A stretch of DNA of 64,000 nt, taken from Bernardetiaceae bacterium. Lineage in GTDB: Bacteria > Bacteroidota > Bacteroidia > Cytophagales > Bernardetiaceae. This document shows positions 1 through 64,000 of the stretch, in pieces (position 1 is the first letter of the stretch; every line of letters begins with the position of its first letter). Location of the stretch: positions 1 to 64,000 of the forward strand of contig JAFIER010000011.1 of NCBI GenBank assembly GCA_020832465.1, read 5' to 3'. The notes below the pieces were generated by a model. The model searched no databases and had not been told where the DNA came from. It worked only from the letters and a program-made list of their open reading frames with translations. Position numbers and translations under genes: made by a program.

Positions 1-129
1 AAACTTGTTTTACTCAGGATTAGGTGCAAAAACATAGGAATACTAAGAAACAGATACAAAGTTTTCTTACAATACCCCCAAAAAAGCTAAATAAATTATT
101 TAGATTTATTTTAAATTACGGAGAGAAAA

Positions 130-1650
130 ATGAAAGCAAAAGTAAAAAGCCCTGATTTTGAGTATTTTACAAAATTACATAAAAAAGGCTTGAAAAATCA
201 AAGTCGATTTTTATTTGATAAAAACGGTTTACATGCTAATTTTGGTGCAGGATTGAAAAATAGAGACATGACACAACTATATACTTTTTTAAATATGAAT
301 GCATTCCGACTCATGACTAAAACGCTGCTCTCGCTGGCAGTTATTTGTCTGCTCTGGGCAGTCTCACCGTATCAAGCTTGGGCGCAAGATGACCCCCAAG
401 AAGATCAAACAGAACAACAAGCAGATGATGACGCTACAGACGATACTGATGCAGCACAAGATGACGCTACAGCCTCAGGAGGTACGTCCGCAAATGGATT
501 ATCTACTGACCAAGCAGTTATCGATGAAGGTAAAAAACTCTTCGATGCCAACTGCGCCCAGTGCCATGGTATCAATAAAAGAATGGTAGGCCCCGCACTT
601 GCCAATGTTACTGACCGTCAAAGTGTGCCTTGGCTTGTAAACTTTATCAAATACCCTCAAAGGGTTATTGATAGTGGAGATCCCTATGCTGTAAAACTCT
701 ATGAAGAGTATAAGCAGTATATGCCTAATCAAGATGCACTCGGTGATGAGAATATTCTCAAAATCCTTTCATACATCGAATGGGCACAAGAAAATGAAGG
801 TACAGCCGCTACAGCTTCTGGAGGTGGCGGTGGAGGTGGCAGTGATGCTTCAAAAGCAGATGGCCCTGCCTCAGGCTTACTATTAGGCATTATTATCGGA
901 CTTATTGTACTGCTACTTGTTATTGCCGTAGTTATGGCATTGCTTGTATCTGTATTAGTAGGATACTTGCGCAAAGAAGAAGGATTAGCCGCAGAAGACG
1001 AAGTGCTTCTCAACGAAAAAATCTTTGACATCAAGGCAATGCTGACAAATAAAGTTGTCATAGGTTTGGTATCCTTTATTTTACTTGCTGTAGTGGGCAA
1101 AGAAACGCTAAGCGGTTTATATAGCGTAGGTGTCCAGCGTGGATATGCGCCAGAGCAACCGATTAAGTTTTCTCACAAATTGCACGCAGGGTTTTACGAA
1201 ATAGATTGTGAATACTGCCACACAGGTGCTTCAAGAGGGAAATCCGCAGTTATTCCATCGGCTAATATTTGTATGAACTGCCACGGTGAAATCCGTCAAG
1301 GATCTCCCGAAATTCAAAAAATTTATCAAGCCATTGAAAATGATACCCCTATCCAATGGGTACGTATTCATAACCTTACAGACCTTTCTTATTTCAACCA
1401 CTCGCAACACGTGAATGTAGCGGGGCTCGAATGCCAAACCTGCCACGGCGAAGTGCAAGAAATGGAAGTCGTCCAACAAGTATCTTTACTTACCATGGGC
1501 TGGTGCATCAACTGCCACAGAGAACAAAAAGTGGCTGCCAAGGATAATGATTATTATGATCGTTTGATTCAATTGCACGAAAATGCCTCAAAAGAACCGC
1601 TGAAAGTAAGTGATATCGGCGGACTTGAATGCGGTAAATGCCACTATTAA
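130..1650 (+). CDS. actA: Alternative complex III subunit ActA, six-haem cytochrome c
   Basis: Electron-carrying subunit of alternative complex III, which oxidises menaquinol and passes electrons to the terminal oxidase at the inner membrane. Counting from the ATG at 130, a Sec-type hydrophobic segment at residues 63-85 is followed by a single-haem cytochrome c domain (CAQCH 142-146, likely Met ligand M198), a Gly-rich linker and membrane segments at about 250-278 and 308-322. Five further haem sites follow: CEYCH 360, CMNCH 381, CQTCH 435, CINCH 459, CGKCH 501. The usual ActA has five haems, so the N-terminal domain is an extra fused cytochrome. The ATG at 130 has GGAGAG at 120-125, but it puts the signal peptide about 60 residues inside; ATGs at 268, 295 or 313 would give a normal signal peptide. 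First gene of an act-cox operon. Function is certain, start is not. Confidence 0.93.
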   Translation: MKAKVKSPDFEYFTKLHKKGLKNQSRFLFDKNGLHANFGAGLKNRDMTQLYTFLNMNAFRLMTKTLLSLAVICLLWAVSPYQAWAQDDPQEDQTEQQADDDATDDTDAAQDDATASGGTSANGLSTDQAVIDEGKKLFDANCAQCHGINKRMVGPALANVTDRQSVPWLVNFIKYPQRVIDSGDPYAVKLYEEYKQYMPNQDALGDENILKILSYIEWAQENEGTAATASGGGGGGGSDASKADGPASGLLLGIIIGLIVLLLVIAVVMALLVSVLVGYLRKEEGLAAEDEVLLNEKIFDIKAMLTNKVVIGLVSFILLAVVGKETLSGLYSVGVQRGYAPEQPIKFSHKLHAGFYEIDCEYCHTGASRGKSAVIPSANICMNCHGEIRQGSPEIQKIYQAIENDTPIQWVRIHNLTDLSYFNHSQHVNVAGLECQTCHGEVQEMEVVQQVSLLTMGWCINCHREQKVAAKDNDYYDRLIQLHENASKEPLKVSDIGGLECGKCHY

Positions 1651-1747
1651 ACCAAGAATTTCTTGCTTAATAGTAGTAGGTTTTTTCTAAAATATTTTTA
1701 TATTGCAATGCCACTTGCAAGTGCAATCTCAAAATTGAAAATTTAAG

Positions 1748-4700
1748 ATGAAAATATCTAAAAAATCATATTGGAAAGGGCTTGAGCAGCTTACTAATGA
1801 CCCTGATTTTGTAAAGAATGCAGAAAAGGAGTTCCCGCAGTATCTTGCTATGAAAGATGCTTACGGTGATAACACTCAGCCCGAAGAAGAAGCTCCTAAG
1901 AGTACTTCGCGTAGAGACTTCTTAAAGCTCATGGGATTTAGCGTAGCTGCCGTTTCACTCGCAGCTTGCGAAACGCCCGTCAAAAAGGCAATCCCTTATC
2001 TCAACGCACCCGAAGAAATGGTGCCAACTATTCCTAATTATTACGCCTCTACATTCTCACTCGACGGCGAATACGCTTCTGTATTAGTCAAAACAAGAGA
2101 GGGAAGACCTATTTATATAGAGCCTAACAAATTTGCCGAAGGTGAAGGCGGGGTAAGTACAAGAGCTATATCTTCTGTGTTAAGCCTTTACGACAACGAA
2201 AAGGTAAGATTTGCTACCAAAGCAGGCGAAAAAACAGAATGGAAAAAGCTCGATGACGAAGTAAAAGCAGCATTAGCATCGGCAGGAAAGGTTACAATCG
2301 TAAGCAATACGATTATTAGCCCATCTACAGAAGCTGTAATTACTAAGTTCAAAGCTAAATATGCCAATGTAACTCACGTTACTTATGACGCTATCTCGCA
2401 AAGCGCAAAACTAAAAGCCAATAAAACAAACTTTGGTAAAGAAGTAATTCCTTCTTATCATTTTGATAAAGTAAAAGTTGTTGTAGGCCTGGGCGCTGAT
2501 TTCTTACAAGATACAAGAAACGCCGCTGCTTATGCTAAAACGCGTAGAGTATCAAAAGAAAAAACGGATATGTCGCGGCACTACCAGTTCGAGTCTTTGT
2601 ATTCCATGACTGGTGGTAATGCAGATTATAGAACGCCTATTAAGCCCTCACAAGAAGGACTTGTAGCTGCACACCTTTATAATATGGTAGCTGGCTCGGC
2701 TGGTATGCAAACGATTGAAGGACTCCCTAAAATAGATATTGCACACCTCGAAAAATGCGCCAAAGACCTCAAAAATGCAAAATCTAAGTCTATTGTTATC
2801 TCCGGCTCGAACGATCCTAATGTCCAAATGATTGTAAATGCAATCAATCAAGCACTTGGAAACTACGGACATACACTCGAGCTCGATGCACCCTCTCATT
2901 TAGCCAAAGGCAATGATGCTAAAATGGCTCAATTCGTAGATGATTTAGCAAAAGGTAGCATAGGTGCGGTTATTTTTTATAACTGTAACCCCGTATATGA
3001 CCACCCTATGGGCGATAAAATTGCCGAGGGTATCAAAAAAGCAAAATTATCCGTAGCAACCTCAGACCGCTTAGACGAAACCGCTTCCCTTTGCACTTAT
3101 AATGCACCAGACCGCCACTACTTGGAGTCTTGGAATGATTATGAACCACGAACGGGATTCTTTAGTGTAGCTCAGCCTACGATAAGACCTATTTTTGATA
3201 CAAGACAAGTACAGGACAGCCTATTAGTATGGGCAGACCAAAAAGGTGATTACAAAAACTTTATGAAAGGTTTTTGGAAAGATAACCTATTCGCTAAGCA
3301 AGCAGAGTACAACAACTTCAATGACTTTTGGAACAGACTGCTCCACGACGGTATTTTCCAAACAACTGGTAAAATTACCTATAAAGTGCCAGCAACTATA
3401 CCTACGGCAATTACTGCGGACATAGACTCCGTAGCGCAGGTAGGAACGCCACAAAGTAACCAACAAGCACAAAACTCGCAAGAGGAAGAGGTCGAAAGCC
3501 GTACTGTTTATACATCTTCAGCAGAAGGTAATTTTAATTGGGCTGATATTGCAGCAGCTATCAAAAAAACATACAAAGCTGATAACGAAGGCTTAGAGTT
3601 AGTCTTGTATCACGCACCCGCTATGGGATCTGGTGCCATGGCAAACAATCCTTGGGTACAAGAAACGCCCGATCCTATGACCAAGTTAGCTTGGGGGCAC
3701 GCCATACTCATTTCACCTGACAAGGCTAAGGAAATGGATATTGTCGTCAAAGAAATAAATACAAAACAAGTAACCCTCAAAGTAGGTGGTGTGGAAGCAA
3801 CCCTCCCCGCTGTTATTCTACCAGGATTACCCAATAATACCATAGGGCTTGCACTCGGATACGGAAGAGGAAAAGAAGCAGGTAAAATCGCTACCGAAGC
3901 AGGTGGTGTAAATGCCTTCAAAATGGTAAGCCTCAAAGATAATGCTTTGCATTATGCCGTAACAGAAGGCGTAGAGCTCTCTACCGCTAACGAGACTACC
4001 AAAATTGCACTTACGCAAACTCATAATACATACTTAGGACGTGAAACTATTATCCAAGAGGCTCTCCTCGAGGATTATAGAGATATTGCACGCTTCAAAG
4101 AAATGCGTTACGACCCTCAAATAGAAACAAGTAAGGGGGCAATGGATCCAGAAGATATTTCTCTTTGGGATATCAATGGCGATTGGTACGGCGATAGAGA
4201 CAAAAATAAGCCTGGTGCAAAAGCACGTGCTGAAAATAAAAAAGAACTTACAGAAGCCGAAAAAGAAATCTGGCTCAAAAAGCACCCGTTAAAGGCAGAT
4301 AAGCACTTGTACCCTATACATCACTGGGGAATGGTCGTTGATTTGAATACCTGTACTGGGTGCTCGGCTTGTATATCTGCTTGTAGCTTAGAAAATAACG
4401 TCCCTATCGTAGGTAAAGAGGAGGTTATACGACGAAGAGATATGCATTGGATTCGTATAGACCGTTACTTCTCTTCGGAGAGTAATACCCCTAGCGATTA
4501 TAAAGGACTTAAAAAAGTAGCGGAAAATCCAGAGGTTGTGTTCCAACCTATGATGTGCCAGCACTGCAACAACGCACCTTGCGAAACGGTATGTCCTGTA
4601 GCTGCTACCACACATAGTTCTGAAGGCTTAAATCAAATGACTTATAACCGTTGTGTAGGTACAAAATACTGTGCTAACAACTGCCCTTATAAAGTGCGTC

Positions 4701-5134
4701 GTTTCAATTGGTTCAAGTATCATCAAAATAATGACTTTGATTATTACATGAACAATGACATTGGTCGCATGGTATTGAATCCTGATGTAACAGTGCGCTC
4801 ACGCGGTGTTATGGAAAAATGTTCTATGTGTATCCAGCGTATTCAAGAAGGTAAATTGCGCGCACGCCGCGAGCGTCGTAAGCTCGAGGATGGCGAAGTT
4901 CAGGTAGCTTGCGCAAGTGCATGTCCTACTGACGCAATCACATTCGGAGATTTGAACAATCCAGAGAGTAAAATTGTGAAGCTACTCGAGCCAGAGCTTG
5001 GAGAGCGAGCTTATAATGTACTCAAAGAGATTAACGTTCGTCCTAATGTTTGGTATCTAACCAAAATTCGCAATAAAGACGAAGCGGATAGATTTCATTC
5101 AAAAGAAGCCCAAACTGAAAAAACAGAGGCTTAA
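1748..5134 (+). CDS. actB: Alternative complex III subunit ActB, molybdopterin-type/Fe-S protein
   Basis: Large periplasmic Fe-S subunit of alternative complex III, 1128 aa. Residues 54-60 read SRRDFLK, a twin-arginine (Tat) motif, followed by a hydrophobic stretch ending in a lipobox (LAAC, Cys74), so it is probably exported folded and lipid-anchored. Residues ~80-780 resemble molybdopterin oxidoreductases; in characterised complexes of this family that part carries no molybdenum cofactor. The C-terminal part is a ferredoxin-like domain with four cysteine clusters: CTGCSACISAC from 869, CQHCNNAPCETVC from 937, CVGTKYCANNC from 969, and CSMC at 1025 with CASACP about 30 residues later. This matches the 3x4Fe-4S plus 1x3Fe-4S relay known for ActB. 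It lies 97 bp after actA. Confidence 0.95.
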   Translation: MKISKKSYWKGLEQLTNDPDFVKNAEKEFPQYLAMKDAYGDNTQPEEEAPKSTSRRDFLKLMGFSVAAVSLAACETPVKKAIPYLNAPEEMVPTIPNYYASTFSLDGEYASVLVKTREGRPIYIEPNKFAEGEGGVSTRAISSVLSLYDNEKVRFATKAGEKTEWKKLDDEVKAALASAGKVTIVSNTIISPSTEAVITKFKAKYANVTHVTYDAISQSAKLKANKTNFGKEVIPSYHFDKVKVVVGLGADFLQDTRNAAAYAKTRRVSKEKTDMSRHYQFESLYSMTGGNADYRTPIKPSQEGLVAAHLYNMVAGSAGMQTIEGLPKIDIAHLEKCAKDLKNAKSKSIVISGSNDPNVQMIVNAINQALGNYGHTLELDAPSHLAKGNDAKMAQFVDDLAKGSIGAVIFYNCNPVYDHPMGDKIAEGIKKAKLSVATSDRLDETASLCTYNAPDRHYLESWNDYEPRTGFFSVAQPTIRPIFDTRQVQDSLLVWADQKGDYKNFMKGFWKDNLFAKQAEYNNFNDFWNRLLHDGIFQTTGKITYKVPATIPTAITADIDSVAQVGTPQSNQQAQNSQEEEVESRTVYTSSAEGNFNWADIAAAIKKTYKADNEGLELVLYHAPAMGSGAMANNPWVQETPDPMTKLAWGHAILISPDKAKEMDIVVKEINTKQVTLKVGGVEATLPAVILPGLPNNTIGLALGYGRGKEAGKIATEAGGVNAFKMVSLKDNALHYAVTEGVELSTANETTKIALTQTHNTYLGRETIIQEALLEDYRDIARFKEMRYDPQIETSKGAMDPEDISLWDINGDWYGDRDKNKPGAKARAENKKELTEAEKEIWLKKHPLKADKHLYPIHHWGMVVDLNTCTGCSACISACSLENNVPIVGKEEVIRRRDMHWIRIDRYFSSESNTPSDYKGLKKVAENPEVVFQPMMCQHCNNAPCETVCPVAATTHSSEGLNQMTYNRCVGTKYCANNCPYKVRRFNWFKYHQNNDFDYYMNNDIGRMVLNPDVTVRSRGVMEKCSMCIQRIQEGKLRARRERRKLEDGEVQVACASACPTDAITFGDLNNPESKIVKLLEPELGERAYNVLKEINVRPNVWYLTKIRNKDEADRFHSKEAQTEKTEA

Positions 5135-5186
5135 TCTGATTTGTACTTAATTGATTTAAATATACAATATCGAAAATATAAGCGTT

Positions 5187-6587
5187 ATGCAAATTGTATC
5201 ACAAGTAAGGGAACCCCTCATTACGGGAAAGCGCACCCTGCACGATATCACCGATGATATATCGAGCCGCGTAGAGGAAAAACCCTCGAAAGCATGGATT
5301 TTAGCATTTTTGTTATCCCTCGCTCTTTTAGGAGCCGGCGGTGTATTTCTCGGCGATATGCTGTGGAATGGTATCGGACGCTGGGGATTGAACCGTACCG
5401 TACAATGGGCTTGGGATATTACCAACTTTGTATGGTGGGTAGGTATAGGTCACGCTGGTACACTTATTTCTGCTGTACTATTACTTTTCCGTCAAAAATG
5501 GCGTACTGCTATTAACCGCGCTGCGGAAGCTATGACTATTTTTGCTGTAATTTGTGCGGCAGTTTGGCCCGTTATACACATGGGAAGACCTTGGCTTGTG
5601 TACTGGCCACTTCCCCTTCCGAACACTTTTGGTTCGCTTTGGGTAAACTTTAACTCACCACTACTTTGGGACGTATTTGCGATTTCTACTTATTTTTCGG
5701 TATCGCTCGTCTTTTGGTATATTGGTTTGATTCCTGATTTTGCTACGATTAGAGACCGTGCCGTAGGTAAATGGGGACGTTTAATTTACGGTGCATTGAG
5801 TTTTGGCTGGATAGGTGGTGCTAGATCTTGGGTACACTACGAATCCGTAGCCTTGATTTTGGCAGGTCTCTCTACACCACTTGTACTTTCCGTACATACA
5901 ATCGTAAGTTTTGACTTTGCAACCTCTGTAATACCAGGCTGGCATACAACGATTTTTCCACCTTACTTCGTTGCGGGTGCGATTTTCTCGGGCTTTGCTA
6001 TGGTACTTACGCTTATGCTTATCACACGTAAGGTCTATAGACTCCAGCATTATATTACGCTTGAGCATATTGAACTTATGAACATCATTATCATCGTAAC
6101 AGGCTCTATTGTAGGTATTGCTTATATCACAGAGTTTTTTATGGCCTGGTATTCTGGTGTTGAATACGAGCAGTTTGCATTTGTCAATCGTATGACAGGA
6201 GATTATTGGTGGGCTTATTGGGCGATGATGACGTGTAACGTAATCTCACCACAGCTTTTCTGGATTAAGAAAATTCGTACAAGTTTGGTTGCTACTTTTG
6301 TGCTTTCTATTATTGTAAATATTGGTATGTGGTTCGAGCGATTTGTAATTATCGTAACATCATTGCACCACGATTATCTGCCATCTTCTTGGGCTTATTT
6401 TACGCCTACTTGGTGGGATATTATGTGTTATGTATTTACATTCGGATTGTTCTTCACACTCTTCTTCTTGTTTGCTAAGTTTTTCCCTGTTATCAACATG
6501 GCAGAGGTCAAGACGGCTTGGAAAAACTCTAACCAAGATGTGTATAAGCACAACAAAACAATCGAAGATCCGAACAATGTTATTTAA
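5187..6587 (+). CDS. actC: Alternative complex III subunit ActC, NrfD-type quinol-binding membrane protein
   Basis: Integral membrane subunit of alternative complex III, NrfD/PsrC family, expected to bind menaquinol on the periplasmic side. The 466-aa protein has about ten hydrophobic segments beginning near residue 35, with Trp-rich loops such as FVWWVGIGHAGTL and a conserved HMGRPW stretch. Length is typical for ActC. It starts 52 bp after actB and is followed 32 bp later by actD, so it is cotranscribed. ActF (8092-9459) is its paralogue, a pairing characteristic of the complex. Confidence 0.95.
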   Translation: MQIVSQVREPLITGKRTLHDITDDISSRVEEKPSKAWILAFLLSLALLGAGGVFLGDMLWNGIGRWGLNRTVQWAWDITNFVWWVGIGHAGTLISAVLLLFRQKWRTAINRAAEAMTIFAVICAAVWPVIHMGRPWLVYWPLPLPNTFGSLWVNFNSPLLWDVFAISTYFSVSLVFWYIGLIPDFATIRDRAVGKWGRLIYGALSFGWIGGARSWVHYESVALILAGLSTPLVLSVHTIVSFDFATSVIPGWHTTIFPPYFVAGAIFSGFAMVLTLMLITRKVYRLQHYITLEHIELMNIIIIVTGSIVGIAYITEFFMAWYSGVEYEQFAFVNRMTGDYWWAYWAMMTCNVISPQLFWIKKIRTSLVATFVLSIIVNIGMWFERFVIIVTSLHHDYLPSSWAYFTPTWWDIMCYVFTFGLFFTLFFLFAKFFPVINMAEVKTAWKNSNQDVYKHNKTIEDPNNVI

Positions 6588-6619
6588 TTAGATTTTAATT
6601 CTCAAAACTACATTCTATT

Positions 6620-7285
6620 ATGGCTGCAACAGAAGCACAAAAAATGGAACTCAATAAGCATTTCGTAGTGGGTGTCTTCGATGACGAAGACACACTCGCT
6701 GATGCAATAACTTTTGTAAAGGAAAAAGGCATAAAAATTCATGAAGTATTTACGCCTTATCCAATTCACGGTCTTGAGCATAAATTAGGATATAAGCACT
6801 CTTGGTTACCTACAGCTGCCTTTCTATTTGGCGCTACGGGAACGACCCTTGCTTTGATTATGCAAATCGGTATGCTCGGTGTGGACTGGCCTATGATTAT
6901 TGGCGGTAAGCCTTTTATTGCAGTGCCTGACTTCATCCCCGTAACATTCGAGATGACTGTACTGCTCGCTGCTTTTGGTATGGTAGGAAGTTTTCTCGTA
7001 TCACAGGATATGAAACCACACAAAGTGCCTCGCATTTTTGATAGAAGAGCTACAGACGATAAGTTTATTATGGCTATTGATTTAGCTGAAAATACACTTG
7101 GCGAAGAGCAGCTCAAAGAAGTGCTCAAAGAAGCTGGCACGGAAGAGGGTACTGAAGAGCATCCCGCTATTTTCCGTAAGGATTTTACCGATGAGGAGAA
7201 TAACCCCTCTTTTATCGGATACGTACGTAAACTTTTTTCAGAAGGGGTATTGGCAAACGATACAAGCCGACCTGTAAAAAGCTAA
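6620..7285 (+). CDS. actD: Alternative complex III subunit ActD (DUF3341)
   Basis: Membrane-anchored subunit of alternative complex III, 221 aa. An N-terminal soluble domain (residues ~10-55, with VGVFDDEDTLADAI and VFTPYPIHGLE) is typical of DUF3341. Two transmembrane helices follow at about 62-85 and 105-130, then a short charged cytoplasmic tail. The family has no catalytic residues and is regarded as structural. Position between actC and actE and the 32- and 35-bp spacers fit the canonical act gene order. Confidence 0.93.
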   Translation: MAATEAQKMELNKHFVVGVFDDEDTLADAITFVKEKGIKIHEVFTPYPIHGLEHKLGYKHSWLPTAAFLFGATGTTLALIMQIGMLGVDWPMIIGGKPFIAVPDFIPVTFEMTVLLAAFGMVGSFLVSQDMKPHKVPRIFDRRATDDKFIMAIDLAENTLGEEQLKEVLKEAGTEEGTEEHPAIFRKDFTDEENNPSFIGYVRKLFSEGVLANDTSRPVKS

Positions 7286-7320
7286 TAGTTTTTGAATTCA
7301 AAATAAGAATATTATAAGAT

Positions 7321-7986
7321 ATGTTGAGGATTCGCATGATCAAACAATTCGTTTCAATGGTAGCAGTTGCCATAATATTGGCTTCCTGCTCTGCCGATGG
7401 TAATTATACGGGGATAGAGTATGCACCGCAAATGTACCATTCCGTACCTTACGAACCGCTTAGCCAAGTAGTAGATAAGGAAACTACTTTCTTAGGGCTT
7501 GTAGATTTGGGGTATAACAATACCATGCCACACTACAAAAACGGTGAGCTTAGAGGAGATACACTCTCGAATATGCTACTACCGGTAGAGGGCACGGTCA
7601 AAAGACAGTATTATACAAGTGCAAGCTTGAAAGATACAGTACTCTTTTTCGATTTACACCCTGATAGCCTTAACTACGCCGCTAAAAATTTGAAAAATCC
7701 ATTACCAAAAGGTGATGAGAAAGTCATTGAAAAAGGCAAAGCGCTGTACATAAGCTATTGCGCTGCTTGCCACGGCGAAAAAGGAGACGGAAAAGGTAAA
7801 GTCGGTGAAGTATATGGCGGTGTGCCTAATTATAAATCCGCTGCCTATAAAAATATGACAGAAGGGCATATTTTTCACGTGATTACACACGGAAAAGGTA
7901 GAATGTGGCCACACAAATCCCAACTCTCAGCAGAAGAGCGTTGGAAAGTAGTGCGCTATGTTCAAGAATTACAAAAAGAGGACTAA
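7321..7986 (+). CDS. actE: Alternative complex III subunit ActE, mono-haem cytochrome c lipoprotein
   Basis: Periplasmic single-haem cytochrome c of alternative complex III, 221 aa, a likely electron exit toward the oxidase. The N-terminus has a lipoprotein signal ending LASC. The haem site is CAACH at residues 147-151, and GRMWPH nearer the C-terminus supplies the likely axial Met. An alternative ATG at 7336 (MIKQF) would give a tidier signal peptide than the annotated MLRIRMIKQF. With the extra haem domain fused to ActA, the complex has two single-haem cytochrome domains. Confidence 0.94.
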   Translation: MLRIRMIKQFVSMVAVAIILASCSADGNYTGIEYAPQMYHSVPYEPLSQVVDKETTFLGLVDLGYNNTMPHYKNGELRGDTLSNMLLPVEGTVKRQYYTSASLKDTVLFFDLHPDSLNYAAKNLKNPLPKGDEKVIEKGKALYISYCAACHGEKGDGKGKVGEVYGGVPNYKSAAYKNMTEGHIFHVITHGKGRMWPHKSQLSAEERWKVVRYVQELQKED

Positions 7987-8091
7987 CTAAGTAGGAAGTA
8001 GAAAATACACTTACTTAACACTACATAACTCTTTGTGTAAGGTAACAATTTGTTTAAAATTCTTTAGGTAACTATATCAATATCATTAAAA

Positions 8092-9459
8092 ATGGCTGCA
8101 CACGGTACTTTCGATAGAGAAAAACTCGTTGAGCATTTTGAGTTCTCAGCAAAAGCTAAAAAAACAATTTTTACAATTGCTGGTATTGGACTTATCTTTG
8201 CGCTCATCGGAATTATATTACTTGCTACCGATTCGGGACATGACGAACATGCTAACCTTATCGAGAGTGGCAATACCCTTGCTTCTATAAGCGAGGAAGG
8301 CACTAGTGGAATAGAAGCTGGTGGACACGGAGACGAACACCACGCAGAATACCACTGGACACAAAGACTTAAAGCTAACTTCTGGGTTAATAGCATCTTT
8401 TTTCTTGGCATAGCTGTTATAGGAGTCTTTTTCGTGGCAATACAATACGTGGCTACTGCTGGATGGTCTGCTGGTATCAAAAGAGTACCAGAAGCATTTG
8501 GCTGGGCCGTGCCTGTATTCGCAGGATTTTTAGGATTCACTTTTATATGGGGGAACCACGAACTTTTTCACTGGACGCATGATTATTTATACGTTGAAAA
8601 TACACCTGGTTATGACGCTATCATAGCAGGCAAAGCACCCTATCTAAACTTACCATTTTTCTCTGGTAGAATGATCGTATTTTTAGCTGTATGGACGCTC
8701 TTCTTCTATTTAATTCGCAAAAATTCATTAGCAGAAGACAAAGCAACAAGCTTTGATGAAGTCTATAAAAAATACAGAAATATGGTAAAACTTTCTGCCG
8801 GATTCCTCGTATTTTTTGCCGTATCCTCTTCTATGGCCGCCTGGGATTGGGTGTTATCTATTGACACGCACTGGTTCAGTACTATGTTTGGCTGGTATGT
8901 ATTTGCTAGCTGGTGGGTATCAGGACTTGCTGCAATTACACTTGCTATTATTCTTATCAAAGAGGCTGGTTATTTGAAGTTTATCAATGAAAACCACCTA
9001 CATGATATGGGTAAGTATGTTTTTGCTTTTAGCATTTTCTGGACATACATCTGGTTCTCACAGTTTCTTTTGATCTATTATGCTAATATCCCTGAAGAAA
9101 CTATATACTTCATCGAGCGTTTGGGTACGCATTATGCACCTGCTGTTTTTGTAATATTGATTTTGAATTTTGCTTTTCCATTCTTGTTTTTAATGACAAG
9201 GGAGTCAAAACGCAAGCATATTACGTTAAAAATCGCTGCGATAGCCGTACTTATAGGGCATTACATTGATTTTTGGTTGATGATAACACCTGGTACGCTC
9301 AAAGAGCATGGTAGCTTTGGTTTCTTAGAAGCTGGTTTGCCTTTTGTATTTGTGGGTATTTTTGCTTATATTGTATGTTACAATTTAGCTAAGAACAAAG
9401 ATTCCTTAGTAGCAAAAAACCACCCATTATTGGAGGAAGCATACAACCACCATATTTAA
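8092..9459 (+). CDS. actF: Alternative complex III subunit ActF, NrfD-type membrane protein
   Basis: Second NrfD-like integral membrane subunit of alternative complex III, 455 aa with about ten hydrophobic segments, paralogous to ActC. The ATG at 8092 gives the expected cytoplasmic N-terminus before the first helix at ~25-45. A loop at residues ~60-95 is rich in His and Asp/Glu (GGHGDEHHAEYHW). It lies 105 bp after actE and ends the act part of the operon; coxB follows after 256 bp. Confidence 0.93.
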   Translation: MAAHGTFDREKLVEHFEFSAKAKKTIFTIAGIGLIFALIGIILLATDSGHDEHANLIESGNTLASISEEGTSGIEAGGHGDEHHAEYHWTQRLKANFWVNSIFFLGIAVIGVFFVAIQYVATAGWSAGIKRVPEAFGWAVPVFAGFLGFTFIWGNHELFHWTHDYLYVENTPGYDAIIAGKAPYLNLPFFSGRMIVFLAVWTLFFYLIRKNSLAEDKATSFDEVYKKYRNMVKLSAGFLVFFAVSSSMAAWDWVLSIDTHWFSTMFGWYVFASWWVSGLAAITLAIILIKEAGYLKFINENHLHDMGKYVFAFSIFWTYIWFSQFLLIYYANIPEETIYFIERLGTHYAPAVFVILILNFAFPFLFLMTRESKRKHITLKIAAIAVLIGHYIDFWLMITPGTLKEHGSFGFLEAGLPFVFVGIFAYIVCYNLAKNKDSLVAKNHPLLEEAYNHHI

Positions 9460-9483
9460 TAAATTAGGTGGCACAGATACAAA

Positions 9484-9515
9484 CCCCGACAGCTACTATA
9501 AAATTGCTGTTGGGG
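9484..9515 (+). promoter_or_regulatory. Hairpin in the actF-coxB spacer
   Basis: Arms CCCCGACAGC (9484-9493) and GCTGTTGGGG (9506-9515) pair with one G-U around a 12-nt loop. A-runs rather than T-runs follow on the plus strand, so this is not a standard intrinsic terminator for actF. It may stabilise or segment the act-cox transcript. The rest of the 256-bp spacer (9460-9715) holds nothing else I recognise. Confidence 0.4.
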
Positions 9516-9715
9516 AAAAACTTTGCATTGCGAAAACATATATATAAAACGCCATGTTTAGTAAGCAAGGGATATTCAAAGCTAAATATGTATTATGCAA
9601 TATTGGCTATTGAGTGGAACGAAAAAATGACTTCGCTTTAAACAATTCTATACTACATATTGTAGATAGACTGAAATAAAAAGGATTTAATTTACCATAT
9701 TTTGAATAAAAAATT

Positions 9716-10768
9716 ATGATTAACGTACTTATAGGCATAGCAGCACTGGTGCTTGTAGTCTTACTGGCTCTCATATACCGTGTGTTTACGCTTGTGCAAA
9801 TCGCCAAGAAACGGGAAACTGGTGAAGAACCTCGTGTAACAAGTTCAAACCGAATTAATGCGCTTCTTTTTATAATCTTTTTTGCCGTTTTATTCGGGTC
9901 TATTTTCTGGTACTCGATTGCTGCAAAAGATGACTACATGCTCCCCGAGGCAGCCTCAGAGCATGGAGGTGCTATTGATATGCTGTTTTGGGTAACTACA
10001 GGCGTAGTTTTCTTTGTGTTTTTTGTTACGCATTGCTTGCTATTTTTCTTCCCTTATTTGTATAGCTACAAAGAGGGTAAAAAAGCAGAATTTTTGGTGC
10101 ATGACAACAGATTAGAATTAGCTTGGACTGTCGTTCCTGCCATTGTGCTTACCATATTAGTTGTCTCGGGCTGGACAGTTTGGTCAGAGATTACTGATCC
10201 TGCACCTGAAGATTCCGTGGAAATAGAAATCGTAGGACGACAGTTTGGTTGGAATACGCGATATGCTGGTCCTGATGGTAAAATAGGTAAACACAATTTT
10301 AGAAAAATAGATGCTACTAACGGACTTGGTTTGGATTTTGAAGCTGATGCTGCTAACAATGATGATTTTGTAGCTAATGAGTTAGTATTGCCTAAAGGCA
10401 AAAACGTATTGCTCAAAATCCGTTCAAGAGATGTTTTGCACAGTGTGTTTTTACCTCATTTTAGACTGAAAATGGACGCTGTACCTGGGCAACCCACGCA
10501 GTTTTGGTTTAAACCAATATATACAACAGAAGAAATGCGTCAGAGATTAGCAGAAAAAGGAGACCCTAACGCTGCTGATTTTAATTACCATTTAGCTTGT
10601 ACTGAAATTTGTGGTAGTGCTCACTACGCTATGTCTATGAAAGTACGTGTGCTTTCGGAAGAAGAGTATGCTGAATGGGAAAAAGAGCAGAAGCCTTGGG
10701 CTGAGCTCAATGCTGATTACCTTGCTGAAAAAGGTATTGAAATTTCGAATATGACTTCGCTGAAATAA
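9716..10768 (+). CDS. coxB: Cytochrome c oxidase subunit II
   Basis: CuA-bearing subunit II of an aa3-type haem-copper oxidase, 350 aa, taking electrons from alternative complex III. Three hydrophobic segments lie in the N-terminal half (residues ~3-25, ~50-70, ~90-115), followed by the helix before the cupredoxin domain. The CuA ligands are visible: His242 (DVLHSVF), then Cys295, Glu297, Cys299, His303 and Met306. There is no C-terminal haem c domain, so it is not a caa3 fusion. It precedes subunit I by 35 bp. Genes for subunits III and IV and for haem a synthesis are not in the window. Confidence 0.95.
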   Translation: MINVLIGIAALVLVVLLALIYRVFTLVQIAKKRETGEEPRVTSSNRINALLFIIFFAVLFGSIFWYSIAAKDDYMLPEAASEHGGAIDMLFWVTTGVVFFVFFVTHCLLFFFPYLYSYKEGKKAEFLVHDNRLELAWTVVPAIVLTILVVSGWTVWSEITDPAPEDSVEIEIVGRQFGWNTRYAGPDGKIGKHNFRKIDATNGLGLDFEADAANNDDFVANELVLPKGKNVLLKIRSRDVLHSVFLPHFRLKMDAVPGQPTQFWFKPIYTTEEMRQRLAEKGDPNAADFNYHLACTEICGSAHYAMSMKVRVLSEEEYAEWEKEQKPWAELNADYLAEKGIEISNMTSLK

Positions 10769-10803
10769 ATAAAATAGTCTTTTAAAATAAAAAAAATTAC
10801 AAT

Positions 10804-12687
10804 ATGTCTACAGTTGATATTGATATCAAACAAGCCACCGATGATTCGCACGGTGGTGGGCATGATGAGCATCATGAGCATCATGGCAACTTTTGGACAA
10901 ACTACATCTTCTCGTATGACCACAAAGTAATCGGTAAGCAATTCTTGCTTACAGGTATGTTTTGGGCACTTATAGGTGTGGCTATGTCTGTAGTATTCCG
11001 TTTGCAACTCGGTTTTCCCGATGCAAATTTGGAGTTTTTGCGCCCTCTTTTAGGTGGGTGGATTGATAGCGCAGGTAAGTTAGACCCTAACTTTTATCTT
11101 GCACTTGTAACGATGCACGGTACGATTATGGTATTTTTCGTACTTACAGCTGGATTGAGTGGTACTTTTAGTAACTACTTAATACCGCTTCAAATTGGTG
11201 CGCGAGATATGGCTTCTGGTTTTATGAATATGCTTTCGTATTGGTTCTTTTTCCTCTCGAGTGTAGTGATGTTCGCATCTCTTTTCATTCAAACAGGACC
11301 CGCATCGGGTGGCTGGGTAATCTACCCACCGCTTAACGCCTTAGAACAAGCATCACCTGGCTCGGGCTTAGGTATGACCCTTTGGCTCGTAAGTATGGCT
11401 CTTTTCATTGTATCTACGCTCTTAGGTGGTATAAACTATATCGCTACCGTCATCAACTTACGTACCGAAGGTATGTCTTTTACAAGATTACCTTTGACAA
11501 TTTGGGCATTCTTTATTACTGCCGTAATTGGATTGCTCTCTTTCCCAGTACTGTTTTCAGCAGCTTTGTTGTTGATTTTTGACCGTAGCTTCGGTACGAG
11601 TTTCTTCCTCTCCGAAATTTATATCGGTGGTGAAGCACTCTCTAACGTAGGTGGTAGTGCTGTATTATTCCAGCATTTATTCTGGTTCTTAGGACACCCT
11701 GAGGTATATATCGTACTTTTACCTGCACTTGGTATTACTTCCGAAATTGTGGCTACGAACTCTCGTAAGCCTATTTTTGGATACCGTGCAATGATTGGCT
11801 CTATACTCGGCATTGCAGTGCTTTCTTTTGTAGTATGGGCGCACCACATGTTTGTCTCGGGTATGAATCCGTTCTTAGGTTCGGTATTTATGTTCTTGAC
11901 TTTGATTATTGCTGTGCCATCGGCAGTAAAAGCATTTAACTACATTACGACACTTTGGAGGGGGAACTTGGTGTTTACACCAGCAATGCTTTTCTCTATT
12001 GGATTAGTATCCCTCTTTATTGTAGGTGGTCTTACGGGTATCCACTTAGCAAATGCAGCTATAGATATTCAGTTGCACGACACCTACTTTGTAGTGGCTC
12101 ACTTCCACCTTGTAATGGGTGCATCGGCATTTTTTGGTATGTTAGCTGGTATATACCACTGGTTCCCAAAAATGTTTGGTAGAATGATGAACGATAAGTT
12201 AGGCTACGTGCACTTTTGGCTTACTTTCGCAGGTGTGTATTTGATATTTTTCCCAATGCACTTCCTCGGAATCGCAGCTTTCCCACGTCGTTATTACTCA
12301 TTTACAAGTTTTGAGCCTTTCGGTAAGTTTACCGATTTGAACATGCTTATTAGTGTGGCTGCTATCTTGACGTTTGCAGCGCAGTTTATCTTTATCTTTA
12401 ACTTCTTCTACTCGATGTTTAGAGGTAAGATTGCACCTGCTAACCCTTGGAAATCTAATACACTGGAGTGGACAACGCCACGAAATCCAGGACACGGCAA
12501 CTGGCCCGGACCGCTTCCTAAAGTATATCGCTGGCCTTATGACTACAGCAAGCCTGGTGCAAAAGATGATTTTATCCCTCAGAACGTACCTTACTCTGAA
12601 ACAAAGGAGTCTAACCTCCCTTATGAAGAAGAGTTGGCAAAACTCGAAAAGGAACCAAAATCAAATGCAACTAAGCGAGACGCGTAG
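10804..12687 (+). CDS. coxA: Cytochrome c oxidase subunit I
   Basis: Catalytic subunit I of an A-type haem-copper oxidase, 627 aa, reducing O2 to water and pumping protons. The CuB ligand/cross-link motif GHPEVY has His298, Glu300 and Tyr302; His347 and His348 are the other CuB ligands; His433 and His435 (VAHFHLVMG) are the haem a3 and haem a ligands, with the second haem a His in HGTIMVF. Glu300 places it with A1-type oxidases. The N-terminus before the first helix is very His-rich (SHGGGHDEHHEHHG). It is the last gene before the terminator at 12721. Confidence 0.96.
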   Translation: MSTVDIDIKQATDDSHGGGHDEHHEHHGNFWTNYIFSYDHKVIGKQFLLTGMFWALIGVAMSVVFRLQLGFPDANLEFLRPLLGGWIDSAGKLDPNFYLALVTMHGTIMVFFVLTAGLSGTFSNYLIPLQIGARDMASGFMNMLSYWFFFLSSVVMFASLFIQTGPASGGWVIYPPLNALEQASPGSGLGMTLWLVSMALFIVSTLLGGINYIATVINLRTEGMSFTRLPLTIWAFFITAVIGLLSFPVLFSAALLLIFDRSFGTSFFLSEIYIGGEALSNVGGSAVLFQHLFWFLGHPEVYIVLLPALGITSEIVATNSRKPIFGYRAMIGSILGIAVLSFVVWAHHMFVSGMNPFLGSVFMFLTLIIAVPSAVKAFNYITTLWRGNLVFTPAMLFSIGLVSLFIVGGLTGIHLANAAIDIQLHDTYFVVAHFHLVMGASAFFGMLAGIYHWFPKMFGRMMNDKLGYVHFWLTFAGVYLIFFPMHFLGIAAFPRRYYSFTSFEPFGKFTDLNMLISVAAILTFAAQFIFIFNFFYSMFRGKIAPANPWKSNTLEWTTPRNPGHGNWPGPLPKVYRWPYDYSKPGAKDDFIPQNVPYSETKESNLPYEEELAKLEKEPKSNATKRDA

Positions 12688-12720
12688 TTTCCGTAGTTAC
12701 AGATAAAAATTTAATCAAAA

Positions 12721-12758
12721 AAGCCCAAGTTGCATCGCACTTGGGCTTTTGCTTTTTT
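12721..12758 (+). terminator. Rho-independent terminator of the act-cox operon
   Basis: Perfect inverted arms AAGCCCAAGT (12721-12730) and ACTTGGGCTT (12739-12748) with an 8-nt loop, followed by TTTTGCTTTTTT. It lies 33 bp after the coxA stop codon. Confidence 0.92.
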
Positions 12759-12862
12759 ATATATTTTTAGAACAGTTTGCCTACTCAAGGGGTTTGAATA
12801 GCAGGTAAGAATCCTAATTTTATCATTATTTTATCGCTTCGCTAAGTATCAAATTTGTGTAT

Positions 12863-14410
12863 ATGATGAGCCGAAAAAAACGTATCGAGACTTTACTAAA
12901 AGGTCTTTTTGAAGGAATTTATGAAAAAGAAGAAGCCTTGCGCTTGTCTTTACTGACTGCCATCGCGGGCGAAAGTGTTTTTTTATTAGGACCTCCCGGT
13001 GTGGCAAAAAGTCTTATTGCAAGAAGGCTCAAATATGCTTTTAAAGATGGAAAATCTTTTGAATATTTGATGAATAAATTCAGCACCCCTGATGAAATAT
13101 TCGGTCCTGTATCTATCAAAAAACTTAAAGACGAAGATAAGTTTGAGCGACTTACGGATAAGTATATGCCCGGCGCAACGATCGTATTCCTCGATGAAAT
13201 TTGGAAAGCCGGACCTTCCATACAAAATGCCTTGCTTACTATTATAAACGAAAAAATCTACAGAAATGGAGAACAGGAAATTAAAGTAGAAATCAAAGGA
13301 ATTATAGCGGCTTCTAACGAACTACCCCCAGAAAATGAAGGACTTGAAGCACTATGGGATAGATTTTTGATAAGAAATATTATTGGCGAAATTCAGCAAA
13401 GTGGTAATTTTGTAAACCTGCTTACACGCACACAAGATGTATATGAAGACCGAATCGAGCAAGAATTAAAGATTAGTAATCAAGAGTTATATGAATGGGA
13501 GCAGCAGATTGATAAAGTCAGCCTGCCACCAGAGGTTATCAATACGATTCAACTTGTAAAACATCAGCTCGATAGCCATGACAATGAGTCTTCACAACCT
13601 TTCAGAATTTATGATAGAAGGTGGAAGAAAATCGCACATTTAATCCGAACCTCGGCATTCCTGAACGATAGAAAAGAAGCTGATTTGATGGATTGTTTTC
13701 TTATGGTACACATGCTTTGGAGTCAGCCTAATCACATAGAAAAAGTACAAGAAATCGTAGCCGAGACTATTCGCAAGCACGGGTATAATGTGGCTCTTAA
13801 CCTTAGCGGGCTGCGCAAAGAGGTACAGGCTATTGAGCAGGAGGTCTTTGCCGAAACCAAAATTCCACATCAAACTACGGTCGAAGAGCTGTATGCTGTC
13901 GAAAGGCAGTATTATGAAGTCTTAAGCCTCGAGAGCTATCTCGATGGTAAATACATCAAAAGAAGCGATTTGGATAAATTGCAAATAGAAGAGCAGCAGA
14001 CCATTGGTGTGTACGACGAGCAGTTCAAACTTACTTATAAAGTAAAAGCACAACGCTCAAAAATCCCGCATCATATCGAAATTACACACAATGCACAAAC
14101 CCTGCCTTTTAAACTGCGCACGCACAAAACCGAAAAGCAGGATATTATTTATAAAAAACCACACCCTCTTTTAAGAAAATATTGGAACGAACAGTACGAA
14201 AATTTGCAAAACTATATCCAAACTCAATTACAAAAAATTGATAGCGACCAGCCACAAGCAGTTGCACACCTCGAAAATAATCTTTTCGTAGAGGCGAGCT
14301 TGGCTAAAATCGTACTTTCCAATTTAAATGATGCTATCAATACGCTCAACGAATTACAACTCCGACTCGAAAAAATTAAGCATTACTATGAAAGGGAGTT
14401 TCAAGAATAG
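12863..14410 (+). CDS. ravA: MoxR-family AAA+ ATPase, RavA type
   Basis: AAA+ ATPase of the MoxR/RavA subfamily, about 515 aa, close to E. coli RavA (498 aa). Walker A is GPPGVAKS near residues 43-50, Walker B is VFLDEIWK, and AASNELPPENEGLEALWDRF is the sensor/arginine-finger region typical of RavA. The C-terminal half is charged and helical, as in the RavA discoidal domain. RavA proteins act as chaperone-like ATPases with the VWA protein ViaA, but no VWA gene follows; the next gene converges 28 bp away. The reading frame is open from a GTG at 12857, but the ATGs at 12863 and 12866 are more likely starts. Confidence 0.82.
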   Translation: MMSRKKRIETLLKGLFEGIYEKEEALRLSLLTAIAGESVFLLGPPGVAKSLIARRLKYAFKDGKSFEYLMNKFSTPDEIFGPVSIKKLKDEDKFERLTDKYMPGATIVFLDEIWKAGPSIQNALLTIINEKIYRNGEQEIKVEIKGIIAASNELPPENEGLEALWDRFLIRNIIGEIQQSGNFVNLLTRTQDVYEDRIEQELKISNQELYEWEQQIDKVSLPPEVINTIQLVKHQLDSHDNESSQPFRIYDRRWKKIAHLIRTSAFLNDRKEADLMDCFLMVHMLWSQPNHIEKVQEIVAETIRKHGYNVALNLSGLRKEVQAIEQEVFAETKIPHQTTVEELYAVERQYYEVLSLESYLDGKYIKRSDLDKLQIEEQQTIGVYDEQFKLTYKVKAQRSKIPHHIEITHNAQTLPFKLRTHKTEKQDIIYKKPHPLLRKYWNEQYENLQNYIQTQLQKIDSDQPQAVAHLENNLFVEASLAKIVLSNLNDAINTLNELQLRLEKIKHYYEREFQE

Positions 14411-14438
14411 CCATATCCTTAGCCCAAAAATTGCGGGT

Positions 14439-15239
14439 TTACTGCTTGCCAAAGCTTAAGACCAACTGAGAGAGCTCGGGTATAGCTTCAATATTGAGGC
14501 TATGCCCCTTAGCGGGAATAATTTTAAAAATCGCTTGTGGAAGGGCATCTGCAATGGCTTTGCCCATTTTAGGGGTTGTGAGTATATCTTGCTCGCCCTG
14601 AACGACCATAACAGCTTGCTTAACTTGGGCAAGAGACGGGCGATAGTCACCACTTTGTTCGGTCGCCTCCATTAGCTTGAGTAAGGGCTCGGCAGCGACA
14701 TTGATACCATTGCGCATCTCACGCATAGTTTCTATCGGAATTAACGGATTTTCAAAATAACTCTCTCCTAATACTGAAGGTAACATTACATCGAGCATTA
14801 AATCATAACCGCCTATTTCTAAAGCACGCTTCCACGCTGCACCCATATAGTTAAACTGTGCTGTTTTGTGTGCAAAAGTAGATACTAACATGGCACGATC
14901 GATGCGTTCACTATGATTGACGAGAAGACGCTGCGCAATAGCGCCACCGTAAGATATACCCACTACGAATACTTTTTCTAAACCTAAGTTATCCAATAAG
15001 TAAATTATATCACGGGCGTGCTGCTCAAAGCTACGCATAGCGCCTGTTTTATCTGATTGTCCTTGAAAAATCTGATCTATAAGTAATACGTTGTAATGCT
15101 GTGCAAAAAAAGTGGACATGGGGTGCCATACCAAAGTAGATTGAGAAAGACCATTAAGAAATACAAGCGTTTTTTTCTGCAAATCAGACTGTTTGTATTC
15201 ATAATACATGTTTAATCCGTCGGGAAGCGTAATTGTCAT
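14439..15239 (-). CDS. Alpha/beta hydrolase
   Basis: Cytoplasmic alpha/beta-hydrolase of 266 aa. The nucleophile elbow is GISYGG with Ser96, the acid is Asp218 (GEQDIL) and the catalytic His is His246 (GHSLNIE), giving a complete triad. The oxyanion region is FLNGLSQST near residue 27. It has no signal peptide. Substrate cannot be told; relatives include esterases, haloperoxidase-like enzymes and MenH-like lyases, and no neighbouring pathway helps. It converges on ravA and starts 239 bp from the next minus gene, with a repeat element between. Confidence 0.8.
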   Translation of the reverse strand: MTITLPDGLNMYYEYKQSDLQKKTLVFLNGLSQSTLVWHPMSTFFAQHYNVLLIDQIFQGQSDKTGAMRSFEQHARDIIYLLDNLGLEKVFVVGISYGGAIAQRLLVNHSERIDRAMLVSTFAHKTAQFNYMGAAWKRALEIGGYDLMLDVMLPSVLGESYFENPLIPIETMREMRNGINVAAEPLLKLMEATEQSGDYRPSLAQVKQAVMVVQGEQDILTTPKMGKAIADALPQAIFKIIPAKGHSLNIEAIPELSQLVLSFGKQ

Positions 15240-15292
15240 AACGTTATATTTTGATAATGAGGGGGGTAAAATATTTGTATAAACGAAAATAT

Positions 15293-15396
15293 AGGGTGTA
15301 TGACAACTTTGCTAAATATGCCCAGAAATACTATTTTTTTTAGAAATGCTATTTCTGAAATTATCTAAGTCAATTTACCAATTTGACGTACACCCA
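15293..15396. repeat. MITE-like element, family 1, copy A
   Basis: A ~104-bp block whose ends are inverted relatives: GGGTGTATGACAA at the left and TTTGACGTACACCC at the right, with homology running about 24 bp inward. The centre holds a degenerate AGAAAT...ATTTCT palindrome at 15324-15356. Copy B at 18444-18548 matches over the whole length. No coding capacity, so if mobile it would need a transposase in trans. Confidence 0.65.
15324..15356. repeat. AGAAAT palindrome, degenerate copy inside MITE copy A
   Basis: AGAAATACTATT at the left and AAATGCTATTTCT at the right, the most degenerate of the six palindromes; it is the core of the family 1 element. The matching core in copy B is 18477-18507. 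Confidence 0.55.
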
Positions 15397-15477
15397 AAAC
15401 GTATTACTATAAATTTACAAAAAGAACTCACAATGCTCTGCGCACTGTTAGTCCTTTTTGGGGCTTTATTTATGTAA

Positions 15478-16494
15478 CTACATATTGCGAATTTCTTCTA
15501 CTGCCCTTTCCAAGATTTCGTCTTTAGTAAGGTCGCTCCAGTCAAAAGAAGCGCGAATATCTGGTGCTACACCATCTTCGGCAGAGCTATCGCCGTTCAA
15601 ATCGAGGAGCTGACTGATGCTAAAACGATAAAGCCAGCCATTAGGCAATTGCCCGCCATTGGGCAAACCGCCACCGCCACCTGTTGTATCGCCGATAAGT
15701 TTGATATGAGGAAAGGCTTTTGTGGCTACAGCAAACATTGTTGTAGCACTATAAGAACCTCTATCAATCAATACCATTACAGGTTTTTCGTATCTTATGC
15801 CATCATGAGAACCGATATGAAAATCCTGTGGCTCTCCAAAATCTTGCCTACCGCGCCCGTTGCGTGTAATAAATGAGCCCACAAGCGTGCGCTCGGAGAC
15901 AAATCGTTCAAGGATAGCGGGTATATTAGTTACTGTTCCGCCTCCATTGCTTCTTAAATCGAGAATGATGCCTTTTGTATCTGCATAGCGAGTCAGAAGA
16001 TGGTCCATAACATCACTGCTAACAGGGGACATAAACGAACCGTAACGAATATAAGCAATCTCCTGCTCTTCAAACAAAAAATCGTGAACAAAAGCCCCCG
16101 TTATTCTGAAATTGGGAAGATAAAACTCTTCGATAGTACGGCGTCTGAAATTTTCATCTCCTCGAAGTGCAACATTATACACCGAGATGTTAAAAGGAGA
16201 TACAAGGTTTGTATGGTCGTCTCGAAGTTCGTTTAGCATATTAGCCAGCACATTGAAAAGCTCTTCCTCGCTCATATCTTCTGAAATTTGAGCCTCGTAG
16301 CGCACTCTCACCTCGTCCCAATCTATTTGTTTGAGGTCGAAATAGCTATATTTTCTATCGACTTCGTCCCATAAGTAATTAAAATTTACTAAGGGTTCGC
16401 TGCTTTTTTGATTTTCTTCAAACAGTGCTTGTTCGCAGGAAGAAGCCACAAGCACAATCAAAAATAAAGCGATTGTATTTATTATTTTGTTCAT
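15478..16494 (-). CDS. S41-family (tricorn core-like) peptidase lipoprotein
   Basis: Exported protease of 338 aa. A lipoprotein signal ends VASSCEQ (Cys20). Residues ~40-110 contain the S41 N-terminal signature NELRDDHTN with the family His. The catalytic Ser lies in DRGSYSATTMF, and DTTGGGGGLPNG and DGVAPDI are the other S41 hallmarks. No PDZ domain is evident. Similar Bacteroidota lipoproteins are common; the substrate is unknown. It starts 24 bp after the next minus gene (16519-17445), so the two are probably cotranscribed. Confidence 0.82.
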   Translation of the reverse strand: MNKIINTIALFLIVLVASSCEQALFEENQKSSEPLVNFNYLWDEVDRKYSYFDLKQIDWDEVRVRYEAQISEDMSEEELFNVLANMLNELRDDHTNLVSPFNISVYNVALRGDENFRRRTIEEFYLPNFRITGAFVHDFLFEEQEIAYIRYGSFMSPVSSDVMDHLLTRYADTKGIILDLRSNGGGTVTNIPAILERFVSERTLVGSFITRNGRGRQDFGEPQDFHIGSHDGIRYEKPVMVLIDRGSYSATTMFAVATKAFPHIKLIGDTTGGGGGLPNGGQLPNGWLYRFSISQLLDLNGDSSAEDGVAPDIRASFDWSDLTKDEILERAVEEIRNM

Positions 16495-16518
16495 AATTGT
16501 ATATCGTTTGGTAGGTTA

Positions 16519-17445
16519 TTATTTTTTACTGCGGTGAAACATTAAGGTATATTGAAAACGATGGATTGCCATTTGAAAAATTTCATATCCACCTGGCGCA
16601 TGGGCAGCATCCCAATGATAAGACCAGCTATGTGCATTTCCATTTTGCCTATAGGACGTGTAGGCTACATGTGTGCGTAAGCGATAGCCATTTAAATAAA
16701 GTTTGTGCCCACCATATAGAAAAACAAGTGGACTTGTATCGCTACCATCAAACTCAAAATCTGAAAGATAGGCATAGCCAGGGCGATAATTAAAATTCAG
16801 TACGCCAACATTCAACTGAAAACTTAGCTCACGCTTGATGGGGCGCAACTTACGTGTAAAAAGCAACCAGTCTTGTTCTTTACTTTCTTTGCGAGAAAAA
16901 TCATATACTGCCTGTGCGCCGAGCATCAGGTTTAGTAGTATTTCAGAACCTGCGCCTGCATTTCCCAAACCGCCATTAAAGCGAAAGTTTAAGTCCGAAG
17001 CAAGTGCTGGTCCTACTTTAATTTTGAGTTTGTCATTGCTCAAAGTATTTATCTGGCGCAGATAATGCCCATATAGTTGAGCATTGACAAAGGTGCTTGA
17101 AGTAAAACCTTGAAAATAATTACTCTCGGGCATGTCTGCAAAAGTAAAACCAGTGTTAAGTCCCATTTGATAAGTACTTTCCCAGCGTTCTGCTTCGCGT
17201 GTAAGCCAAGCCAAACCCAAATGCAAGCCCGCCCCCCTATAAAAAAGTGGAGAAGTAGCAAAATCTCGATAAAGAAGTGAGTTGTAGCCTACAGAAGGGG
17301 TAAAATAACGATGTCGCGTATCGTTGTCTAACAAGCCTAAAGAATCTGCTGTATTACTTCGGGCGAGCTCTTCTTGCGCATGCAAGTATAGGCTATCAAA
17401 CCCTAAAAACAGCTGTAATAACAATACAATAAGTGTTTTTTTCAT
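16519..17445 (-). CDS. Predicted outer-membrane beta-barrel protein
   Basis: Hypothetical protein of 308 aa with a Sec signal peptide (MKKTLIVLLLQLFLGFDSLYL, cleavage near HAQ). The rest has alternating aromatic/polar stretches with Gly turns (HLGLAWL, FVNAQLYGHYL, RTHVAYTSYRQNG, RFQYTLMFHR) as in small outer-membrane barrels of Bacteroidota. No family was recognised. An exact TATCTTTG box lies upstream (17491-17498, minus strand). It leads a probable two-gene unit with the S41 lipoprotein. Confidence 0.6.
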   Translation of the reverse strand: MKKTLIVLLLQLFLGFDSLYLHAQEELARSNTADSLGLLDNDTRHRYFTPSVGYNSLLYRDFATSPLFYRGAGLHLGLAWLTREAERWESTYQMGLNTGFTFADMPESNYFQGFTSSTFVNAQLYGHYLRQINTLSNDKLKIKVGPALASDLNFRFNGGLGNAGAGSEILLNLMLGAQAVYDFSRKESKEQDWLLFTRKLRPIKRELSFQLNVGVLNFNYRPGYAYLSDFEFDGSDTSPLVFLYGGHKLYLNGYRLRTHVAYTSYRQNGNAHSWSYHWDAAHAPGGYEIFQMAIHRFQYTLMFHRSKK

Positions 17446-17490
17446 TGTAAATAAATGGATATAAAAAAATTGGGATTTTATGATATACTA

Positions 17491-17498
17491 CAAAGATA
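17491..17498 (-). promoter_or_regulatory. Candidate Bacteroidota -7 box (TATCTTTG)
   Basis: On the minus strand it reads TATCTTTG, an exact match to TAnnTTTG, and would start transcription about 40 bp before the barrel gene. No clear -33 TTG sits at the expected spacing, so support is partial. The rest of 17446-17631 shows nothing recognisable. Confidence 0.35.
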
Positions 17499-17631
17499 CG
17501 TAATACGATAATCTTTGGTTGTGTTTTAATGATTACTTGCATTAAAAATTATGTAAAGCAAGTGTTTTTTATGCGAATACACTTTTTAGCAATTTGTCTG
17601 AACATGCAAGGCATAGCTTATTATTTTTGCA

Positions 17632-18363
17632 TTAAGCTATATATTCATCAAATGATTGGGCTTGTATTTTCTGCCAGCCTAATTCAAAGTCTTTGAGGTT
17701 TTGTTTTGAAAATGGAGCGTTATGCTGCGAAAGAAACTCATCTCTGTGGCGTATAAAATCCTCCATTTCATATTCTTTGCGATAAAGAATGCGTATGATT
17801 CGTACAAATTCGGATTCGCTCCATTCTGGTTTTTTCCAAAAGGTTTTTAAAACTTTAAAATGTGGGTCGAGAAAACTTAGCCATGACAAAAAGCGTAAAG
17901 CAATAAGCATATAAAAAACCCATAAACTGTGTGCTATGGCAAAAATCGTAGATGCACCAGCAATACTGCTGTTAAAAGCACGGTAGTTATTGTCTAACCA
18001 CCATTTACTTTCGGTAAAAAGGCTATTAAGTGTGTATTCAGTCAGGATATAAGAAAAAACACTAAAAAATATCAATATTTGAAAGTTAAATTTTGTGCTT
18101 TCCAAATCGAACAACAAATACGTTTTGCGTAGGTAGCTTAAAATCCATACACTTAGCATAAGCACGGGAATAACGCTCAAATAAAAAGGATAGCCATAAT
18201 GCAGACTCCCTTTTTGAAAAAGTGCAAGTGTAGTCTCATGTGCCAAAAAAACATAGCGCGTAAGTGCATGCGCTATCCAAGTACCCAAAACAGGTAGTAT
18301 TAGTAGCCACAAAGCATGCCAGCCCAAATTGCGGTATTTTTGAAAAAAGAGCTTCCATTTCAT
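17632..18363 (-). CDS. Hypothetical membrane protein
   Basis: 243 aa with about four hydrophobic segments (residues ~15-35, ~58-78, ~92-112, ~140-165) and a soluble, charged C-terminal region of ~70 residues. I do not recognise the family. No signal peptide beyond the first helix and no conserved motif. The ATG at 18363 is preceded by AT-rich DNA. It stands alone: 186 bp from the barrel gene downstream and 382 bp from the giant gene upstream. Confidence 0.6.
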   Translation of the reverse strand: MKWKLFFQKYRNLGWHALWLLILPVLGTWIAHALTRYVFLAHETTLALFQKGSLHYGYPFYLSVIPVLMLSVWILSYLRKTYLLFDLESTKFNFQILIFFSVFSYILTEYTLNSLFTESKWWLDNNYRAFNSSIAGASTIFAIAHSLWVFYMLIALRFLSWLSFLDPHFKVLKTFWKKPEWSESEFVRIIRILYRKEYEMEDFIRHRDEFLSQHNAPFSKQNLKDFELGWQKIQAQSFDEYIA

Positions 18364-18805
18364 ATTTGTAAAAACGAGTTAGGGATTGCAGATAAAAATA
18401 TGGTTATAACAATTATTTAACGTAAAATACCGCTCAAAGTAGTAGGGCGCACGATAACTTTTCTAAAATAGCCTCGAGATAACATCTCTCTAAGAAATGT
18501 TATCTCTGAAACTGCCTAAGTCGATTTACTAAGTTTGACGCACACCCAAGTAGCAGGCTTTATGCAAAGCTAAAAATTTCTCAAGAAATTGATATGCTTT
18601 TTTAGGTAAAATAATAACAAGTTTGCTATAATTGCATTTACAAAGGCTAATCCCTTATATTTCAATAGTTTGAAATGGCGTTAATAGCAACTTGTAGCCA
18701 AGGCACACTTTTCTAAAAAAATAGAACCTTGAGGGCTACAAAGGCGTGATATATAACAAAGTTGGCGTTTCCTTATACTACAAACATACAATTAAGATGC
18801 TTAAT
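18364..18805. other. Intergenic region before the giant repeat gene
   Basis: About 440 bp between divergent genes. It holds MITE-like copy B (18444-18548) and otherwise AT-rich DNA in which I see no gene or RNA. A GTG at 18746 is in frame with the downstream gene but lies before the better ATG starts at 18797-18809. Confidence 0.5.
18444..18548. repeat. MITE-like element, family 1, copy B
   Basis: ~105 bp matching copy A (15293-15396) end to end, with terminal inverted sequences GGGCGCACGATAA at the left and TTTGACGCACACCC at the right, and an inner palindrome AGATAACATCTCT...AATGTTATCTCT at 18477-18507. The two copies sit in separate intergenic gaps about 3.1 kb apart in the same orientation. 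Confidence 0.65.
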
Positions 18806-21800
18806 ATGATGAAAAAAAATTACTTATACTATATGCTGAGCGGCCTTGCTTTTTTTGTAAGCCAAATAGCAGAAGCCCAACTCATTGATGATTTTTCTGA
18901 TGGTGATTTTACTACTGCCCCCACTTGGGACGGTAGATTTTACCTCTCAACAGTAGGCATCTCGGCTGCGCCCGGCTATGTTGTTGTCGGTGGAGAGCTT
19001 CGCTCTGATGTACCTACAGGAGGCGCAGGCCAAAGGCAAACTTATCTGGCAACACCACTTGCGCCAACGCTTAATCTCACTACTCAAAACTATGAATGGA
19101 CTTTTGATATTAGGCTTGATTATACTACTGCCATAAACAGTACGAATACTGCGGAGATTTATCTATTCTCAAACCAAGAAAACCTCTTTAGACATAGTGC
19201 CGTAACTCCAAATAGCACTATAGAAGGCTATTTTATTAGATTTTCACCACAGCCTGAACTTTTTATTAGAAATGGCACAACGGAGACCAATGTGCCATTT
19301 ACAGGTGGGGCCATTACACCCCTTATAGGTACGATGACTTCTATCGTTACCGTAAGGCGATTTAGCGATGGCACATGGCAACTTTTCATGGACGGCATCT
19401 CGCAAGGCTTGGCAAATGATGTAACCTTTACTGATAATGCCAATTTCTTTGGTTTGAACTATCTTTTTACCGCTGCTGGGCGTAGGCTCTCTTGCTTTTT
19501 TGATAACGTCAGTGTGCTCCCTTACATAGATACCACGCCGCCCGTTGTTGATGCTGTTATTGGTATGACAGAAACACAGCTTATCATTGATTTTGACGAG
19601 CCGCTCAACCCTACCGCTGCTACCAACCTTGCCAATTATTTGGTAGATAGTGGCATTGGCGCACCCACAGCGGCAAGCCTCGATCCCTTCGATCCGAGTA
19701 AAGTTATTCTTACTTTTGCAGCTACTTTCGTAGAGGGGGATAGCTACGTGATAACCGTTCAGAACGTTGAAGATTTGAGTGGTAATCCTATTTCGCCCGC
19801 CGTTGATGTGCCTTTTGTATTCAACGATACTGCACCACCCATTCCGGTTTCTACCAATGTCATTTCAGCTAATGCCCTCGATGTGCGCTTCTCCGAACCC
19901 GTAGATTTGGCAACAGCCCAAAACCCCGCTAATTACAGCAAAAGCGCGGGCATTCCGAACCCTACAAGTGCTGTTCGTGATGCCACTGATTTTGCCTTAG
20001 TACACCTCTTTTTTCCTGATAATTTCCCCGCAAATTCTTTGCAATTCTTGACCGTCAATAACGTCGGCGACTTAGCTACACCGCCTAACTTTATGACTAC
20101 GCCACTTTCCGTACCGTTTATTTACGATACGAGCCGCCCTGATGTATGTCCAACAGGCTGTGTCATTGCGCTTGACGCAAATACTATTTTGGTGCAATTT
20201 TCTGAACCCGTAGATCAAACTACAGCCGAGATTATCAATGCTTATGAACTATTAGGCGTAGGATTTCCGACCACAGCAATACGCAACCCCGATGACCCCT
20301 CGCAAGTTTTTGTTACTTATCCCACGCCCTTTACGCTCGAGCTCGAGTATCAAGTGCGAATCCGAAATGTAGAGGATTTAGCAGGAAATGTCATGATTAC
20401 ACGCACAAGAGCTTTTATATACGACATTACACCGCCCACAGTCGTTACCCTCAATTTGCTTTCTAATACACAAATTGAGCTTATATTTGATGAAATTGTA
20501 GATGAAGGCTCTGCTGAAAATATTGCTAATTACGTCGTTGATACTGGCATAGGATCGCCCACTATGGCTACTCGCTTCGATGGCGACGGACGCATCGTTA
20601 CGCTCGATTTTCCAGGCGGATTAGGGGATTTCGAAACCTTAATTCTAACCGTAGCCAATGTGCAGGACTTAGCAGGAAACCCTCTCGTACCGCCCCAAAA
20701 TATTCCGTTTACAACAAAAAATCCAAGCATCGGAAAAATCGAGGTCGTTTCTCAGCATCTACTACGGGTTTTCTTTTCCGAACCCGTAACTACTGCTACA
20801 GCCGAAACGCTGGGTAATTATACCGTGGGTGGCGTAGGCGCACCTATCGCTGCCGAGCAAGACGCTGTAAACCCTGCGCTTGTGAGATTAGAGTTTGCAG
20901 CCGCATTTAATATCGGGACTGCCTATACGCTTACCGCTAATGGCATTCAGGATTTATTGGGTAATGTCTCTGGAGCGATTGCTAAAGGTTTTGTCTATCA
21001 GCCACAAGTGCTTTCCGTAGCAGTTATAGGGCCGAATACCTTAGATGTCAAATTTAATTACGAGGTGGTAGAAGCCTCGGCAGCAGTGCCCGAAAAATAT
21101 AGCGTAAGCGGTGGCGTAGGCGATGCCCTTGCCGCGCTTGTCGATGGCGCAGACGAAGCTCTCGTGCATCTCTCTTTCGGTACAACCTTTGACCCCGCAG
21201 CGGCTTATATTTTATCCGTAGGTGATATTTTCTTGCAAAATGGAAAATTAGATCCTATTTCAAATCACCCCTTTGGTTTTGACAATACACCACCTTCAGT
21301 CATCTCGGTTAAGGTGCTCAATGATTTTACCTTAGAAGTCGTTTTCAACGAAAAAGTCAATAGCGTAACAGCACAAGCCTTAAATCATTACCCAGTAAAT
21401 ATGGGAATTGGAATTCCTACAAATGCTGTTTTGCAAGCCAATGACAGTATTGTAAGGCTCACTTATGCCGAGCCTTTTGGTTTCGGTACGACTTATACAA
21501 TTACGGTCAAAAACGTAAGAGACCTTTTTGGTAATGAAATGGACGATACGAATATCAATTTTTCACGTCCTACGCCACCCGCAGCAGGCGCATTGATGAT
21601 TACCGAAATTATGTCGAACGAAAGCCCGCCCGTTGGCCTTCCTGAAAATGAATATTTAGAACTCTACAATCCTACAAGCACACCACAAAACCTCTTAGGC
21701 GTAAGAATTTACGACGAAACGGGATTTATGACGCTTGGAGATTATGTATTAGAGCCCGAAGCCTATTTGATTATCTGCCGCAACTCTTATGTAGATTCTT

Positions 21801-24800
21801 TTGCACCTTATGGAGATGTCCTCGGTGTGAGCTGGAGAAGTTTGCGCATTAGTGGCGAACTTTTGAGGCTCGTCGCCCCTGATGGTACTGAAGTTTTTCG
21901 AGTAAATTACAGACGCAGTTGGTACGGCGATACGGGTAAAGATGTAGGCGGCTGGTCATTAGAAATGATTGATTTGAACTCGCCTTGTCAGAATCAGTTC
22001 AACTGGGCACCTTCATTAGATTCGCTCGGAGGCACACCAGGGCAGCCCAACTCCGTCGATGGTGAGTACAGCGATACCATTCCCCCTCAAATAGAGAGCT
22101 TTCAGGTCGTACTCACCGATTCGCTACGCCTCAAATTTGACAAAGAAAGCGATAGCCTTACGCTTACCAATACTGCCAACTACGCCATAGATGGAGGGCT
22201 TAGTGTGTCGGATATTAGTTACATCAACGATAAGGAGGTTATTTTGCGCTTTTCAGCGGATATTGATGTCAATACCATTTATACCCTGATAGTCTCCGGC
22301 ATTGTAGATTGTGCCGGCAATGTCAAACCCGATACAATTACCTTTGGCATAGGGCAAAATGCCCTGCCTGAGCAGATTGTAATTACCGAAATTATGGCTG
22401 ATCCTACGCCTACGGTTGGCTTGCCGAATGCCGAGTATGTAGAAATTTTTAATCGTGGCTCGACCCTTGTCAATCTCAATACCCTTTGGTTGCAAGATGC
22501 AACGCGTAGTGTTAGACTTCCCAATTATGCACTTGCACCCTCCGAATATCTTGTACTCTGTGCAAACTCACGTGTGGATAGTCTCTTGAGCGTAGGCGTT
22601 ACGAATGTGCGTGGTGTTACGAGTTTTCCATCGCTTACAATTAGCGGTAAGCCACTTATTTTGAGGGACACAAGCGGCTTGCGCATTTCAAAAGTGGTCT
22701 ATAGCGATACTTGGTATCAAGATCCTGAAAAGAGAAACGGCGGCTGGTCATTAGAGCGCATAGACCCGAGCTACGCCTGCGGAGAACTTACTAATTGGCG
22801 CGCCTCAGAAGACCCAAGCGGAGGAACGCCCGGAAGAACCAATTCCATCAACGGCACTGCACCGCCTGATAATGAAGCACCTAAAATTCTATCCCTAATC
22901 CTCGCTGCGGATTTACAAACGCTTACGCTTACTTTCAACGAATTTATGGATAGCACCTCGATGGTAAGCCCGAGTAATTATAGCATTAGCGGTGGAGCAA
23001 CGATCGATAGTATTGGTTATATCAATACACGTAGCGTGAGCATTAGGCTGACCGCACCCATAAATGAAACCCTACTTTATACCCTTACCGTCAATAGCGC
23101 AACAGACTGCGCCGGCAACGCCGCCTCTGATAATGCGAGCTTCGGACGGGGCAGAGAACCGATGCCAGGCGAGATTGTCATTACTGAAATTATGGCTGAT
23201 CCTATGCCGCAAGTAGGTTTGCCCAATGCCGAGTATATCGAAATTCATAATACCAGCAACTCGCTCATTTCCTTAGAAGGTATTAAACTTTTGGATAATA
23301 CAGCTACTGTACGAACGCTTAGGGCTTTTCCGATGCAAGCGGGCGACTATGTGGTGCTTTGTACCAGCTCAAGAGTGGATAGCTTAAAAGCAGTAGCGGC
23401 AAAGCCACAAAATGTATTGGCAGTAACTTCATTCCCATCCCTTACCATTAGCGGTAAGCCTTTAGAATTGCGAAACCCGAGTGGAGACCTTTTGCATAAA
23501 GTTACTTACTCAAACACTTGGTATCAAGACCCAGCAAAATCTGGCGGTGGCTGGTCATTAGAAATGATAGACCCGAGTAACCTCTGCGAAGAAATGAACA
23601 ACTGGCGCGCTTCGGAAGACCCACGAGGCGGAACGCCCACAGAAGCCAACTCTATCCTCGCCGTGAATCCTGACATTACGCCGCCTACGGCTACAAGAAT
23701 TGAAATGAGAGGTGATACTTCTGTAGTCGTGTTTTTTGATGAAATTTTGGATAGCCTGAGCCTTGTCAATCCTGCTAATTACAATATTGACAATGGCTTG
23801 GGCGTTAGCTCGATTGATTACCTTTCGGAGAGAAGTGCGGAGCTGTTTTTTGCCACAGCCTTAGAAACGGGTGTGATTTATACGTTGAGCGTCTCGAGTG
23901 TAGAGGACTGTGCTGGAAATCGAATGGACTCTACCCGTACTTTCCGATTTGGCACAGGCTTCGAGCCGCAGTTTCACGAGCTTCTAATTACTGAAATTTT
24001 TGCTAATACCTCACCCTCGGTAGGTTTGCCACAGCGTGAGTTTTTAGAAATTTATAATACGACCGATAAAGTACTCTCTTTGCGTAATGTTATGCTTTCG
24101 GACGAGAGTCGAGTAGCTACGCTTTCCGATGCGATTATCTTGCCGGGCGAGTATATGATTCTTTGTAGCAATACCTCTGTACCGCTTTACGAACCCTATG
24201 GGCAAACTATGGGCGTTACGAGCTTTCCGAGCATAACGATTGGAGGTAAAAATTTGGTACTGCGCAATCCGAGTGGCGAATTGATTTTTTCGGTGCGTTA
24301 TTCCGATACTTGGTACAGAGATAACGATAAGAAAAACGGAGGCTGGACGCTCGAGATGATTGATACCGAATACCCTTGTGTAGAGGCTGCTAACTGGCGC
24401 GCCTCGAACGACCCTCGAGGGGGAACGCCCGCAGCGGTCAATTCCGTAGCCGCTTCTAATCCAGACAATACGCCGCCACGTGTACAGCGTTTGAGCGTCG
24501 TGAGCGATACTTTACTCACCGTTTCTTTTACGGAAATCACGGACTCGCTGGCAATGGTTAATCCCGATAATTACAATATCTCGGGCGGAATTTCTGTGGT
24601 AGCAACTCGTTTTGCGGATAGGCGCAGTGTGCAGCTCATTATTGCGCCTGCCATTCAAGTCAATGTGGCTTATACCTTAACGGTAAGTAATGTAACAGAC
24701 TGTGCGGGCAATGTGATGGATATTCAACAGTTGCCTTTTGGCTTAGGCGATAAGCCGCATTATGGCGAAATTTTGATAACTGAAATTATGGCAAAGCCCA

Positions 24801-26425
24801 CGCCTGTTGTCGGTTTGCCCGAAGCCGAGTACATCGAAATTTTTAACCCTACGAATAAAATTTTGAACCTCGATGGGGTTACGATTGTGGATAATATCGG
24901 TAGGATTAGGCTTCCAGCAGAATCTATTTTACCGGGTCAGTATAAATTGCTTGTGCCGAGTGCCTCTGCTAATACTTTTGCAGAGTGGGGTGGCATTGAA
25001 AATATCATTCCTATAACGAATTGGCGCACGCTCAACATCACGGGTAAGCCGATGCGCATGCGCAACCCCGACGGATTTTTGATTTTTGAAATCGAGTACT
25101 CCGACCGCTGGCACGATGATGCTGAAAAAAGAGACGGCGGCTGGTCTTTAGAAATGATTGATGTAACGAATTTCTGCGCCGAGCGGAGCAATTGGGCTTC
25201 GTCCATAGACCCTCGAGGCGGAACGCCTTCTAAGGAAAATTCGGTGCGCGCACCCAACAGAGACAATATGCCACCCAAATTGCTGCGTGCTGATGTCATA
25301 GCAGAGGATTTAATTATGCTACTTTTCAACGAAAAGCTCGATAGTACACAAGCCATTGCTTTTGGTAGAATTACGGTAGATAATAATGCCAATATCGAGC
25401 GTATTTATTTCGAAGGGGCAAACTTCAAAGAGCTCTTTGTGAAGTTTAGCACGCCGCTTCGTTTTCGCACGGTTTATACTGTAACGGTGCGTAATGTTAC
25501 GGATTGTGTAGGCAATTTGATTCGCAATGATGAGGATAATAAAACTACATTTGTGCTCCCAGAGGCGGGCGAAATTGGCGATTTGATTATCAACGAAGTA
25601 TTGCACTCGCCACCTGTAGGCGGTACGGATTTTGTCGAGATTTATAACCGTTCGGATAAATACATCGATTTGCGCGATTGGCACATGGCAAATTGGCGTG
25701 CTTCTGATGATGAGTTGGGCGTAGTGCGTCGGATTACAGACCGTGCGCTGATTTTAGCACCGAAGTCTTATATCGTATTTAGCAATGACAGCGAGCAGCT
25801 CAAATCACAGTATCCTAATGGGAAAGAAGAGACTTTTTTTGAAATGAATCTGCCAGGCTATCCTATTGCGGGCGGAACGGTGCTTTTGCTTACGCCCGAG
25901 CGTGAAATAGCGGATAGGTTTGATTACGAGCGGAATATGCACTTTTCGCTGGTGGCTGATATTCGTGGCGTTTCGCTTGAGCGTATTTCTTTTGATGCAC
26001 CGACTAATGATCGCCAAAATTGGCATTCAGCAGCCTCTACTGTGGGCTATGGCACGCCGGGCTACCTCAACTCTCAAAGTGTAAATAATCCTCAAAGTGC
26101 GCAAGCCGCTAATTGTTTTAGTTTGAGCACGGAGGTTATTGTACCTGATGGCGATGGTATTGATGATTTTGTACAAATCAACTACGATTGTGAAGCCAAT
26201 GGGCAGGTCGTTACGATTCGTATTTTCGATATGAAAGGGCGTGTGATAAAGCATTTAGTAGAGAGCCAACTTCTTTCGGCGACGGGCTTTATCCGCTGGG
26301 ACGGCTTCGATGACCGCAGTTCGAAGGCACGTGTAGGCTATTATCTGATTTTGATAGAACTCTTCGATCTGAATGGCACGGTGAAGCAAATTCAGAAAAA
26401 AGTAGCTGTAGGCGCGAGGTTTTAA
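18806..26425 (+). CDS. Giant secreted Ig-like/lamin-tail repeat protein
   Basis: Secreted protein of about 2540 aa. MMKKNYLYYMLSGLAFFVS with cleavage near AEAQ is a Sec signal, so the ATGs at 18806/18809 are preferred over the upstream GTG at 18746. Then come a LamG-like domain (to ~19530), seven Ig-like (Big_5/SbsA type) repeats of ~100 aa, each near NVxDLxGN (19530-21560), and six lamin-tail domains starting near nt 21588, 22370, 23167, 23981, 24765 and 25567. Big_5 domains with DCxGN separate the lamin-tail domains, giving a module of ~265 aa. Lamin-tail domains share ITEIMAxPxPxVGLPxxEYxEIxN and GGWSLExID. The C-terminal ~90 aa resemble the FlgD-like/gliding C-terminal Ig fold (DGDGIDDF, ARVGYYL), suggesting type IX secretion. 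Probably a surface adhesin or matrix protein; no catalytic domain is seen. Confidence 0.85.
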   Translation: MMKKNYLYYMLSGLAFFVSQIAEAQLIDDFSDGDFTTAPTWDGRFYLSTVGISAAPGYVVVGGELRSDVPTGGAGQRQTYLATPLAPTLNLTTQNYEWTFDIRLDYTTAINSTNTAEIYLFSNQENLFRHSAVTPNSTIEGYFIRFSPQPELFIRNGTTETNVPFTGGAITPLIGTMTSIVTVRRFSDGTWQLFMDGISQGLANDVTFTDNANFFGLNYLFTAAGRRLSCFFDNVSVLPYIDTTPPVVDAVIGMTETQLIIDFDEPLNPTAATNLANYLVDSGIGAPTAASLDPFDPSKVILTFAATFVEGDSYVITVQNVEDLSGNPISPAVDVPFVFNDTAPPIPVSTNVISANALDVRFSEPVDLATAQNPANYSKSAGIPNPTSAVRDATDFALVHLFFPDNFPANSLQFLTVNNVGDLATPPNFMTTPLSVPFIYDTSRPDVCPTGCVIALDANTILVQFSEPVDQTTAEIINAYELLGVGFPTTAIRNPDDPSQVFVTYPTPFTLELEYQVRIRNVEDLAGNVMITRTRAFIYDITPPTVVTLNLLSNTQIELIFDEIVDEGSAENIANYVVDTGIGSPTMATRFDGDGRIVTLDFPGGLGDFETLILTVANVQDLAGNPLVPPQNIPFTTKNPSIGKIEVVSQHLLRVFFSEPVTTATAETLGNYTVGGVGAPIAAEQDAVNPALVRLEFAAAFNIGTAYTLTANGIQDLLGNVSGAIAKGFVYQPQVLSVAVIGPNTLDVKFNYEVVEASAAVPEKYSVSGGVGDALAALVDGADEALVHLSFGTTFDPAAAYILSVGDIFLQNGKLDPISNHPFGFDNTPPSVISVKVLNDFTLEVVFNEKVNSVTAQALNHYPVNMGIGIPTNAVLQANDSIVRLTYAEPFGFGTTYTITVKNVRDLFGNEMDDTNINFSRPTPPAAGALMITEIMSNESPPVGLPENEYLELYNPTSTPQNLLGVRIYDETGFMTLGDYVLEPEAYLIICRNSYVDSFAPYGDVLGVSWRSLRISGELLRLVAPDGTEVFRVNYRRSWYGDTGKDVGGWSLEMIDLNSPCQNQFNWAPSLDSLGGTPGQPNSVDGEYSDTIPPQIESFQVVLTDSLRLKFDKESDSLTLTNTANYAIDGGLSVSDISYINDKEVILRFSADIDVNTIYTLIVSGIVDCAGNVKPDTITFGIGQNALPEQIVITEIMADPTPTVGLPNAEYVEIFNRGSTLVNLNTLWLQDATRSVRLPNYALAPSEYLVLCANSRVDSLLSVGVTNVRGVTSFPSLTISGKPLILRDTSGLRISKVVYSDTWYQDPEKRNGGWSLERIDPSYACGELTNWRASEDPSGGTPGRTNSINGTAPPDNEAPKILSLILAADLQTLTLTFNEFMDSTSMVSPSNYSISGGATIDSIGYINTRSVSIRLTAPINETLLYTLTVNSATDCAGNAASDNASFGRGREPMPGEIVITEIMADPMPQVGLPNAEYIEIHNTSNSLISLEGIKLLDNTATVRTLRAFPMQAGDYVVLCTSSRVDSLKAVAAKPQNVLAVTSFPSLTISGKPLELRNPSGDLLHKVTYSNTWYQDPAKSGGGWSLEMIDPSNLCEEMNNWRASEDPRGGTPTEANSILAVNPDITPPTATRIEMRGDTSVVVFFDEILDSLSLVNPANYNIDNGLGVSSIDYLSERSAELFFATALETGVIYTLSVSSVEDCAGNRMDSTRTFRFGTGFEPQFHELLITEIFANTSPSVGLPQREFLEIYNTTDKVLSLRNVMLSDESRVATLSDAIILPGEYMILCSNTSVPLYEPYGQTMGVTSFPSITIGGKNLVLRNPSGELIFSVRYSDTWYRDNDKKNGGWTLEMIDTEYPCVEAANWRASNDPRGGTPAAVNSVAASNPDNTPPRVQRLSVVSDTLLTVSFTEITDSLAMVNPDNYNISGGISVVATRFADRRSVQLIIAPAIQVNVAYTLTVSNVTDCAGNVMDIQQLPFGLGDKPHYGEILITEIMAKPTPVVGLPEAEYIEIFNPTNKILNLDGVTIVDNIGRIRLPAESILPGQYKLLVPSASANTFAEWGGIENIIPITNWRTLNITGKPMRMRNPDGFLIFEIEYSDRWHDDAEKRDGGWSLEMIDVTNFCAERSNWASSIDPRGGTPSKENSVRAPNRDNMPPKLLRADVIAEDLIMLLFNEKLDSTQAIAFGRITVDNNANIERIYFEGANFKELFVKFSTPLRFRTVYTVTVRNVTDCVGNLIRNDEDNKTTFVLPEAGEIGDLIINEVLHSPPVGGTDFVEIYNRSDKYIDLRDWHMANWRASDDELGVVRRITDRALILAPKSYIVFSNDSEQLKSQYPNGKEETFFEMNLPGYPIAGGTVLLLTPEREIADRFDYERNMHFSLVADIRGVSLERISFDAPTNDRQNWHSAASTVGYGTPGYLNSQSVNNPQSAQAANCFSLSTEVIVPDGDGIDDFVQINYDCEANGQVVTIRIFDMKGRVIKHLVESQLLSATGFIRWDGFDDRSSKARVGYYLILIELFDLNGTVKQIQKKVAVGARF

Positions 26426-26494
26426 GCAGCAGTGCTTTTTTATTATTTCAGCAACTTTCTGTTTATGACCTTGTTAAACAACTAAAATGGGCGT

Positions 26495-26527
26495 AGAAAT
26501 AACATTTTTTTGAGAAATGTTATTTCT
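26495..26527. repeat. AGAAATAACATT palindrome, copy C
   Basis: AGAAATAACATT at the left and AATGTTATTTCT at the right form perfect 12-bp arms around a 9-bp loop. The flanks (AAAATGGGC before, GG after) are shared with copy F at 57881-57913. Confidence 0.7.
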
Positions 26528-26550
26528 GGTTTGTCCATAGCCAAAATAAA

Positions 26551-26598
26551 CAAAAAAAAGAACTAACCCTTTTTTGGCAAGGGTTAGTTCTTTTTTTA
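26551..26598. terminator. Bidirectional terminator between the giant gene and dps
   Basis: Arms AGAACTAACCC (26559-26569) and GGGTTAGTTCT (26581-26591) are perfect, with an A-run before and a T-run after, so it can act on either strand. It serves the giant plus-strand gene and possibly dps from the other side. Confidence 0.85.
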
Positions 26599-26625
26599 TT
26601 TATAGTTTTCAGAAGAAGGTGTTTG

Positions 26626-26736
26626 GGGTGCATTTCAAAATTACCTGCTTTGGTGTTTGGTGGGGACACCAAACACGGCAGGCATAATTGTTTTGAGACT
26701 ACCGTTTTTAGCACAGCGTAAATATGAATTGCGCCC
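26626..26736. repeat. MITE-like element, family 2, copy 1
   Basis: ~111 bp with inverted ends GGGTGCATTTCA (left) and TGAATTGCGCCC (right). Inside is a perfect hairpin GTGTTTGGTG / CACCAAACAC (26653-26676) enclosed by CCTGC/GCAGG. Copy 2 at 57699-57804 has the same ends and a similar interior (TCAAAA-TAC-T--CTTGGTG, TTGTTTTG). With copy C and the terminator it fills the 321-bp gap after the giant gene. Confidence 0.5.
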
Positions 26737-26746
26737 GCTGTTTGGC

Positions 26747-27232
26747 TTATCCAAGCCAAGCTGAGAGCATCCATACGGTTTTTTCTTGTGAGCCAATAAA
26801 CTCACTAACCATATCGAGTGTGCCTTCGTCGTTAGCAACGTCTGCAATTTCGAGTATTTCTCTTTCTTTGCGTAGCAATACAGCTAAACCTGTAACGGTA
26901 GCTTTAACAGTTTCTTCTCCGTTTTTCATACCTTTATGCGATTTAATTTCGGCGTGCGAGATAAAATCTTCAAGTGTATGAATGGGTGTATGTCCAAGGG
27001 TAAGGATTCGCTCTGCGAGTACATCTATATTTGTATTGGCTTCGGTATAAAGCTCTTCAAACTTATCGTGCAATTCGAAAAAATCTTTACCTTGAATATT
27101 CCAATGAAAAGCGCGTAAGTTTTGATAGTATAGATGATAATCTGCTAATAGATGATTGAGCTTATTTGCAATTTCAGCGGCTTTATCTTCGTTTAATGCT
27201 ATTCTGTTTAATGCAATCATTGTATCGTTCAT
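26747..27232 (-). CDS. dps: Dps family DNA-protection ferritin
   Basis: Mini-ferritin of 161 aa that oxidises and stores iron in a 12-subunit shell and protects DNA from peroxide. The inter-subunit ferroxidase ligands are all present with the family spacing: His43 (FHWNIQG), His55, Asp70 and Glu74. No Lys-rich N-terminal tail is present, so DNA binding may be weak. Divergent from the sugar dehydrogenase gene; the 222-bp gap between them holds no clear operator. Confidence 0.92.
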   Translation of the reverse strand: MNDTMIALNRIALNEDKAAEIANKLNHLLADYHLYYQNLRAFHWNIQGKDFFELHDKFEELYTEANTNIDVLAERILTLGHTPIHTLEDFISHAEIKSHKGMKNGEETVKATVTGLAVLLRKEREILEIADVANDEGTLDMVSEFIGSQEKTVWMLSAWLG

Positions 27233-27454
27233 GAAAAATAGGTTTTGATGTTTCTGTAAATTATTTTCTATCTATATAACAGATAAGAAGGCATTTTGTT
27301 TAGAGTTTTAGCTATTTTTGGGGTTATAGGTCTTGCTAAGGTTACACAAATTATATAGAATGTGTGCGTACTTGTTAAAGATTTGTTTTATTTATGTATA
27401 ATATTCGTATCTTAGCATTTGTAATGGTTTTTTACCCTAATCTGTAATAACTTT

Positions 27455-28720
27455 ATGTTAGAAAAACATACTATATCTGTAATTGGCTTAGGCTATGTTG
27501 GTTTGCCACTCGCTGTGGAGTTGGCTAAAAAATATCCTGTTTTAGGTTTTGATATTGATACACGGCGTATCGAGGAGTTGCGTCGGCATAAAGACCGGAC
27601 TTTAGAAGTCGAGAGTGACGATTTAGCAAAGGCAGATGCGCTTGAGTTTACGGATAACTTAGCTCATTTATCAGGTGCAAATATTCATATTGTTACCGTG
27701 CCTACACCTATAGATACACACAAACAACCTGACCTTAGACCGCTACTTTCGGCAACGCATACTGTGGGTAAAGTTTTGAAAAAAGGTGATATTGTCGTGT
27801 ACGAATCTACGGTATATCCGGGCTGTACTGAGGAGGATTGTGTTCCGATTTTAGAGTCAGAGAGTGGGCTTGTTTATAATCAAGATTTCTTTTGTGGCTA
27901 TTCGCCAGAGCGTATCAATCCTGGGGATAAGGTACATACTTTGAGTAAAATTCGAAAAGTGGTGAGTGGCTCAACCCCCGAGACCTTAGCAACGCTTAAT
28001 GAAATTTATAGTAGCATTATTACTGCTGGGACTTACTGCGCATCATCTATTAAAGTGGCTGAAGCCTCTAAAGTAATTGAAAATGCACAGCGCGACCTCA
28101 ATATTGCTTTTGTGAATGAGCTGGCCCTGATTTTCGAAAAGATGAATATAGATACGATAGAAGTATTGGAAGCGGCGGGTACAAAATGGAATTTTTTGCC
28201 TTTCCGTCCTGGGCTTGTCGGTGGTCATTGTATTGGCGTAGATCCTTATTATCTGACTTATAAAGCTGAGAGTTTAGGTTATAATCCTGAGGTTATCTTA
28301 GCCGGTAGGCGCATCAATGACAATATGGGTAATTTTATTGCATCTAAGGTGATTAAATTGATGATTCATAAAAATTGTCATATCAAAGGGGCAAAAGTAT
28401 TGATTATGGGGATTACTTTTAAAGAAAACTGTCCTGATATTCGCAACTCAAGAGTTATAGACCTTATTCGTGAGTTCGAGGAGTTTGGTATGCTTATAGA
28501 AGTTTTTGATCCTTGGGCAGACCCCGAGGAGGTACAAAAGGAGTATGGCATTTCGATTATTCAGCGTTTTGGGCGCAATGGAGTGTATGATGCTGTTGTT
28601 GTAGCAGTAGCACATGAGGCTTTTAAGCAGGTAGATATTAGTACTTGTAGCCACGAAAATACGGTTGTGTATGATGTCAAAGGTTTACTTCCTTTGAGTA
28701 GTATAGATGCTCGCCTTTAA
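27455..28720 (+). CDS. UDP-N-acetylhexosamine 6-dehydrogenase (TviB/WbpA-like)
   Basis: Cytosolic nucleotide-sugar dehydrogenase, 421 aa, making UDP-HexNAc uronic acids for surface polysaccharide by two NAD+-dependent oxidations. The N-terminal Rossmann site is VIGLGYVGLPLA, the central domain has ENAQRDLNIAFVNE, and the catalytic Cys259 lies in GGHCIGVDPYYL. The C-terminal NAD-like domain has GITFKENCPDIRNS. The QRDLNIA and GGHCIGVDPYYL forms favour the TviB/WbpA branch over UDP-glucose dehydrogenase. rodA follows after 68 bp, an unusual partner. Confidence 0.85.
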   Translation: MLEKHTISVIGLGYVGLPLAVELAKKYPVLGFDIDTRRIEELRRHKDRTLEVESDDLAKADALEFTDNLAHLSGANIHIVTVPTPIDTHKQPDLRPLLSATHTVGKVLKKGDIVVYESTVYPGCTEEDCVPILESESGLVYNQDFFCGYSPERINPGDKVHTLSKIRKVVSGSTPETLATLNEIYSSIITAGTYCASSIKVAEASKVIENAQRDLNIAFVNELALIFEKMNIDTIEVLEAAGTKWNFLPFRPGLVGGHCIGVDPYYLTYKAESLGYNPEVILAGRRINDNMGNFIASKVIKLMIHKNCHIKGAKVLIMGITFKENCPDIRNSRVIDLIREFEEFGMLIEVFDPWADPEEVQKEYGISIIQRFGRNGVYDAVVVAVAHEAFKQVDISTCSHENTVVYDVKGLLPLSSIDARL

Positions 28721-28788
28721 GCTATTTGCGGGCTATATGTTTTAATATAGGCGTAACTTAGATTTCAAATTTTGTTGGATAAAAAAAT

Positions 28789-30321
28789 ATGTATCAAAAG
28801 ACAAAAATTGCGCAGGAGATAGACTGGTTTACTGTCATCATATTTTTGATTATGGTGGGCTTTGGTGCTATGAATATTTACGCTGCTGTATATAATCCTG
28901 ATGCTTCTTATAGCTTAAGCCACATGCTACTCAAAACAAATGGTGGCAAACAGCTTGTATGGATTGCCGCTGCCTTAGTCATTGCTACAGTCATTGTACT
29001 GCTGGATATGCGCTTTTTTAGTTCTTTTACTTGGGGCATTTATGGGATTACGATGCTTCTTTTGGTAGCCGTATTGATATTTGGTCGTGAAATAGCGGGT
29101 TCAAAATCGTGGTTTGATTTGGGTTTTATACGTTTTCAGCCTGCTGAGTTGGCAAAATTTGCTGCTGCTTTGGGTGTTGCGCGTTATTTGAGTCGTGCTC
29201 AAGTTGATGTTTCTCGGTATAAGAATTTAGGTGTTTTGATTGCAATTATTGGCTTGCCCGTATTTTTAACGATGCTTCAAGGCGATACGGGTTCTGCTTT
29301 AGTATTTTCTGCTTTTTTTGTTGTTTTTTATCGCGAGGGTATGCCCGCTTGGATTATGGTCGTGGGGCTTTCAATCATTGCGCTTTTAGTAACGACGCTC
29401 ATTATGCTCAATGATTTATGGGCTTTGCTTTTTGGTATTATTTTTTGGGGTGGCGTAGCGGTGCTGGCTATTCAGTTTATTGATTTTTTTAAACGAAAAA
29501 AAGAAGACCGTCCTAAGTACTTCATATTTACGCTTTGCTTACTGCTCAATGCTTCTTTTTTGACCATGTCTTATTGGCTTCCACTTCTTGAGTATGATTT
29601 TGAAGAGACTTTAAAAGTGTCGCTTTTGAGCGTATCAGAAGCGAAGCATAATCTATTGCTTTTGGTTGCTGCAGGCGGTGTATGGCTGGTGTTGAGCTGG
29701 GGTATTCGTTTTTTATCTGATAAAAAGTATCATTGGACAGCCTTTGTGGGTACTATTGTTATAGCTACTATTTTATGTGTGGCGGCTTTAGATTATTTTA
29801 TCAAAGACATTTTGAAGGAATATCAGCGCAATCGTTTGGAGTTACTTGTAGATCCTACGAAAGACCCTCGTGGTATTGGTTTTCAAGTGGGGCATTCTAT
29901 CAATGCTATTGGTTCTGGTGGGCTTTGGGGCAAAGGTTTTTTGGAGGGCACTCATACAAAGCTCAATTATGTGCCTGATCAAAGTACGGATTTTATTTTT
30001 TGCACTGTAGGCGAGGAGCATGGCTGGGCAGGAAGCTTATTTGTGCTTTTGTTATTTTTATTGTTATTTCTACGGCTTATACATTTAGCGGAGAGGCAAA
30101 AATCGCGTTTTTCGCGTGTGTATGGGTATTGTGTAGTAGCGATTTTATTTTTTCATTTTTTGGTTAATATTGGCATGACTGTGGGTCTTTTTCCTGTGAT
30201 TGGGATTCCATTGCCTTTTTTTAGTTATGGTGGTTCTTCGCTTTGGAGTTTTACGGTTTTGCTTTTTGTTATGATTAAGTTGGATATTCATAGAAAGCAA
30301 GAAATTGTACTGGCGGGTTAG
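28789..30321 (+). CDS. rodA: SEDS peptidoglycan polymerase RodA
   Basis: Polytopic SEDS-family glycosyltransferase that polymerises lipid II for side-wall growth with a class B penicillin-binding protein. The 510-aa protein has about 12 hydrophobic segments; the catalytic Asp166 lies in MLQGDTGSALVF, and FQPAELAKF, NAIGSGGLWGKGF, DFIFCTVGEEHGWAG and the C-terminal PFFSYGGSS are family signatures. It is longer than typical RodA (~370-420 aa) because of an extra membrane-loop section around residues 195-350, seen in other Bacteroidota. No mre or pbp gene is nearby. Confidence 0.9.
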   Translation: MYQKTKIAQEIDWFTVIIFLIMVGFGAMNIYAAVYNPDASYSLSHMLLKTNGGKQLVWIAAALVIATVIVLLDMRFFSSFTWGIYGITMLLLVAVLIFGREIAGSKSWFDLGFIRFQPAELAKFAAALGVARYLSRAQVDVSRYKNLGVLIAIIGLPVFLTMLQGDTGSALVFSAFFVVFYREGMPAWIMVVGLSIIALLVTTLIMLNDLWALLFGIIFWGGVAVLAIQFIDFFKRKKEDRPKYFIFTLCLLLNASFLTMSYWLPLLEYDFEETLKVSLLSVSEAKHNLLLLVAAGGVWLVLSWGIRFLSDKKYHWTAFVGTIVIATILCVAALDYFIKDILKEYQRNRLELLVDPTKDPRGIGFQVGHSINAIGSGGLWGKGFLEGTHTKLNYVPDQSTDFIFCTVGEEHGWAGSLFVLLLFLLLFLRLIHLAERQKSRFSRVYGYCVVAILFFHFLVNIGMTVGLFPVIGIPLPFFSYGGSSLWSFTVLLFVMIKLDIHRKQEIVLAG

Positions 30322-30365
30322 TCATGGGCTTTAGAATGGAAAAGTTTTTTATCGGCTTTGGAATC

Positions 30366-31673
30366 TTATTTCAAGAATGTGCGCAAGTAGTAAAGTGCGG
30401 GCAGTATAGTAAGGCAGGAGGCGAGTAGTTTGGCTTGTAAGAATCCAACGATACCATTTGAAGCGGTGAGCCAATAAGCAGCCCCGATATAGATGAGTGC
30501 ATATATAAGCTGTAAGATCATAAAACGCTTCATCTGTGTGGCGGCAAGCAGCAAATTTCCTATAATAAAAATTCCGAACTTAGATAGGTCAGCGGGCAGT
30601 ATCCATAAAAACCAATCGGCGTAAGCTACAAAGTCTTCACTATACAAAGCACGAGTCAGCATTTGGCGAAAGCCATAAACTATGCCTAATCCGATTAGTG
30701 AGGATATTAAAATCAAAGGTATAACTTTTTTTAAATAGTTTTGAAGCGCAAGGGGCTGTGTGATGCGTGCCGATACTTGTGGAAAAAATAAACTCATAAA
30801 AGTAGCGGAAAAAATCATTGTATAACCTTCAGATACTTGCAATATAGCCTGCCAAAATCCTGTCAATTCCTCTCCAAACATCAAGATAGCTTCTCTTCTA
30901 AGGGCAAAATCAGTGAGTTTATTGAGCAAAACAATAGCACTGGCTGTAAGCAAAAAAGGTATCATGAGACGCAGTACTTCGGGCTTAAAAAAGCAAAATG
31001 TAAGTTTGGTTTCTCGCAAAAGGTAGAGGCTACACAATAGGGCTACGCCCTGTCCAGTGCCATATACTAAAAGGGCATCAGCTTGGGAAAGGTGGTCTTT
31101 AAGGGTATAAAGGGCGAGTAGAGCTGCCCAGCCCGCTACGGAAATCGCAATACTATATGCTTTGATTTTTTGCATTGCTAAAAGCAGGGAGACAAAAAGC
31201 AACTGCCAAATATGCACAAAAAGAAGTAGCAACCAAAACCATGAAAAAGAATCAAAAAGCAACTGGAACTCTTTCCAAAAAAAATCAGCAAATACTGCAC
31301 AAAATCCTAAGAAAAACAGCAAAATAATATTGCTCAACCAAAAAGCTGTTGATACCCAAAAAGCAGCTTTTTTTTGTGTGGGTAAATATTGCGCTAAGCT
31401 CCAGTATCGCAGTAAGGCTTTATAGCTTCCTTCGCCGGCAAGGAGAAGAGGCAGGCTCAAAAAATTGCGAAAATGCGCTAATAACGCCAAACCAGAAGCA
31501 CCAAAATAAATAGCAAAAAATTTATTGATTAGCACAAAACTCAAACCACGAGCTATAACGGATAGAAAAGTAAAGCCCGAGTGTTTTAAAAATAAAGTTT
31601 TGCGCCAAGCAGTCTTTAAAGCCGCATAGCCATGACGATAATATCGTCTATTTGGGATTCGTTGCCTTGCCAA
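30366..31673 (-). CDS. Wzx-like polysaccharide flippase
   Basis: Membrane protein of up to 435 aa with about 12 hydrophobic segments, resembling O-antigen/enterobacterial common antigen flippases (SVIARGLSFVLINKFFAIYFGASGLALLAHFRN). It probably moves lipid-linked oligosaccharides across the inner membrane. The start is odd: the frame has no ATG or GTG before the first helix, only a TTG at 31673 inside the 3' end of the SpoIIE gene (stop at 31616). Translation may depend on coupling to that gene. Downstream it converges on rodA with a 44-bp gap. Confidence 0.75.
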   Translation of the reverse strand: MARQRIPNRRYYRHGYAALKTAWRKTLFLKHSGFTFLSVIARGLSFVLINKFFAIYFGASGLALLAHFRNFLSLPLLLAGEGSYKALLRYWSLAQYLPTQKKAAFWVSTAFWLSNIILLFFLGFCAVFADFFWKEFQLLFDSFSWFWLLLLFVHIWQLLFVSLLLAMQKIKAYSIAISVAGWAALLALYTLKDHLSQADALLVYGTGQGVALLCSLYLLRETKLTFCFFKPEVLRLMIPFLLTASAIVLLNKLTDFALRREAILMFGEELTGFWQAILQVSEGYTMIFSATFMSLFFPQVSARITQPLALQNYLKKVIPLILISSLIGLGIVYGFRQMLTRALYSEDFVAYADWFLWILPADLSKFGIFIIGNLLLAATQMKRFMILQLIYALIYIGAAYWLTASNGIVGFLQAKLLASCLTILPALYYLRTFLK

Positions 31674-33568
31674 TTGTCTAACTCTACTGCTAATTTTTTA
31701 GATTGCTCCTCGAGGGGAAGCGCACTGATTTGATGTAAAAAACTTCTAAAACGCTTTGTCATATATTTCATACCTTGCTCGCCTCCAAATTGGTCGGGGT
31801 AGCCATCGCTATACATATAAATGATGTCATTATTTTCAAAAGAAAAACTGCGCTCTTCGAAGCTAGGTTTTTCTTTATTTCTAAAAATACCGATGGGCAT
31901 GCGAGTGCCTTCATATTTTTTTAACTTACCACTACTCACGTGGAGCAGGGGGCGATAAGCACCTGCAAAATTTACTTTTTGCGTTTCGTAGTCAATCATA
32001 CAAAGGGCTAAATCCATACCATCACGGCGAGGTGCTTTTTCTGTATTGCGTTTGTGCGAAAAAAGCTCAATAATACTGGCATCTAAACGGTTAAGGATAT
32101 CAGCAGGCGATTCGCGTCCTTCCTCTTTGACAAGCCGATTGAGAATAGAATGCCCTAGTATAGACATGAGCGCACCTGGTACGCCATGCCCAGTGCAATC
32201 TACGGCAGCAATCCAAACTTTTTTATTTTTTTGTACGAACCAGTAAAAATCTCCTGATACGACATCGCGTGGACGATAAAAGAGAAAGAAATCATTAAAA
32301 GCTGCGCGCATATCTTCAATATCGGGTAGGATAGATTCTTGAATGCGCTTAGCATACTGAATGCTTTCGGTCATGCGTTTGTTTTGCTGTTCGATTTCTC
32401 TTAGTAGCTCAACTACTTTAAGGCTCTCGGCAAGCTCTGCCTGAGTTTTTTGAAGTTTTTGCTCAGCAGCTTTGCGTTCACTCACATCGAGGAATGAAAT
32501 AATCTCGAGGCTAATTTCATTGATTTGAACTTTCCGGGCTTGCAACTCTATAGGGAAGCTTGAGCCATTTTTTCTTACCCCTCTAAAATCTTGCAATTGA
32601 CGCTCTCGGAGTTGCTCGGGTGCGAGCCTAAGCACATCTAAATCTTGGCGTTCGGCTTTGAGTAGGCTACGTGCATCTATGCCCAAGGCTTGTTCTATGC
32701 TTTCGTAACCAAACATTTTCAAAAAAGCGGGGTTTGCTTCTGTAATTTTCATTTGATTATCTACGAAAGCGATACCCTCGAGTGTAACTTCTGAAAGTAT
32801 TCGGAATCGCTCCTCACTCTGCTGTACATTTTTGAAGGTTTTGATAAGCTGCTTTTCTTTGATTAAAGCATTTAAATCAGAGGCTATACTCGGTCTTAGG
32901 GTATCGAGAAAACGCTTGAGTTTTTCTGTTAAGGGATTGATAGCCAAAACTTCTAATACGCCATATACCTGTTCGTTATAAAGCAAAGGAATAGCATAAA
33001 AAGCCTTAGCTTTGAGCTGCACATCGGCTATTCTTGTAGAAAAATAATCAGATTTATTTTCTTGTATTTCAATAACTTCACCGCTTTCGGCAGCTTGCCC
33101 TATCCAGCCTTCTCCTATGGCAAATGTTTTTTTACTTAATTTTTCAGTAGCTACGGCATAGCTACCAGCGACAAAAAAAAGTTGTTGTTGCTTATCAAAG
33201 TAATACAAAACAGCTTGATTTGCCTTGATGAAGGGGATAAGCTCATCTAAGAGTTTGTTACACCAAGAGCGCAAAGTTTGCTCTTCTTGCCAGCGCATAA
33301 CGGCTGTAAATTTGGCAAGGGAGGCGTTGATAAACTGTTGCTCTTCGAGTAATAGTTTATCGTATTGCATGCGCTCATGCGCTTCTACAAAATCATTAAC
33401 TTGCGTTATTTTTTCTTGTACTAACTGCGCCTTCTCGTTTTCGATGGCTTGTATCTTCTGCTCGAGGGCTTGTATTTGATTTTGAAGGCTTTCAATTTGC
33501 TCATCGCGCTGCTTGATAGCCACTTCTTGATTTAGTTTCGGGTTTCGTATATCAAAGAAAAAACTCAT
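31616..33568 (-). CDS. GAF-PAS-SpoIIE protein phosphatase
   Basis: Cytoplasmic PP2C-type Ser/Thr phosphatase, 650 aa, of the RsbU/SpoIIE class that acts on anti-sigma-factor antagonists. Order: coiled coil at ~13-75, GAF domain at ~85-240, PAS domain at ~250-370, coiled coil, then the SpoIIE phosphatase at ~425-650 with PRDVVSGDFYWF and AAVDCTGHGVPGALMS supplying the metal-binding Asp residues. The gene lies 17 bp after the CHASE3 sensor gene, so the pair is an operon. No anti-sigma or STAS gene is nearby, so the target is unknown. Confidence 0.88.
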   Translation of the reverse strand: MSFFFDIRNPKLNQEVAIKQRDEQIESLQNQIQALEQKIQAIENEKAQLVQEKITQVNDFVEAHERMQYDKLLLEEQQFINASLAKFTAVMRWQEEQTLRSWCNKLLDELIPFIKANQAVLYYFDKQQQLFFVAGSYAVATEKLSKKTFAIGEGWIGQAAESGEVIEIQENKSDYFSTRIADVQLKAKAFYAIPLLYNEQVYGVLEVLAINPLTEKLKRFLDTLRPSIASDLNALIKEKQLIKTFKNVQQSEERFRILSEVTLEGIAFVDNQMKITEANPAFLKMFGYESIEQALGIDARSLLKAERQDLDVLRLAPEQLRERQLQDFRGVRKNGSSFPIELQARKVQINEISLEIISFLDVSERKAAEQKLQKTQAELAESLKVVELLREIEQQNKRMTESIQYAKRIQESILPDIEDMRAAFNDFFLFYRPRDVVSGDFYWFVQKNKKVWIAAVDCTGHGVPGALMSILGHSILNRLVKEEGRESPADILNRLDASIIELFSHKRNTEKAPRRDGMDLALCMIDYETQKVNFAGAYRPLLHVSSGKLKKYEGTRMPIGIFRNKEKPSFEERSFSFENNDIIYMYSDGYPDQFGGEQGMKYMTKRFRSFLHQISALPLEEQSKKLAVELDNWQGNESQIDDIIVMAMRL

Positions 33569-33585
33569 AACGCATTAGGGATTAT

Positions 33586-35967
33586 CTATGATTTTAGAAT
33601 AATTGTGCCTCGCGAAGCTACACCAATAATTTCGCCTGTGTTACTTTCTATGGGCATATAAGAGAGCTCAAAGGTGTCCCCATTGCTTACTTCTTGCCCT
33701 AATCTATCTATTTTTTCTTGCACTTTAAAGTGCTCACCAGCAAAAGCACGGCGGTAGTAGCTTTTGTATTTTTCAAGCAATTTTTTATCTTCAAAAAGAT
33801 TATCAAAGGGCACACCTTCATAGATATCTATGCCTTGCGCTTCAAAATCATCTTTCAATAACTTGCTGATAAACTGAACGTTAAAATTTGTATCTAATAC
33901 AATAACGCTATCACTCGAGTTATCAATAATCGCATGCAGGCTTGCTTCTTTCTTTTCCAAATTTTGAATTACATCTTGCATTTGCGATTGTGTAGCGGTA
34001 AGCTCCTCGAGGTTTTGTCGCATTTCTTCTTCTTGGGCTTGAATTTGCCAGTTGGCTTCTTCGGCGGCAGCGAGTAGCGCTTCGGTGCGTATTTGCGACT
34101 TACGAGATTCTGTAATGTCTCTTTTAAAGACGGAGATGCCAATAACTTTATTATGGCTATCTTTTACAGGATTAAAATGCAAGGCATAGTATATTTCTTG
34201 TTCGCCTTGTTCTATGCTTACAGCATCTCTTTGTGGCGTTTCTGTATCAAAAACGAGTTGGAAATAGTTTTTGTAAATAGGTTGCTCGTTTTCGGGGAGT
34301 ACGTTCCATATAGACTTATTAGCCTCTACCTTTTGTCCGTTTTTCTGATAGCGTTGCTCAAATGATTTGTTGAATACTGTAATTTCATAATTGCTATTGA
34401 TAACAAATATAATGTCTTCTGTATTATCAATAAGCGCACGCAATCTGACTTCTTTGTTTTCGACTTCTTTAAGAATTTGCTGGATACGCTCCTGCGTAGT
34501 GCGCATTTCTTCGGCTTGTTGGCGCATTTCTTCGGTTTGCTCCGAGAGTGTTTGTTGCGACTCACGGCTTTCGGCAAGTAGTTGCTGTGTGCGCATGTTG
34601 TTTTGAATATTGCTAAACATAACGGCAATATTTTTAGCAAGTCGCATCAAAAACTTTTGATTTTCTTTATCTAAGCTTTGTAAAAGGCAAATTTCGATAA
34701 CGCCTTCGGTGCGCTGATTTTGCACTAAAGCCATAAGTGTAAGTGCTTCGGGGCGAATGCTTACAAGTGGGCTTCCGATGCGATTCATTTCTATTTCAGC
34801 ATCAGAAAAATACAAAAATTCTTGCGATTTAGCTGCTTGCCCGAGTAGGCCTTCTCCAAAATTATATTGTAAAGGCATTTTATCGGGGTTATAAGCGTAT
34901 CCGCCTACGGGCTTCAAGAATTTTTTATCGTTATCTTCTATAGTTTGATAAAAAATAACCTCAAGCGCATTAAGTCTTTTGGCAATATGGGTAGAAATAA
35001 TATCAGCAAAAGTTTCGACATTTTTATCATAATGTTCGCGCATGATGGCATCAAAATGATTCAGACCCGTTTCGAGCCATTGCTGCGCTTCCATAGCGTT
35101 TTGCTTTTGACGCAATTCTTTTTCAGCTATAATAAGTCGCTTTTCATTTTTTTCAACTTCTTTGTATTGCTCTTGCAGCTCAGCCTTTTGTTTTTTAATT
35201 TCGTCTTGTGCGTAGGAAAGGTTTTGATTTGCATTTTGAAGCTCATCGGCATAGATTTGTGCCTGCTCGAGTTGCTCCTCGAGTATCATAAAGGCTTCGT
35301 TTTTGCGCTTATATTCTATATAAATGCTATACACGGTAAACAAAAGAAGAAAAACGGTAAGTCCCGTACCAAAAATTTGTATTTGTCGAAAAAAAAGACC
35401 ACTTTTAGCAAGCATATCGTTTTTCATTTCTAATTTCTCAGATTGTTGTTGCCGTAGCTGTTCGATTTCTTGTTGTATTTGTTTTGTGAGTGCTTCTCCT
35501 TGCATATCTTCAAGTACACGGGTAATGGTATCGAGCGTACCACCTCTACGCAACTCGATTAAATCTTCTAAAAACGCAAAATTATCCTTTATATTCCTTC
35601 TTAGATTTTTTATTTTCTGTTGTTTTTCATTAGCATAATCTATAGTCAGGACTTCTACAAGGTCTAATTTAGCTGTAAGCGTATCCTTAGCGGCATAAAA
35701 GTCAGATAAATATTCCTCACTCGAGGATATTAAATATCCACGTTGTGCGGCTTTGCCTTCGATAAAAACTTTCTCGAGCACATCTAGCTCATGGGCTATA
35801 TCGCGTGCTTGACTAGCATTTTCGCTTGATTGATATACCTGATCGGCATAATAAATACCAAATAGCAACAAGCCAGAAGCTATTAGGGCTGCAACAGCTG
35901 TAAAATACACCGTGCCGATGCCTTCACGTCTTACGGTTTGTTTAAAAATATTCTGCGCTCTTTTCAT
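33586..35967 (-). CDS. CHASE3-GAF-PAS-PAS membrane sensor without an output domain
   Basis: Membrane sensor of 793 aa. TM helix at ~20-42, a periplasmic CHASE3 domain at ~43-190 (EGKAAQRGYLISSSEEYLSDF is typical), second TM at ~195-217, coiled coil to ~300, GAF at ~305-455, coiled coil, PAS at ~510-630, coiled coil and a final PAS at ~675-793. The protein stops in that PAS domain: no kinase, cyclase or phosphatase is attached. It is upstream of and 17 bp from the SpoIIE phosphatase gene, so it probably passes its signal to that protein by contact. Confidence 0.85.
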   Translation of the reverse strand: MKRAQNIFKQTVRREGIGTVYFTAVAALIASGLLLFGIYYADQVYQSSENASQARDIAHELDVLEKVFIEGKAAQRGYLISSSEEYLSDFYAAKDTLTAKLDLVEVLTIDYANEKQQKIKNLRRNIKDNFAFLEDLIELRRGGTLDTITRVLEDMQGEALTKQIQQEIEQLRQQQSEKLEMKNDMLAKSGLFFRQIQIFGTGLTVFLLLFTVYSIYIEYKRKNEAFMILEEQLEQAQIYADELQNANQNLSYAQDEIKKQKAELQEQYKEVEKNEKRLIIAEKELRQKQNAMEAQQWLETGLNHFDAIMREHYDKNVETFADIISTHIAKRLNALEVIFYQTIEDNDKKFLKPVGGYAYNPDKMPLQYNFGEGLLGQAAKSQEFLYFSDAEIEMNRIGSPLVSIRPEALTLMALVQNQRTEGVIEICLLQSLDKENQKFLMRLAKNIAVMFSNIQNNMRTQQLLAESRESQQTLSEQTEEMRQQAEEMRTTQERIQQILKEVENKEVRLRALIDNTEDIIFVINSNYEITVFNKSFEQRYQKNGQKVEANKSIWNVLPENEQPIYKNYFQLVFDTETPQRDAVSIEQGEQEIYYALHFNPVKDSHNKVIGISVFKRDITESRKSQIRTEALLAAAEEANWQIQAQEEEMRQNLEELTATQSQMQDVIQNLEKKEASLHAIIDNSSDSVIVLDTNFNVQFISKLLKDDFEAQGIDIYEGVPFDNLFEDKKLLEKYKSYYRRAFAGEHFKVQEKIDRLGQEVSNGDTFELSYMPIESNTGEIIGVASRGTIILKS

Positions 35968-36127
35968 TGAAAATAAAAAATTGTTATGCTAAAACAAAAG
36001 TCTTGTAAATATATGAATTATATTTGTTTTACGGATACAGATTTTGACTTTTAACGAGCAGTAACTTGTATTTTAATATTTTAACCTATACATCTTACCA
36101 CAAAAAGCAGCAGTGCGCACTAAGATT

Positions 36128-36739
36128 ATGTATATTACTGTACTTACAAAAAACGTAAAAGGCATTTTTTGTTTGCTTTTTATTGTTTTTTTTACTTTTT
36201 CTTCGCTCTCGGCTCAAAAGCTATCTGGCGGTGTGCATGGCGGTCCTATTTATGCGCGTATGCTCAATATCGATAACAGCCGAGGGTTGGCCGGCAGTGG
36301 AGGCGGTTTTTTGATATGGGATTGGCGTGACAATTGGGCTTTTCGTGCCGACCTCAATTATAGCATAAGAGGTGGGCGTTTGCCTTATTTCGACCGCAGA
36401 GCCTCCATGCGTTTAGATTATCTTGAAACAATTCTATGGACGCAATATATTTTTTTCGGACAAGGTTTTCACTATCAATTTTCGGCGGGGCTATCAGGCT
36501 CTCAGCTCACACGTGCGAGCTACCTCGCTCAAAATGTTTACTCGGCGATAAATCCCCAAGATTATGGTATCGTATTGCGTATCGGCTTTCGCCGGAACTA
36601 CGGGGCTTTTCAGTGGTTGCATTTGGGCGCACAGCACTACTGGGGGCGCAATCGGATATTTGCACAGCTCCCTTTTGAGGCTTTTCATTCGGTTTTTCAG
36701 ATTGATGCCGGCTATACCTTCCCATTGAAAATTCGGTAA
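36128..36739 (+). CDS. Small outer-membrane beta-barrel protein
   Basis: About 203 aa. A hydrophobic signal (GIFCLLFIVFFTFSSLSA) ends before QKLSGGVHGG. The remainder has alternating strands with Gly/aromatic residues (GGFLIWDWRDNWAFRADLNYSIRGG, HYQFSAGL, QWLHLGAQHYWG) and a C-terminal strand near AGYTFPLKIR, as in PorT-like or OmpW-like barrels. The frame is open from a GTG at 36113, but the ATG at 36128 is preferred. Its last 246 bp overlap the 3' end of the convergent phospholipase-type gene. The barrel-like pattern in the overlap suggests this is the true coding strand there. Confidence 0.6.
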   Translation: MYITVLTKNVKGIFCLLFIVFFTFSSLSAQKLSGGVHGGPIYARMLNIDNSRGLAGSGGGFLIWDWRDNWAFRADLNYSIRGGRLPYFDRRASMRLDYLETILWTQYIFFGQGFHYQFSAGLSGSQLTRASYLAQNVYSAINPQDYGIVLRIGFRRNYGAFQWLHLGAQHYWGRNRIFAQLPFEAFHSVFQIDAGYTFPLKIR

Positions 36740-37768
36740 GTAGCCGTAGTTTTTATATTTATCTGGGAGGTTGCCTTCAAATTGGTCATCTTCACGGCTT
36801 TTAAATTTACGATTTTTCTGCCAATCTTCCATTTCCTCTTCGATGGCTTTGCGCTCCTCTTCGCTGAGGCGTTTCTCGATAAGTGCATCTAAATCGGGCT
36901 TGCCCGCATTGACCCAGGCTGTAAACCACAAATCCGCCACCATTTTGATTGTACTTCGCATCTGGCGTTCGACTTGCCCACCAAGCATCGTATGATAAGC
37001 ACGTGAAAAGGGTTCTGAATAGGCTTTTACGGTAATTCGACCTCGCGTCTCGAATGTAAATTTTTGATCGTCGCCCATGCGTTCTGTAAGTTCGCGTTCG
37101 AAGCGAAATACAGAATCTAAGGCTAAATGTGCTACGGTTACAGCATTCCAAGCCCGTCCAAGTACATCGGGTTCATATTCTGCCCCTTTTTCAAAGAAAA
37201 AATCATATTCATTGGAGTAAAGCTCGGGTAGGCGAGACTCCCAAAAACCGTGAATACCATACTGACCGCTCATCTGTCCGTTATAATTCGATGTAGTGTG
37301 TAGCGGAACGTTGCCATCGCCAATATAATGACCTAAATCCGCAGAATAAAGTAGAATTTGTTTGACATCTTTGTTGCGAAAAGCACGCGTAAGGCGGTCC
37401 GTCATTACTTCAATATGCCAAGGTACAATGCCGTAAGCCTTGAGCGTATCTTCGGTATATTTAGCTACTGCATCTTTCCATTTGCGTGGCATTGTATAAA
37501 TAGCATCTGCGCCGTAGTGGTCAATGTCTATATAATGACGCGGGGCCTCACCCTCTACGGCATAACGCCTGCGGTCTGGATTTACAGAGTTTTCTGTCAA
37601 AAATTGAATATGAGTTTTATAGAATCCTATCATCTCGGGTGGCATTAAAAATACAGCCGTACGGTTAATAAGTTTATGACCAAAAAATCCCCAAGCTGAT
37701 GCCTTATTTGCCGAAAGGCTAAAAAATAAAACACTAAAAACTACAAAAAAAGTATATAAAAATCGCAT
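36494..37768 (-). CDS. Zinc-dependent phospholipase C/S1-P1 nuclease-like secreted enzyme
   Basis: Exported zinc enzyme of about 424 aa. The signal peptide (MRFLYTFFVVFSVLFFSL) should be cut before AWGFFGH or WGFFGH, leaving the N-terminal Trp typical of this fold. Metal-binding motifs are HYIDIDHYG, DLGHYIGDGNVPLH and HGFWESR, matching the His/Asp/Glu trinuclear zinc set. Similar Bacteroidota proteins are annotated as zinc-dependent phospholipase C or S1/P1 nuclease; the substrate is not known. The frame is open from a TTG at 37807, but the ATG at 37768 fits the signal. The last ~85 residues (after NYGYLPNFQW) look unlike the family and overlap the barrel gene, so the native end may have been lost. 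Confidence 0.78.
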   Translation of the reverse strand: MRFLYTFFVVFSVLFFSLSANKASAWGFFGHKLINRTAVFLMPPEMIGFYKTHIQFLTENSVNPDRRRYAVEGEAPRHYIDIDHYGADAIYTMPRKWKDAVAKYTEDTLKAYGIVPWHIEVMTDRLTRAFRNKDVKQILLYSADLGHYIGDGNVPLHTTSNYNGQMSGQYGIHGFWESRLPELYSNEYDFFFEKGAEYEPDVLGRAWNAVTVAHLALDSVFRFERELTERMGDDQKFTFETRGRITVKAYSEPFSRAYHTMLGGQVERQMRSTIKMVADLWFTAWVNAGKPDLDALIEKRLSEEERKAIEEEMEDWQKNRKFKSREDDQFEGNLPDKYKNYGYLPNFQWEGIAGINLKNRMKSLKRELCKYPIAPPVVLCAQMQPLKSPVVPAKADTQYDTIILGIYRRVNILSEVARTCELRA

Positions 37769-37885
37769 ACCTAAAATATCTTTTCTAATTTTGACAAACT
37801 GAAACAAAGGCGTAAAGCACTAATAAGATTTGAAATCCTCAAAGGAGGTTGGATTATTTATGCGAATATCTTATTTATTTTCCTA

Positions 37886-37924
37886 AAAAAGAAAACCTTA
37901 GCCTAAAAAATGCTAAGGCTAAGG
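37886..37924 (-). terminator. Rho-independent terminator of dapD
   Basis: On the minus strand CCTTAGCC and GGCTAAGG pair around a 13-nt loop and are followed by TTTTCTTTTTT. It lies 28 bp after the dapD stop. Confidence 0.85.
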
Positions 37925-37951
37925 CTTTGTTCATGATTTGTTTAAATAGAT

Positions 37952-38770
37952 TTAAACTGCCACTTGATTTTCGCGTAAAGCATCATTGAGAGAAGTTTTT
38001 AAATCCGTACTGGCCTTGCGCTGACCGATAATTAGTGCACAGGGTACGTGGTACTCGCCAGCAGGAAATTTTTTGGGATAACTGCCTGGTATGACAACAG
38101 CACGCGGAGGCACTTCGCCTTTGTAAATAATAGGCTCCGGCTGAGTTACATCTATGATATGCGTACTGCCCGTAATCGTTACATTAGCTCCTAAAACGGC
38201 TTCTTTGCCAATTTTTACACCTTCTACCAAGATGCAGCGAGAACCGATAAATGCACCATCTTCTATAATAACAGGGGCTGCTTGTACGGGCTCAAGCACG
38301 CCGCCAATACCTACACCACCGCTCAAATGTACGTGTTTGCCAATTTGTGCACAGCTACCTACGGTTGCCCAAGTATCGACCATCGTACCCGAATCTACAT
38401 AAGCACCAATATTGACATAAGAAGGCATCAACACTACGCCTTTGTTTATGAAGGCACCATAACGAGCAACAGCATGTGGCACGACACGCACTCCTAAATC
38501 GGCATAGTTAGATTTCAATGGAATTTTATCGTGAAACTCAAAAGGGGGCGTATGGATAGTTTCCATTTGGCGTGTAGGAAAGTATAAAATGACGGCTTTC
38601 TTGACCCATTCATTTACTTGCCATTTACCCTCAGCGAGTGGCTCGGCGACCCGCAAAGCACCTTTATCTAACTGCTCGATAACTTCTGCTATAATTTTAT
38701 GATTATCCGTATTTTCTAAGAGGCTACGGTCGTCCCATAGGGCTTCGATTTTATTTTTTAAATCGTTCAT
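37952..38770 (-). CDS. dapD: 2,3,4,5-tetrahydropyridine-2,6-dicarboxylate N-succinyltransferase
   Basis: Left-handed beta-helix acyltransferase that succinylates tetrahydrodipicolinate in the lysine/diaminopimelate pathway. About 272 aa from the ATG at 38770 (MNDLKNKIEALW); an upstream in-frame start at 38815 is unlikely. Hexapeptide repeats run from NIGAYVDSGTMVDTWATVGSCAQIG through GGVGIGGVLEP, with SRCILVEG and ANVTITGST, and the C-terminal PGSYP region is typical. Single gene with its own terminator; CAAAGCTA at 38820-38827 gives TAGCTTTG on the minus strand, a plausible promoter box. Confidence 0.95.
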   Translation of the reverse strand: MNDLKNKIEALWDDRSLLENTDNHKIIAEVIEQLDKGALRVAEPLAEGKWQVNEWVKKAVILYFPTRQMETIHTPPFEFHDKIPLKSNYADLGVRVVPHAVARYGAFINKGVVLMPSYVNIGAYVDSGTMVDTWATVGSCAQIGKHVHLSGGVGIGGVLEPVQAAPVIIEDGAFIGSRCILVEGVKIGKEAVLGANVTITGSTHIIDVTQPEPIIYKGEVPPRAVVIPGSYPKKFPAGEYHVPCALIIGQRKASTDLKTSLNDALRENQVAV

Positions 38771-38854
38771 AAAACGTATTTTGGATTTTGGAATATAAAA
38801 ATCAATGAATTTCAAAGCACAAAGCTAATCGTTCTGTTAGAATTTTAGATATTT

Positions 38855-38887
38855 AGAAATGACATTTCTCCAAGAAATGTCATTTCT
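38855..38887. repeat. AGAAATGACATT palindrome, copy D
   Basis: AGAAATGACATTTCT and AGAAATGTCATTTCT form a long hairpin, extended by imperfect TTAGAT/ATCTAA arms. It lies between dapD and csx20. A partial copy (CAGTCAGAAATAATATTTT) starts near 38932. Confidence 0.75.
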
Positions 38888-39006
38888 AACATCTAAAAGC
38901 AATCATATCTATTCCATACTGCTATACATTCGTCAGTCAGAAATAATATTTTAAGTTTATCTTTCCATATTGCTGTGCTATGGATAAGGGGGCTATCAGC
39001 TTGTGT

Positions 39007-39402
39007 TTATTCATATATTTGATAATCTCGGAATTGCTTATGCCGAAAGACACGTTTTGTAATAATGCTACCATCGGCTTGTTGTTCTTCGATGGAGTCG
39101 CGCTCCGTCGTTGCATAAACGGCACGCAAGCCTACTGAGTGGCAGAAATTTACCAATAAGTAAGTCAGACCAAAATCGCCTTGAATCAGCACGACATCAC
39201 CTGCTTGGGCTTCGGCTTTGAGGTGTGCGATAATAGGTGTGGCGTATTCGCTTAGGCTTTCGAGGTCGGGCGGTACGGCACTAAATTTTTTTTGTAAGGC
39301 ATCGGGTAGTGGCGCTATGCACTTAATGCCTAAGTTTTGCTCGGCATCAGTTTTCTGCTCGGGCGTAAGACTATGAGAAAAAAGAAGGTGTAGGGTTTTC
39401 AT
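39007..39402 (-). CDS. csx20: CRISPR-associated protein Csx20-like, possible ring nuclease
   Basis: Small protein of 131 aa beginning MKTLHLLFSHSLTPEQ and containing LGIKCIAPLPDALQ, FSAVPPD and GDVVLIQGDFGLTYLLVNFC, a pattern I recognise as the Csx20 family of type III CRISPR loci. Csx20 has a CARF-like Rossmann core, and members have been proposed or reported to degrade cyclic oligoadenylate, which would switch the effectors off. A TTG at 39465 extends the frame by 21 codons into the palindrome of copy E and is rejected. Last gene of the CRISPR locus, 125 bp after the CARF nuclease gene, with palindromes on both sides. No cOA specificity can be read from the sequence. Confidence 0.68.
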   Translation of the reverse strand: MKTLHLLFSHSLTPEQKTDAEQNLGIKCIAPLPDALQKKFSAVPPDLESLSEYATPIIAHLKAEAQAGDVVLIQGDFGLTYLLVNFCHSVGLRAVYATTERDSIEEQQADGSIITKRVFRHKQFRDYQIYE

Positions 39403-39446
39403 GTTTTTTTTATGGGGATTAGTTGTTGTGCGTAATGTTTGCCAGT

Positions 39447-39481
39447 CAGAAATAACATTTCTCAAAGCAATGTTATTTCTG
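39447..39481. repeat. AGAAATAACATT palindrome, copy E
   Basis: CAGAAATAACATT and AATGTTATTTCTG form perfect 13-bp arms. It separates the Card1-like gene from csx20 and could form a hairpin in the transcript. Confidence 0.75.
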
Positions 39482-39527
39482 AACAGCAGAATGTATAATA
39501 GACATTATCACGTTTCAATATTAAATG

Positions 39528-40679
39528 CTAACGTAGAAGTTTTTCTAAGAAGCTTTGTATATCCTTAAAATCATTACCATCAAAAAGTTTTATATTGAGC
39601 ACTTCGGTGCGGTCTTTAAAAAAGATTTGACTATCAGTAGATTGCGGTAGTTTTTGTAAAATACAAAGAGAAAGTACTACACCTAATCCAAAAAAACGGC
39701 GCAGTGCGGCAAGTTTATATACATATTCGTTAAAAGTTTGCATACCTGTTTTTTTGATGTCATAGATGCCTGTTTTACACTCGATAACATAAAATTTATT
39801 TTCATAGACAAAAACAATATCGAACTCATTGCCCGCAGAGAAACGCTTGCTTTTATCTTTATTGATTTCGATATTTAAGCCAATGCTATTTTTATCAAGT
39901 TGAAGCTGGTTTTTGATGCTGTGATACAGATATTCCTCCCACCAGCCTCCAACAAAATACTGAATTTCTTCTCTACTTAGCAAGTTTGCCTGCTTGGGGT
40001 TATAAGCAACCTGATTTAATCCTTTTTTTACCTCACTAAAACGAGCTTCATTGAGGTTAATAAAAGGACGATTTTGTAGTTCCTGTCCTAAGTGCTGTAA
40101 GTTTTTCCAGTAATGCCAAAAAGGTTTGCCTCGCTGGTAGCTTGTATTTTGGCGAAACATATTTTGGGTAATAGCCTCAGAGAACGTATGGTTTTTTTGT
40201 TGAAAACTTGCCTGACTTACTTTTACATCATAAGTTTGTAAGTATTCCAACAAATTGACTCGGTAGTCGAGAACTTGAACCTTGCTTTTAATTTCAGGAA
40301 AAACTTGTACAATTTCGTTTTTAGGAAATGGAATATAAAACATTTTACAAGACTTGCGTACAAAAAAATTATATACGCCGATAGCCATAATTTTTGTCCC
40401 TCCTGTAAGATTGACAGTAATTTCTTCATCGTCATGAAATTCTATATTGCTCAATTTGAGACTAATATCTTCCAAGCTATCCTCGAGGACTTGCTTAATA
40501 ATGACATTCGGAGCATTTCTATCTAAGCCTAAAACCTGTAATATATGTTCGGTTTTATGTTGCCCTTCCATAAAATCAGTACTCACAAAAATATACCTAT
40601 CCCATTGCTTTGTGCCGGATTTAGCAAAAAGCACATTGGGTAGCGTTTGTGCACTTGTGAGGGAGATGAGGGTGGGCAT
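39528..40679 (-). CDS. Card1/Can2-like CARF nuclease (first of two)
   Basis: 383-aa protein with an N-terminal CARF domain and a C-terminal PD-(D/E)XK nuclease (DUF1887 architecture). The CARF ligand motif is VNLTGGTKIMA (from residue 89); GGWWEEYLYHSI introduces the nuclease, and NEFD...VIECKT supplies Asp287, Glu300 and Lys302 (D-x12-E-x-K). Card1/Can2 proteins bind cyclic tetra-adenylate made by Cas10 and cleave DNA and/or RNA. It lies 55 bp after its paralogue, which it resembles only in these motifs, so the two are old duplicates or separate acquisitions. Active-site residues are intact. Confidence 0.85.
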   Translation of the reverse strand: MPTLISLTSAQTLPNVLFAKSGTKQWDRYIFVSTDFMEGQHKTEHILQVLGLDRNAPNVIIKQVLEDSLEDISLKLSNIEFHDDEEITVNLTGGTKIMAIGVYNFFVRKSCKMFYIPFPKNEIVQVFPEIKSKVQVLDYRVNLLEYLQTYDVKVSQASFQQKNHTFSEAITQNMFRQNTSYQRGKPFWHYWKNLQHLGQELQNRPFINLNEARFSEVKKGLNQVAYNPKQANLLSREEIQYFVGGWWEEYLYHSIKNQLQLDKNSIGLNIEINKDKSKRFSAGNEFDIVFVYENKFYVIECKTGIYDIKKTGMQTFNEYVYKLAALRRFFGLGVVLSLCILQKLPQSTDSQIFFKDRTEVLNIKLFDGNDFKDIQSFLEKLLR

Positions 40680-40734
40680 GGGCGTATTTTAGCTATATAG
40701 ATTTTATTGATAAGTTAAATGGTGTTCGTGTTGT

Positions 40735-41868
40735 CTATTTTAGGCGCAATATTTCTTTAATAGACCTTTCTTTAATATCTAAAAGTGATGCAATAGGAAT
40801 ACGGTTTTGCTTCGCACGTTCATAGTGTGTCTGTAAAGATTTTTGTAAATTTCCTTTCTCATCAACAACGGGACTTAATGTAAAAATAGATGTATTGGCA
40901 AAAAGACCAAAATCTTTTTGTAAGGAGTCTGATTTGTAGATTACACTCCCAATAATAGAGCGTTCTATTCCTGTTGTAGCATCTTTATCAAAAATAGAAG
41001 TTTTACATTCTATTGTATAAATGCGATTATTATAGACAAATAATACATCAAATTCATTAGGTACATTTTGCTTAACAAGACTGTAGCCAATACCTATCTT
41101 ATCGTCCTCGAGTTCGAGTTCGCTTTTTACCCGATTAAAAATATACTCCTCAAACCAATCACCCGATAGGTATCTGCACTCATATTTATCAAGTTTTTCA
41201 AGTTTTTTAGGTTGGAAATCAATTTTATTTAAAAACTTCTCGAGTCCCTCTATATTTTCTTTGGCTGTACTGAGATTTTTGCTACGAAAATTACGGAGTT
41301 CATTTAATATACTCTTCTCGTCTTCAGATATCTCGGTTGTAAAATACTGAAAAAATTTTTTGGTGAAATCTATGGGTTTGTAAAGCGTATTATTTGCTTT
41401 TTGCAATTCAAATCCATAGCTAACTAAATATTCTTTAAGACTTATAAATTCTTGTAATTGAAGTGCTTGCTTGCGTCTTCCTGGGAAGACTTTGATGTAT
41501 TCATTTCCTGAGCCTGTTATGTAGTAAATCTCGCTTTTTAAGTTTTTGAAGTATTCAAAAATACTAATTGACATGACTTTTGTGCCTCCTGTAATATTTA
41601 CAATGAACTCATCGTCATCGCTAAGTTCTGCCTCTGCTAATGAATTTTCAATGTCATCGAAAGAGTGTGCATCTACAATAATCGGCTGAAGAACTTTTTC
41701 CTCAGGCATGCCTGTTGCGTCAATTATCCATTGGCGATTTCCACTTTTTTCCATTCCGCTCGTGCTTATAAATAAAAAAGCATCTACACTCTTATCAAAC
41801 TCTTTTATAAGCTGTACATTAGGAATTGTTTGTGCGCTCACTAAACTAACTAAAACTTTACGTGCCAT
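40735..41868 (-). CDS. Card1/Can2-like CARF nuclease (second of two)
   Basis: 377 aa, same architecture as its neighbour: CARF domain with VNITGGTKVMS (residues 90-100), GDWFEEYIFNRV, and a PD-(D/E)XK centre with Asp274, Glu287 and Lys289 in NEFDVLF...TIECKT. Expected to be triggered by cyclic tetra-adenylate. The middle region (residues ~140-235) differs completely from that of the neighbour. It sits 100 bp after the GxxExxY gene, across a 64-nt inverted repeat. ATG at 41868. Confidence 0.86.
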   Translation of the reverse strand: MARKVLVSLVSAQTIPNVQLIKEFDKSVDAFLFISTSGMEKSGNRQWIIDATGMPEEKVLQPIIVDAHSFDDIENSLAEAELSDDDEFIVNITGGTKVMSISIFEYFKNLKSEIYYITGSGNEYIKVFPGRRKQALQLQEFISLKEYLVSYGFELQKANNTLYKPIDFTKKFFQYFTTEISEDEKSILNELRNFRSKNLSTAKENIEGLEKFLNKIDFQPKKLEKLDKYECRYLSGDWFEEYIFNRVKSELELEDDKIGIGYSLVKQNVPNEFDVLFVYNNRIYTIECKTSIFDKDATTGIERSIIGSVIYKSDSLQKDFGLFANTSIFTLSPVVDEKGNLQKSLQTHYERAKQNRIPIASLLDIKERSIKEILRLK

Positions 41869-41905
41869 AATTGTAATTATTTTAAATATTAAAATTTTAT
41901 TTTCT

Positions 41906-41969
41906 AATCCTGTTAATCCTGCAATCCTGTCCAGAGAAAATAAGACAGGATTACAAGATTTACAGGATT
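41906..41969. repeat. Inverted repeat of ACAGGATT units after the GxxExxY gene
   Basis: 26-bp arms at 41906-41931 and 41944-41969 with three mismatches and a 12-nt loop. The right arm is one mismatch from the core of the direct repeats at 42361 and 42411. It touches the stop codon of the GxxExxY gene, so it can form a strong hairpin at its 3' end. Confidence 0.8.
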
Positions 41970-42349
41970 TATTTTTTTGTATTCTTATAAACCCTGTATT
42001 TTCGCTTTACCACTACCGAACTTCCAAAATTGATAAGCAGTCCAATATCGGTATTAGTCCCGTTAAGGTAATTGACTAACTGCGTTTCGTGGATAGGCAG
42101 TAAATTTTCTACGGCTTTGAGCTCTAAGATTATGGTATCGTTTACATACAAATCAGCATAAAACTCTCCCACCAATTCATTTTTATAGAAGACATTGATA
42201 GGATACTGTTGAGCTACTCTGAAACCACTTCTCTCTAACTCAATACGCAGAGCATTTTCATAGACCTTTTCCAAAAAACCTGCTCCAAGCGTGTTGTGCA
42301 CTTGATAGGCTGCCCCAATAATTTTTTTAGTGAGTTCTTCGTGTAACAT
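41969..42349 (-). CDS. GxxExxY family protein
   Basis: 126-aa protein of the GxxExxY family, named for GAGFLEKVYENAL near residues 22-34. HNTLGAGFLEKVYENALRIE, FYKNELVGEFYADLYV and IILELKAVENL are family signatures; the D...ELK arrangement resembles a PD-(D/E)XK nuclease fold. Function is unknown. Genes of this family are often flanked by ACAGGATT repeats, and here they lie on both sides. It interrupts the CRISPR operon between csm5 and the CARF nucleases and is probably a passenger. ATG at 42349. Confidence 0.88.
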   Translation of the reverse strand: MLHEELTKKIIGAAYQVHNTLGAGFLEKVYENALRIELERSGFRVAQQYPINVFYKNELVGEFYADLYVNDTIILELKAVENLLPIHETQLVNYLNGTNTDIGLLINFGSSVVVKRKYRVYKNTKK

Positions 42350-42360
42350 ATTTCCTTTTT

Positions 42361-42438
42361 TTGACAGGATTTCAGGATTTACAGGATTATTTATCTTGTC
42401 TGCTTAGCTTTTGACAGGATTTCAAGATTTACAGGATT
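42361..42438. repeat. Two 28-bp direct repeats before the GxxExxY gene
   Basis: Copies at 42361-42388 and 42411-42438 start TTGACAGGATTTCA and end TTACAGGATT, with one mismatch in 28 and a 50-bp period. Related to the arms at 41906-41969. Confidence 0.85.
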
Positions 42439-42477
42439 TATTTTGGTGTTGATAAAGTGCTTAAAATCAAATTTTAT

Positions 42478-43638
42478 TTACTTAAAAGTGAGTTGTATAA
42501 ATCCAAAAGGCTCTTTAGCATCATCAACTTTTCGAGTTTTGGGTAGTGGAACATCGCCTGGATAAAACTTGCGCTGTACTTTTTGCCTAATACTATCCCA
42601 CATTTTATCGGAGATTAAATCAGGGTCTTGCACCCAGTCGCCTGTCATAAATGCCCAGCCTGTGCCACCACCTAACCGGAGTACACATTCGTTAGCATTA
42701 GAATTATTGCACACCTCGAGAATTTCTTTTAATTTTTGAATAAAATTATTCGCTATGTGCGTATCTATTTGATATTCTTGCGATTGGTCTTTCCAAAATT
42801 TAATTTCTCGCTCGAGAATAGACTTTGTGTGCTCATTGACAAGTGGAAAAAGTTTTTCTGGTGTGAGTAAATCGATAATAGGAGACTTTATATAGCCCTG
42901 TTTTTTTACCGCCTCAACCAAATCATCTGGCACTTGTATGCTACTTTTAGCTAACTGCCCTTCTTTAAGTGCTTCCCAAAAAATTACATCTCTGCCTTTC
43001 TCGCGCCAATCGTTTCGGTACTGATTGATAATACGACTTCTCAGACATACGGTCTCTCGAAAGTGCGTATCGCCGACTCGTAAAAATCGTAATAAATCAC
43101 TGTTGGCATTTTCTCTTGGATGCTTGGCATCAGGACTAAAAAAATGCGACATCATTCTCTTATCAGAAGGCTGATTACGATTATTTTTGATATTCGTATC
43201 GTTTAACGTGAAAGTACCTCCCTTAGACTTTTTGTCTTTGTCAAGCATGTAGGTCAGAAGTGCCGTGCGTATAGCTCCTTTGAGAGAAGAGCCCGGTAGC
43301 AGGGGGAGTCCCATGCCGTTGTGTAGCTGCTCCTTCATTTTATTTCTACCTTGTGGCACTGAACCTTGCGTAGCAATTTTTCGCTGTGCAATATCACCTA
43401 CTTCAAGATTTGGCTTTCGCGTGTTTAATAAACCTGCGAGACCACTGCGATTATTGATGGCATTTACCCATTGCCCTATATTTTCTTCGCCAATAATGCT
43501 CAATGCCTTTTGCTCATCGACAATACCCAAGCATTCGTCGTTAGTGAAATGTATAAAATCTAGGTCGTTTTCCAACTCTCTGCCACTGCCTATATGTACG
43601 GCACTTAGTGTTTTTATCAGTAATGTATGATTTGCCAT
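42478..43638 (-). CDS. csm5: Type III-A CRISPR RAMP protein Csm5
   Basis: Cap subunit at the 3' end of the crRNA in the Csm complex, 386 aa. The N-terminus LLIKTLSAVHIGSGRELEND is the RAMP/Csm5 signature, GLPLLPGSSLKGAIRTALL is the second RAMP motif, and VLRLGGGTGW is the Gly-rich loop. Separated from csm4 by two unrelated genes (ATPase and 371-aa protein), with only 2 bp between the latter and this gene. The 128-bp gap downstream holds the direct repeats. Confidence 0.92.
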   Translation of the reverse strand: MANHTLLIKTLSAVHIGSGRELENDLDFIHFTNDECLGIVDEQKALSIIGEENIGQWVNAINNRSGLAGLLNTRKPNLEVGDIAQRKIATQGSVPQGRNKMKEQLHNGMGLPLLPGSSLKGAIRTALLTYMLDKDKKSKGGTFTLNDTNIKNNRNQPSDKRMMSHFFSPDAKHPRENANSDLLRFLRVGDTHFRETVCLRSRIINQYRNDWREKGRDVIFWEALKEGQLAKSSIQVPDDLVEAVKKQGYIKSPIIDLLTPEKLFPLVNEHTKSILEREIKFWKDQSQEYQIDTHIANNFIQKLKEILEVCNNSNANECVLRLGGGTGWAFMTGDWVQDPDLISDKMWDSIRQKVQRKFYPGDVPLPKTRKVDDAKEPFGFIQLTFK

Positions 43639-43640
43639 AA

Positions 43641-44756
43641 TTAAAAAAAGTCAAAATGTGATGCGAAATTTTTGTTATTTTGAAAATCGCTAGATTCATA
43701 AACTAATGCAATATCTGATTTTCTACTAGTTAAAATATCTTTATATTTCTTTAGTTTAGATATTGCATCTTTGTTATTATGTCCCTCAAATAGTGAGAAA
43801 AAAGAGATATCTGTATCTTTAGTTGCTTGATTGTCTTTGTTTATCATGCATATAGAATTATTAAAGTTTATCTGATATGGATAAATAAAGATACGTCTAT
43901 CATGCAATATGCTACCTACTCGCTCTGTATTATTTAAGTTTTCAAAATCATAACACCATATAAACACTTTTACCTTTATAGTTTTAAGTTTATTGAGTAA
44001 CTTTTTTAACTGTTGCTTTAAATACTCGGTATTGAATGGTGGGCTAGGCGTTGCTTTAGATGATTTAAACCTTGTAACTATAAATACAGTTATATTTTCT
44101 AATTTAGAATTAGTTATGTGCTTTAATATTGATAAAATATTTCTGTCAATATTACTCTCATCAGTAGCAATATCTGAGAATAGATAAGGATCTACTATAA
44201 GCACAAAGCGACTGTAAAACTTATAGGGAGAAAAAAGGACTTCCCAAAAGTTATTTACTACTTCTCCTTTTGACACATACTTTTTTGTTGGCATATTTTT
44301 TAATAAAATTTTAGGCAGAATTTCAGAAACAAGCTCAACATTAAGCACGATAATACAATACTCTTGCATCAAAGCTCGGCAGTCTTCTGTACTGAGACTT
44401 GCTGTGCAGTATACAGAATAATTGTTAGTCTCTTTTTGTAAAAAATCCTTTATATCAACATTCTGAGTTTCTTTAGTAACCTCTTCTGGCTTTAATGCAC
44501 CTACTGACTCCGATAGGAAATCTTGAGCATCTTGTTTTTTAGCCTGTACATAGTTTTTGCGCTTTCTCGCATACGAGTAGAAACTCCAGCCATCTTCGTA
44601 AGTCATAATCAAAGATTCTAACAATCGAAGACTTTCCAATAAACGGTAGTTATTGTGTTTAACTTCTCTATTTTTTTCAAGCTGCTCCTTTTTTTCTTTG
44701 AAGCATTTGAGAAAAAACATGTCATAGTATAGATTTAAAGGTTTTGTGCTTTCCAT
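43641..44756 (-). CDS. Unknown protein with PLD/MIT_C-like motifs inside the csm operon
   Basis: 371 aa, family not recognised. The N-terminal ~110 residues are charged and helical. Residues ~130-300 alternate beta strands and helices: VLIVDPYLF (DPY at 189-191), ITVFIVTRF, VKVFIWCYD, then SILHDRRIFIYPYQ (LHDRRI at 284-289). A DPY strand followed by an LHDRxI strand resembles the phospholipase D-like domain of eukaryotic MIT_C proteins; only one such His-Asp-Arg motif is seen. No CARF signature, signal peptide or membrane segment. It overlaps the ATPase gene by 22 bp and ends 2 bp before csm5, so all are cotranslated. It may be the effector or partner of the ATPase. Base composition looks AT-richer than the neighbours. 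Confidence 0.85.
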   Translation of the reverse strand: MESTKPLNLYYDMFFLKCFKEKKEQLEKNREVKHNNYRLLESLRLLESLIMTYEDGWSFYSYARKRKNYVQAKKQDAQDFLSESVGALKPEEVTKETQNVDIKDFLQKETNNYSVYCTASLSTEDCRALMQEYCIIVLNVELVSEILPKILLKNMPTKKYVSKGEVVNNFWEVLFSPYKFYSRFVLIVDPYLFSDIATDESNIDRNILSILKHITNSKLENITVFIVTRFKSSKATPSPPFNTEYLKQQLKKLLNKLKTIKVKVFIWCYDFENLNNTERVGSILHDRRIFIYPYQINFNNSICMINKDNQATKDTDISFFSLFEGHNNKDAISKLKKYKDILTSRKSDIALVYESSDFQNNKNFASHFDFF

Positions 44757-46993
44757 AATTTTCCAAGTAGTTTAGAAGATTCGTCTATAAATCCAGTACC
44801 AAATTTGTCAGTCAAATCGCCATACTCATCGATTTCTATTCTTTTGCATTCTAAATCTTTCGTATCGGCATTTTTACCTAAGTAATAAATCAAAACATTC
44901 TCTGGGTTAAGCTTACCTTCGGCAACCAGAACCTGAAGTTTGAGTATAAAATGTATCGAGTGCGTTTCTAAGATAAAATTCAAGTTATTGAACTTTTCAA
45001 CAGACTCCTTAAAAAAGTCTGCTAATCGAGATTGCAGGAGTGGGTGCAGATGACTTTCGGGTTCTTCTACCATAATAAATTGCTTGTTGTTTGTACTCCT
45101 ATTGCCTATAGCTACAGTTTTCAGAATGATAGGTAAAACTTGAGAAATACCAAAGCCAAGATCAGATAGAGGCTCGCCATCTATTTCTGCAAATAGATAA
45201 GATCCTGTATTTTGAACTTTACTTATCTTAAGCTCTTTTCCTATCTCAAACTCTTTAAGCCATTTATTATAAAAATTCTCGTTATTATTTTTACCCTGCT
45301 TTCCAACTATTTGATTTTGCCGATAAATCTCAAAAATACTATCTGACAAATATCCTCCTTCAGAAACAAAAAAATGACTTTGCTCGCCCCTAAAAGATGG
45401 CAGAAAATGTACAGGCAGAGTCTCTGGGAGTCCTTTGAATAAGAATATTACGTCGTTTAATACTTTTCTTAAATATACTAGCAAAACGTCTGTCATATCG
45501 TCTTCGCTGAACAGCTCCGCCACACTCATGCTATTTCCAAAATCAGTATCCTTATATTTGGCAGGTGCAATATCTTTAACTGTTAGATTTGTTAATTTTT
45601 GGGCGATAAACTCACTACTCTTATTGTCAGATATCGCAAAATATTCTCGAAAGCTCCCCAACAACCCATTTACATCGATTTGCTCTATACTTGAAAAGGT
45701 AGGCTGTAAACCCCACACCAAACCATCTTCAGAATTAAATTCCGGCTCTTCGTCTTCATTAGTGTCTGCGTTCCCTGCCTCGACTACATGACCTTCAGCT
45801 ATTTTTAGTAGTTCTACTAAAAAGCTTGCCATAAATTTCTCTTCTGACAGCTCTGGCGTATAGTTCTTATCTTCTATTTGAGCTTTTCTGTGTTCTAAAA
45901 CACTTTTTGTATTTTCTGCTTTTACTATGGCGTTTTTATTTTTTATCCACTCGGGATACTGCTGAAAAATTGAATTATCAATAGTATGCGATCTTTTTTT
46001 TCCGTTCTCCTCAGGAGCTTTGCGTACATTTTTTAACTCTGCTTCTAATTCTTGTATTTGATTTTTATACTCTTCGTACAATTTTTCTCTCTTTTTATCT
46101 ATGTCAAGGGACTCCTCTGATGTTATGCCTTCCTTTTCTTTTTGAGATACAAGCTCAGAGTCCTGCTTTGTCTGTTGTGTTCTAAGATTGTCTATATCTT
46201 TTTGCAGCTTATCTTCTCTTTTGGCACTATCCTGCTGTTTAGTTTTTGGGTGCTTTTGTTCACTCAAAATTTTATTTTCTATTTCTTGATTTTGTTTCTC
46301 AAGAATTACTAAGTCAGTTTCTATTTGACTGATTTCAAAATCGATTTCATCAGTTTCTATTGATTTAAGGAAAGTATTGATTCCTTCTTGAAACTTATTT
46401 GAACTATGGACAAATTTATGCAAAGAGTAGACGAGTAAACTCGAGTTTTGTACCTTATAAAAGTTTAGAATATTCAAAATATGAATAGAAAGCACCCACT
46501 TCTTTTCGTCTTGCTCTGCACTATCTTTATTTTTTGAGCGAGTATCTTTTGAGTCTTCGGCAATAGAAGCAATTTCTATTCCCTCAAGAGTAATGGTGAG
46601 TTTTTGTAAGTAGGCTGGTTGGTTAAAGTCTATAATTTTATCATTTTTGCTTGTATAAGAAAACTCAATTTGCATTTTATTTTCTTCATGAGGCAGCAAT
46701 GTAGAATTTTCAGTTTTAGGTAAATAACCCTCTACTGCAAAAGCAATGACCCTGTCATTATTGGCTTTTGAAGAATGATTTAATACCGAATCAAAAGAGT
46801 TTAAAGCATGTTTTTTATTTGTAAAAAACAAATGTTCAGGCTCCTCGATATTGTCTTTCAACAATTGCAAAGCTTTAAAAAGTGAACTTTTGCCTGCACT
46901 ATTCGGACCTACAACGACCGTTATGGGACGTAAATCGAAACTTTGTTCTTTAAAAACACGAAAGTTTTTAACTGCTACTTTTTTGATATTCAT
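44735..46993 (-). CDS. ABC-type AAA ATPase with DUF3696 tail, inside the csm operon
   Basis: 752-aa ATPase of the AAA15/21, OLD/RecF-like group. Walker A is GPNSAGKSS (29-37), an ABC-like signature is LSDLGFGISQVLPI, Walker B is FIMVEEPESHLHP with Glu643-Glu644, and ETHSIHF is the switch region. A long charged coiled coil lies at ~215-345. The end (RIEIDEYGDLTDKFGTGFIDE) matches DUF3696. No TOPRIM or HNH nuclease domain is attached, so catalysis on nucleic acid would need a partner, and the overlapping 371-aa gene is the obvious one. Such ATPases are sensor halves of several anti-phage modules. It lies 28 bp after csm4 on the same strand. Confidence 0.88.
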   Translation of the reverse strand: MNIKKVAVKNFRVFKEQSFDLRPITVVVGPNSAGKSSLFKALQLLKDNIEEPEHLFFTNKKHALNSFDSVLNHSSKANNDRVIAFAVEGYLPKTENSTLLPHEENKMQIEFSYTSKNDKIIDFNQPAYLQKLTITLEGIEIASIAEDSKDTRSKNKDSAEQDEKKWVLSIHILNILNFYKVQNSSLLVYSLHKFVHSSNKFQEGINTFLKSIETDEIDFEISQIETDLVILEKQNQEIENKILSEQKHPKTKQQDSAKREDKLQKDIDNLRTQQTKQDSELVSQKEKEGITSEESLDIDKKREKLYEEYKNQIQELEAELKNVRKAPEENGKKRSHTIDNSIFQQYPEWIKNKNAIVKAENTKSVLEHRKAQIEDKNYTPELSEEKFMASFLVELLKIAEGHVVEAGNADTNEDEEPEFNSEDGLVWGLQPTFSSIEQIDVNGLLGSFREYFAISDNKSSEFIAQKLTNLTVKDIAPAKYKDTDFGNSMSVAELFSEDDMTDVLLVYLRKVLNDVIFLFKGLPETLPVHFLPSFRGEQSHFFVSEGGYLSDSIFEIYRQNQIVGKQGKNNNENFYNKWLKEFEIGKELKISKVQNTGSYLFAEIDGEPLSDLGFGISQVLPIILKTVAIGNRSTNNKQFIMVEEPESHLHPLLQSRLADFFKESVEKFNNLNFILETHSIHFILKLQVLVAEGKLNPENVLIYYLGKNADTKDLECKRIEIDEYGDLTDKFGTGFIDESSKLLGKLWKAQNL

Positions 46994-47021
46994 GGTAAAT
47001 TTTTAGTATAAAAAATCAAAA

Positions 47022-48266
47022 TTATTTCACTTCTAAACTCCTCATCGGCAAAAAAATGGCTTTTCCATCTCTCCATACGGGGTGCAGTACCTCGCTATCT
47101 GCCAGTATGGTGTTGTCGGGCTGTAAGTTTACAGTTTTGCCTTGCAGTTTTTGCTTGGGAAATATACTGCCTTCTGTAAACATATAGATTGACTTTTTGC
47201 GCAAGCTCACGTGTTGGGGGTTAGCAGGCGAAGCCAAATATCCACCTCGTTTGATGAGGTCATAAAAACTTTCTTGCATCAGCTTTCCGTTATTTCCAAT
47301 CTCCTCTTTGTACGGACAATAAAGCGAAAGATTGGTTTGAAATTCCGCTTCATCAGGCACATCAAGCGTAATCTCATCGTTCATATCGAGCTTAAAATGT
47401 CCGTTGCCGATATTTCTATCCGTACCTAAGCCACTATCTTGCAAAAGTTTGAGCGCGGCTTTGATTTTGGGCAGCTGCTTCTCGTCCTCTATATCAAGTA
47501 AGAAATATAAGCCTGTCTCCTCTTCTGCCTCATTTTGCTCTCGTGCTTTATCAGAAGACATGACTTTTAGCTTTCTATTTTGAAAGTAGAGTTTGTCAAT
47601 GTAATACGGCTCGGGTGGTGGCATAATAATATTACCGTTTTCATCAGCGTCAAACTCTCTTGCTGAAGGCTGAATACTCACTCTTTGGTCAGAAGAAGCA
47701 TCATAAATTTTGAACTGATGGCTTTTTTCGTATTTTTGAAACCACTGAACTAAATGCTCATTTTGAGAGGCAAAAGATTTAGCAAAGATTTCGTTATTTT
47801 TTTCTAACGTAAGAATTTCAGCAGTTTTCCTTTTAATCAGTTTCTCGAAAAGCGACTGACCCGCAAAAGTTATTTTTTTCAATACTTTTCGATTTTGCAT
47901 ATCAGATTCTGCACTCTTTTTTCCAGTTTTCGCATCCTTTTCCTCAATTTTGAATGGCGATATATTGTGCTGTGGGATAGGGAAAAAGTACTCCGTAATG
48001 AGTCCACTATTATCTATTTTGCTATCGCTATGGTGAAGTCTGTAATAGGGATAAGCAGAGGACACCTTAAAGCTCTCTAAAAAAGTCTTACCCTGTGCCT
48101 CGCTGGCTAATTCGTTATGAAATAGCATCAGCGCATTGACAAAAATAGCTGATTTGATGACATCAGAATGTAATGTCTTGAGTGTTCGGTCATAGTCAGA
48201 CGCACCGCGCGATATATGCAAAGGCGAGGTAAAGTTGAGTCTGACAGCAATAAATTTTTTTTCCAT
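47022..48266 (-). CDS. csm4: Type III-A CRISPR RAMP protein Csm4
   Basis: Csm-complex subunit binding the 5' handle of the crRNA and joining Cas10 to the backbone. 414 aa, longer than most Csm4 (~300 aa) because of an insert around residues 95-215. The N-terminus has VRLNFTSPLHISRG, the usual RAMP start, and the C-terminal half has LLQDSGLGTDRNIGNGHFKL, the Csm4 Gly-rich signature. It follows csm3 by 57 bp. Confidence 0.92.
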   Translation of the reverse strand: MEKKFIAVRLNFTSPLHISRGASDYDRTLKTLHSDVIKSAIFVNALMLFHNELASEAQGKTFLESFKVSSAYPYYRLHHSDSKIDNSGLITEYFFPIPQHNISPFKIEEKDAKTGKKSAESDMQNRKVLKKITFAGQSLFEKLIKRKTAEILTLEKNNEIFAKSFASQNEHLVQWFQKYEKSHQFKIYDASSDQRVSIQPSAREFDADENGNIIMPPPEPYYIDKLYFQNRKLKVMSSDKAREQNEAEEETGLYFLLDIEDEKQLPKIKAALKLLQDSGLGTDRNIGNGHFKLDMNDEITLDVPDEAEFQTNLSLYCPYKEEIGNNGKLMQESFYDLIKRGGYLASPANPQHVSLRKKSIYMFTEGSIFPKQKLQGKTVNLQPDNTILADSEVLHPVWRDGKAIFLPMRSLEVK

Positions 48267-48323
48267 GCGAAGGAAATTTTGTTTTGTAGATTAAAGAAAC
48301 AGTTGCTTGTAATGTTAAAGTTT

Positions 48324-49118
48324 TTAAGAGCGTATAGATTCTGGACAGTACTCTGCTAAAATCTTATCACCCTCTTCTTCGGCATTACTTCCGTCTTCAT
48401 CACCACGATAATAAGCGGCAGTTTTTACCAATACTTTGTCAATATTGATTGATATTTTACCACTTCCCCTTGAGCCGCTACCTCCAATATAGTCATCTTG
48501 CAATAACTCTAATGCACGGAACGTATTGATAATAAAATCTTTACGACTGTAAGGCTTGTTAGAAGAATCAATCTCCTCGAAAATATTGAGTACAATATCT
48601 AACTTAAATTCTGCACCTGCGGGCACACGCTCTAACTGTCTGGGAACAGCCGCTGAGGTAATTCTATCAATAACTACTTCCGTTTTTATTTCAGTAAGGT
48701 TCAGTTCAGTTCCTTTCAAAGCGCTTGCATTTTTAAGGATAGCATCTCTTACGATAATACGTGAAGGTCTTTGATTTCCATCATTTTTAGCTGTTCCAAA
48801 TAGCTGTGCAGTTATCAAGTTAATATCGTCAGAACTTACGAACTTGACATTGCCCATATTGGTAAACTGGATATAGTTTTTTCCATAGGATAGTTCTAAT
48901 AAACTGCGCATTTTGCCCTTGAGCGAACTTCCCGGAATATAAGGTTCGTCAGTTACGGGGTTGCGAATGACAGCATTATCTACACCACCGATTTGCATTG
49001 AAGTATTTGTGCCGCCAATGTGTAATCCCGAGTCAGCTGTGATAACACCCTGAATAAGAATTTTTTCTTTTAATTGAATACTTTGTCTTTCGTTCACTTG
49101 TTTTTTTTCTGTTGCCAT
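48324..49118 (-). CDS. csm3: Type III-A CRISPR RAMP backbone protein Csm3
   Basis: Backbone and target-RNA nuclease subunit, several copies per complex. 264 aa. SGLHIGG starts the RAMP fold, and IGGVDNAVIRNP keeps the catalytic Asp (Asp47, equivalent to D33 of S. thermophilus Csm3), followed by PYIPGSSLKGKMR. The Gly-rich loop is GGSGSRGSGKI. Target RNA cleavage should therefore be active, which in known systems ends Cas10 signalling. Confidence 0.95.
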   Translation of the reverse strand: MATEKKQVNERQSIQLKEKILIQGVITADSGLHIGGTNTSMQIGGVDNAVIRNPVTDEPYIPGSSLKGKMRSLLELSYGKNYIQFTNMGNVKFVSSDDINLITAQLFGTAKNDGNQRPSRIIVRDAILKNASALKGTELNLTEIKTEVVIDRITSAAVPRQLERVPAGAEFKLDIVLNIFEEIDSSNKPYSRKDFIINTFRALELLQDDYIGGSGSRGSGKISINIDKVLVKTAAYYRGDEDGSNAEEEGDKILAEYCPESIRS

Positions 49119-49168
49119 GATATATCGAATTTGAGTATATTAAATTTGAATTTTGTAGTAAAATAGAA

Positions 49169-49639
49169 TTAGTTTCTACCACCATTGACTTTGTGGTAGG
49201 CCAAAATAGCCTCAAAGAAATCGCAAAAATTTTGGTATTGTTTTGCAATAACTTTGTTGTCTTTGCTGGTATCAATAGCTTTTAGAGCTTCGGTCAAAAC
49301 AATTTGAAATATTTCAGAGCCCCTTGTACCTGCCCTTGCAGTAGCATAAGCCAATTTGGGTTGTAACATCAAAATGCTACTTTTTAGTGTCATTGTGCTT
49401 TGTACCCCTTCTGATTTTTCATCTTTACCGAGCGACCCTTGTATACGCCTTACCTCTCCAAAGACGTTACGAATCTGGCTTGTCGTCAAAGCTCGGAAGC
49501 CACCGCCCTCCTCTCCTAAGTCAGGACCTTGACCAGCGAGCAGTTTACCTAATCTTTCTACATAGTTGATAGTATCATCAGCGATACCTTCTTGTATCCA
49601 CTTTTTTTGGAAGTCCCTTTTTGTCCATTCGTTTGGCAT
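49169..49639 (-). CDS. csm2: Type III-A CRISPR small subunit Csm2
   Basis: Helical small subunit of the Csm complex, 156 aa. RALTTSQIRNVFGEVRRIQG and LKSSILMLQPKLAYATARAG are typical Csm2 stretches, and FCDFFEAILAYHK ends the bundle. Its presence between cas10 and csm3 identifies subtype III-A. It lies 36 bp after cas10. Confidence 0.93.
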   Translation of the reverse strand: MPNEWTKRDFQKKWIQEGIADDTINYVERLGKLLAGQGPDLGEEGGGFRALTTSQIRNVFGEVRRIQGSLGKDEKSEGVQSTMTLKSSILMLQPKLAYATARAGTRGSEIFQIVLTEALKAIDTSKDNKVIAKQYQNFCDFFEAILAYHKVNGGRN

Positions 49640-49675
49640 AAGTCTGTATTTTTTAGTTATCAGTTTGCTTTAAAA

Positions 49676-52213
49676 TTAGTTATTAGTAGAACGAATTTCC
49701 AACTCCGCCCAGCGAGCGGCTAAGTTGATAAGTTTGAACATAGTATGTGCCGTTTTCTTATCGGGATTTCGGCTATACTTATTGCAAAATATGTCTGTAC
49801 TCAGTCTATCAATGAACTGCCTTAGTTCGTTATCTCTGTACCTATCCTTGATTTGTGCAAAATCGTAGGCAATATTCCACTTCCAACTCGGAGCGGTAGC
49901 CTTTTGCGTTTGATACTCATATTGTTGGTAGTGAGCCTGTACTTTCTGCAAAATACTTCGTGTTTTTTTCCCAAAGACAACAAATTCGTCTTTTAGGTTT
50001 TCTACAATAGGAAACTCCTGCTCCCAATTGAGCGGCACTCCAAAAAGCGTAAAAGCATTTTTTTGGAAATAATACTCTTTACCGTTTTCTTCAATTTTAT
50101 ACTCGTGCTGTTTAGCTACTTTTTCGGCATCTTCACAAATTTGCGCCGCTTTCATAATCGGAAATTTTGCACCGACTGCGCTCATTCCGCCAGAGAGTTT
50201 GAGTTTAGTATTATAGCCTACATATTTTGCAAAGTTTTCATTTATGGCTTTTGCAAAGGCTATCATAATATCCCAGCGTCCTATTAGAAAGAGGTCGTCG
50301 CCTCCAGCGTAGAGAATAAGACTTCGCTTCTTAAATTCAATCTCTTCTACGCCATAACCTAAATTGCCCTCTGCCCATATATGGTTCAAATGCCCTTTAA
50401 AAAAGTAGTCCATACTACGGCTCAAGCATGCATAACGTGCAAAAGAAGCACGTGTGCCTAGACCACTCTGAAAAAGTGTACCTAAGTTATCCACGTCCAT
50501 GCGCAACACGCCTAATCGCTTAAAACGAGTCTCACCAAACTCTGGCGAGAAGGTCGTCCCCTGTTCCTCTTTTTCTGTATTGATTACATCTTCCTCGTCA
50601 GCTACGCCTGCTAAATTGCTAAATGTTTGGGGTATAGGCACTTTTGTTCCTTTTTTCAAAAACATCTGTTTTTGTGGCTGCTGATTTCCACCATATAAGT
50701 CAAAAGCAAAAATATGATTAGGAGGCTCTTTTACATTAGGATTTTGATATAGCAGGCTTCCTGTGTCATAATTGAGTTTGCGTACAAGTAAGTTTGAGTT
50801 TTTTGTGAAAAAATCATTATACTTTAGTGCTATCTTCTTGCTTGTTACTAATGTATAATAATTACCTAATCCACAAGGATTAAAGGTTTCATTACTTGTA
50901 GTGCCAGAAATTTCACTATTTTGTGAGATAATAAAATCGCTTTGGAAAAGCTGACTCCCCATCATAATCTGTTCAGCAGTAGCTTTTTTTAATGTCTTAA
51001 ACTCATTTAAGCCTACTTCCAAAATATTATTGCTTGCCTTTTCTGGAAGCCTTTGAGGTTGTGAACTACGCTCTCCTATAAAATAAACCTCTCTATTTTT
51101 AGCTTCTTTTTGTAGGATTTCATCACCTGTAATCACATCTTGTAATTGTGTGCCTTTACCATCGGTGGGGCTAGGCTCAAAAAACTTCTCGAACTGCTTA
51201 TCTACACTTTTTTCAAATAGGTTTGCGAAACGTCTTTTTTTGCGAATAGCTAATTTCTGATGCAGGCTACCCCAAAGCTCGCTCAACCCTAATCGTCCTT
51301 GCGTGGGGAAAACTTGATTTTTCCCAAAAGCTACAGTATCAAGAGCCAAAAATAAGGTAGATTGATGTGTTTTAAATATTTTACTGGCTATTTCAAAGTC
51401 TATATCTTGAAGTTTTTCTTCTACTTCTTGTGTATTGGGCGCAATAAGAAAAAAGCCGCCGCCTGAATCATATACAATATTACCTCGATAGAGATTTAAG
51501 TCTTGAATGATTTTTTGGACAATGCTATCTACTAAAAGTTGCAAATAAAATGAGCGTCCCTTCAAGTTTTTTGCTGCATTCTTACTTACAATATCATAAA
51601 TAAAACTTTGAATGCCTGATATATCACCTCCAAGTAACAATAAAGGTTCTTTTTCTGACAGACTGCCTTGTTCTTCAGCTTTTTGTAGGCTTATAGTTAA
51701 GCCCGCTTTCAAACGAATAAAATCATAAAAAGAAACATCAGTATTAGCTGTATAAGCTTCTGGAATAGTTGAAGTATAATATTGTAGAAGAGCGAGCAAG
51801 GTCTCGGCAGCTTCTTTATAGCCTCTAGGTATCTTATCTAACTCATCGCAAAAATGTTTAATTTGGACATCGACACTTGCTGTGTTTAGTTTCTGATTAT
51901 AGTTTTCTGATGGAAAATAGTCTTCTGAAAAAACAATTTTTTGTGGTTTGTAAAAAGTCTTTTTATTCGCCCCATCCATCGATGAAAATATAGAACTAAG
52001 CGCGTGTAAGTCTTTTATATCTAATATTGTATCAATTTTATTAGATAATGCCCAATGCCTTGCTTGTTGTAAAACTGTCTCAGGCACTACAAAATCTTCC
52101 AATGGCAAAAATAGCGTTTTAAGCTTATTGGCCACTGGCTTTAATAGCGGATGCTTTTCAATCTCTTCATAAATTGCATAAAAATACAATTTATCGTATG
52201 TAATTGTCTTCAT
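49676..52213 (-). CDS. cas10: Type III-A CRISPR large subunit Cas10/Csm1
   Basis: Signature protein of type III systems, about 845 aa. Numbered from the in-frame TTG at 52225 (the ATG at 52213, MKTITYDK, is the preferred start), the first palm domain begins GGDISGIQSFIY (199-210) and the second carries GGDD at 641-644 (LYAGGDDLFLIG), needed to make cyclic oligoadenylate from ATP. KAAQICEDAEKVAKQ after it is typical of Csm1. The N-terminal 190 residues contain no HD or HDIGK motif, so DNA cleavage by Cas10 is probably lost and immunity should depend on the CARF nucleases. First gene of the operon. Confidence 0.95.
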   Translation of the reverse strand: MKTITYDKLYFYAIYEEIEKHPLLKPVANKLKTLFLPLEDFVVPETVLQQARHWALSNKIDTILDIKDLHALSSIFSSMDGANKKTFYKPQKIVFSEDYFPSENYNQKLNTASVDVQIKHFCDELDKIPRGYKEAAETLLALLQYYTSTIPEAYTANTDVSFYDFIRLKAGLTISLQKAEEQGSLSEKEPLLLLGGDISGIQSFIYDIVSKNAAKNLKGRSFYLQLLVDSIVQKIIQDLNLYRGNIVYDSGGGFFLIAPNTQEVEEKLQDIDFEIASKIFKTHQSTLFLALDTVAFGKNQVFPTQGRLGLSELWGSLHQKLAIRKKRRFANLFEKSVDKQFEKFFEPSPTDGKGTQLQDVITGDEILQKEAKNREVYFIGERSSQPQRLPEKASNNILEVGLNEFKTLKKATAEQIMMGSQLFQSDFIISQNSEISGTTSNETFNPCGLGNYYTLVTSKKIALKYNDFFTKNSNLLVRKLNYDTGSLLYQNPNVKEPPNHIFAFDLYGGNQQPQKQMFLKKGTKVPIPQTFSNLAGVADEEDVINTEKEEQGTTFSPEFGETRFKRLGVLRMDVDNLGTLFQSGLGTRASFARYACLSRSMDYFFKGHLNHIWAEGNLGYGVEEIEFKKRSLILYAGGDDLFLIGRWDIMIAFAKAINENFAKYVGYNTKLKLSGGMSAVGAKFPIMKAAQICEDAEKVAKQHEYKIEENGKEYYFQKNAFTLFGVPLNWEQEFPIVENLKDEFVVFGKKTRSILQKVQAHYQQYEYQTQKATAPSWKWNIAYDFAQIKDRYRDNELRQFIDRLSTDIFCNKYSRNPDKKTAHTMFKLINLAARWAELEIRSTNN

Positions 52214-52690
52214 AAAAACTTTCAAAAATCTGATTACAGAAAAATCAAAAATAATAAGTGTGGCTACAGTGCTCTGCCTACTTATAAATTCTCACTCCAA
52301 ATATAAAAAACTTCCACCAAACTACCAACAAAAAAAAACAATAATTTAATGTGCTTGATTTACCGTACGCCAAAGATATATAACGCAAACAAATAAAGCA
52401 AGAAAGTAAGTGTTTTATTTTGTTTTAACTTGTTTTAAAACATTTTGTATTGTTTCAAAGCGGGTTTATAAAATTATACAAATTTGAGATGCAATAAGCT
52501 GATTACACATATTTGAATGGCCAGGAATATTTAAATGACTGATTTTAGCGTTTTATGCAATGGCTATGGTATAATTTTAAAAATTGTAAAAAAAACAAAT
52601 TATTCTTTTGAAAATAACCGCAATTAGCACTCTTTTTGCAAATTTTATGTTGTAGTACTAAATAAAATACCCTAAAATAAAATTGCTTTT
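52214..52690. other. Divergent intergenic region between cas10 and lepB
   Basis: About 477 bp, AT-rich. It holds a candidate promoter for the cas operon (52371-52401, minus). I looked for a CRISPR array or leader here and saw no repeat-spacer pattern. No RNA gene recognised. Nothing matching TAnnTTTG exactly was found for lepB. Confidence 0.6.
52371..52401 (-). promoter_or_regulatory. Candidate promoter of the cas10-csm operon
   Basis: On the minus strand TTG (52401-52399), a 20-nt spacer, then TATCTTTG (52378-52371), fitting the Bacteroidota -33 TTG / -7 TAnnTTTG form. It predicts a start near 52365 and a leader of about 150 nt before the ATG at 52213. Confidence 0.45.
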
Positions 52691-53755
52691 ATGAAGCACC
52701 ACAATCTATATCATAGCATATTGAATGCAGATAAAAAATGTATCACATTTTTTGAAAAACTGCAATATCCCCTCGCTTTTTTGCTGGGGCTTATGCTATT
52801 TTTATTTGTGGTTAGGGTGAGCTGTATAGAATATTTTTCTATTCCAAGCTCCTCTATGGAAGGTGCATTGCTCAAAGGAGATAAAATTATTAGTGCTAAA
52901 ATGCGCCTCAGCAACCTCTCAACCCTCGAGACAGCTTCTTATTATACACACTTTCATCAACATCAAAGCAATAATTTTTTTAACTTTGCTTGGACAAGTA
53001 TCCGGCATAACGATATTATTATTTTTAATTTTCCACCCGAAGTAAAAAAAAATATTGCCGAAAAAACTTGTTATATCAAACGCTGTGTAGGTCTGCCCGG
53101 TGATACTTTGCGCATCGAAGCACAGCGCGTAAGTATCAATAGCGAAGCCCTCAAAATGCCAGCTAATCAACAGCTCGAGTATTTGATTATATGTCAAGAA
53201 GATAAATTAGAAGCACTCGAAAGCTATTTTGAGGAACTTAATATCCATCAATATCGCCGGCATAGCAAAGGATTTGTCGTTTTGGCAGGCGATAAAAAAC
53301 TCGAACTCTTACATAGCCTCCCCGATGTTACACACATCGAAACGCGCTTTCGTGAACGAGGGCAACGCGAACGTGCTACTTTTCCACAGTCTGAATATTT
53401 TCATTGGAATCGCGACTTCCTCGGACCAGTTTACATTCCGCAGCGAGGTGCGCAAATCCCGCTTACCCCGCAAAATGTAATCCTTTATGGCGAACTTATT
53501 ACACGCCACGAAGGACACGAAAATATGTATATTCAAGATAATAAAATTTATGCCGATGGAGTAGTACAAAAAACATATACCTTTCGGCAAAATTATTATT
53601 TTATGCTCGGTGATAATCGCCATAACTCTTCGGATTCGCGTACTTGGGGATTCGTACCCGAAAACCATATCATCGGTAAGCCACTCTGGATTTATCAATC
53701 TCTTATCGATAAAGATCGTATTCGCTGGTCACGTATCGGTATGGCTATTCGCTAA
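52691..53755 (+). CDS. lepB: Signal peptidase I
   Basis: Membrane-anchored Ser-Lys protease that removes Sec signal peptides, 354 aa. One TM helix (~27-46) precedes SIPSSSMEG with Ser55; the general base Lys130 lies in YIKRCVGLPGDTL, and GDNRHNSSDSRTWG (box E) is intact. An insert of ~100 residues between the Lys box and box E is usual in Bacteroidota. Ends 16 bp before the convergent methyltransferase gene; no terminator is visible between them. Confidence 0.93.
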   Translation: MKHHNLYHSILNADKKCITFFEKLQYPLAFLLGLMLFLFVVRVSCIEYFSIPSSSMEGALLKGDKIISAKMRLSNLSTLETASYYTHFHQHQSNNFFNFAWTSIRHNDIIIFNFPPEVKKNIAEKTCYIKRCVGLPGDTLRIEAQRVSINSEALKMPANQQLEYLIICQEDKLEALESYFEELNIHQYRRHSKGFVVLAGDKKLELLHSLPDVTHIETRFRERGQRERATFPQSEYFHWNRDFLGPVYIPQRGAQIPLTPQNVILYGELITRHEGHENMYIQDNKIYADGVVQKTYTFRQNYYFMLGDNRHNSSDSRTWGFVPENHIIGKPLWIYQSLIDKDRIRWSRIGMAIR

Positions 53756-53771
53756 GGGAGGGTGAGAAGTA

Positions 53772-54572
53772 TCAAAAACGTAAATCAAAATGTTGCTTAG
53801 GTTGCCCTTTGCGAAAAAAAACTAATCCTAAGCGAAATAAATCTATTGAAATCATAACGCGCTCATCAGCTTTAATTTCATTCCAAGCTTTTCGCATTTG
53901 CGAAGACCAGCGAATGTCATCAAAAATAAATACACTGCCCTCATGTGCATACTTCAAACAGTTTTCAAAATAACGCATCGTAGGTTCGTAGCGGTGGTTT
54001 GCATCAAAAAATACCCAATCTAATGTGGGTTTGTGATGTGCTAAAAATTGGGGTAGTGTCTCATCAATATTTCCAGTGATGATTTGGGCTTGCTTACAGT
54101 CAAAATAATCTAAATTTTTTTGTGCATAATGAATGGTTTGGGCACAGCCTTCAAAGCTATAAAGTTTTGCTGTTTTTCCTTTCAAAGGCATGGCCTGATA
54201 TAGCGTACCTATACCGAGCGATGTGCCGAGCTCAATCATAAAGCGAGGTTTGAAGTGCAAAATCATACGAAAAAGCAAGGCACCTACTTTAAAAGAAATG
54301 GCTGAATGGCGTGCTAAATCAGAAATTTTACGCTGCCCCCCACTATGCTTGTGCGAACCAGCCCCAAAATCCTGGACTTCAATTTCCTCTGAGGAATCTA
54401 AAAGTACGTGGCGTGCCGTCTCGATAAGATCAAAATCATAGTAATGATAACGATGATGAAGTGCAATAACTTCATCATAAAGCTGATACACAAAAGGCGA
54501 ATGCAAACCGTGTGCGTTTTTAGCACGAAGAAAGAAAGCAATATCTGAAATCAAATTTGATAACATTGTCAT
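53772..54572 (-). CDS. Class I SAM-dependent methyltransferase
   Basis: Cytoplasmic protein of 266 aa with a Rossmann methyltransferase core. Motif I is MIELGTSLGIGTLY, DWVFFDANHRYEPT corresponds to motif IV, and FIFDDIRWSS is the acidic loop; the arrangement resembles Methyltransf_24/O-methyltransferases. The N-terminal FLRAKNAHGLHSPFVYQLYD is conserved in Bacteroidota homologues. Substrate unknown. No operon partner: a hairpin-bearing gap separates it from the glycosyltransferase. Confidence 0.8.
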   Translation of the reverse strand: MTMLSNLISDIAFFLRAKNAHGLHSPFVYQLYDEVIALHHRYHYYDFDLIETARHVLLDSSEEIEVQDFGAGSHKHSGGQRKISDLARHSAISFKVGALLFRMILHFKPRFMIELGTSLGIGTLYQAMPLKGKTAKLYSFEGCAQTIHYAQKNLDYFDCKQAQIITGNIDETLPQFLAHHKPTLDWVFFDANHRYEPTMRYFENCLKYAHEGSVFIFDDIRWSSQMRKAWNEIKADERVMISIDLFRLGLVFFRKGQPKQHFDLRF

Positions 54573-54675
54573 TGTTGTATTTTGTCTTACAAAAATTTTG
54601 CACTTAGTATTGAGCCATGGAAGCGGTTTAAAAAACGATGTTGAAATAAAATTCTACCTCTTAGATATAGCCTTC

Positions 54676-54728
54676 AACCACCCCCAGATCCTCCTAATCT
54701 TAGGAGGTGAGTGTAGAGCTGGGTGGTT
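54676..54728. repeat. Nested hairpin in the methyltransferase-glycosyltransferase gap
   Basis: Outer arms AACCACCC (54676-54683) and GGGTGGTT (54721-54728) enclose inner arms CCTCCTAA and TTAGGAGG. Runs of T/A are poor, so it is not a clear terminator. It resembles intergenic repeat units of Bacteroidota; no second copy was seen in the window. Confidence 0.5.
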
Positions 54729-54791
54729 AAAAAATACCTTACAAAAGCACACAAGCAAATATACACCTGTTGCTTACTGCTATGGCTCTTC

Positions 54792-55940
54792 CTATTTTTT
54801 CATGACCCAAAAGACTAAGGATTCGGGATACTTAGCTTCGTAATAATAATCTGCAATTTGTGCTTCAAACTCAAGGATAAAAAAGCAAATAAAATCCCTT
54901 ACGCTGACAAAATCTAAGATTTCACCTTGTAAATAAGTATTGATTTCTGTCATTCGATAAGATACTTTGGCTTTGCCTAAAAGTTGGTTTGTAGTATGAA
55001 CAACCTTTGCTAATTTAGATTGTTCTTGCGGTTTTATCCAGTCAAATGTTTGCTCTATGGCTATAATTTCACCACTTTTAAGCTGTTGAAATGCTTTAAA
55101 AAAACGATTAAAAGCGAGCTTTGAAGGGACCTCAAAATGCAATTTAAGGTCTGGCTTTTTTGCATTTTTACGCTCGAGCAGCACACGTTTTTGTGAGGGT
55201 GCTTGCATATAACGCTTGTCCTCTATTTTTTGATATTGAGCTTGCTGGTGAGCTTTCATGACTTCATACCAATTTTGCGGCATATTAGCGATGCGCTGAT
55301 TTGAGGGGTGCCACTGGTGAACAGTAAAAGCCTGTTCTTTGGGTAAGGCGGCAATAGGATAGCCAATATTTTGTATGCGCAGGTTCATTTCAGTATCTTC
55401 CATACCCCAAATTTTAAAATATTCATCAAACCAGCCCGCTTTTTCGAAAGCTTCTTTTTCTACAATGGCTAATCCGCTGTGGTAGTTGGCAGAAGATACA
55501 TTCCAGCTTGATGGTGGGGGCGTATGCCAAGCGATTTTTTCATAGTCTTTAAAATCCTTAGGCGCAAAATAGCAATGATACATCAATAGCGTTTTAGGAT
55601 TTTGATCAAAATGTGCTTTTACTTTGGCTAAAAAAAATGGGGGGTACATCAAATCTACATCAACCATAACCACTATCTCACCCTTTGCCAGGGCAATACC
55701 CCGATTATTAGCCTGCGCCCTGCACCAAAGCCAGCCTTCAGTATCCATAAACTCGTAGCGAATACGTGGCTCTTCGGCACAAAAATCTACAATCGAACGG
55801 CGATTCTGCTCTTTGCTACCATAATCTACAAAGCAAATTTCAAAATTATCAGAAATTTTTTGAGCCAATAGCGAACGTAAATTGCGCTTTACAGCCTCTG
55901 CTTTGCGGTCGCGATAAGTAATAACAAAAGAAAAAAGCAT
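54792..55940 (-). CDS. Glycosyltransferase family 2 protein
   Basis: 382 aa from the ATG at 55940 (MLFSFVITYRDR); the frame is open upstream to 56057 but that part overlaps nuoM. GT-A fold: FVITYRDRKAE start, FVDYGSK, VVMVDVDLMYPP supplying the DxD metal site, and GWFDEYFKIWGMEDTEMNLRI, the galactosyltransferase-C-like region containing the likely catalytic acid. The C-terminal ~130 residues are a separate charged domain I do not recognise. Probably adds sugars to a surface glycan; acceptor unknown. About 100 bp after the nuoM stop, possibly read from the same transcript. Confidence 0.83.
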   Translation of the reverse strand: MLFSFVITYRDRKAEAVKRNLRSLLAQKISDNFEICFVDYGSKEQNRRSIVDFCAEEPRIRYEFMDTEGWLWCRAQANNRGIALAKGEIVVMVDVDLMYPPFFLAKVKAHFDQNPKTLLMYHCYFAPKDFKDYEKIAWHTPPPSSWNVSSANYHSGLAIVEKEAFEKAGWFDEYFKIWGMEDTEMNLRIQNIGYPIAALPKEQAFTVHQWHPSNQRIANMPQNWYEVMKAHQQAQYQKIEDKRYMQAPSQKRVLLERKNAKKPDLKLHFEVPSKLAFNRFFKAFQQLKSGEIIAIEQTFDWIKPQEQSKLAKVVHTTNQLLGKAKVSYRMTEINTYLQGEILDFVSVRDFICFFILEFEAQIADYYYEAKYPESLVFWVMKK

Positions 55941-56040
55941 AATCAAGAAATCTTTGACAAAACTCTGTAAAGCGTAAAAATATTGAATAACCCAGTGAGG
56001 ACTCAACCTACACGGATAATAACAGCAATCTATAAGCCTT

Positions 56041-57654
56041 TTACAAACCAAAAGCACCTAAGGTTTGCCCAAATGATTCAGTGAGTAGCTTAGGATAAAT
56101 ACCTGCCAAAAGAATAAATAACAACAAAATAGAAGCAATCGTAAGCTCACGCCTGCTCAAATCAATCTTGCCTTGTGGCGAAAGTTTAGGGTTCTGCCAA
56201 GGCTTACCCAGTAGCATCAAAGCCACTACACGCATGGCATAAGCACCGCCCAAAATCAAGCCTGCAAATGCTGTTATAGCTATCCATAAAGGCACATAAT
56301 CAGAGGCAAAAGCTCCCATAAAAATCAATAGCTCTGCAATAAACCCGGAAAACATAGGTAATCCTAAAGCAGCAAAAAAACCTGCAGCGACAAAAAATGA
56401 CCAGCGCGGGAGTTGCATTGCCATGCCAGAATAGTCTGCCATTACAAGGCTTCCCGTTCGTTTTTGTAATGCACCCGCCATAAAAAACAAGAGTGCAGAG
56501 ATAAACCCATGGCTAAACATCTGATAAATAGCTCCCTCGAAGCCTACCTGAGTAAGCGATGCTAATCCCAAAAGTACAAAACCCATGTGAGAAATTGAGG
56601 AATAAGCTATCAAACGTTTCAGGTGAGTTTGCCCTAAGGCTACAAAAGCCCCATAAATAATTGCCACTACTGCCAAAGCACTTATCCAAGTCGCTAACTC
56701 GCAAGCGATATCAGGAAAAACAGTATAACCCAAACGCATTAAACCATAACCACCAATTTTGAGTAAAATGCCTGCCAGCACCATAGAAATCGGCGTTGAG
56801 GCTTCTACGTGTGCGCTGGGTAACCACGTATGCAAAGGCACAATAGGCATTTTTATCAAAAAACCTACAAGGATAGCAGCAAAGACCCAATATCGCATAG
56901 GCTTAGGCGTGCTGTTTTGTTGTGGGTAAAGTGAAGATTCGGGTGGGTAGTTGTTCGGATTTTGCATAGAAGGCATATCAAAACTGTAAATATATGCCGA
57001 TGAAGATATTTTTCCTGCTTGTAAATCTTCTTGTACTTCTATTTGGGTTGTGCCTGCTTCTATTGCCATGCGGTTAGTATTCAATACCGAACGCTGCAAA
57101 GCTATCCCGCCAATTAAAATCAATACCGAACCTACCAGTGTATAAATGAAAAACTTAACCGCTGCATACTCGCGCCGCCTGCCACCCCATATTCCTATCA
57201 GAAAATACATCGGTAGCAACATAAACTCAAAGCAAAGAAAAAATAAAATAAAATCCAAAGCGACAAAACAACCCATAACCGATGCACTCAAAATCAAGTA
57301 CAAAGCTACATAAGCCCGCAATTTTTTGCGCACCGACCACGATGCCCAAGCACCGAGAAAAAGAATCCAAACAGCAAGCAAAATAAGTGCAGCATTAAGC
57401 CCATCAATACCCAAATGATAAGATACAGAAATCTTACCCAATCCACCCAATTCCATAAAAAGCCAATCGTAATTCTCCTCGAATAGCAATTCTGTTTTAT
57501 CGCCTATACGGCTATAAAAAAACAGCAGGCTACCGATAAAAGCATTTAGTCCCGTAGCCCCCAAAAGTACATAGCGAGGTGTATTGCCACGAGGCAATAT
57601 CGCTACAACAAGAAGCCCTAAAAGCGGAATAAGAATCAGCAGACTAAGCCACAT
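56041..57654 (-). CDS. nuoM: NADH-quinone oxidoreductase subunit M (NuoM)
   Basis: Proton-pumping antiporter-like subunit of complex I, 537 aa with about 14 TM segments. Conserved FFLCFEFMLLPMYFLIGIWGG (key Glu), FLIKMPIVPLHTWLPSAHVEA (key Lys) and MFSHGFISALLFFMAGALQKRTG are present, so the channel looks intact. The expected neighbours nuoL (upstream) and nuoN (downstream) are absent: a glycosyltransferase follows and a repeat-filled gap precedes. Either the nuo genes are scattered in this genome or this is an extra stand-alone copy. Confidence 0.9.
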   Translation of the reverse strand: MWLSLLILIPLLGLLVVAILPRGNTPRYVLLGATGLNAFIGSLLFFYSRIGDKTELLFEENYDWLFMELGGLGKISVSYHLGIDGLNAALILLAVWILFLGAWASWSVRKKLRAYVALYLILSASVMGCFVALDFILFFLCFEFMLLPMYFLIGIWGGRRREYAAVKFFIYTLVGSVLILIGGIALQRSVLNTNRMAIEAGTTQIEVQEDLQAGKISSSAYIYSFDMPSMQNPNNYPPESSLYPQQNSTPKPMRYWVFAAILVGFLIKMPIVPLHTWLPSAHVEASTPISMVLAGILLKIGGYGLMRLGYTVFPDIACELATWISALAVVAIIYGAFVALGQTHLKRLIAYSSISHMGFVLLGLASLTQVGFEGAIYQMFSHGFISALLFFMAGALQKRTGSLVMADYSGMAMQLPRWSFFVAAGFFAALGLPMFSGFIAELLIFMGAFASDYVPLWIAITAFAGLILGGAYAMRVVALMLLGKPWQNPKLSPQGKIDLSRRELTIASILLLFILLAGIYPKLLTESFGQTLGAFGL

Positions 57655-57698
57655 AAAAATTTAGATAAGATTATCAATACGATCAAAATTCATTGAAA

Positions 57699-57804
57699 GG
57701 GCGCATCTCAAAACTACTTACTTGGTGCGAACACCTCAAAAACAGCAAGGGCAGTTGTTTTGTTGCATAATATTATGCTAAGGGTTTTATATGAAATGCA
57801 CCCT
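57699..57804. repeat. MITE-like element, family 2, copy 2
   Basis: ~106 bp with inverted ends GGGCGCATCTCA (left) and TGAAATGCACCC (right), the same ends as copy 1 (26626-26736). Interior shares TCAAAA-TACTTACTTGGTG and TTGTTTTG. No coding capacity. Confidence 0.5.
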
Positions 57805-57880
57805 ATTGAAATACGATTTACACAATCTCCCTACGCCCCATACCAGGATACACATTTTTCCATAGCGGAAAAATGGGCTT

Positions 57881-57913
57881 AGAAATAACACTTCTTTGAG
57901 CAATGTTATTTCT
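57881..57913. repeat. AGAAATAACA palindrome, copy F
   Basis: AGAAATAACA...TGTTATTTCT with flanks AAAATGGGC before and GG after, as in copy C. Confidence 0.7.
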
Positions 57914-57973
57914 GGCTGGCAACTAAAAAGGGCTGTTATTTTTGTACCCTTACTGAATACCTTTTTTTGCGTC

Positions 57974-58864
57974 TTAGGCCAAGCCTTCGGTTTCGAGTTT
58001 GCGGTCTATTTTTTTGACTAATCCTTGCAATACTTTTCCAGGACCACACTCTACAAATTTTGCAATTTCTGCCTGCGCCATATTTTGTACGCTTTGCGTC
58101 CAGCGCACGGGCGAGGTGAGCTGTGCAATAAGATTAGCTTTAATAGCTTCTGCTTCGGTGTGTGCCTTAGCATCTACATTTTGATAAATTGGGCAGGGGG
58201 CTGCTTTAAATACTGTTTTTTCAATAGCCTCTCCTAACTCTTCCCTGGCGGGCATCATCAATGGCGAATGGAATGCACCACCTACGGGTAGTGGTAATAC
58301 GCGTTTTGCACCTGCTTGCTTCAAAGCATCAGTAGCTAAGGCAATGCCTTTCATAGAGCCAGAAATAACTAATTGCCCGGGGCAGTTGTAGTTGGCAGCG
58401 ACAACAATTTCAGCACTTTCATTTTTTATGCCTTCGCAAATTTGATCGACTTGCTCATCGGGGAGTCCTAAAACAGCAGCCATTGTAGATTCGACTGCTT
58501 CACAGGCTTTTTGCATTGCATTAGCACGTGCCGCGACGAGGCGTAATCCGTCTTCAAAACTCAAAACACCGATGGCCGTAAGTGCCGAAAACTCTCCTAA
58601 GGAATGCCCAGCAACGGCATCAGGTGCAAAATTTTCTATAGTTTTGGCTAAAATAACCGAGTGCAAAAATATCGCAGGCTGAGTTACATTCGTCTGCCTG
58701 AGCTCTTCTGCACTGCCTTCAAACATAATATCTGTGATGCGAAAGCCTAAAATTTCATTGGCTTGCTCAAATAATTTTTTAGCCTCTGGATTGTTTGCAT
58801 AAAGCTCACGCCCCATTCCGCTAAACTGCGAACCTTGTCCGGGAAAAATATATGCCGTAGTCAT
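57974..58864 (-). CDS. fabD: Malonyl-CoA:ACP transacylase
   Basis: Fatty-acid synthesis enzyme transferring malonyl from CoA to acyl carrier protein, 296 aa. PGQGSQFSGMG at the N-terminus, the nucleophile Ser88 in GHSLGE, and GGAFHSPLM with the active-site His are all present; length is standard. No other fab gene or acpP is adjacent. A TATCTTTG box at 58954-58961 on the minus strand may be its promoter. Confidence 0.95.
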   Translation of the reverse strand: MTTAYIFPGQGSQFSGMGRELYANNPEAKKLFEQANEILGFRITDIMFEGSAEELRQTNVTQPAIFLHSVILAKTIENFAPDAVAGHSLGEFSALTAIGVLSFEDGLRLVAARANAMQKACEAVESTMAAVLGLPDEQVDQICEGIKNESAEIVVAANYNCPGQLVISGSMKGIALATDALKQAGAKRVLPLPVGGAFHSPLMMPAREELGEAIEKTVFKAAPCPIYQNVDAKAHTEAEAIKANLIAQLTSPVRWTQSVQNMAQAEIAKFVECGPGKVLQGLVKKIDRKLETEGLA

Positions 58865-58953
58865 GGATATTTTATGGTTTTGTGTATATACTTATCCAAG
58901 CTATTGCTCAAAGCTGTCAATAATAGCTCGGATTTTTCAATTTTAGGCATGAA

Positions 58954-58961
58954 CAAAGATA
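58954..58961 (-). promoter_or_regulatory. Candidate Bacteroidota -7 box upstream of fabD
   Basis: Minus strand TATCTTTG, exact TAnnTTTG match, about 90 bp before the fabD start codon. No well-spaced -33 TTG found. Confidence 0.33.
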
Positions 58962-59029
58962 TTACTCACGCAAATAGGATTGCCCATGCCCAGTAATTAT
59001 GTACAAAGTTAGTAAAAAAATGCAAAAAA

Positions 59030-60904
59030 TTAGCGTATCAAACGAATCAATCCGCTTTCATTGATATTTTTACCAATTTTGTCCGTAGCTCTAATTTGAT
59101 AGGTATATTCGCCTTCTGGTGCTTCTTTTCCTTGATATGTGCCGTCCCAGCGTTCTTCGGTGCTTTGGGTTTCGAAAATAAGATTACCCCAGCGGTTGAA
59201 TATACGCATAGAAAAAGTATCGAGGTGGGGGCTATTCACACCAAAAGTATCATTTAGTCCGTCTCCATTAGGAGTGAATGCGTTGGGGAGTGCTAAATCA
59301 GTGATAAAATAGTTTAAAACCGTATTAGAATAACTTCGCCAGTCATTGTTATCTTGTGCATAAGCACGGTATAGAATAAGCTGTTCGCTTTCATTCTGGA
59401 GGTTATCTTCATAAATTGTATCTGGCATTGCCAAATTAGCAAGGGTATCGCCCGCTTGATTGAGCCTTAGCAGGCGGTAGCTGATATTGCGGTCTGCGCC
59501 TTCGTAGTTGCTTCGTTTGATAATGGCTTTTTTTTCTGTGCGCAAAATTTCTGCTTTGAGGTGAATCGGTGAAATAAAATTTGATTTTTGCGAAAGCAGA
59601 GCACATGTATTTTCATAAAAAACGCTGTAGGCATAGCGCACCTCCGTAGGCGCAACAGCAGCATCTATATAGCTACGAATGCTATCTCTGACCACAAACT
59701 CTACCGTATCCCGAGCGTCAATTGTTTTTTGTATCCTTACTGCTGCTAAATCTGAAACCACATCAACATTAAAACTCCAGCGCAAAGCAATCCTATTGTC
59801 ATCATCAAAAGTAGTGTAAAAATTGCGAACTGCTGGCAGCTCACGTACGGAAATAGCCTCTATGCAAACCGTTTTAGAAAGACTTTCACCGTGTGCAAAA
59901 ACTGCTATTAAGCGATAGCAATAGGTTGCACCGCAGGAGGTTTCATTGTCGTCATAAATTTGGGTAGCAAGCGAGTCTAACTGTGCAATTTCAGCTCCGT
60001 CTTTACTTAGGCGATAACGCTGAAAATTTTCTACTTTATCGCTTAGACTCCACGCCAAACGGTTAAATCCTTCTTGCGCACTACCCTCGAGGCGTAGCAA
60101 TGGAAGCGTTTTAGAAAAGGCTTCCGAGCCTTCGCAGGGGCTTGCAGAAATGCGAAAGTAGTAAGTGCCCTCGCCACTTAGGCTCAAGGTGGTTTGCGTA
60201 GCATGGCTAATCGCTGTTACATCAACGAAATTGATACCATCAGTAGATTGCTGTATGATATAGCTATTAGCATCGCCGAGTTGATAGCTAAGTCTTACTT
60301 CGTTATTATGAAGTGCTTCTATGCGAGTGAGCTCAGCAACTTCGAGCTGGGCTTCGGGTCTGAATGTTTTTTGATTGCGCCCGCATCGGTCTTCAGCATT
60401 TACGAACCTACCCTCTACACGAATGGTTTTATTGGCTGCATTGTCATAGCTATGTATGACCTCTCCATTTGGGGGTAGGGTTTCGGTTGTGCCATCGCCA
60501 AAGTCCACGATATACTCATCGTAATTGTCATCTTGAATGAGCAAACGCATACGCAAATCTCCACATGCTTGTACCATAAAAGGAATCGGATCGGAAGGAA
60601 TGACAAGTATGTAGTCTTCTTTCGTCGTGCGCGCACCGCCGGTACCTGTGTTTAGAATTTGTGTAACATTGTAAAGCCCCGGCGCTGTAAAAGTAAAAGT
60701 CGGTGAAGATTGCGGTCCGCCTTCTCCAAACTGATACAAAATAAGCGAAGGATCAACGCCCGAGCAGTCCTCCATTGTTACGGTAAAAGGTGCGCAGCCG
60801 GTTCGGATAGGGGCGTTAAAACAAGGTTCGGGTTCTTGCGCCCGCGCATCACTTAGCGCAAGTAGCAAAGAGAGTACTAATATAAATAAGCCGTATTTTT
60901 TCAT
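59030..60904 (-). CDS. Secreted PKD-like protein with T9SS type B sorting domain
   Basis: 624 aa, exported. Signal peptide MKKYGLFILVLSLLLALSDA, cut near RAQ. Two PKD-like stretches follow (TGCAPFTVTMEDCS with FTAPGLYNVT; YIVDFGDGTTETLP), then fibronectin-like segments around residues 190-510, and a C-terminal ~85-residue gliding motility-associated domain (LPNAFTPNGDGLNDTF, MRIFNRWGNLIFE, PEGEYTYQIRATD), the type B signal for type IX secretion. Probably attached to the cell surface; no enzymatic domain seen. Stands alone, divergent from carB. Confidence 0.88.
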   Translation of the reverse strand: MKKYGLFILVLSLLLALSDARAQEPEPCFNAPIRTGCAPFTVTMEDCSGVDPSLILYQFGEGGPQSSPTFTFTAPGLYNVTQILNTGTGGARTTKEDYILVIPSDPIPFMVQACGDLRMRLLIQDDNYDEYIVDFGDGTTETLPPNGEVIHSYDNAANKTIRVEGRFVNAEDRCGRNQKTFRPEAQLEVAELTRIEALHNNEVRLSYQLGDANSYIIQQSTDGINFVDVTAISHATQTTLSLSGEGTYYFRISASPCEGSEAFSKTLPLLRLEGSAQEGFNRLAWSLSDKVENFQRYRLSKDGAEIAQLDSLATQIYDDNETSCGATYCYRLIAVFAHGESLSKTVCIEAISVRELPAVRNFYTTFDDDNRIALRWSFNVDVVSDLAAVRIQKTIDARDTVEFVVRDSIRSYIDAAVAPTEVRYAYSVFYENTCALLSQKSNFISPIHLKAEILRTEKKAIIKRSNYEGADRNISYRLLRLNQAGDTLANLAMPDTIYEDNLQNESEQLILYRAYAQDNNDWRSYSNTVLNYFITDLALPNAFTPNGDGLNDTFGVNSPHLDTFSMRIFNRWGNLIFETQSTEERWDGTYQGKEAPEGEYTYQIRATDKIGKNINESGLIRLIR

Positions 60905-61057
60905 ACCCTATAAAACGCATAAGTAGCTTTGTGCGTTCAAAAAAATTGTCAGAATAAAAAAGAAGATTCAAACACCACCACTGTATTGATTTTGGGGTTA
61001 GAAAAGATATGATTTGATGTTTTTTGAGTAAAACCTCAAAAATCCTCAAAGTTTTAA

Positions 61058-61065
61058 TAACTTTG
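61058..61065 (+). promoter_or_regulatory. Candidate Bacteroidota -7 box upstream of carB
   Basis: TAACTTTG, exact TAnnTTTG match, about 60 bp before the carB ATG. The -33 TTG is not at ideal spacing. The rest of the 221-bp divergent region shows no structured RNA. Confidence 0.38.
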
Positions 61066-61125
61066 TAATAGATTTCAGACCATTACATTCAGGATTTAAA
61101 TTTCTTATCAAAACGCTAATTCGGC

Positions 61126-63939
61126 ATGCCCAAAAATAACGACATAAAGCATATTCTCATTATTGGAAGCGGTCCGATTATTATCGGCCAGGCTTGTGAG
61201 TTTGATTACTCTGGTTCGCAAGCTGCACGCTCACTACGTGAAGAAGGCATTACGGTCTCGCTTATCAATTCTAATCCAGCGACGATTATGACCGACCCTA
61301 TCAATGCAGACCACGTATATTTGCTACCGCTCACTACCGATTCTATTGCACAAATTTTAGAAGAGCAAGATATCGATGCCGTACTGCCTACTATGGGCGG
61401 ACAGACAGCCCTCAATCTCGCTATTTCTTGCGAAGAAAAAGGACTTTGGGAAAAACATAATGTCAAAATTATAGGTGTAGATTTAGCCGCCATTGAGACT
61501 ACTGAAGACCGCAACAAATTTAAAATGTGCATGGAAAGTATCGGCATTGCCGTAGCGCAAGGCGAAACTGCCAACTCCTTCCTCGAAGGTAAAAAAATTG
61601 CACAGCGTATCGGTTTTCCACTCGTTATACGCCCCTCTTTTACGCTCGGTGGCACGGGCGGCAGCGTCGTACACGAAAAAGAAGAGTTTGATGCCGCTTT
61701 ATCCAGAGGTTTGCACACTTCGCCCATTCACGAAGTATTGGTAGAGCAGTCTGTTTTGGGTTGGAAAGAGTACGAACTCGAACTGCTGCGCGATAACGCC
61801 GGCAACGTAATTATCATCTGCTCGATAGAAAACTTCGACCCTATGGGCGTACATACTGGCGATTCGATTACGGTTGCGCCAGCTATGACGCTCCCCGATA
61901 CAATTTATCAAGAAATGCGCGATATGGCAATCCGTATGATGAATGCCATTGGGCAATTTGCGGGCGGCTGTAACGTGCAGTTTTCTGTAAATCCAGAGAC
62001 GGACGAGATTATTGCTATCGAGATAAACCCACGAGTCTCTCGCTCTTCGGCATTAGCCTCAAAGGCTACGGGCTATCCGATTGCCAAGATTGCCGCTAAG
62101 TTGGCAATTGGTTATAACTTAGATGAGCTCAAAAATGCCATTACAGGCACAACATCTGCCTTTTTTGAGCCCTCCATTGATTATGTCATTGTCAAAATCC
62201 CACGCTGGAACTTTGATAAATTTAAAGGTTGCGACGACCGCTTAGGCTTTCAAATGAAATCCGTAGGCGAGGCTATGGGTATTGGTAGAAATTTTCAAGA
62301 AGCCCTACAAAAAGCCTGTCAATCCTTAGAAATCAAACGCAATGGATTAGGCGCTGATGGCAGAGAAGTCAGAGACCAAGCCGAGATTCATCAAAAGCTC
62401 AAAGTACCTTCTTGGGATAGGCTTTTCCGTATTTATGATGCTTTCAAACTCGGTATTCCGTTTAAGCGCATTCAAGAACTTACACAAATAGATACTTGGT
62501 TCTTAACTCAAATCGAGGAGCTTATTAAGCTCGAAAGAGAAGTAGAAAAATATCACATCGGTAATATCCCGCGCGAACTGCTCCTTGCAGCGAAGCAAAG
62601 AGGCTATGCCGACCGCCAAATTGCGCACTTGCTGCGCTGCCTCGAGAGTGAAGTCTATCAAAAAAGATCCGACGAAAAAATACAAAGAGTATGGAAGCTC
62701 GTCGATACGTGCGCTGCTGAATTTGAAGCCATGACCCCCTATTATTACTCTACTTTCGAAGAAGAGAATGAATCGGTGCGCAGCGAAAAGAAAAAAGTTA
62801 TTATCTTAGGATCGGGGCCGAACCGCATTGGACAGGGCATAGAGTTTGATTATTGCTGTGTGCATGGCGTGCTTGCTGCCAAAGAAGCGGGCTACGAAAC
62901 CATTATGATAAACTGCAATCCCGAGACGGTTTCTACGGATTTTGATATTGCTGATAAGCTCTATTTTGAGCCTGTATTTTGGGAGCATATCTATGACATT
63001 ATTCAGCACGAACAGCCCGAAGGTGTAATCGTACAACTCGGCGGGCAGACTGCCCTCAAACTTGCTGAAAAGCTCGAGCGATATGGCATTCCGATTATCG
63101 GCACAAGCTATAAAGCCTTAGATTTGGCAGAGGATAGAGGCAGTTTTTCGGATTTGCTCAAAGCAGAGGACATTCCTTACCCCAAATATTTTTCTATCGA
63201 GAATGCCGAGCAAGCATTGGATTTAGCCGAAGAGATGCAATTTCCTCTATTAGTGCGACCTTCTTATGTATTGGGCGGTCAGAGTATGAAAATCGTTATT
63301 GATGAGCGCGAACTCGAGCAGCACGTAGTCAATATTTTTAATGAAATGGGCGCAGGTTCGGTCTTGATTGATGAGTTTTTGACAGGGGCAATTGAGGCTG
63401 AGGCCGATGCCATTTGCGATGGCCAAGACGTACATATCATCGGAATTATGGAGCATATCGAGCCTGCTGGTATTCATTCTGGTGATTCTTATGCCGTACT
63501 TCCAGCTTTCGATTTATCCGAGGATATCATAAAGACCATTGAGGAATATACTAAGCGCATTGCCATTGCCCTCGAGACTAAAGGCTTGCTCAATGTGCAG
63601 TTTGCAATTAAGGACGGCAAAGTCTATGTCATAGAAGCTAATCCACGGGCTTCGCGCACCGTACCTTTTATTTGTAAGGCTTATCGCGAACCTTATGTCA
63701 ATTATGCGACAAAAGTCATGCTCGGTGATAAAAAGGTCAAGGACTTTGATTTTAAGCCATATAAAGAAGGTTATGCCATCAAAATTCCAGTATTTTCATT
63801 TGATAAATTTCCAAATGTCAATAAAGAACTCGGACCAGAGATGAAATCTACGGGCGAGGCGATTCAGTTTATCAAAGATTTGAAAGATCCGTTTTTTAAA
63901 GAAATTTATCGGCAAAGAAATCTCTTTTTGAGCCGTTAA
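61126..63939 (+). CDS. carB: Carbamoyl-phosphate synthase large subunit
   Basis: Makes carbamoyl phosphate from bicarbonate, ATP and ammonia for pyrimidine and arginine synthesis. 937 aa in two homologous ATP-grasp halves: first [20 protein letters not shown] and [16 protein letters not shown]; second [20 protein letters not shown] and [20 protein letters not shown]. The protein stops after [12 protein letters not shown], lacking the ~130-residue MGS-like allosteric domain of E. coli CarB (1073 aa). This short form is usual in Bacteroidota, so it is not a truncation; regulation by UMP/ornithine through that domain should be absent. carA is not adjacent. Confidence 0.94.
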
Positions 63940-63957
63940 AGCAATATAAACTGATGT

Positions 63958-63990
63958 AAATTAAGGGGGTGAGGGATTAGCCCCTAATTT
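63958..63990 (+). terminator. Possible terminator after carB
   Basis: AAATTAAGGGG and CCCCTAATTT pair with one bulge around a 12-nt loop, 18 bp after the carB stop. The T-run is short, so support is moderate. Confidence 0.4.
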
Positions 63991-64000
63991 GATGATAGGT

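Follow-up and report, generated by a model that had tools for sequence, protein, structure and literature searches.

It has been described that RAYT genes are flanked by two inverted REPs, that the gene tree agrees with the REP tree and that REPs also occur without the gene, according to the accessible part of the source (PMC2817692). For solitary four-helix-bundle (23S_rRNA_IVP) genes, the part of the paper at hand reports 18 inside cas loci of several types (PMC3936711).

GxxExxY genes are common, since 74 of the 148 Bacteroidota genomes sampled contain a match, yet they are almost unmentioned in the literature. Our literature searches, with subscription papers and preprints outside their scope, returned only passing mentions of the name and, by accession, family name and word string, nothing on a link between GxxExxY and repeats. 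A short word string that turned up in a cancer paper was judged a chance match. A solved relative or a published activity for GxxExxY was not found either.

In the present work, we analysed such a gene in a window of DNA, by which we mean the whole stretch of 64,000 nt. The window carries a type III-A CRISPR locus, whose genes are arranged on the minus strand in the order cas10, csm2, csm3, csm4, AAA ATPase, unknown ORF, csm5, cassette, Card1, Card1. The features of the cassette and of its immediate context are as follows.

39528-40679, minus strand: second Card1-type CARF nuclease (context; PF23400 and PF09002)
40735-41868, minus strand: Card1-type CARF nuclease (context; PF23400 and PF09002)
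41892-41905, plus strand: 14-nt direct repeat around the cassette, left copy, a weak candidate for a target-site duplication
41906-41969, R1 on the minus and R2 on the plus strand: inverted repeat of 64 nt that folds as DNA, 3' of the GxxExxY gene
41906-41930, minus strand: R1, copy of the repeat unit with 0 mismatches, forming the left arm of the inverted repeat
41945-41969, plus strand: R2, copy of the repeat unit that forms the right arm and abuts the GxxExxY stop codon
41969-42349, minus strand: GxxExxY gene, 126 aa, predicted PD-(D/E)XK fold (PDDEXK_3), from profile matches and the predicted structure
42364-42388, plus strand: R3, repeat unit on the 5' side of the GxxExxY gene
42414-42438, plus strand: R4, repeat unit, 50 nt from R3
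42469-42482, plus strand: right copy of the flanking 14-nt direct repeat, overlapping the csm5 stop
42478-43638, minus strand: csm5 (context; TIGR01899, 84.9 bits)

The cassette, its repeat unit and its protein

A preliminary description of this DNA had noted two direct repeats upstream of the gene, a 64-nt inverted repeat downstream of it and a cassette that separates csm5 from the CARF nucleases. All of this was borne out. The direct repeats lie at 42361-42388 and 42411-42438 (27/28 identical, 50-nt period), the inverted repeat is real, with its right arm R2 one base off R4, and the locus order places the cassette between csm5 and the CARF nucleases. The statement that the cassette interrupts the CRISPR locus holds for its position between csm5 and Card1, but the wording should be read cautiously, because the locus already has an odd gene pair between csm4 and csm5.

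This csm4–csm5 gap (43641-46993) contains a 752-aa AAA ATPase (AAA_15; best PADLOC model NsnB, 153.6 bits) and beside it a 371-aa ORF without Pfam, NCBIfam or PADLOC match, and the two constitute a second odd insertion within the csm operon. The two tandem Card1-type genes (39528-41868) share about 32% identity with one another. No 23-mer is repeated within positions 1-64000 of the window; therefore, by this simple test, no CRISPR array is seen there.

Allowing up to three mismatches, the 25-nt unit ACAGGATTNCARGATTNACAGGATT was found at 42 sites in the 4.6-Mb assembly, four of them in the cassette and 38 elsewhere, and the reversed control pattern at none in the same assembly. A search of the genome for further copies had been proposed earlier, and these 38 near-copies demonstrate that the unit is not confined to the cassette; they stand against a single GxxExxY gene in the assembly. 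Folded as single-stranded DNA, positions 41900-41975 reach -19.7 kcal/mol (z -8.2), and none of 200 shuffles was as good, while the upstream repeat pair alone does not fold above shuffles (z -0.1). The whole cassette as RNA folds better than shuffles as well (z -5.4), a figure that includes the gene and the hairpin.

Many of the unit copies in the window's genome (L016-L039) lie inside a larger composite repeat, which often starts with TTGTCTGAATC or TTGTCAGAATC and in places is a long palindrome or adjoins a recurrent CCGCCCCTTTATCCCCTCC stretch. The same genome also contains a YhcG-type PDDEXK gene (L031:412-1440; PF06250, PF17761) that is bordered on either side by related repeat units.

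The 126-aa ORF matches TIGR04256 (GxxExxY) over residues 5-115 with 142 bits against a cut-off of 35, and PDDEXK_3 (PF13366, 143.5 bits) is the sole Pfam family at E 0.01. In 44 aligned sequences, E27, D66, E76 and Y94 do not vary, while K78 and Q90 are each conserved in at least 90%. These residues fit the pattern E...D...ExK...QxxxY, in which Q90 and Y94 represent the QxxxY motif of Cas4. The GxxExxY protein of the window has no cysteine and therefore no Cas4 Fe-S cluster, so that it is not a canonical Cas4.

Using the predicted structure (pLDDT 94.4), the best Foldseek match was SSO0001 (4ic1) with an E of 4.8e-4, the sole entry below 0.001. A second structural aligner gave Z 9.7 for SSO0001, which we take to be a Cas4, and 7-8.6 for other PD-(D/E)XK enzymes. 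A PDB sequence search up to E 1 yielded no match for the GxxExxY protein, and PADLOC has no model for such a protein. The protein is thus predicted to adopt a minimal Cas4/RecB-like PD-(D/E)XK fold without the Cas4 cysteines. The nuclease-like core which had been attributed to the family agrees with the putative D...ExK active site, the PF13366 match and the modelled PD-(D/E)XK fold, and the protein presumably acts as a nuclease.

Flanking words and protein lineage

For the comparison of GxxExxY loci, a first sample of 93 loci was assembled from the window, 12 family loci (full-length, other than the window's, among the 18 matches listed) and the best 80 of 554 confirmed loci from named genomes, which, being the best, lean to close relatives. 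Three of the 93 were unscorable, and three loci of this first set (L094, L124 and L042) have short or broken ORFs. A second sample of 30 GxxExxY loci was drawn separately, from the matches in 148 genomes that cover the phylum broadly. An inverted repeat was scored by local alignment of the 200 nt upstream with the reverse complement of the 200 nt downstream at a score of at least 15; this threshold was picked after the first control distribution had been seen, and the second sample was scored with the same value.

We found an inverted repeat in 60 of the 90 scored loci of the first sample, compared with 13 of 310 neighbouring ORFs (at least 100 aa) from the same loci. In the second sample it was present in 23 of 30 GxxExxY loci and in none of 30 genes for Uma2, another small PD-(D/E)XK family, fetched likewise. 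Both samples together gave 83/120 versus 3/62 when the control ORFs were restricted to those with 80 nt or more of free sequence on either side; the other 37 of the 120 scored loci are below the threshold. Uma2 has 15 matches in the window's own genome, and of the 148 genomes in the phylum sample 24 have at least one. Among the control ORFs, the highest score for a flanking inverted repeat (44) belongs to one resembling an IS200/IS605 transposase (L115:1105-1557; a weak match, below cut-off).

The 4-mer autocorrelation of the flanks peaks at lags of 9 (4.1x control), 10 (2.8x) and 18-19 nt. The period of 9-10 nt was seen again in the second sample, where the Uma2 flanks were flat. The flanks contain short words repeated every 9-10 nt, usually with the word upstream and its reverse complement downstream, and the word differs among loci. 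Three word classes cover 86 of 123 loci by patterns that were written after inspecting the flanks: A (ACAGGAT-like, the window's), B (ACRCNGAT) and C (CRCNRAG). The remaining 37 of the 123 loci fall outside all three. In all three classes the words face inward, upstream plus and downstream minus being in excess; the word-density profile is partly a product of its construction. A conserved neighbour was not seen among the 93 loci, the largest shared family touching six of them.

Hence, the gene-between-words architecture is general in the GxxExxY family. The link between such proteins and repeats, mentioned as unexplained in the preliminary description, is real and far wider than had been recognised, as the 83/120 loci and the word classes demonstrate.

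We have further shown that the word class follows the protein lineage and not the host phylum. On the tree of 120 proteins, of which 85 rows are labelled, the word class needs 4 changes, and 300 shuffles need at least 31. For the 47 labelled rows with a known phylum, which span 12 phyla, the phylum needs 20 changes and the word class 2, with at least 9 in within-phylum shuffles. An earlier two-class test had given 2 changes against a shuffled mean of 18.7, and none of 500 shuffles was as low. The protein tree is based on few columns and has many open forks; nonetheless the contrast with the shuffles is large. Because the word classes track the GxxExxY tree across 12 phyla, the most parsimonious reading is joint inheritance and joint transfer of gene and words. 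A natural next step from these sequence comparisons is that the GxxExxY protein may recognise its words.

The window's own word is mostly absent around the GxxExxY genes of the family. This seemed to be a refutation, which was overturned by the other words found in those flanks. A 9-9-spaced version of the pattern occurs at 11 sites in 4 of 148 genomes (control, 1 site); the spacing in the window is 9-8, and the 9-9 pattern therefore says little about the window's unit. A further word type, GACAAAAGAACA-like, was observed at GxxExxY loci of Bacteroides and Coprobacter (L085, L123, L137), beside a conserved downstream gene start.

A similar frame was found around the four-helix-bundle (S23) genes L138-L167, 16 of 30 of which have an inverted repeat, here with words that recur every 7 nt (peaks at 7, 14 and 21). 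TIGR02436 (S23 four-helix bundle) has matches in 113 of the 148 sampled genomes; in the window's genome it gave no match in a search in which the controls were silent too. Since S23 and GxxExxY are unrelated small proteins that share this arrangement, the result suggests a broader class of word-bounded genes.

Genomic context and presence or absence of the unit

In 11 family genomes only the window's own csm5 and one weak csm5 match were found. Matches to csm5 occur in 28 of 395 phylum genomes, the best outside the window's being 30% identical, and none of the 395 contains a close relative of the window's csm5 locus. GxxExxY had to be considered as a regular part of the system at this position. 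This is not the case, because the 30 further csm5-homologue loci, covered to about 1.5 kb on either flank as far as the contig reaches, are all without one. Nothing suggests that the type III system needs the cassette.

Four class-A relatives (L058, L061, L066 and L083) are located between cas4 and cas1 in type I-B loci without grouping as a single clade (AU p 0.024, the group having been named after seeing the tree). Genes of cas type were detected near 5 of 22 class-A loci, including the window, which had been chosen for it, and near none of 101 others; the queries were the cas proteins from those same loci and from the window, and part of the loci extend about 1.5 kb per side. Restriction genes are neighbours at three loci of the family: at two of them GxxExxY is placed between hsdS and hsdR, and at the third it comes after hsdS. 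Of the immediate neighbours, 129 of 131 were scanned; 4 match Cas1, 5 match mad3, and each of two restriction models has 2 matches. Among 108 distant ORFs, none of the 25 defence families listed occurs more than once.

Elsewhere in the family, a GxxExxY unit is found between an adenine deaminase gene and manC, a junction present in seven genomes of one genus. Two of them (G002 and G004) have the full-length gene there; in G006 the frame is uninterrupted apart from one stop near the start, and in G001, G003 and G007 the copies are truncated or broken. Neither gene nor words are present in G005; on the seven-genome tree, a loss of the unit there is no less likely than a gain elsewhere. A search for target-site duplications gave no clean case. 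The 14-nt direct repeat around the cassette, which was picked post hoc (13/14 match; 41 of 2000 shuffles as good), is a weak candidate for one. The 50,697 phage records contain no GxxExxY match, and 8 of 72,556 plasmid records contain one, none of them more than 60% identical. In view of the different states of the adenine deaminase–manC junction, the unit may be mobile.

Interpretation and comparison with known systems

We propose, giving the idea about an even chance, that the cassette is a copy of a widespread REP/RAYT-like gene-plus-repeat unit whose nuclease acts on its own words. Such a unit would comprise a solitary GxxExxY gene between words with a period of 9-10 nt, mainly in inverted orientation. 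The protein would recognise its own words, in double-stranded or hairpin form, and cut the DNA there, and the cut followed by repair would copy or move the unit, or the words alone, into intergenic DNA. By analogy, the unit may work like a REP-RAYT pair in which a PD-(D/E)XK nuclease replaces the Y1 transposase. In the window, it would have landed between csm5 and card1. We infer the cutting, the copying and the movement by GxxExxY from the arrangement and the predicted fold. Several points argue against this reading. No clean target-site duplication was found, gain and loss are equally possible at the adenine deaminase–manC junction, 37 of the 120 scored loci are below the inverted-repeat threshold, and a solved relative or a published activity did not turn up. 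The tree result needs no recognition of the words if gene and words simply descended together as linked DNA, and the genome of the window has 38 near-copies of the unit, many in another composite repeat, but only one gene.

The flank words may instead pair in the transcript around the ORF, and RNase III may cut the stem out, as in the 23S rRNA IVS encoding S23. The four-helix-bundle genes with their like architecture (16/30, 7-nt period) are consistent with this, and so is the Coxiella IVS, for which the accessible part of the source gives terminal inverted repeats, a 28-bp stem and three heptamers before the S23 ORF (PMC4990558). However, pairing in RNA predicts an excess of G-U mismatches, and on the gene strand of the 83 loci G-U and A-C mismatches amount to 176 and 182 (p 0.79); in the four-helix-bundle loci they amount to 17 and 16, a comparison of low power. 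Codirectional neighbours on both sides are not in excess (50/75 versus 122/217 controls, p 0.13), the upstream neighbour alone gives no signal (64/75 versus 170/217, p 0.24), and no Rfam match was found in 39000-53000. We hence consider excision from the transcript improbable. The RNA-level stem was dropped as support for an RNA role, and a DNA-level unit is favoured, because G-U and A-C mismatches are equal. That the strong hairpin right after the GxxExxY stop codon is a mere transcription terminator or insulator between csm5 and card1 is very hard to believe, as the same words are present upstream as direct repeats, elsewhere in the genome and around the genes of the family.

The near-copies elsewhere in the genome, all 38 of them without the GxxExxY gene, could also mean that an ordinary nuclease gene arrived by horizontal transfer and that host repeats then inserted around it or recombined across it; its protein would be idle on the repeats. 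The words also multiply at other junctions of some operons (L058, L066), as would be expected from such a passive ride. It is nevertheless rather unlikely in our view, given that the words track the protein clade across 12 phyla and that Uma2 genes from the same phylum sample are devoid of inverted repeats (0/30). The protein might further be a CRISPR or defence accessory, that is, a small Cas4-like nuclease which aids spacer acquisition or target destruction. In favour of such a role, cas genes are near 5/22 class-A loci versus 0/101 others, four of them between cas4 and cas1 without being one clade, two family loci are between hsdS and hsdR, and the fold nearest to the predicted structure is Cas4-like. 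Yet no cas gene was seen in the stretch searched at 17 of the 22 class-A loci and at all 101 others, 30 of 30 other csm5-homologue loci are without GxxExxY, there is neither a PADLOC model nor the Cas4 cysteines, and the words are left unexplained by any accessory role. We thus give it little credence.

Returning to the gene-plus-repeat unit, we can extend the proposal, with some reserve, to the family as a whole. GxxExxY units may be a distinct class of repeat-propagating element that spreads words and gene, with a parallel S23 class using 7-nt words, and CRISPR and restriction operons, notably the cas4–cas1 junction, may be repeated landing places; we regard this as possible, though somewhat doubtful. 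If the protein acts on its words, it would be a nuclease-based counterpart of REP-RAYT, and a large set of short dispersed repeats would be explained. Care would then also be called for before such genes are classed as cas or restriction accessories. For a direct test, suitable substrates with their matched controls are at hand in the word classes.

Compared with the 23S rRNA IVS with its S23 ORF, the cassette has in common a small solitary ORF within inverted repeats and repeated words before the start codon, as far as the IVS is covered by the accessible part of the source (PMC4990558). It differs in being located between csm5 and card1 and not in rRNA, in having another protein fold and no S23 ORF, in the period of 9-10 nt in place of 7 nt, and in showing no sign of RNA-level pairing. 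The 23S_rRNA_IVP genes of cas loci encode a different protein, and flanking repeats are unmentioned in the part of that paper at hand (PMC3936711).

With the Cas4/RecB-family nucleases, the GxxExxY protein shares the E, D, ExK and QxxxY residues, and SSO0001 is its best structural match. Unlike Cas4, it has 126 aa, no cysteine and no conserved cas neighbourhood.

The likeness to REP-RAYT lies in inverted repeats that enclose an ORF and have further copies at other places of the genome. In contrast to RAYTs, there is no Y1/HUH transposase (Transposase_17) here but only PDDEXK_3, the window's unit is without a GT(A/G)G head, and the repeats are 9-10-nt periodic words in place of one GC-rich palindrome. 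Moreover, GxxExxY occurs in 12 phyla, whereas the RAYTs in the accessible part of PMC2817692 are those of gammaproteobacteria. Overall, the GxxExxY unit may be called REP-RAYT-like by analogy of arrangement, but not a member of that system.
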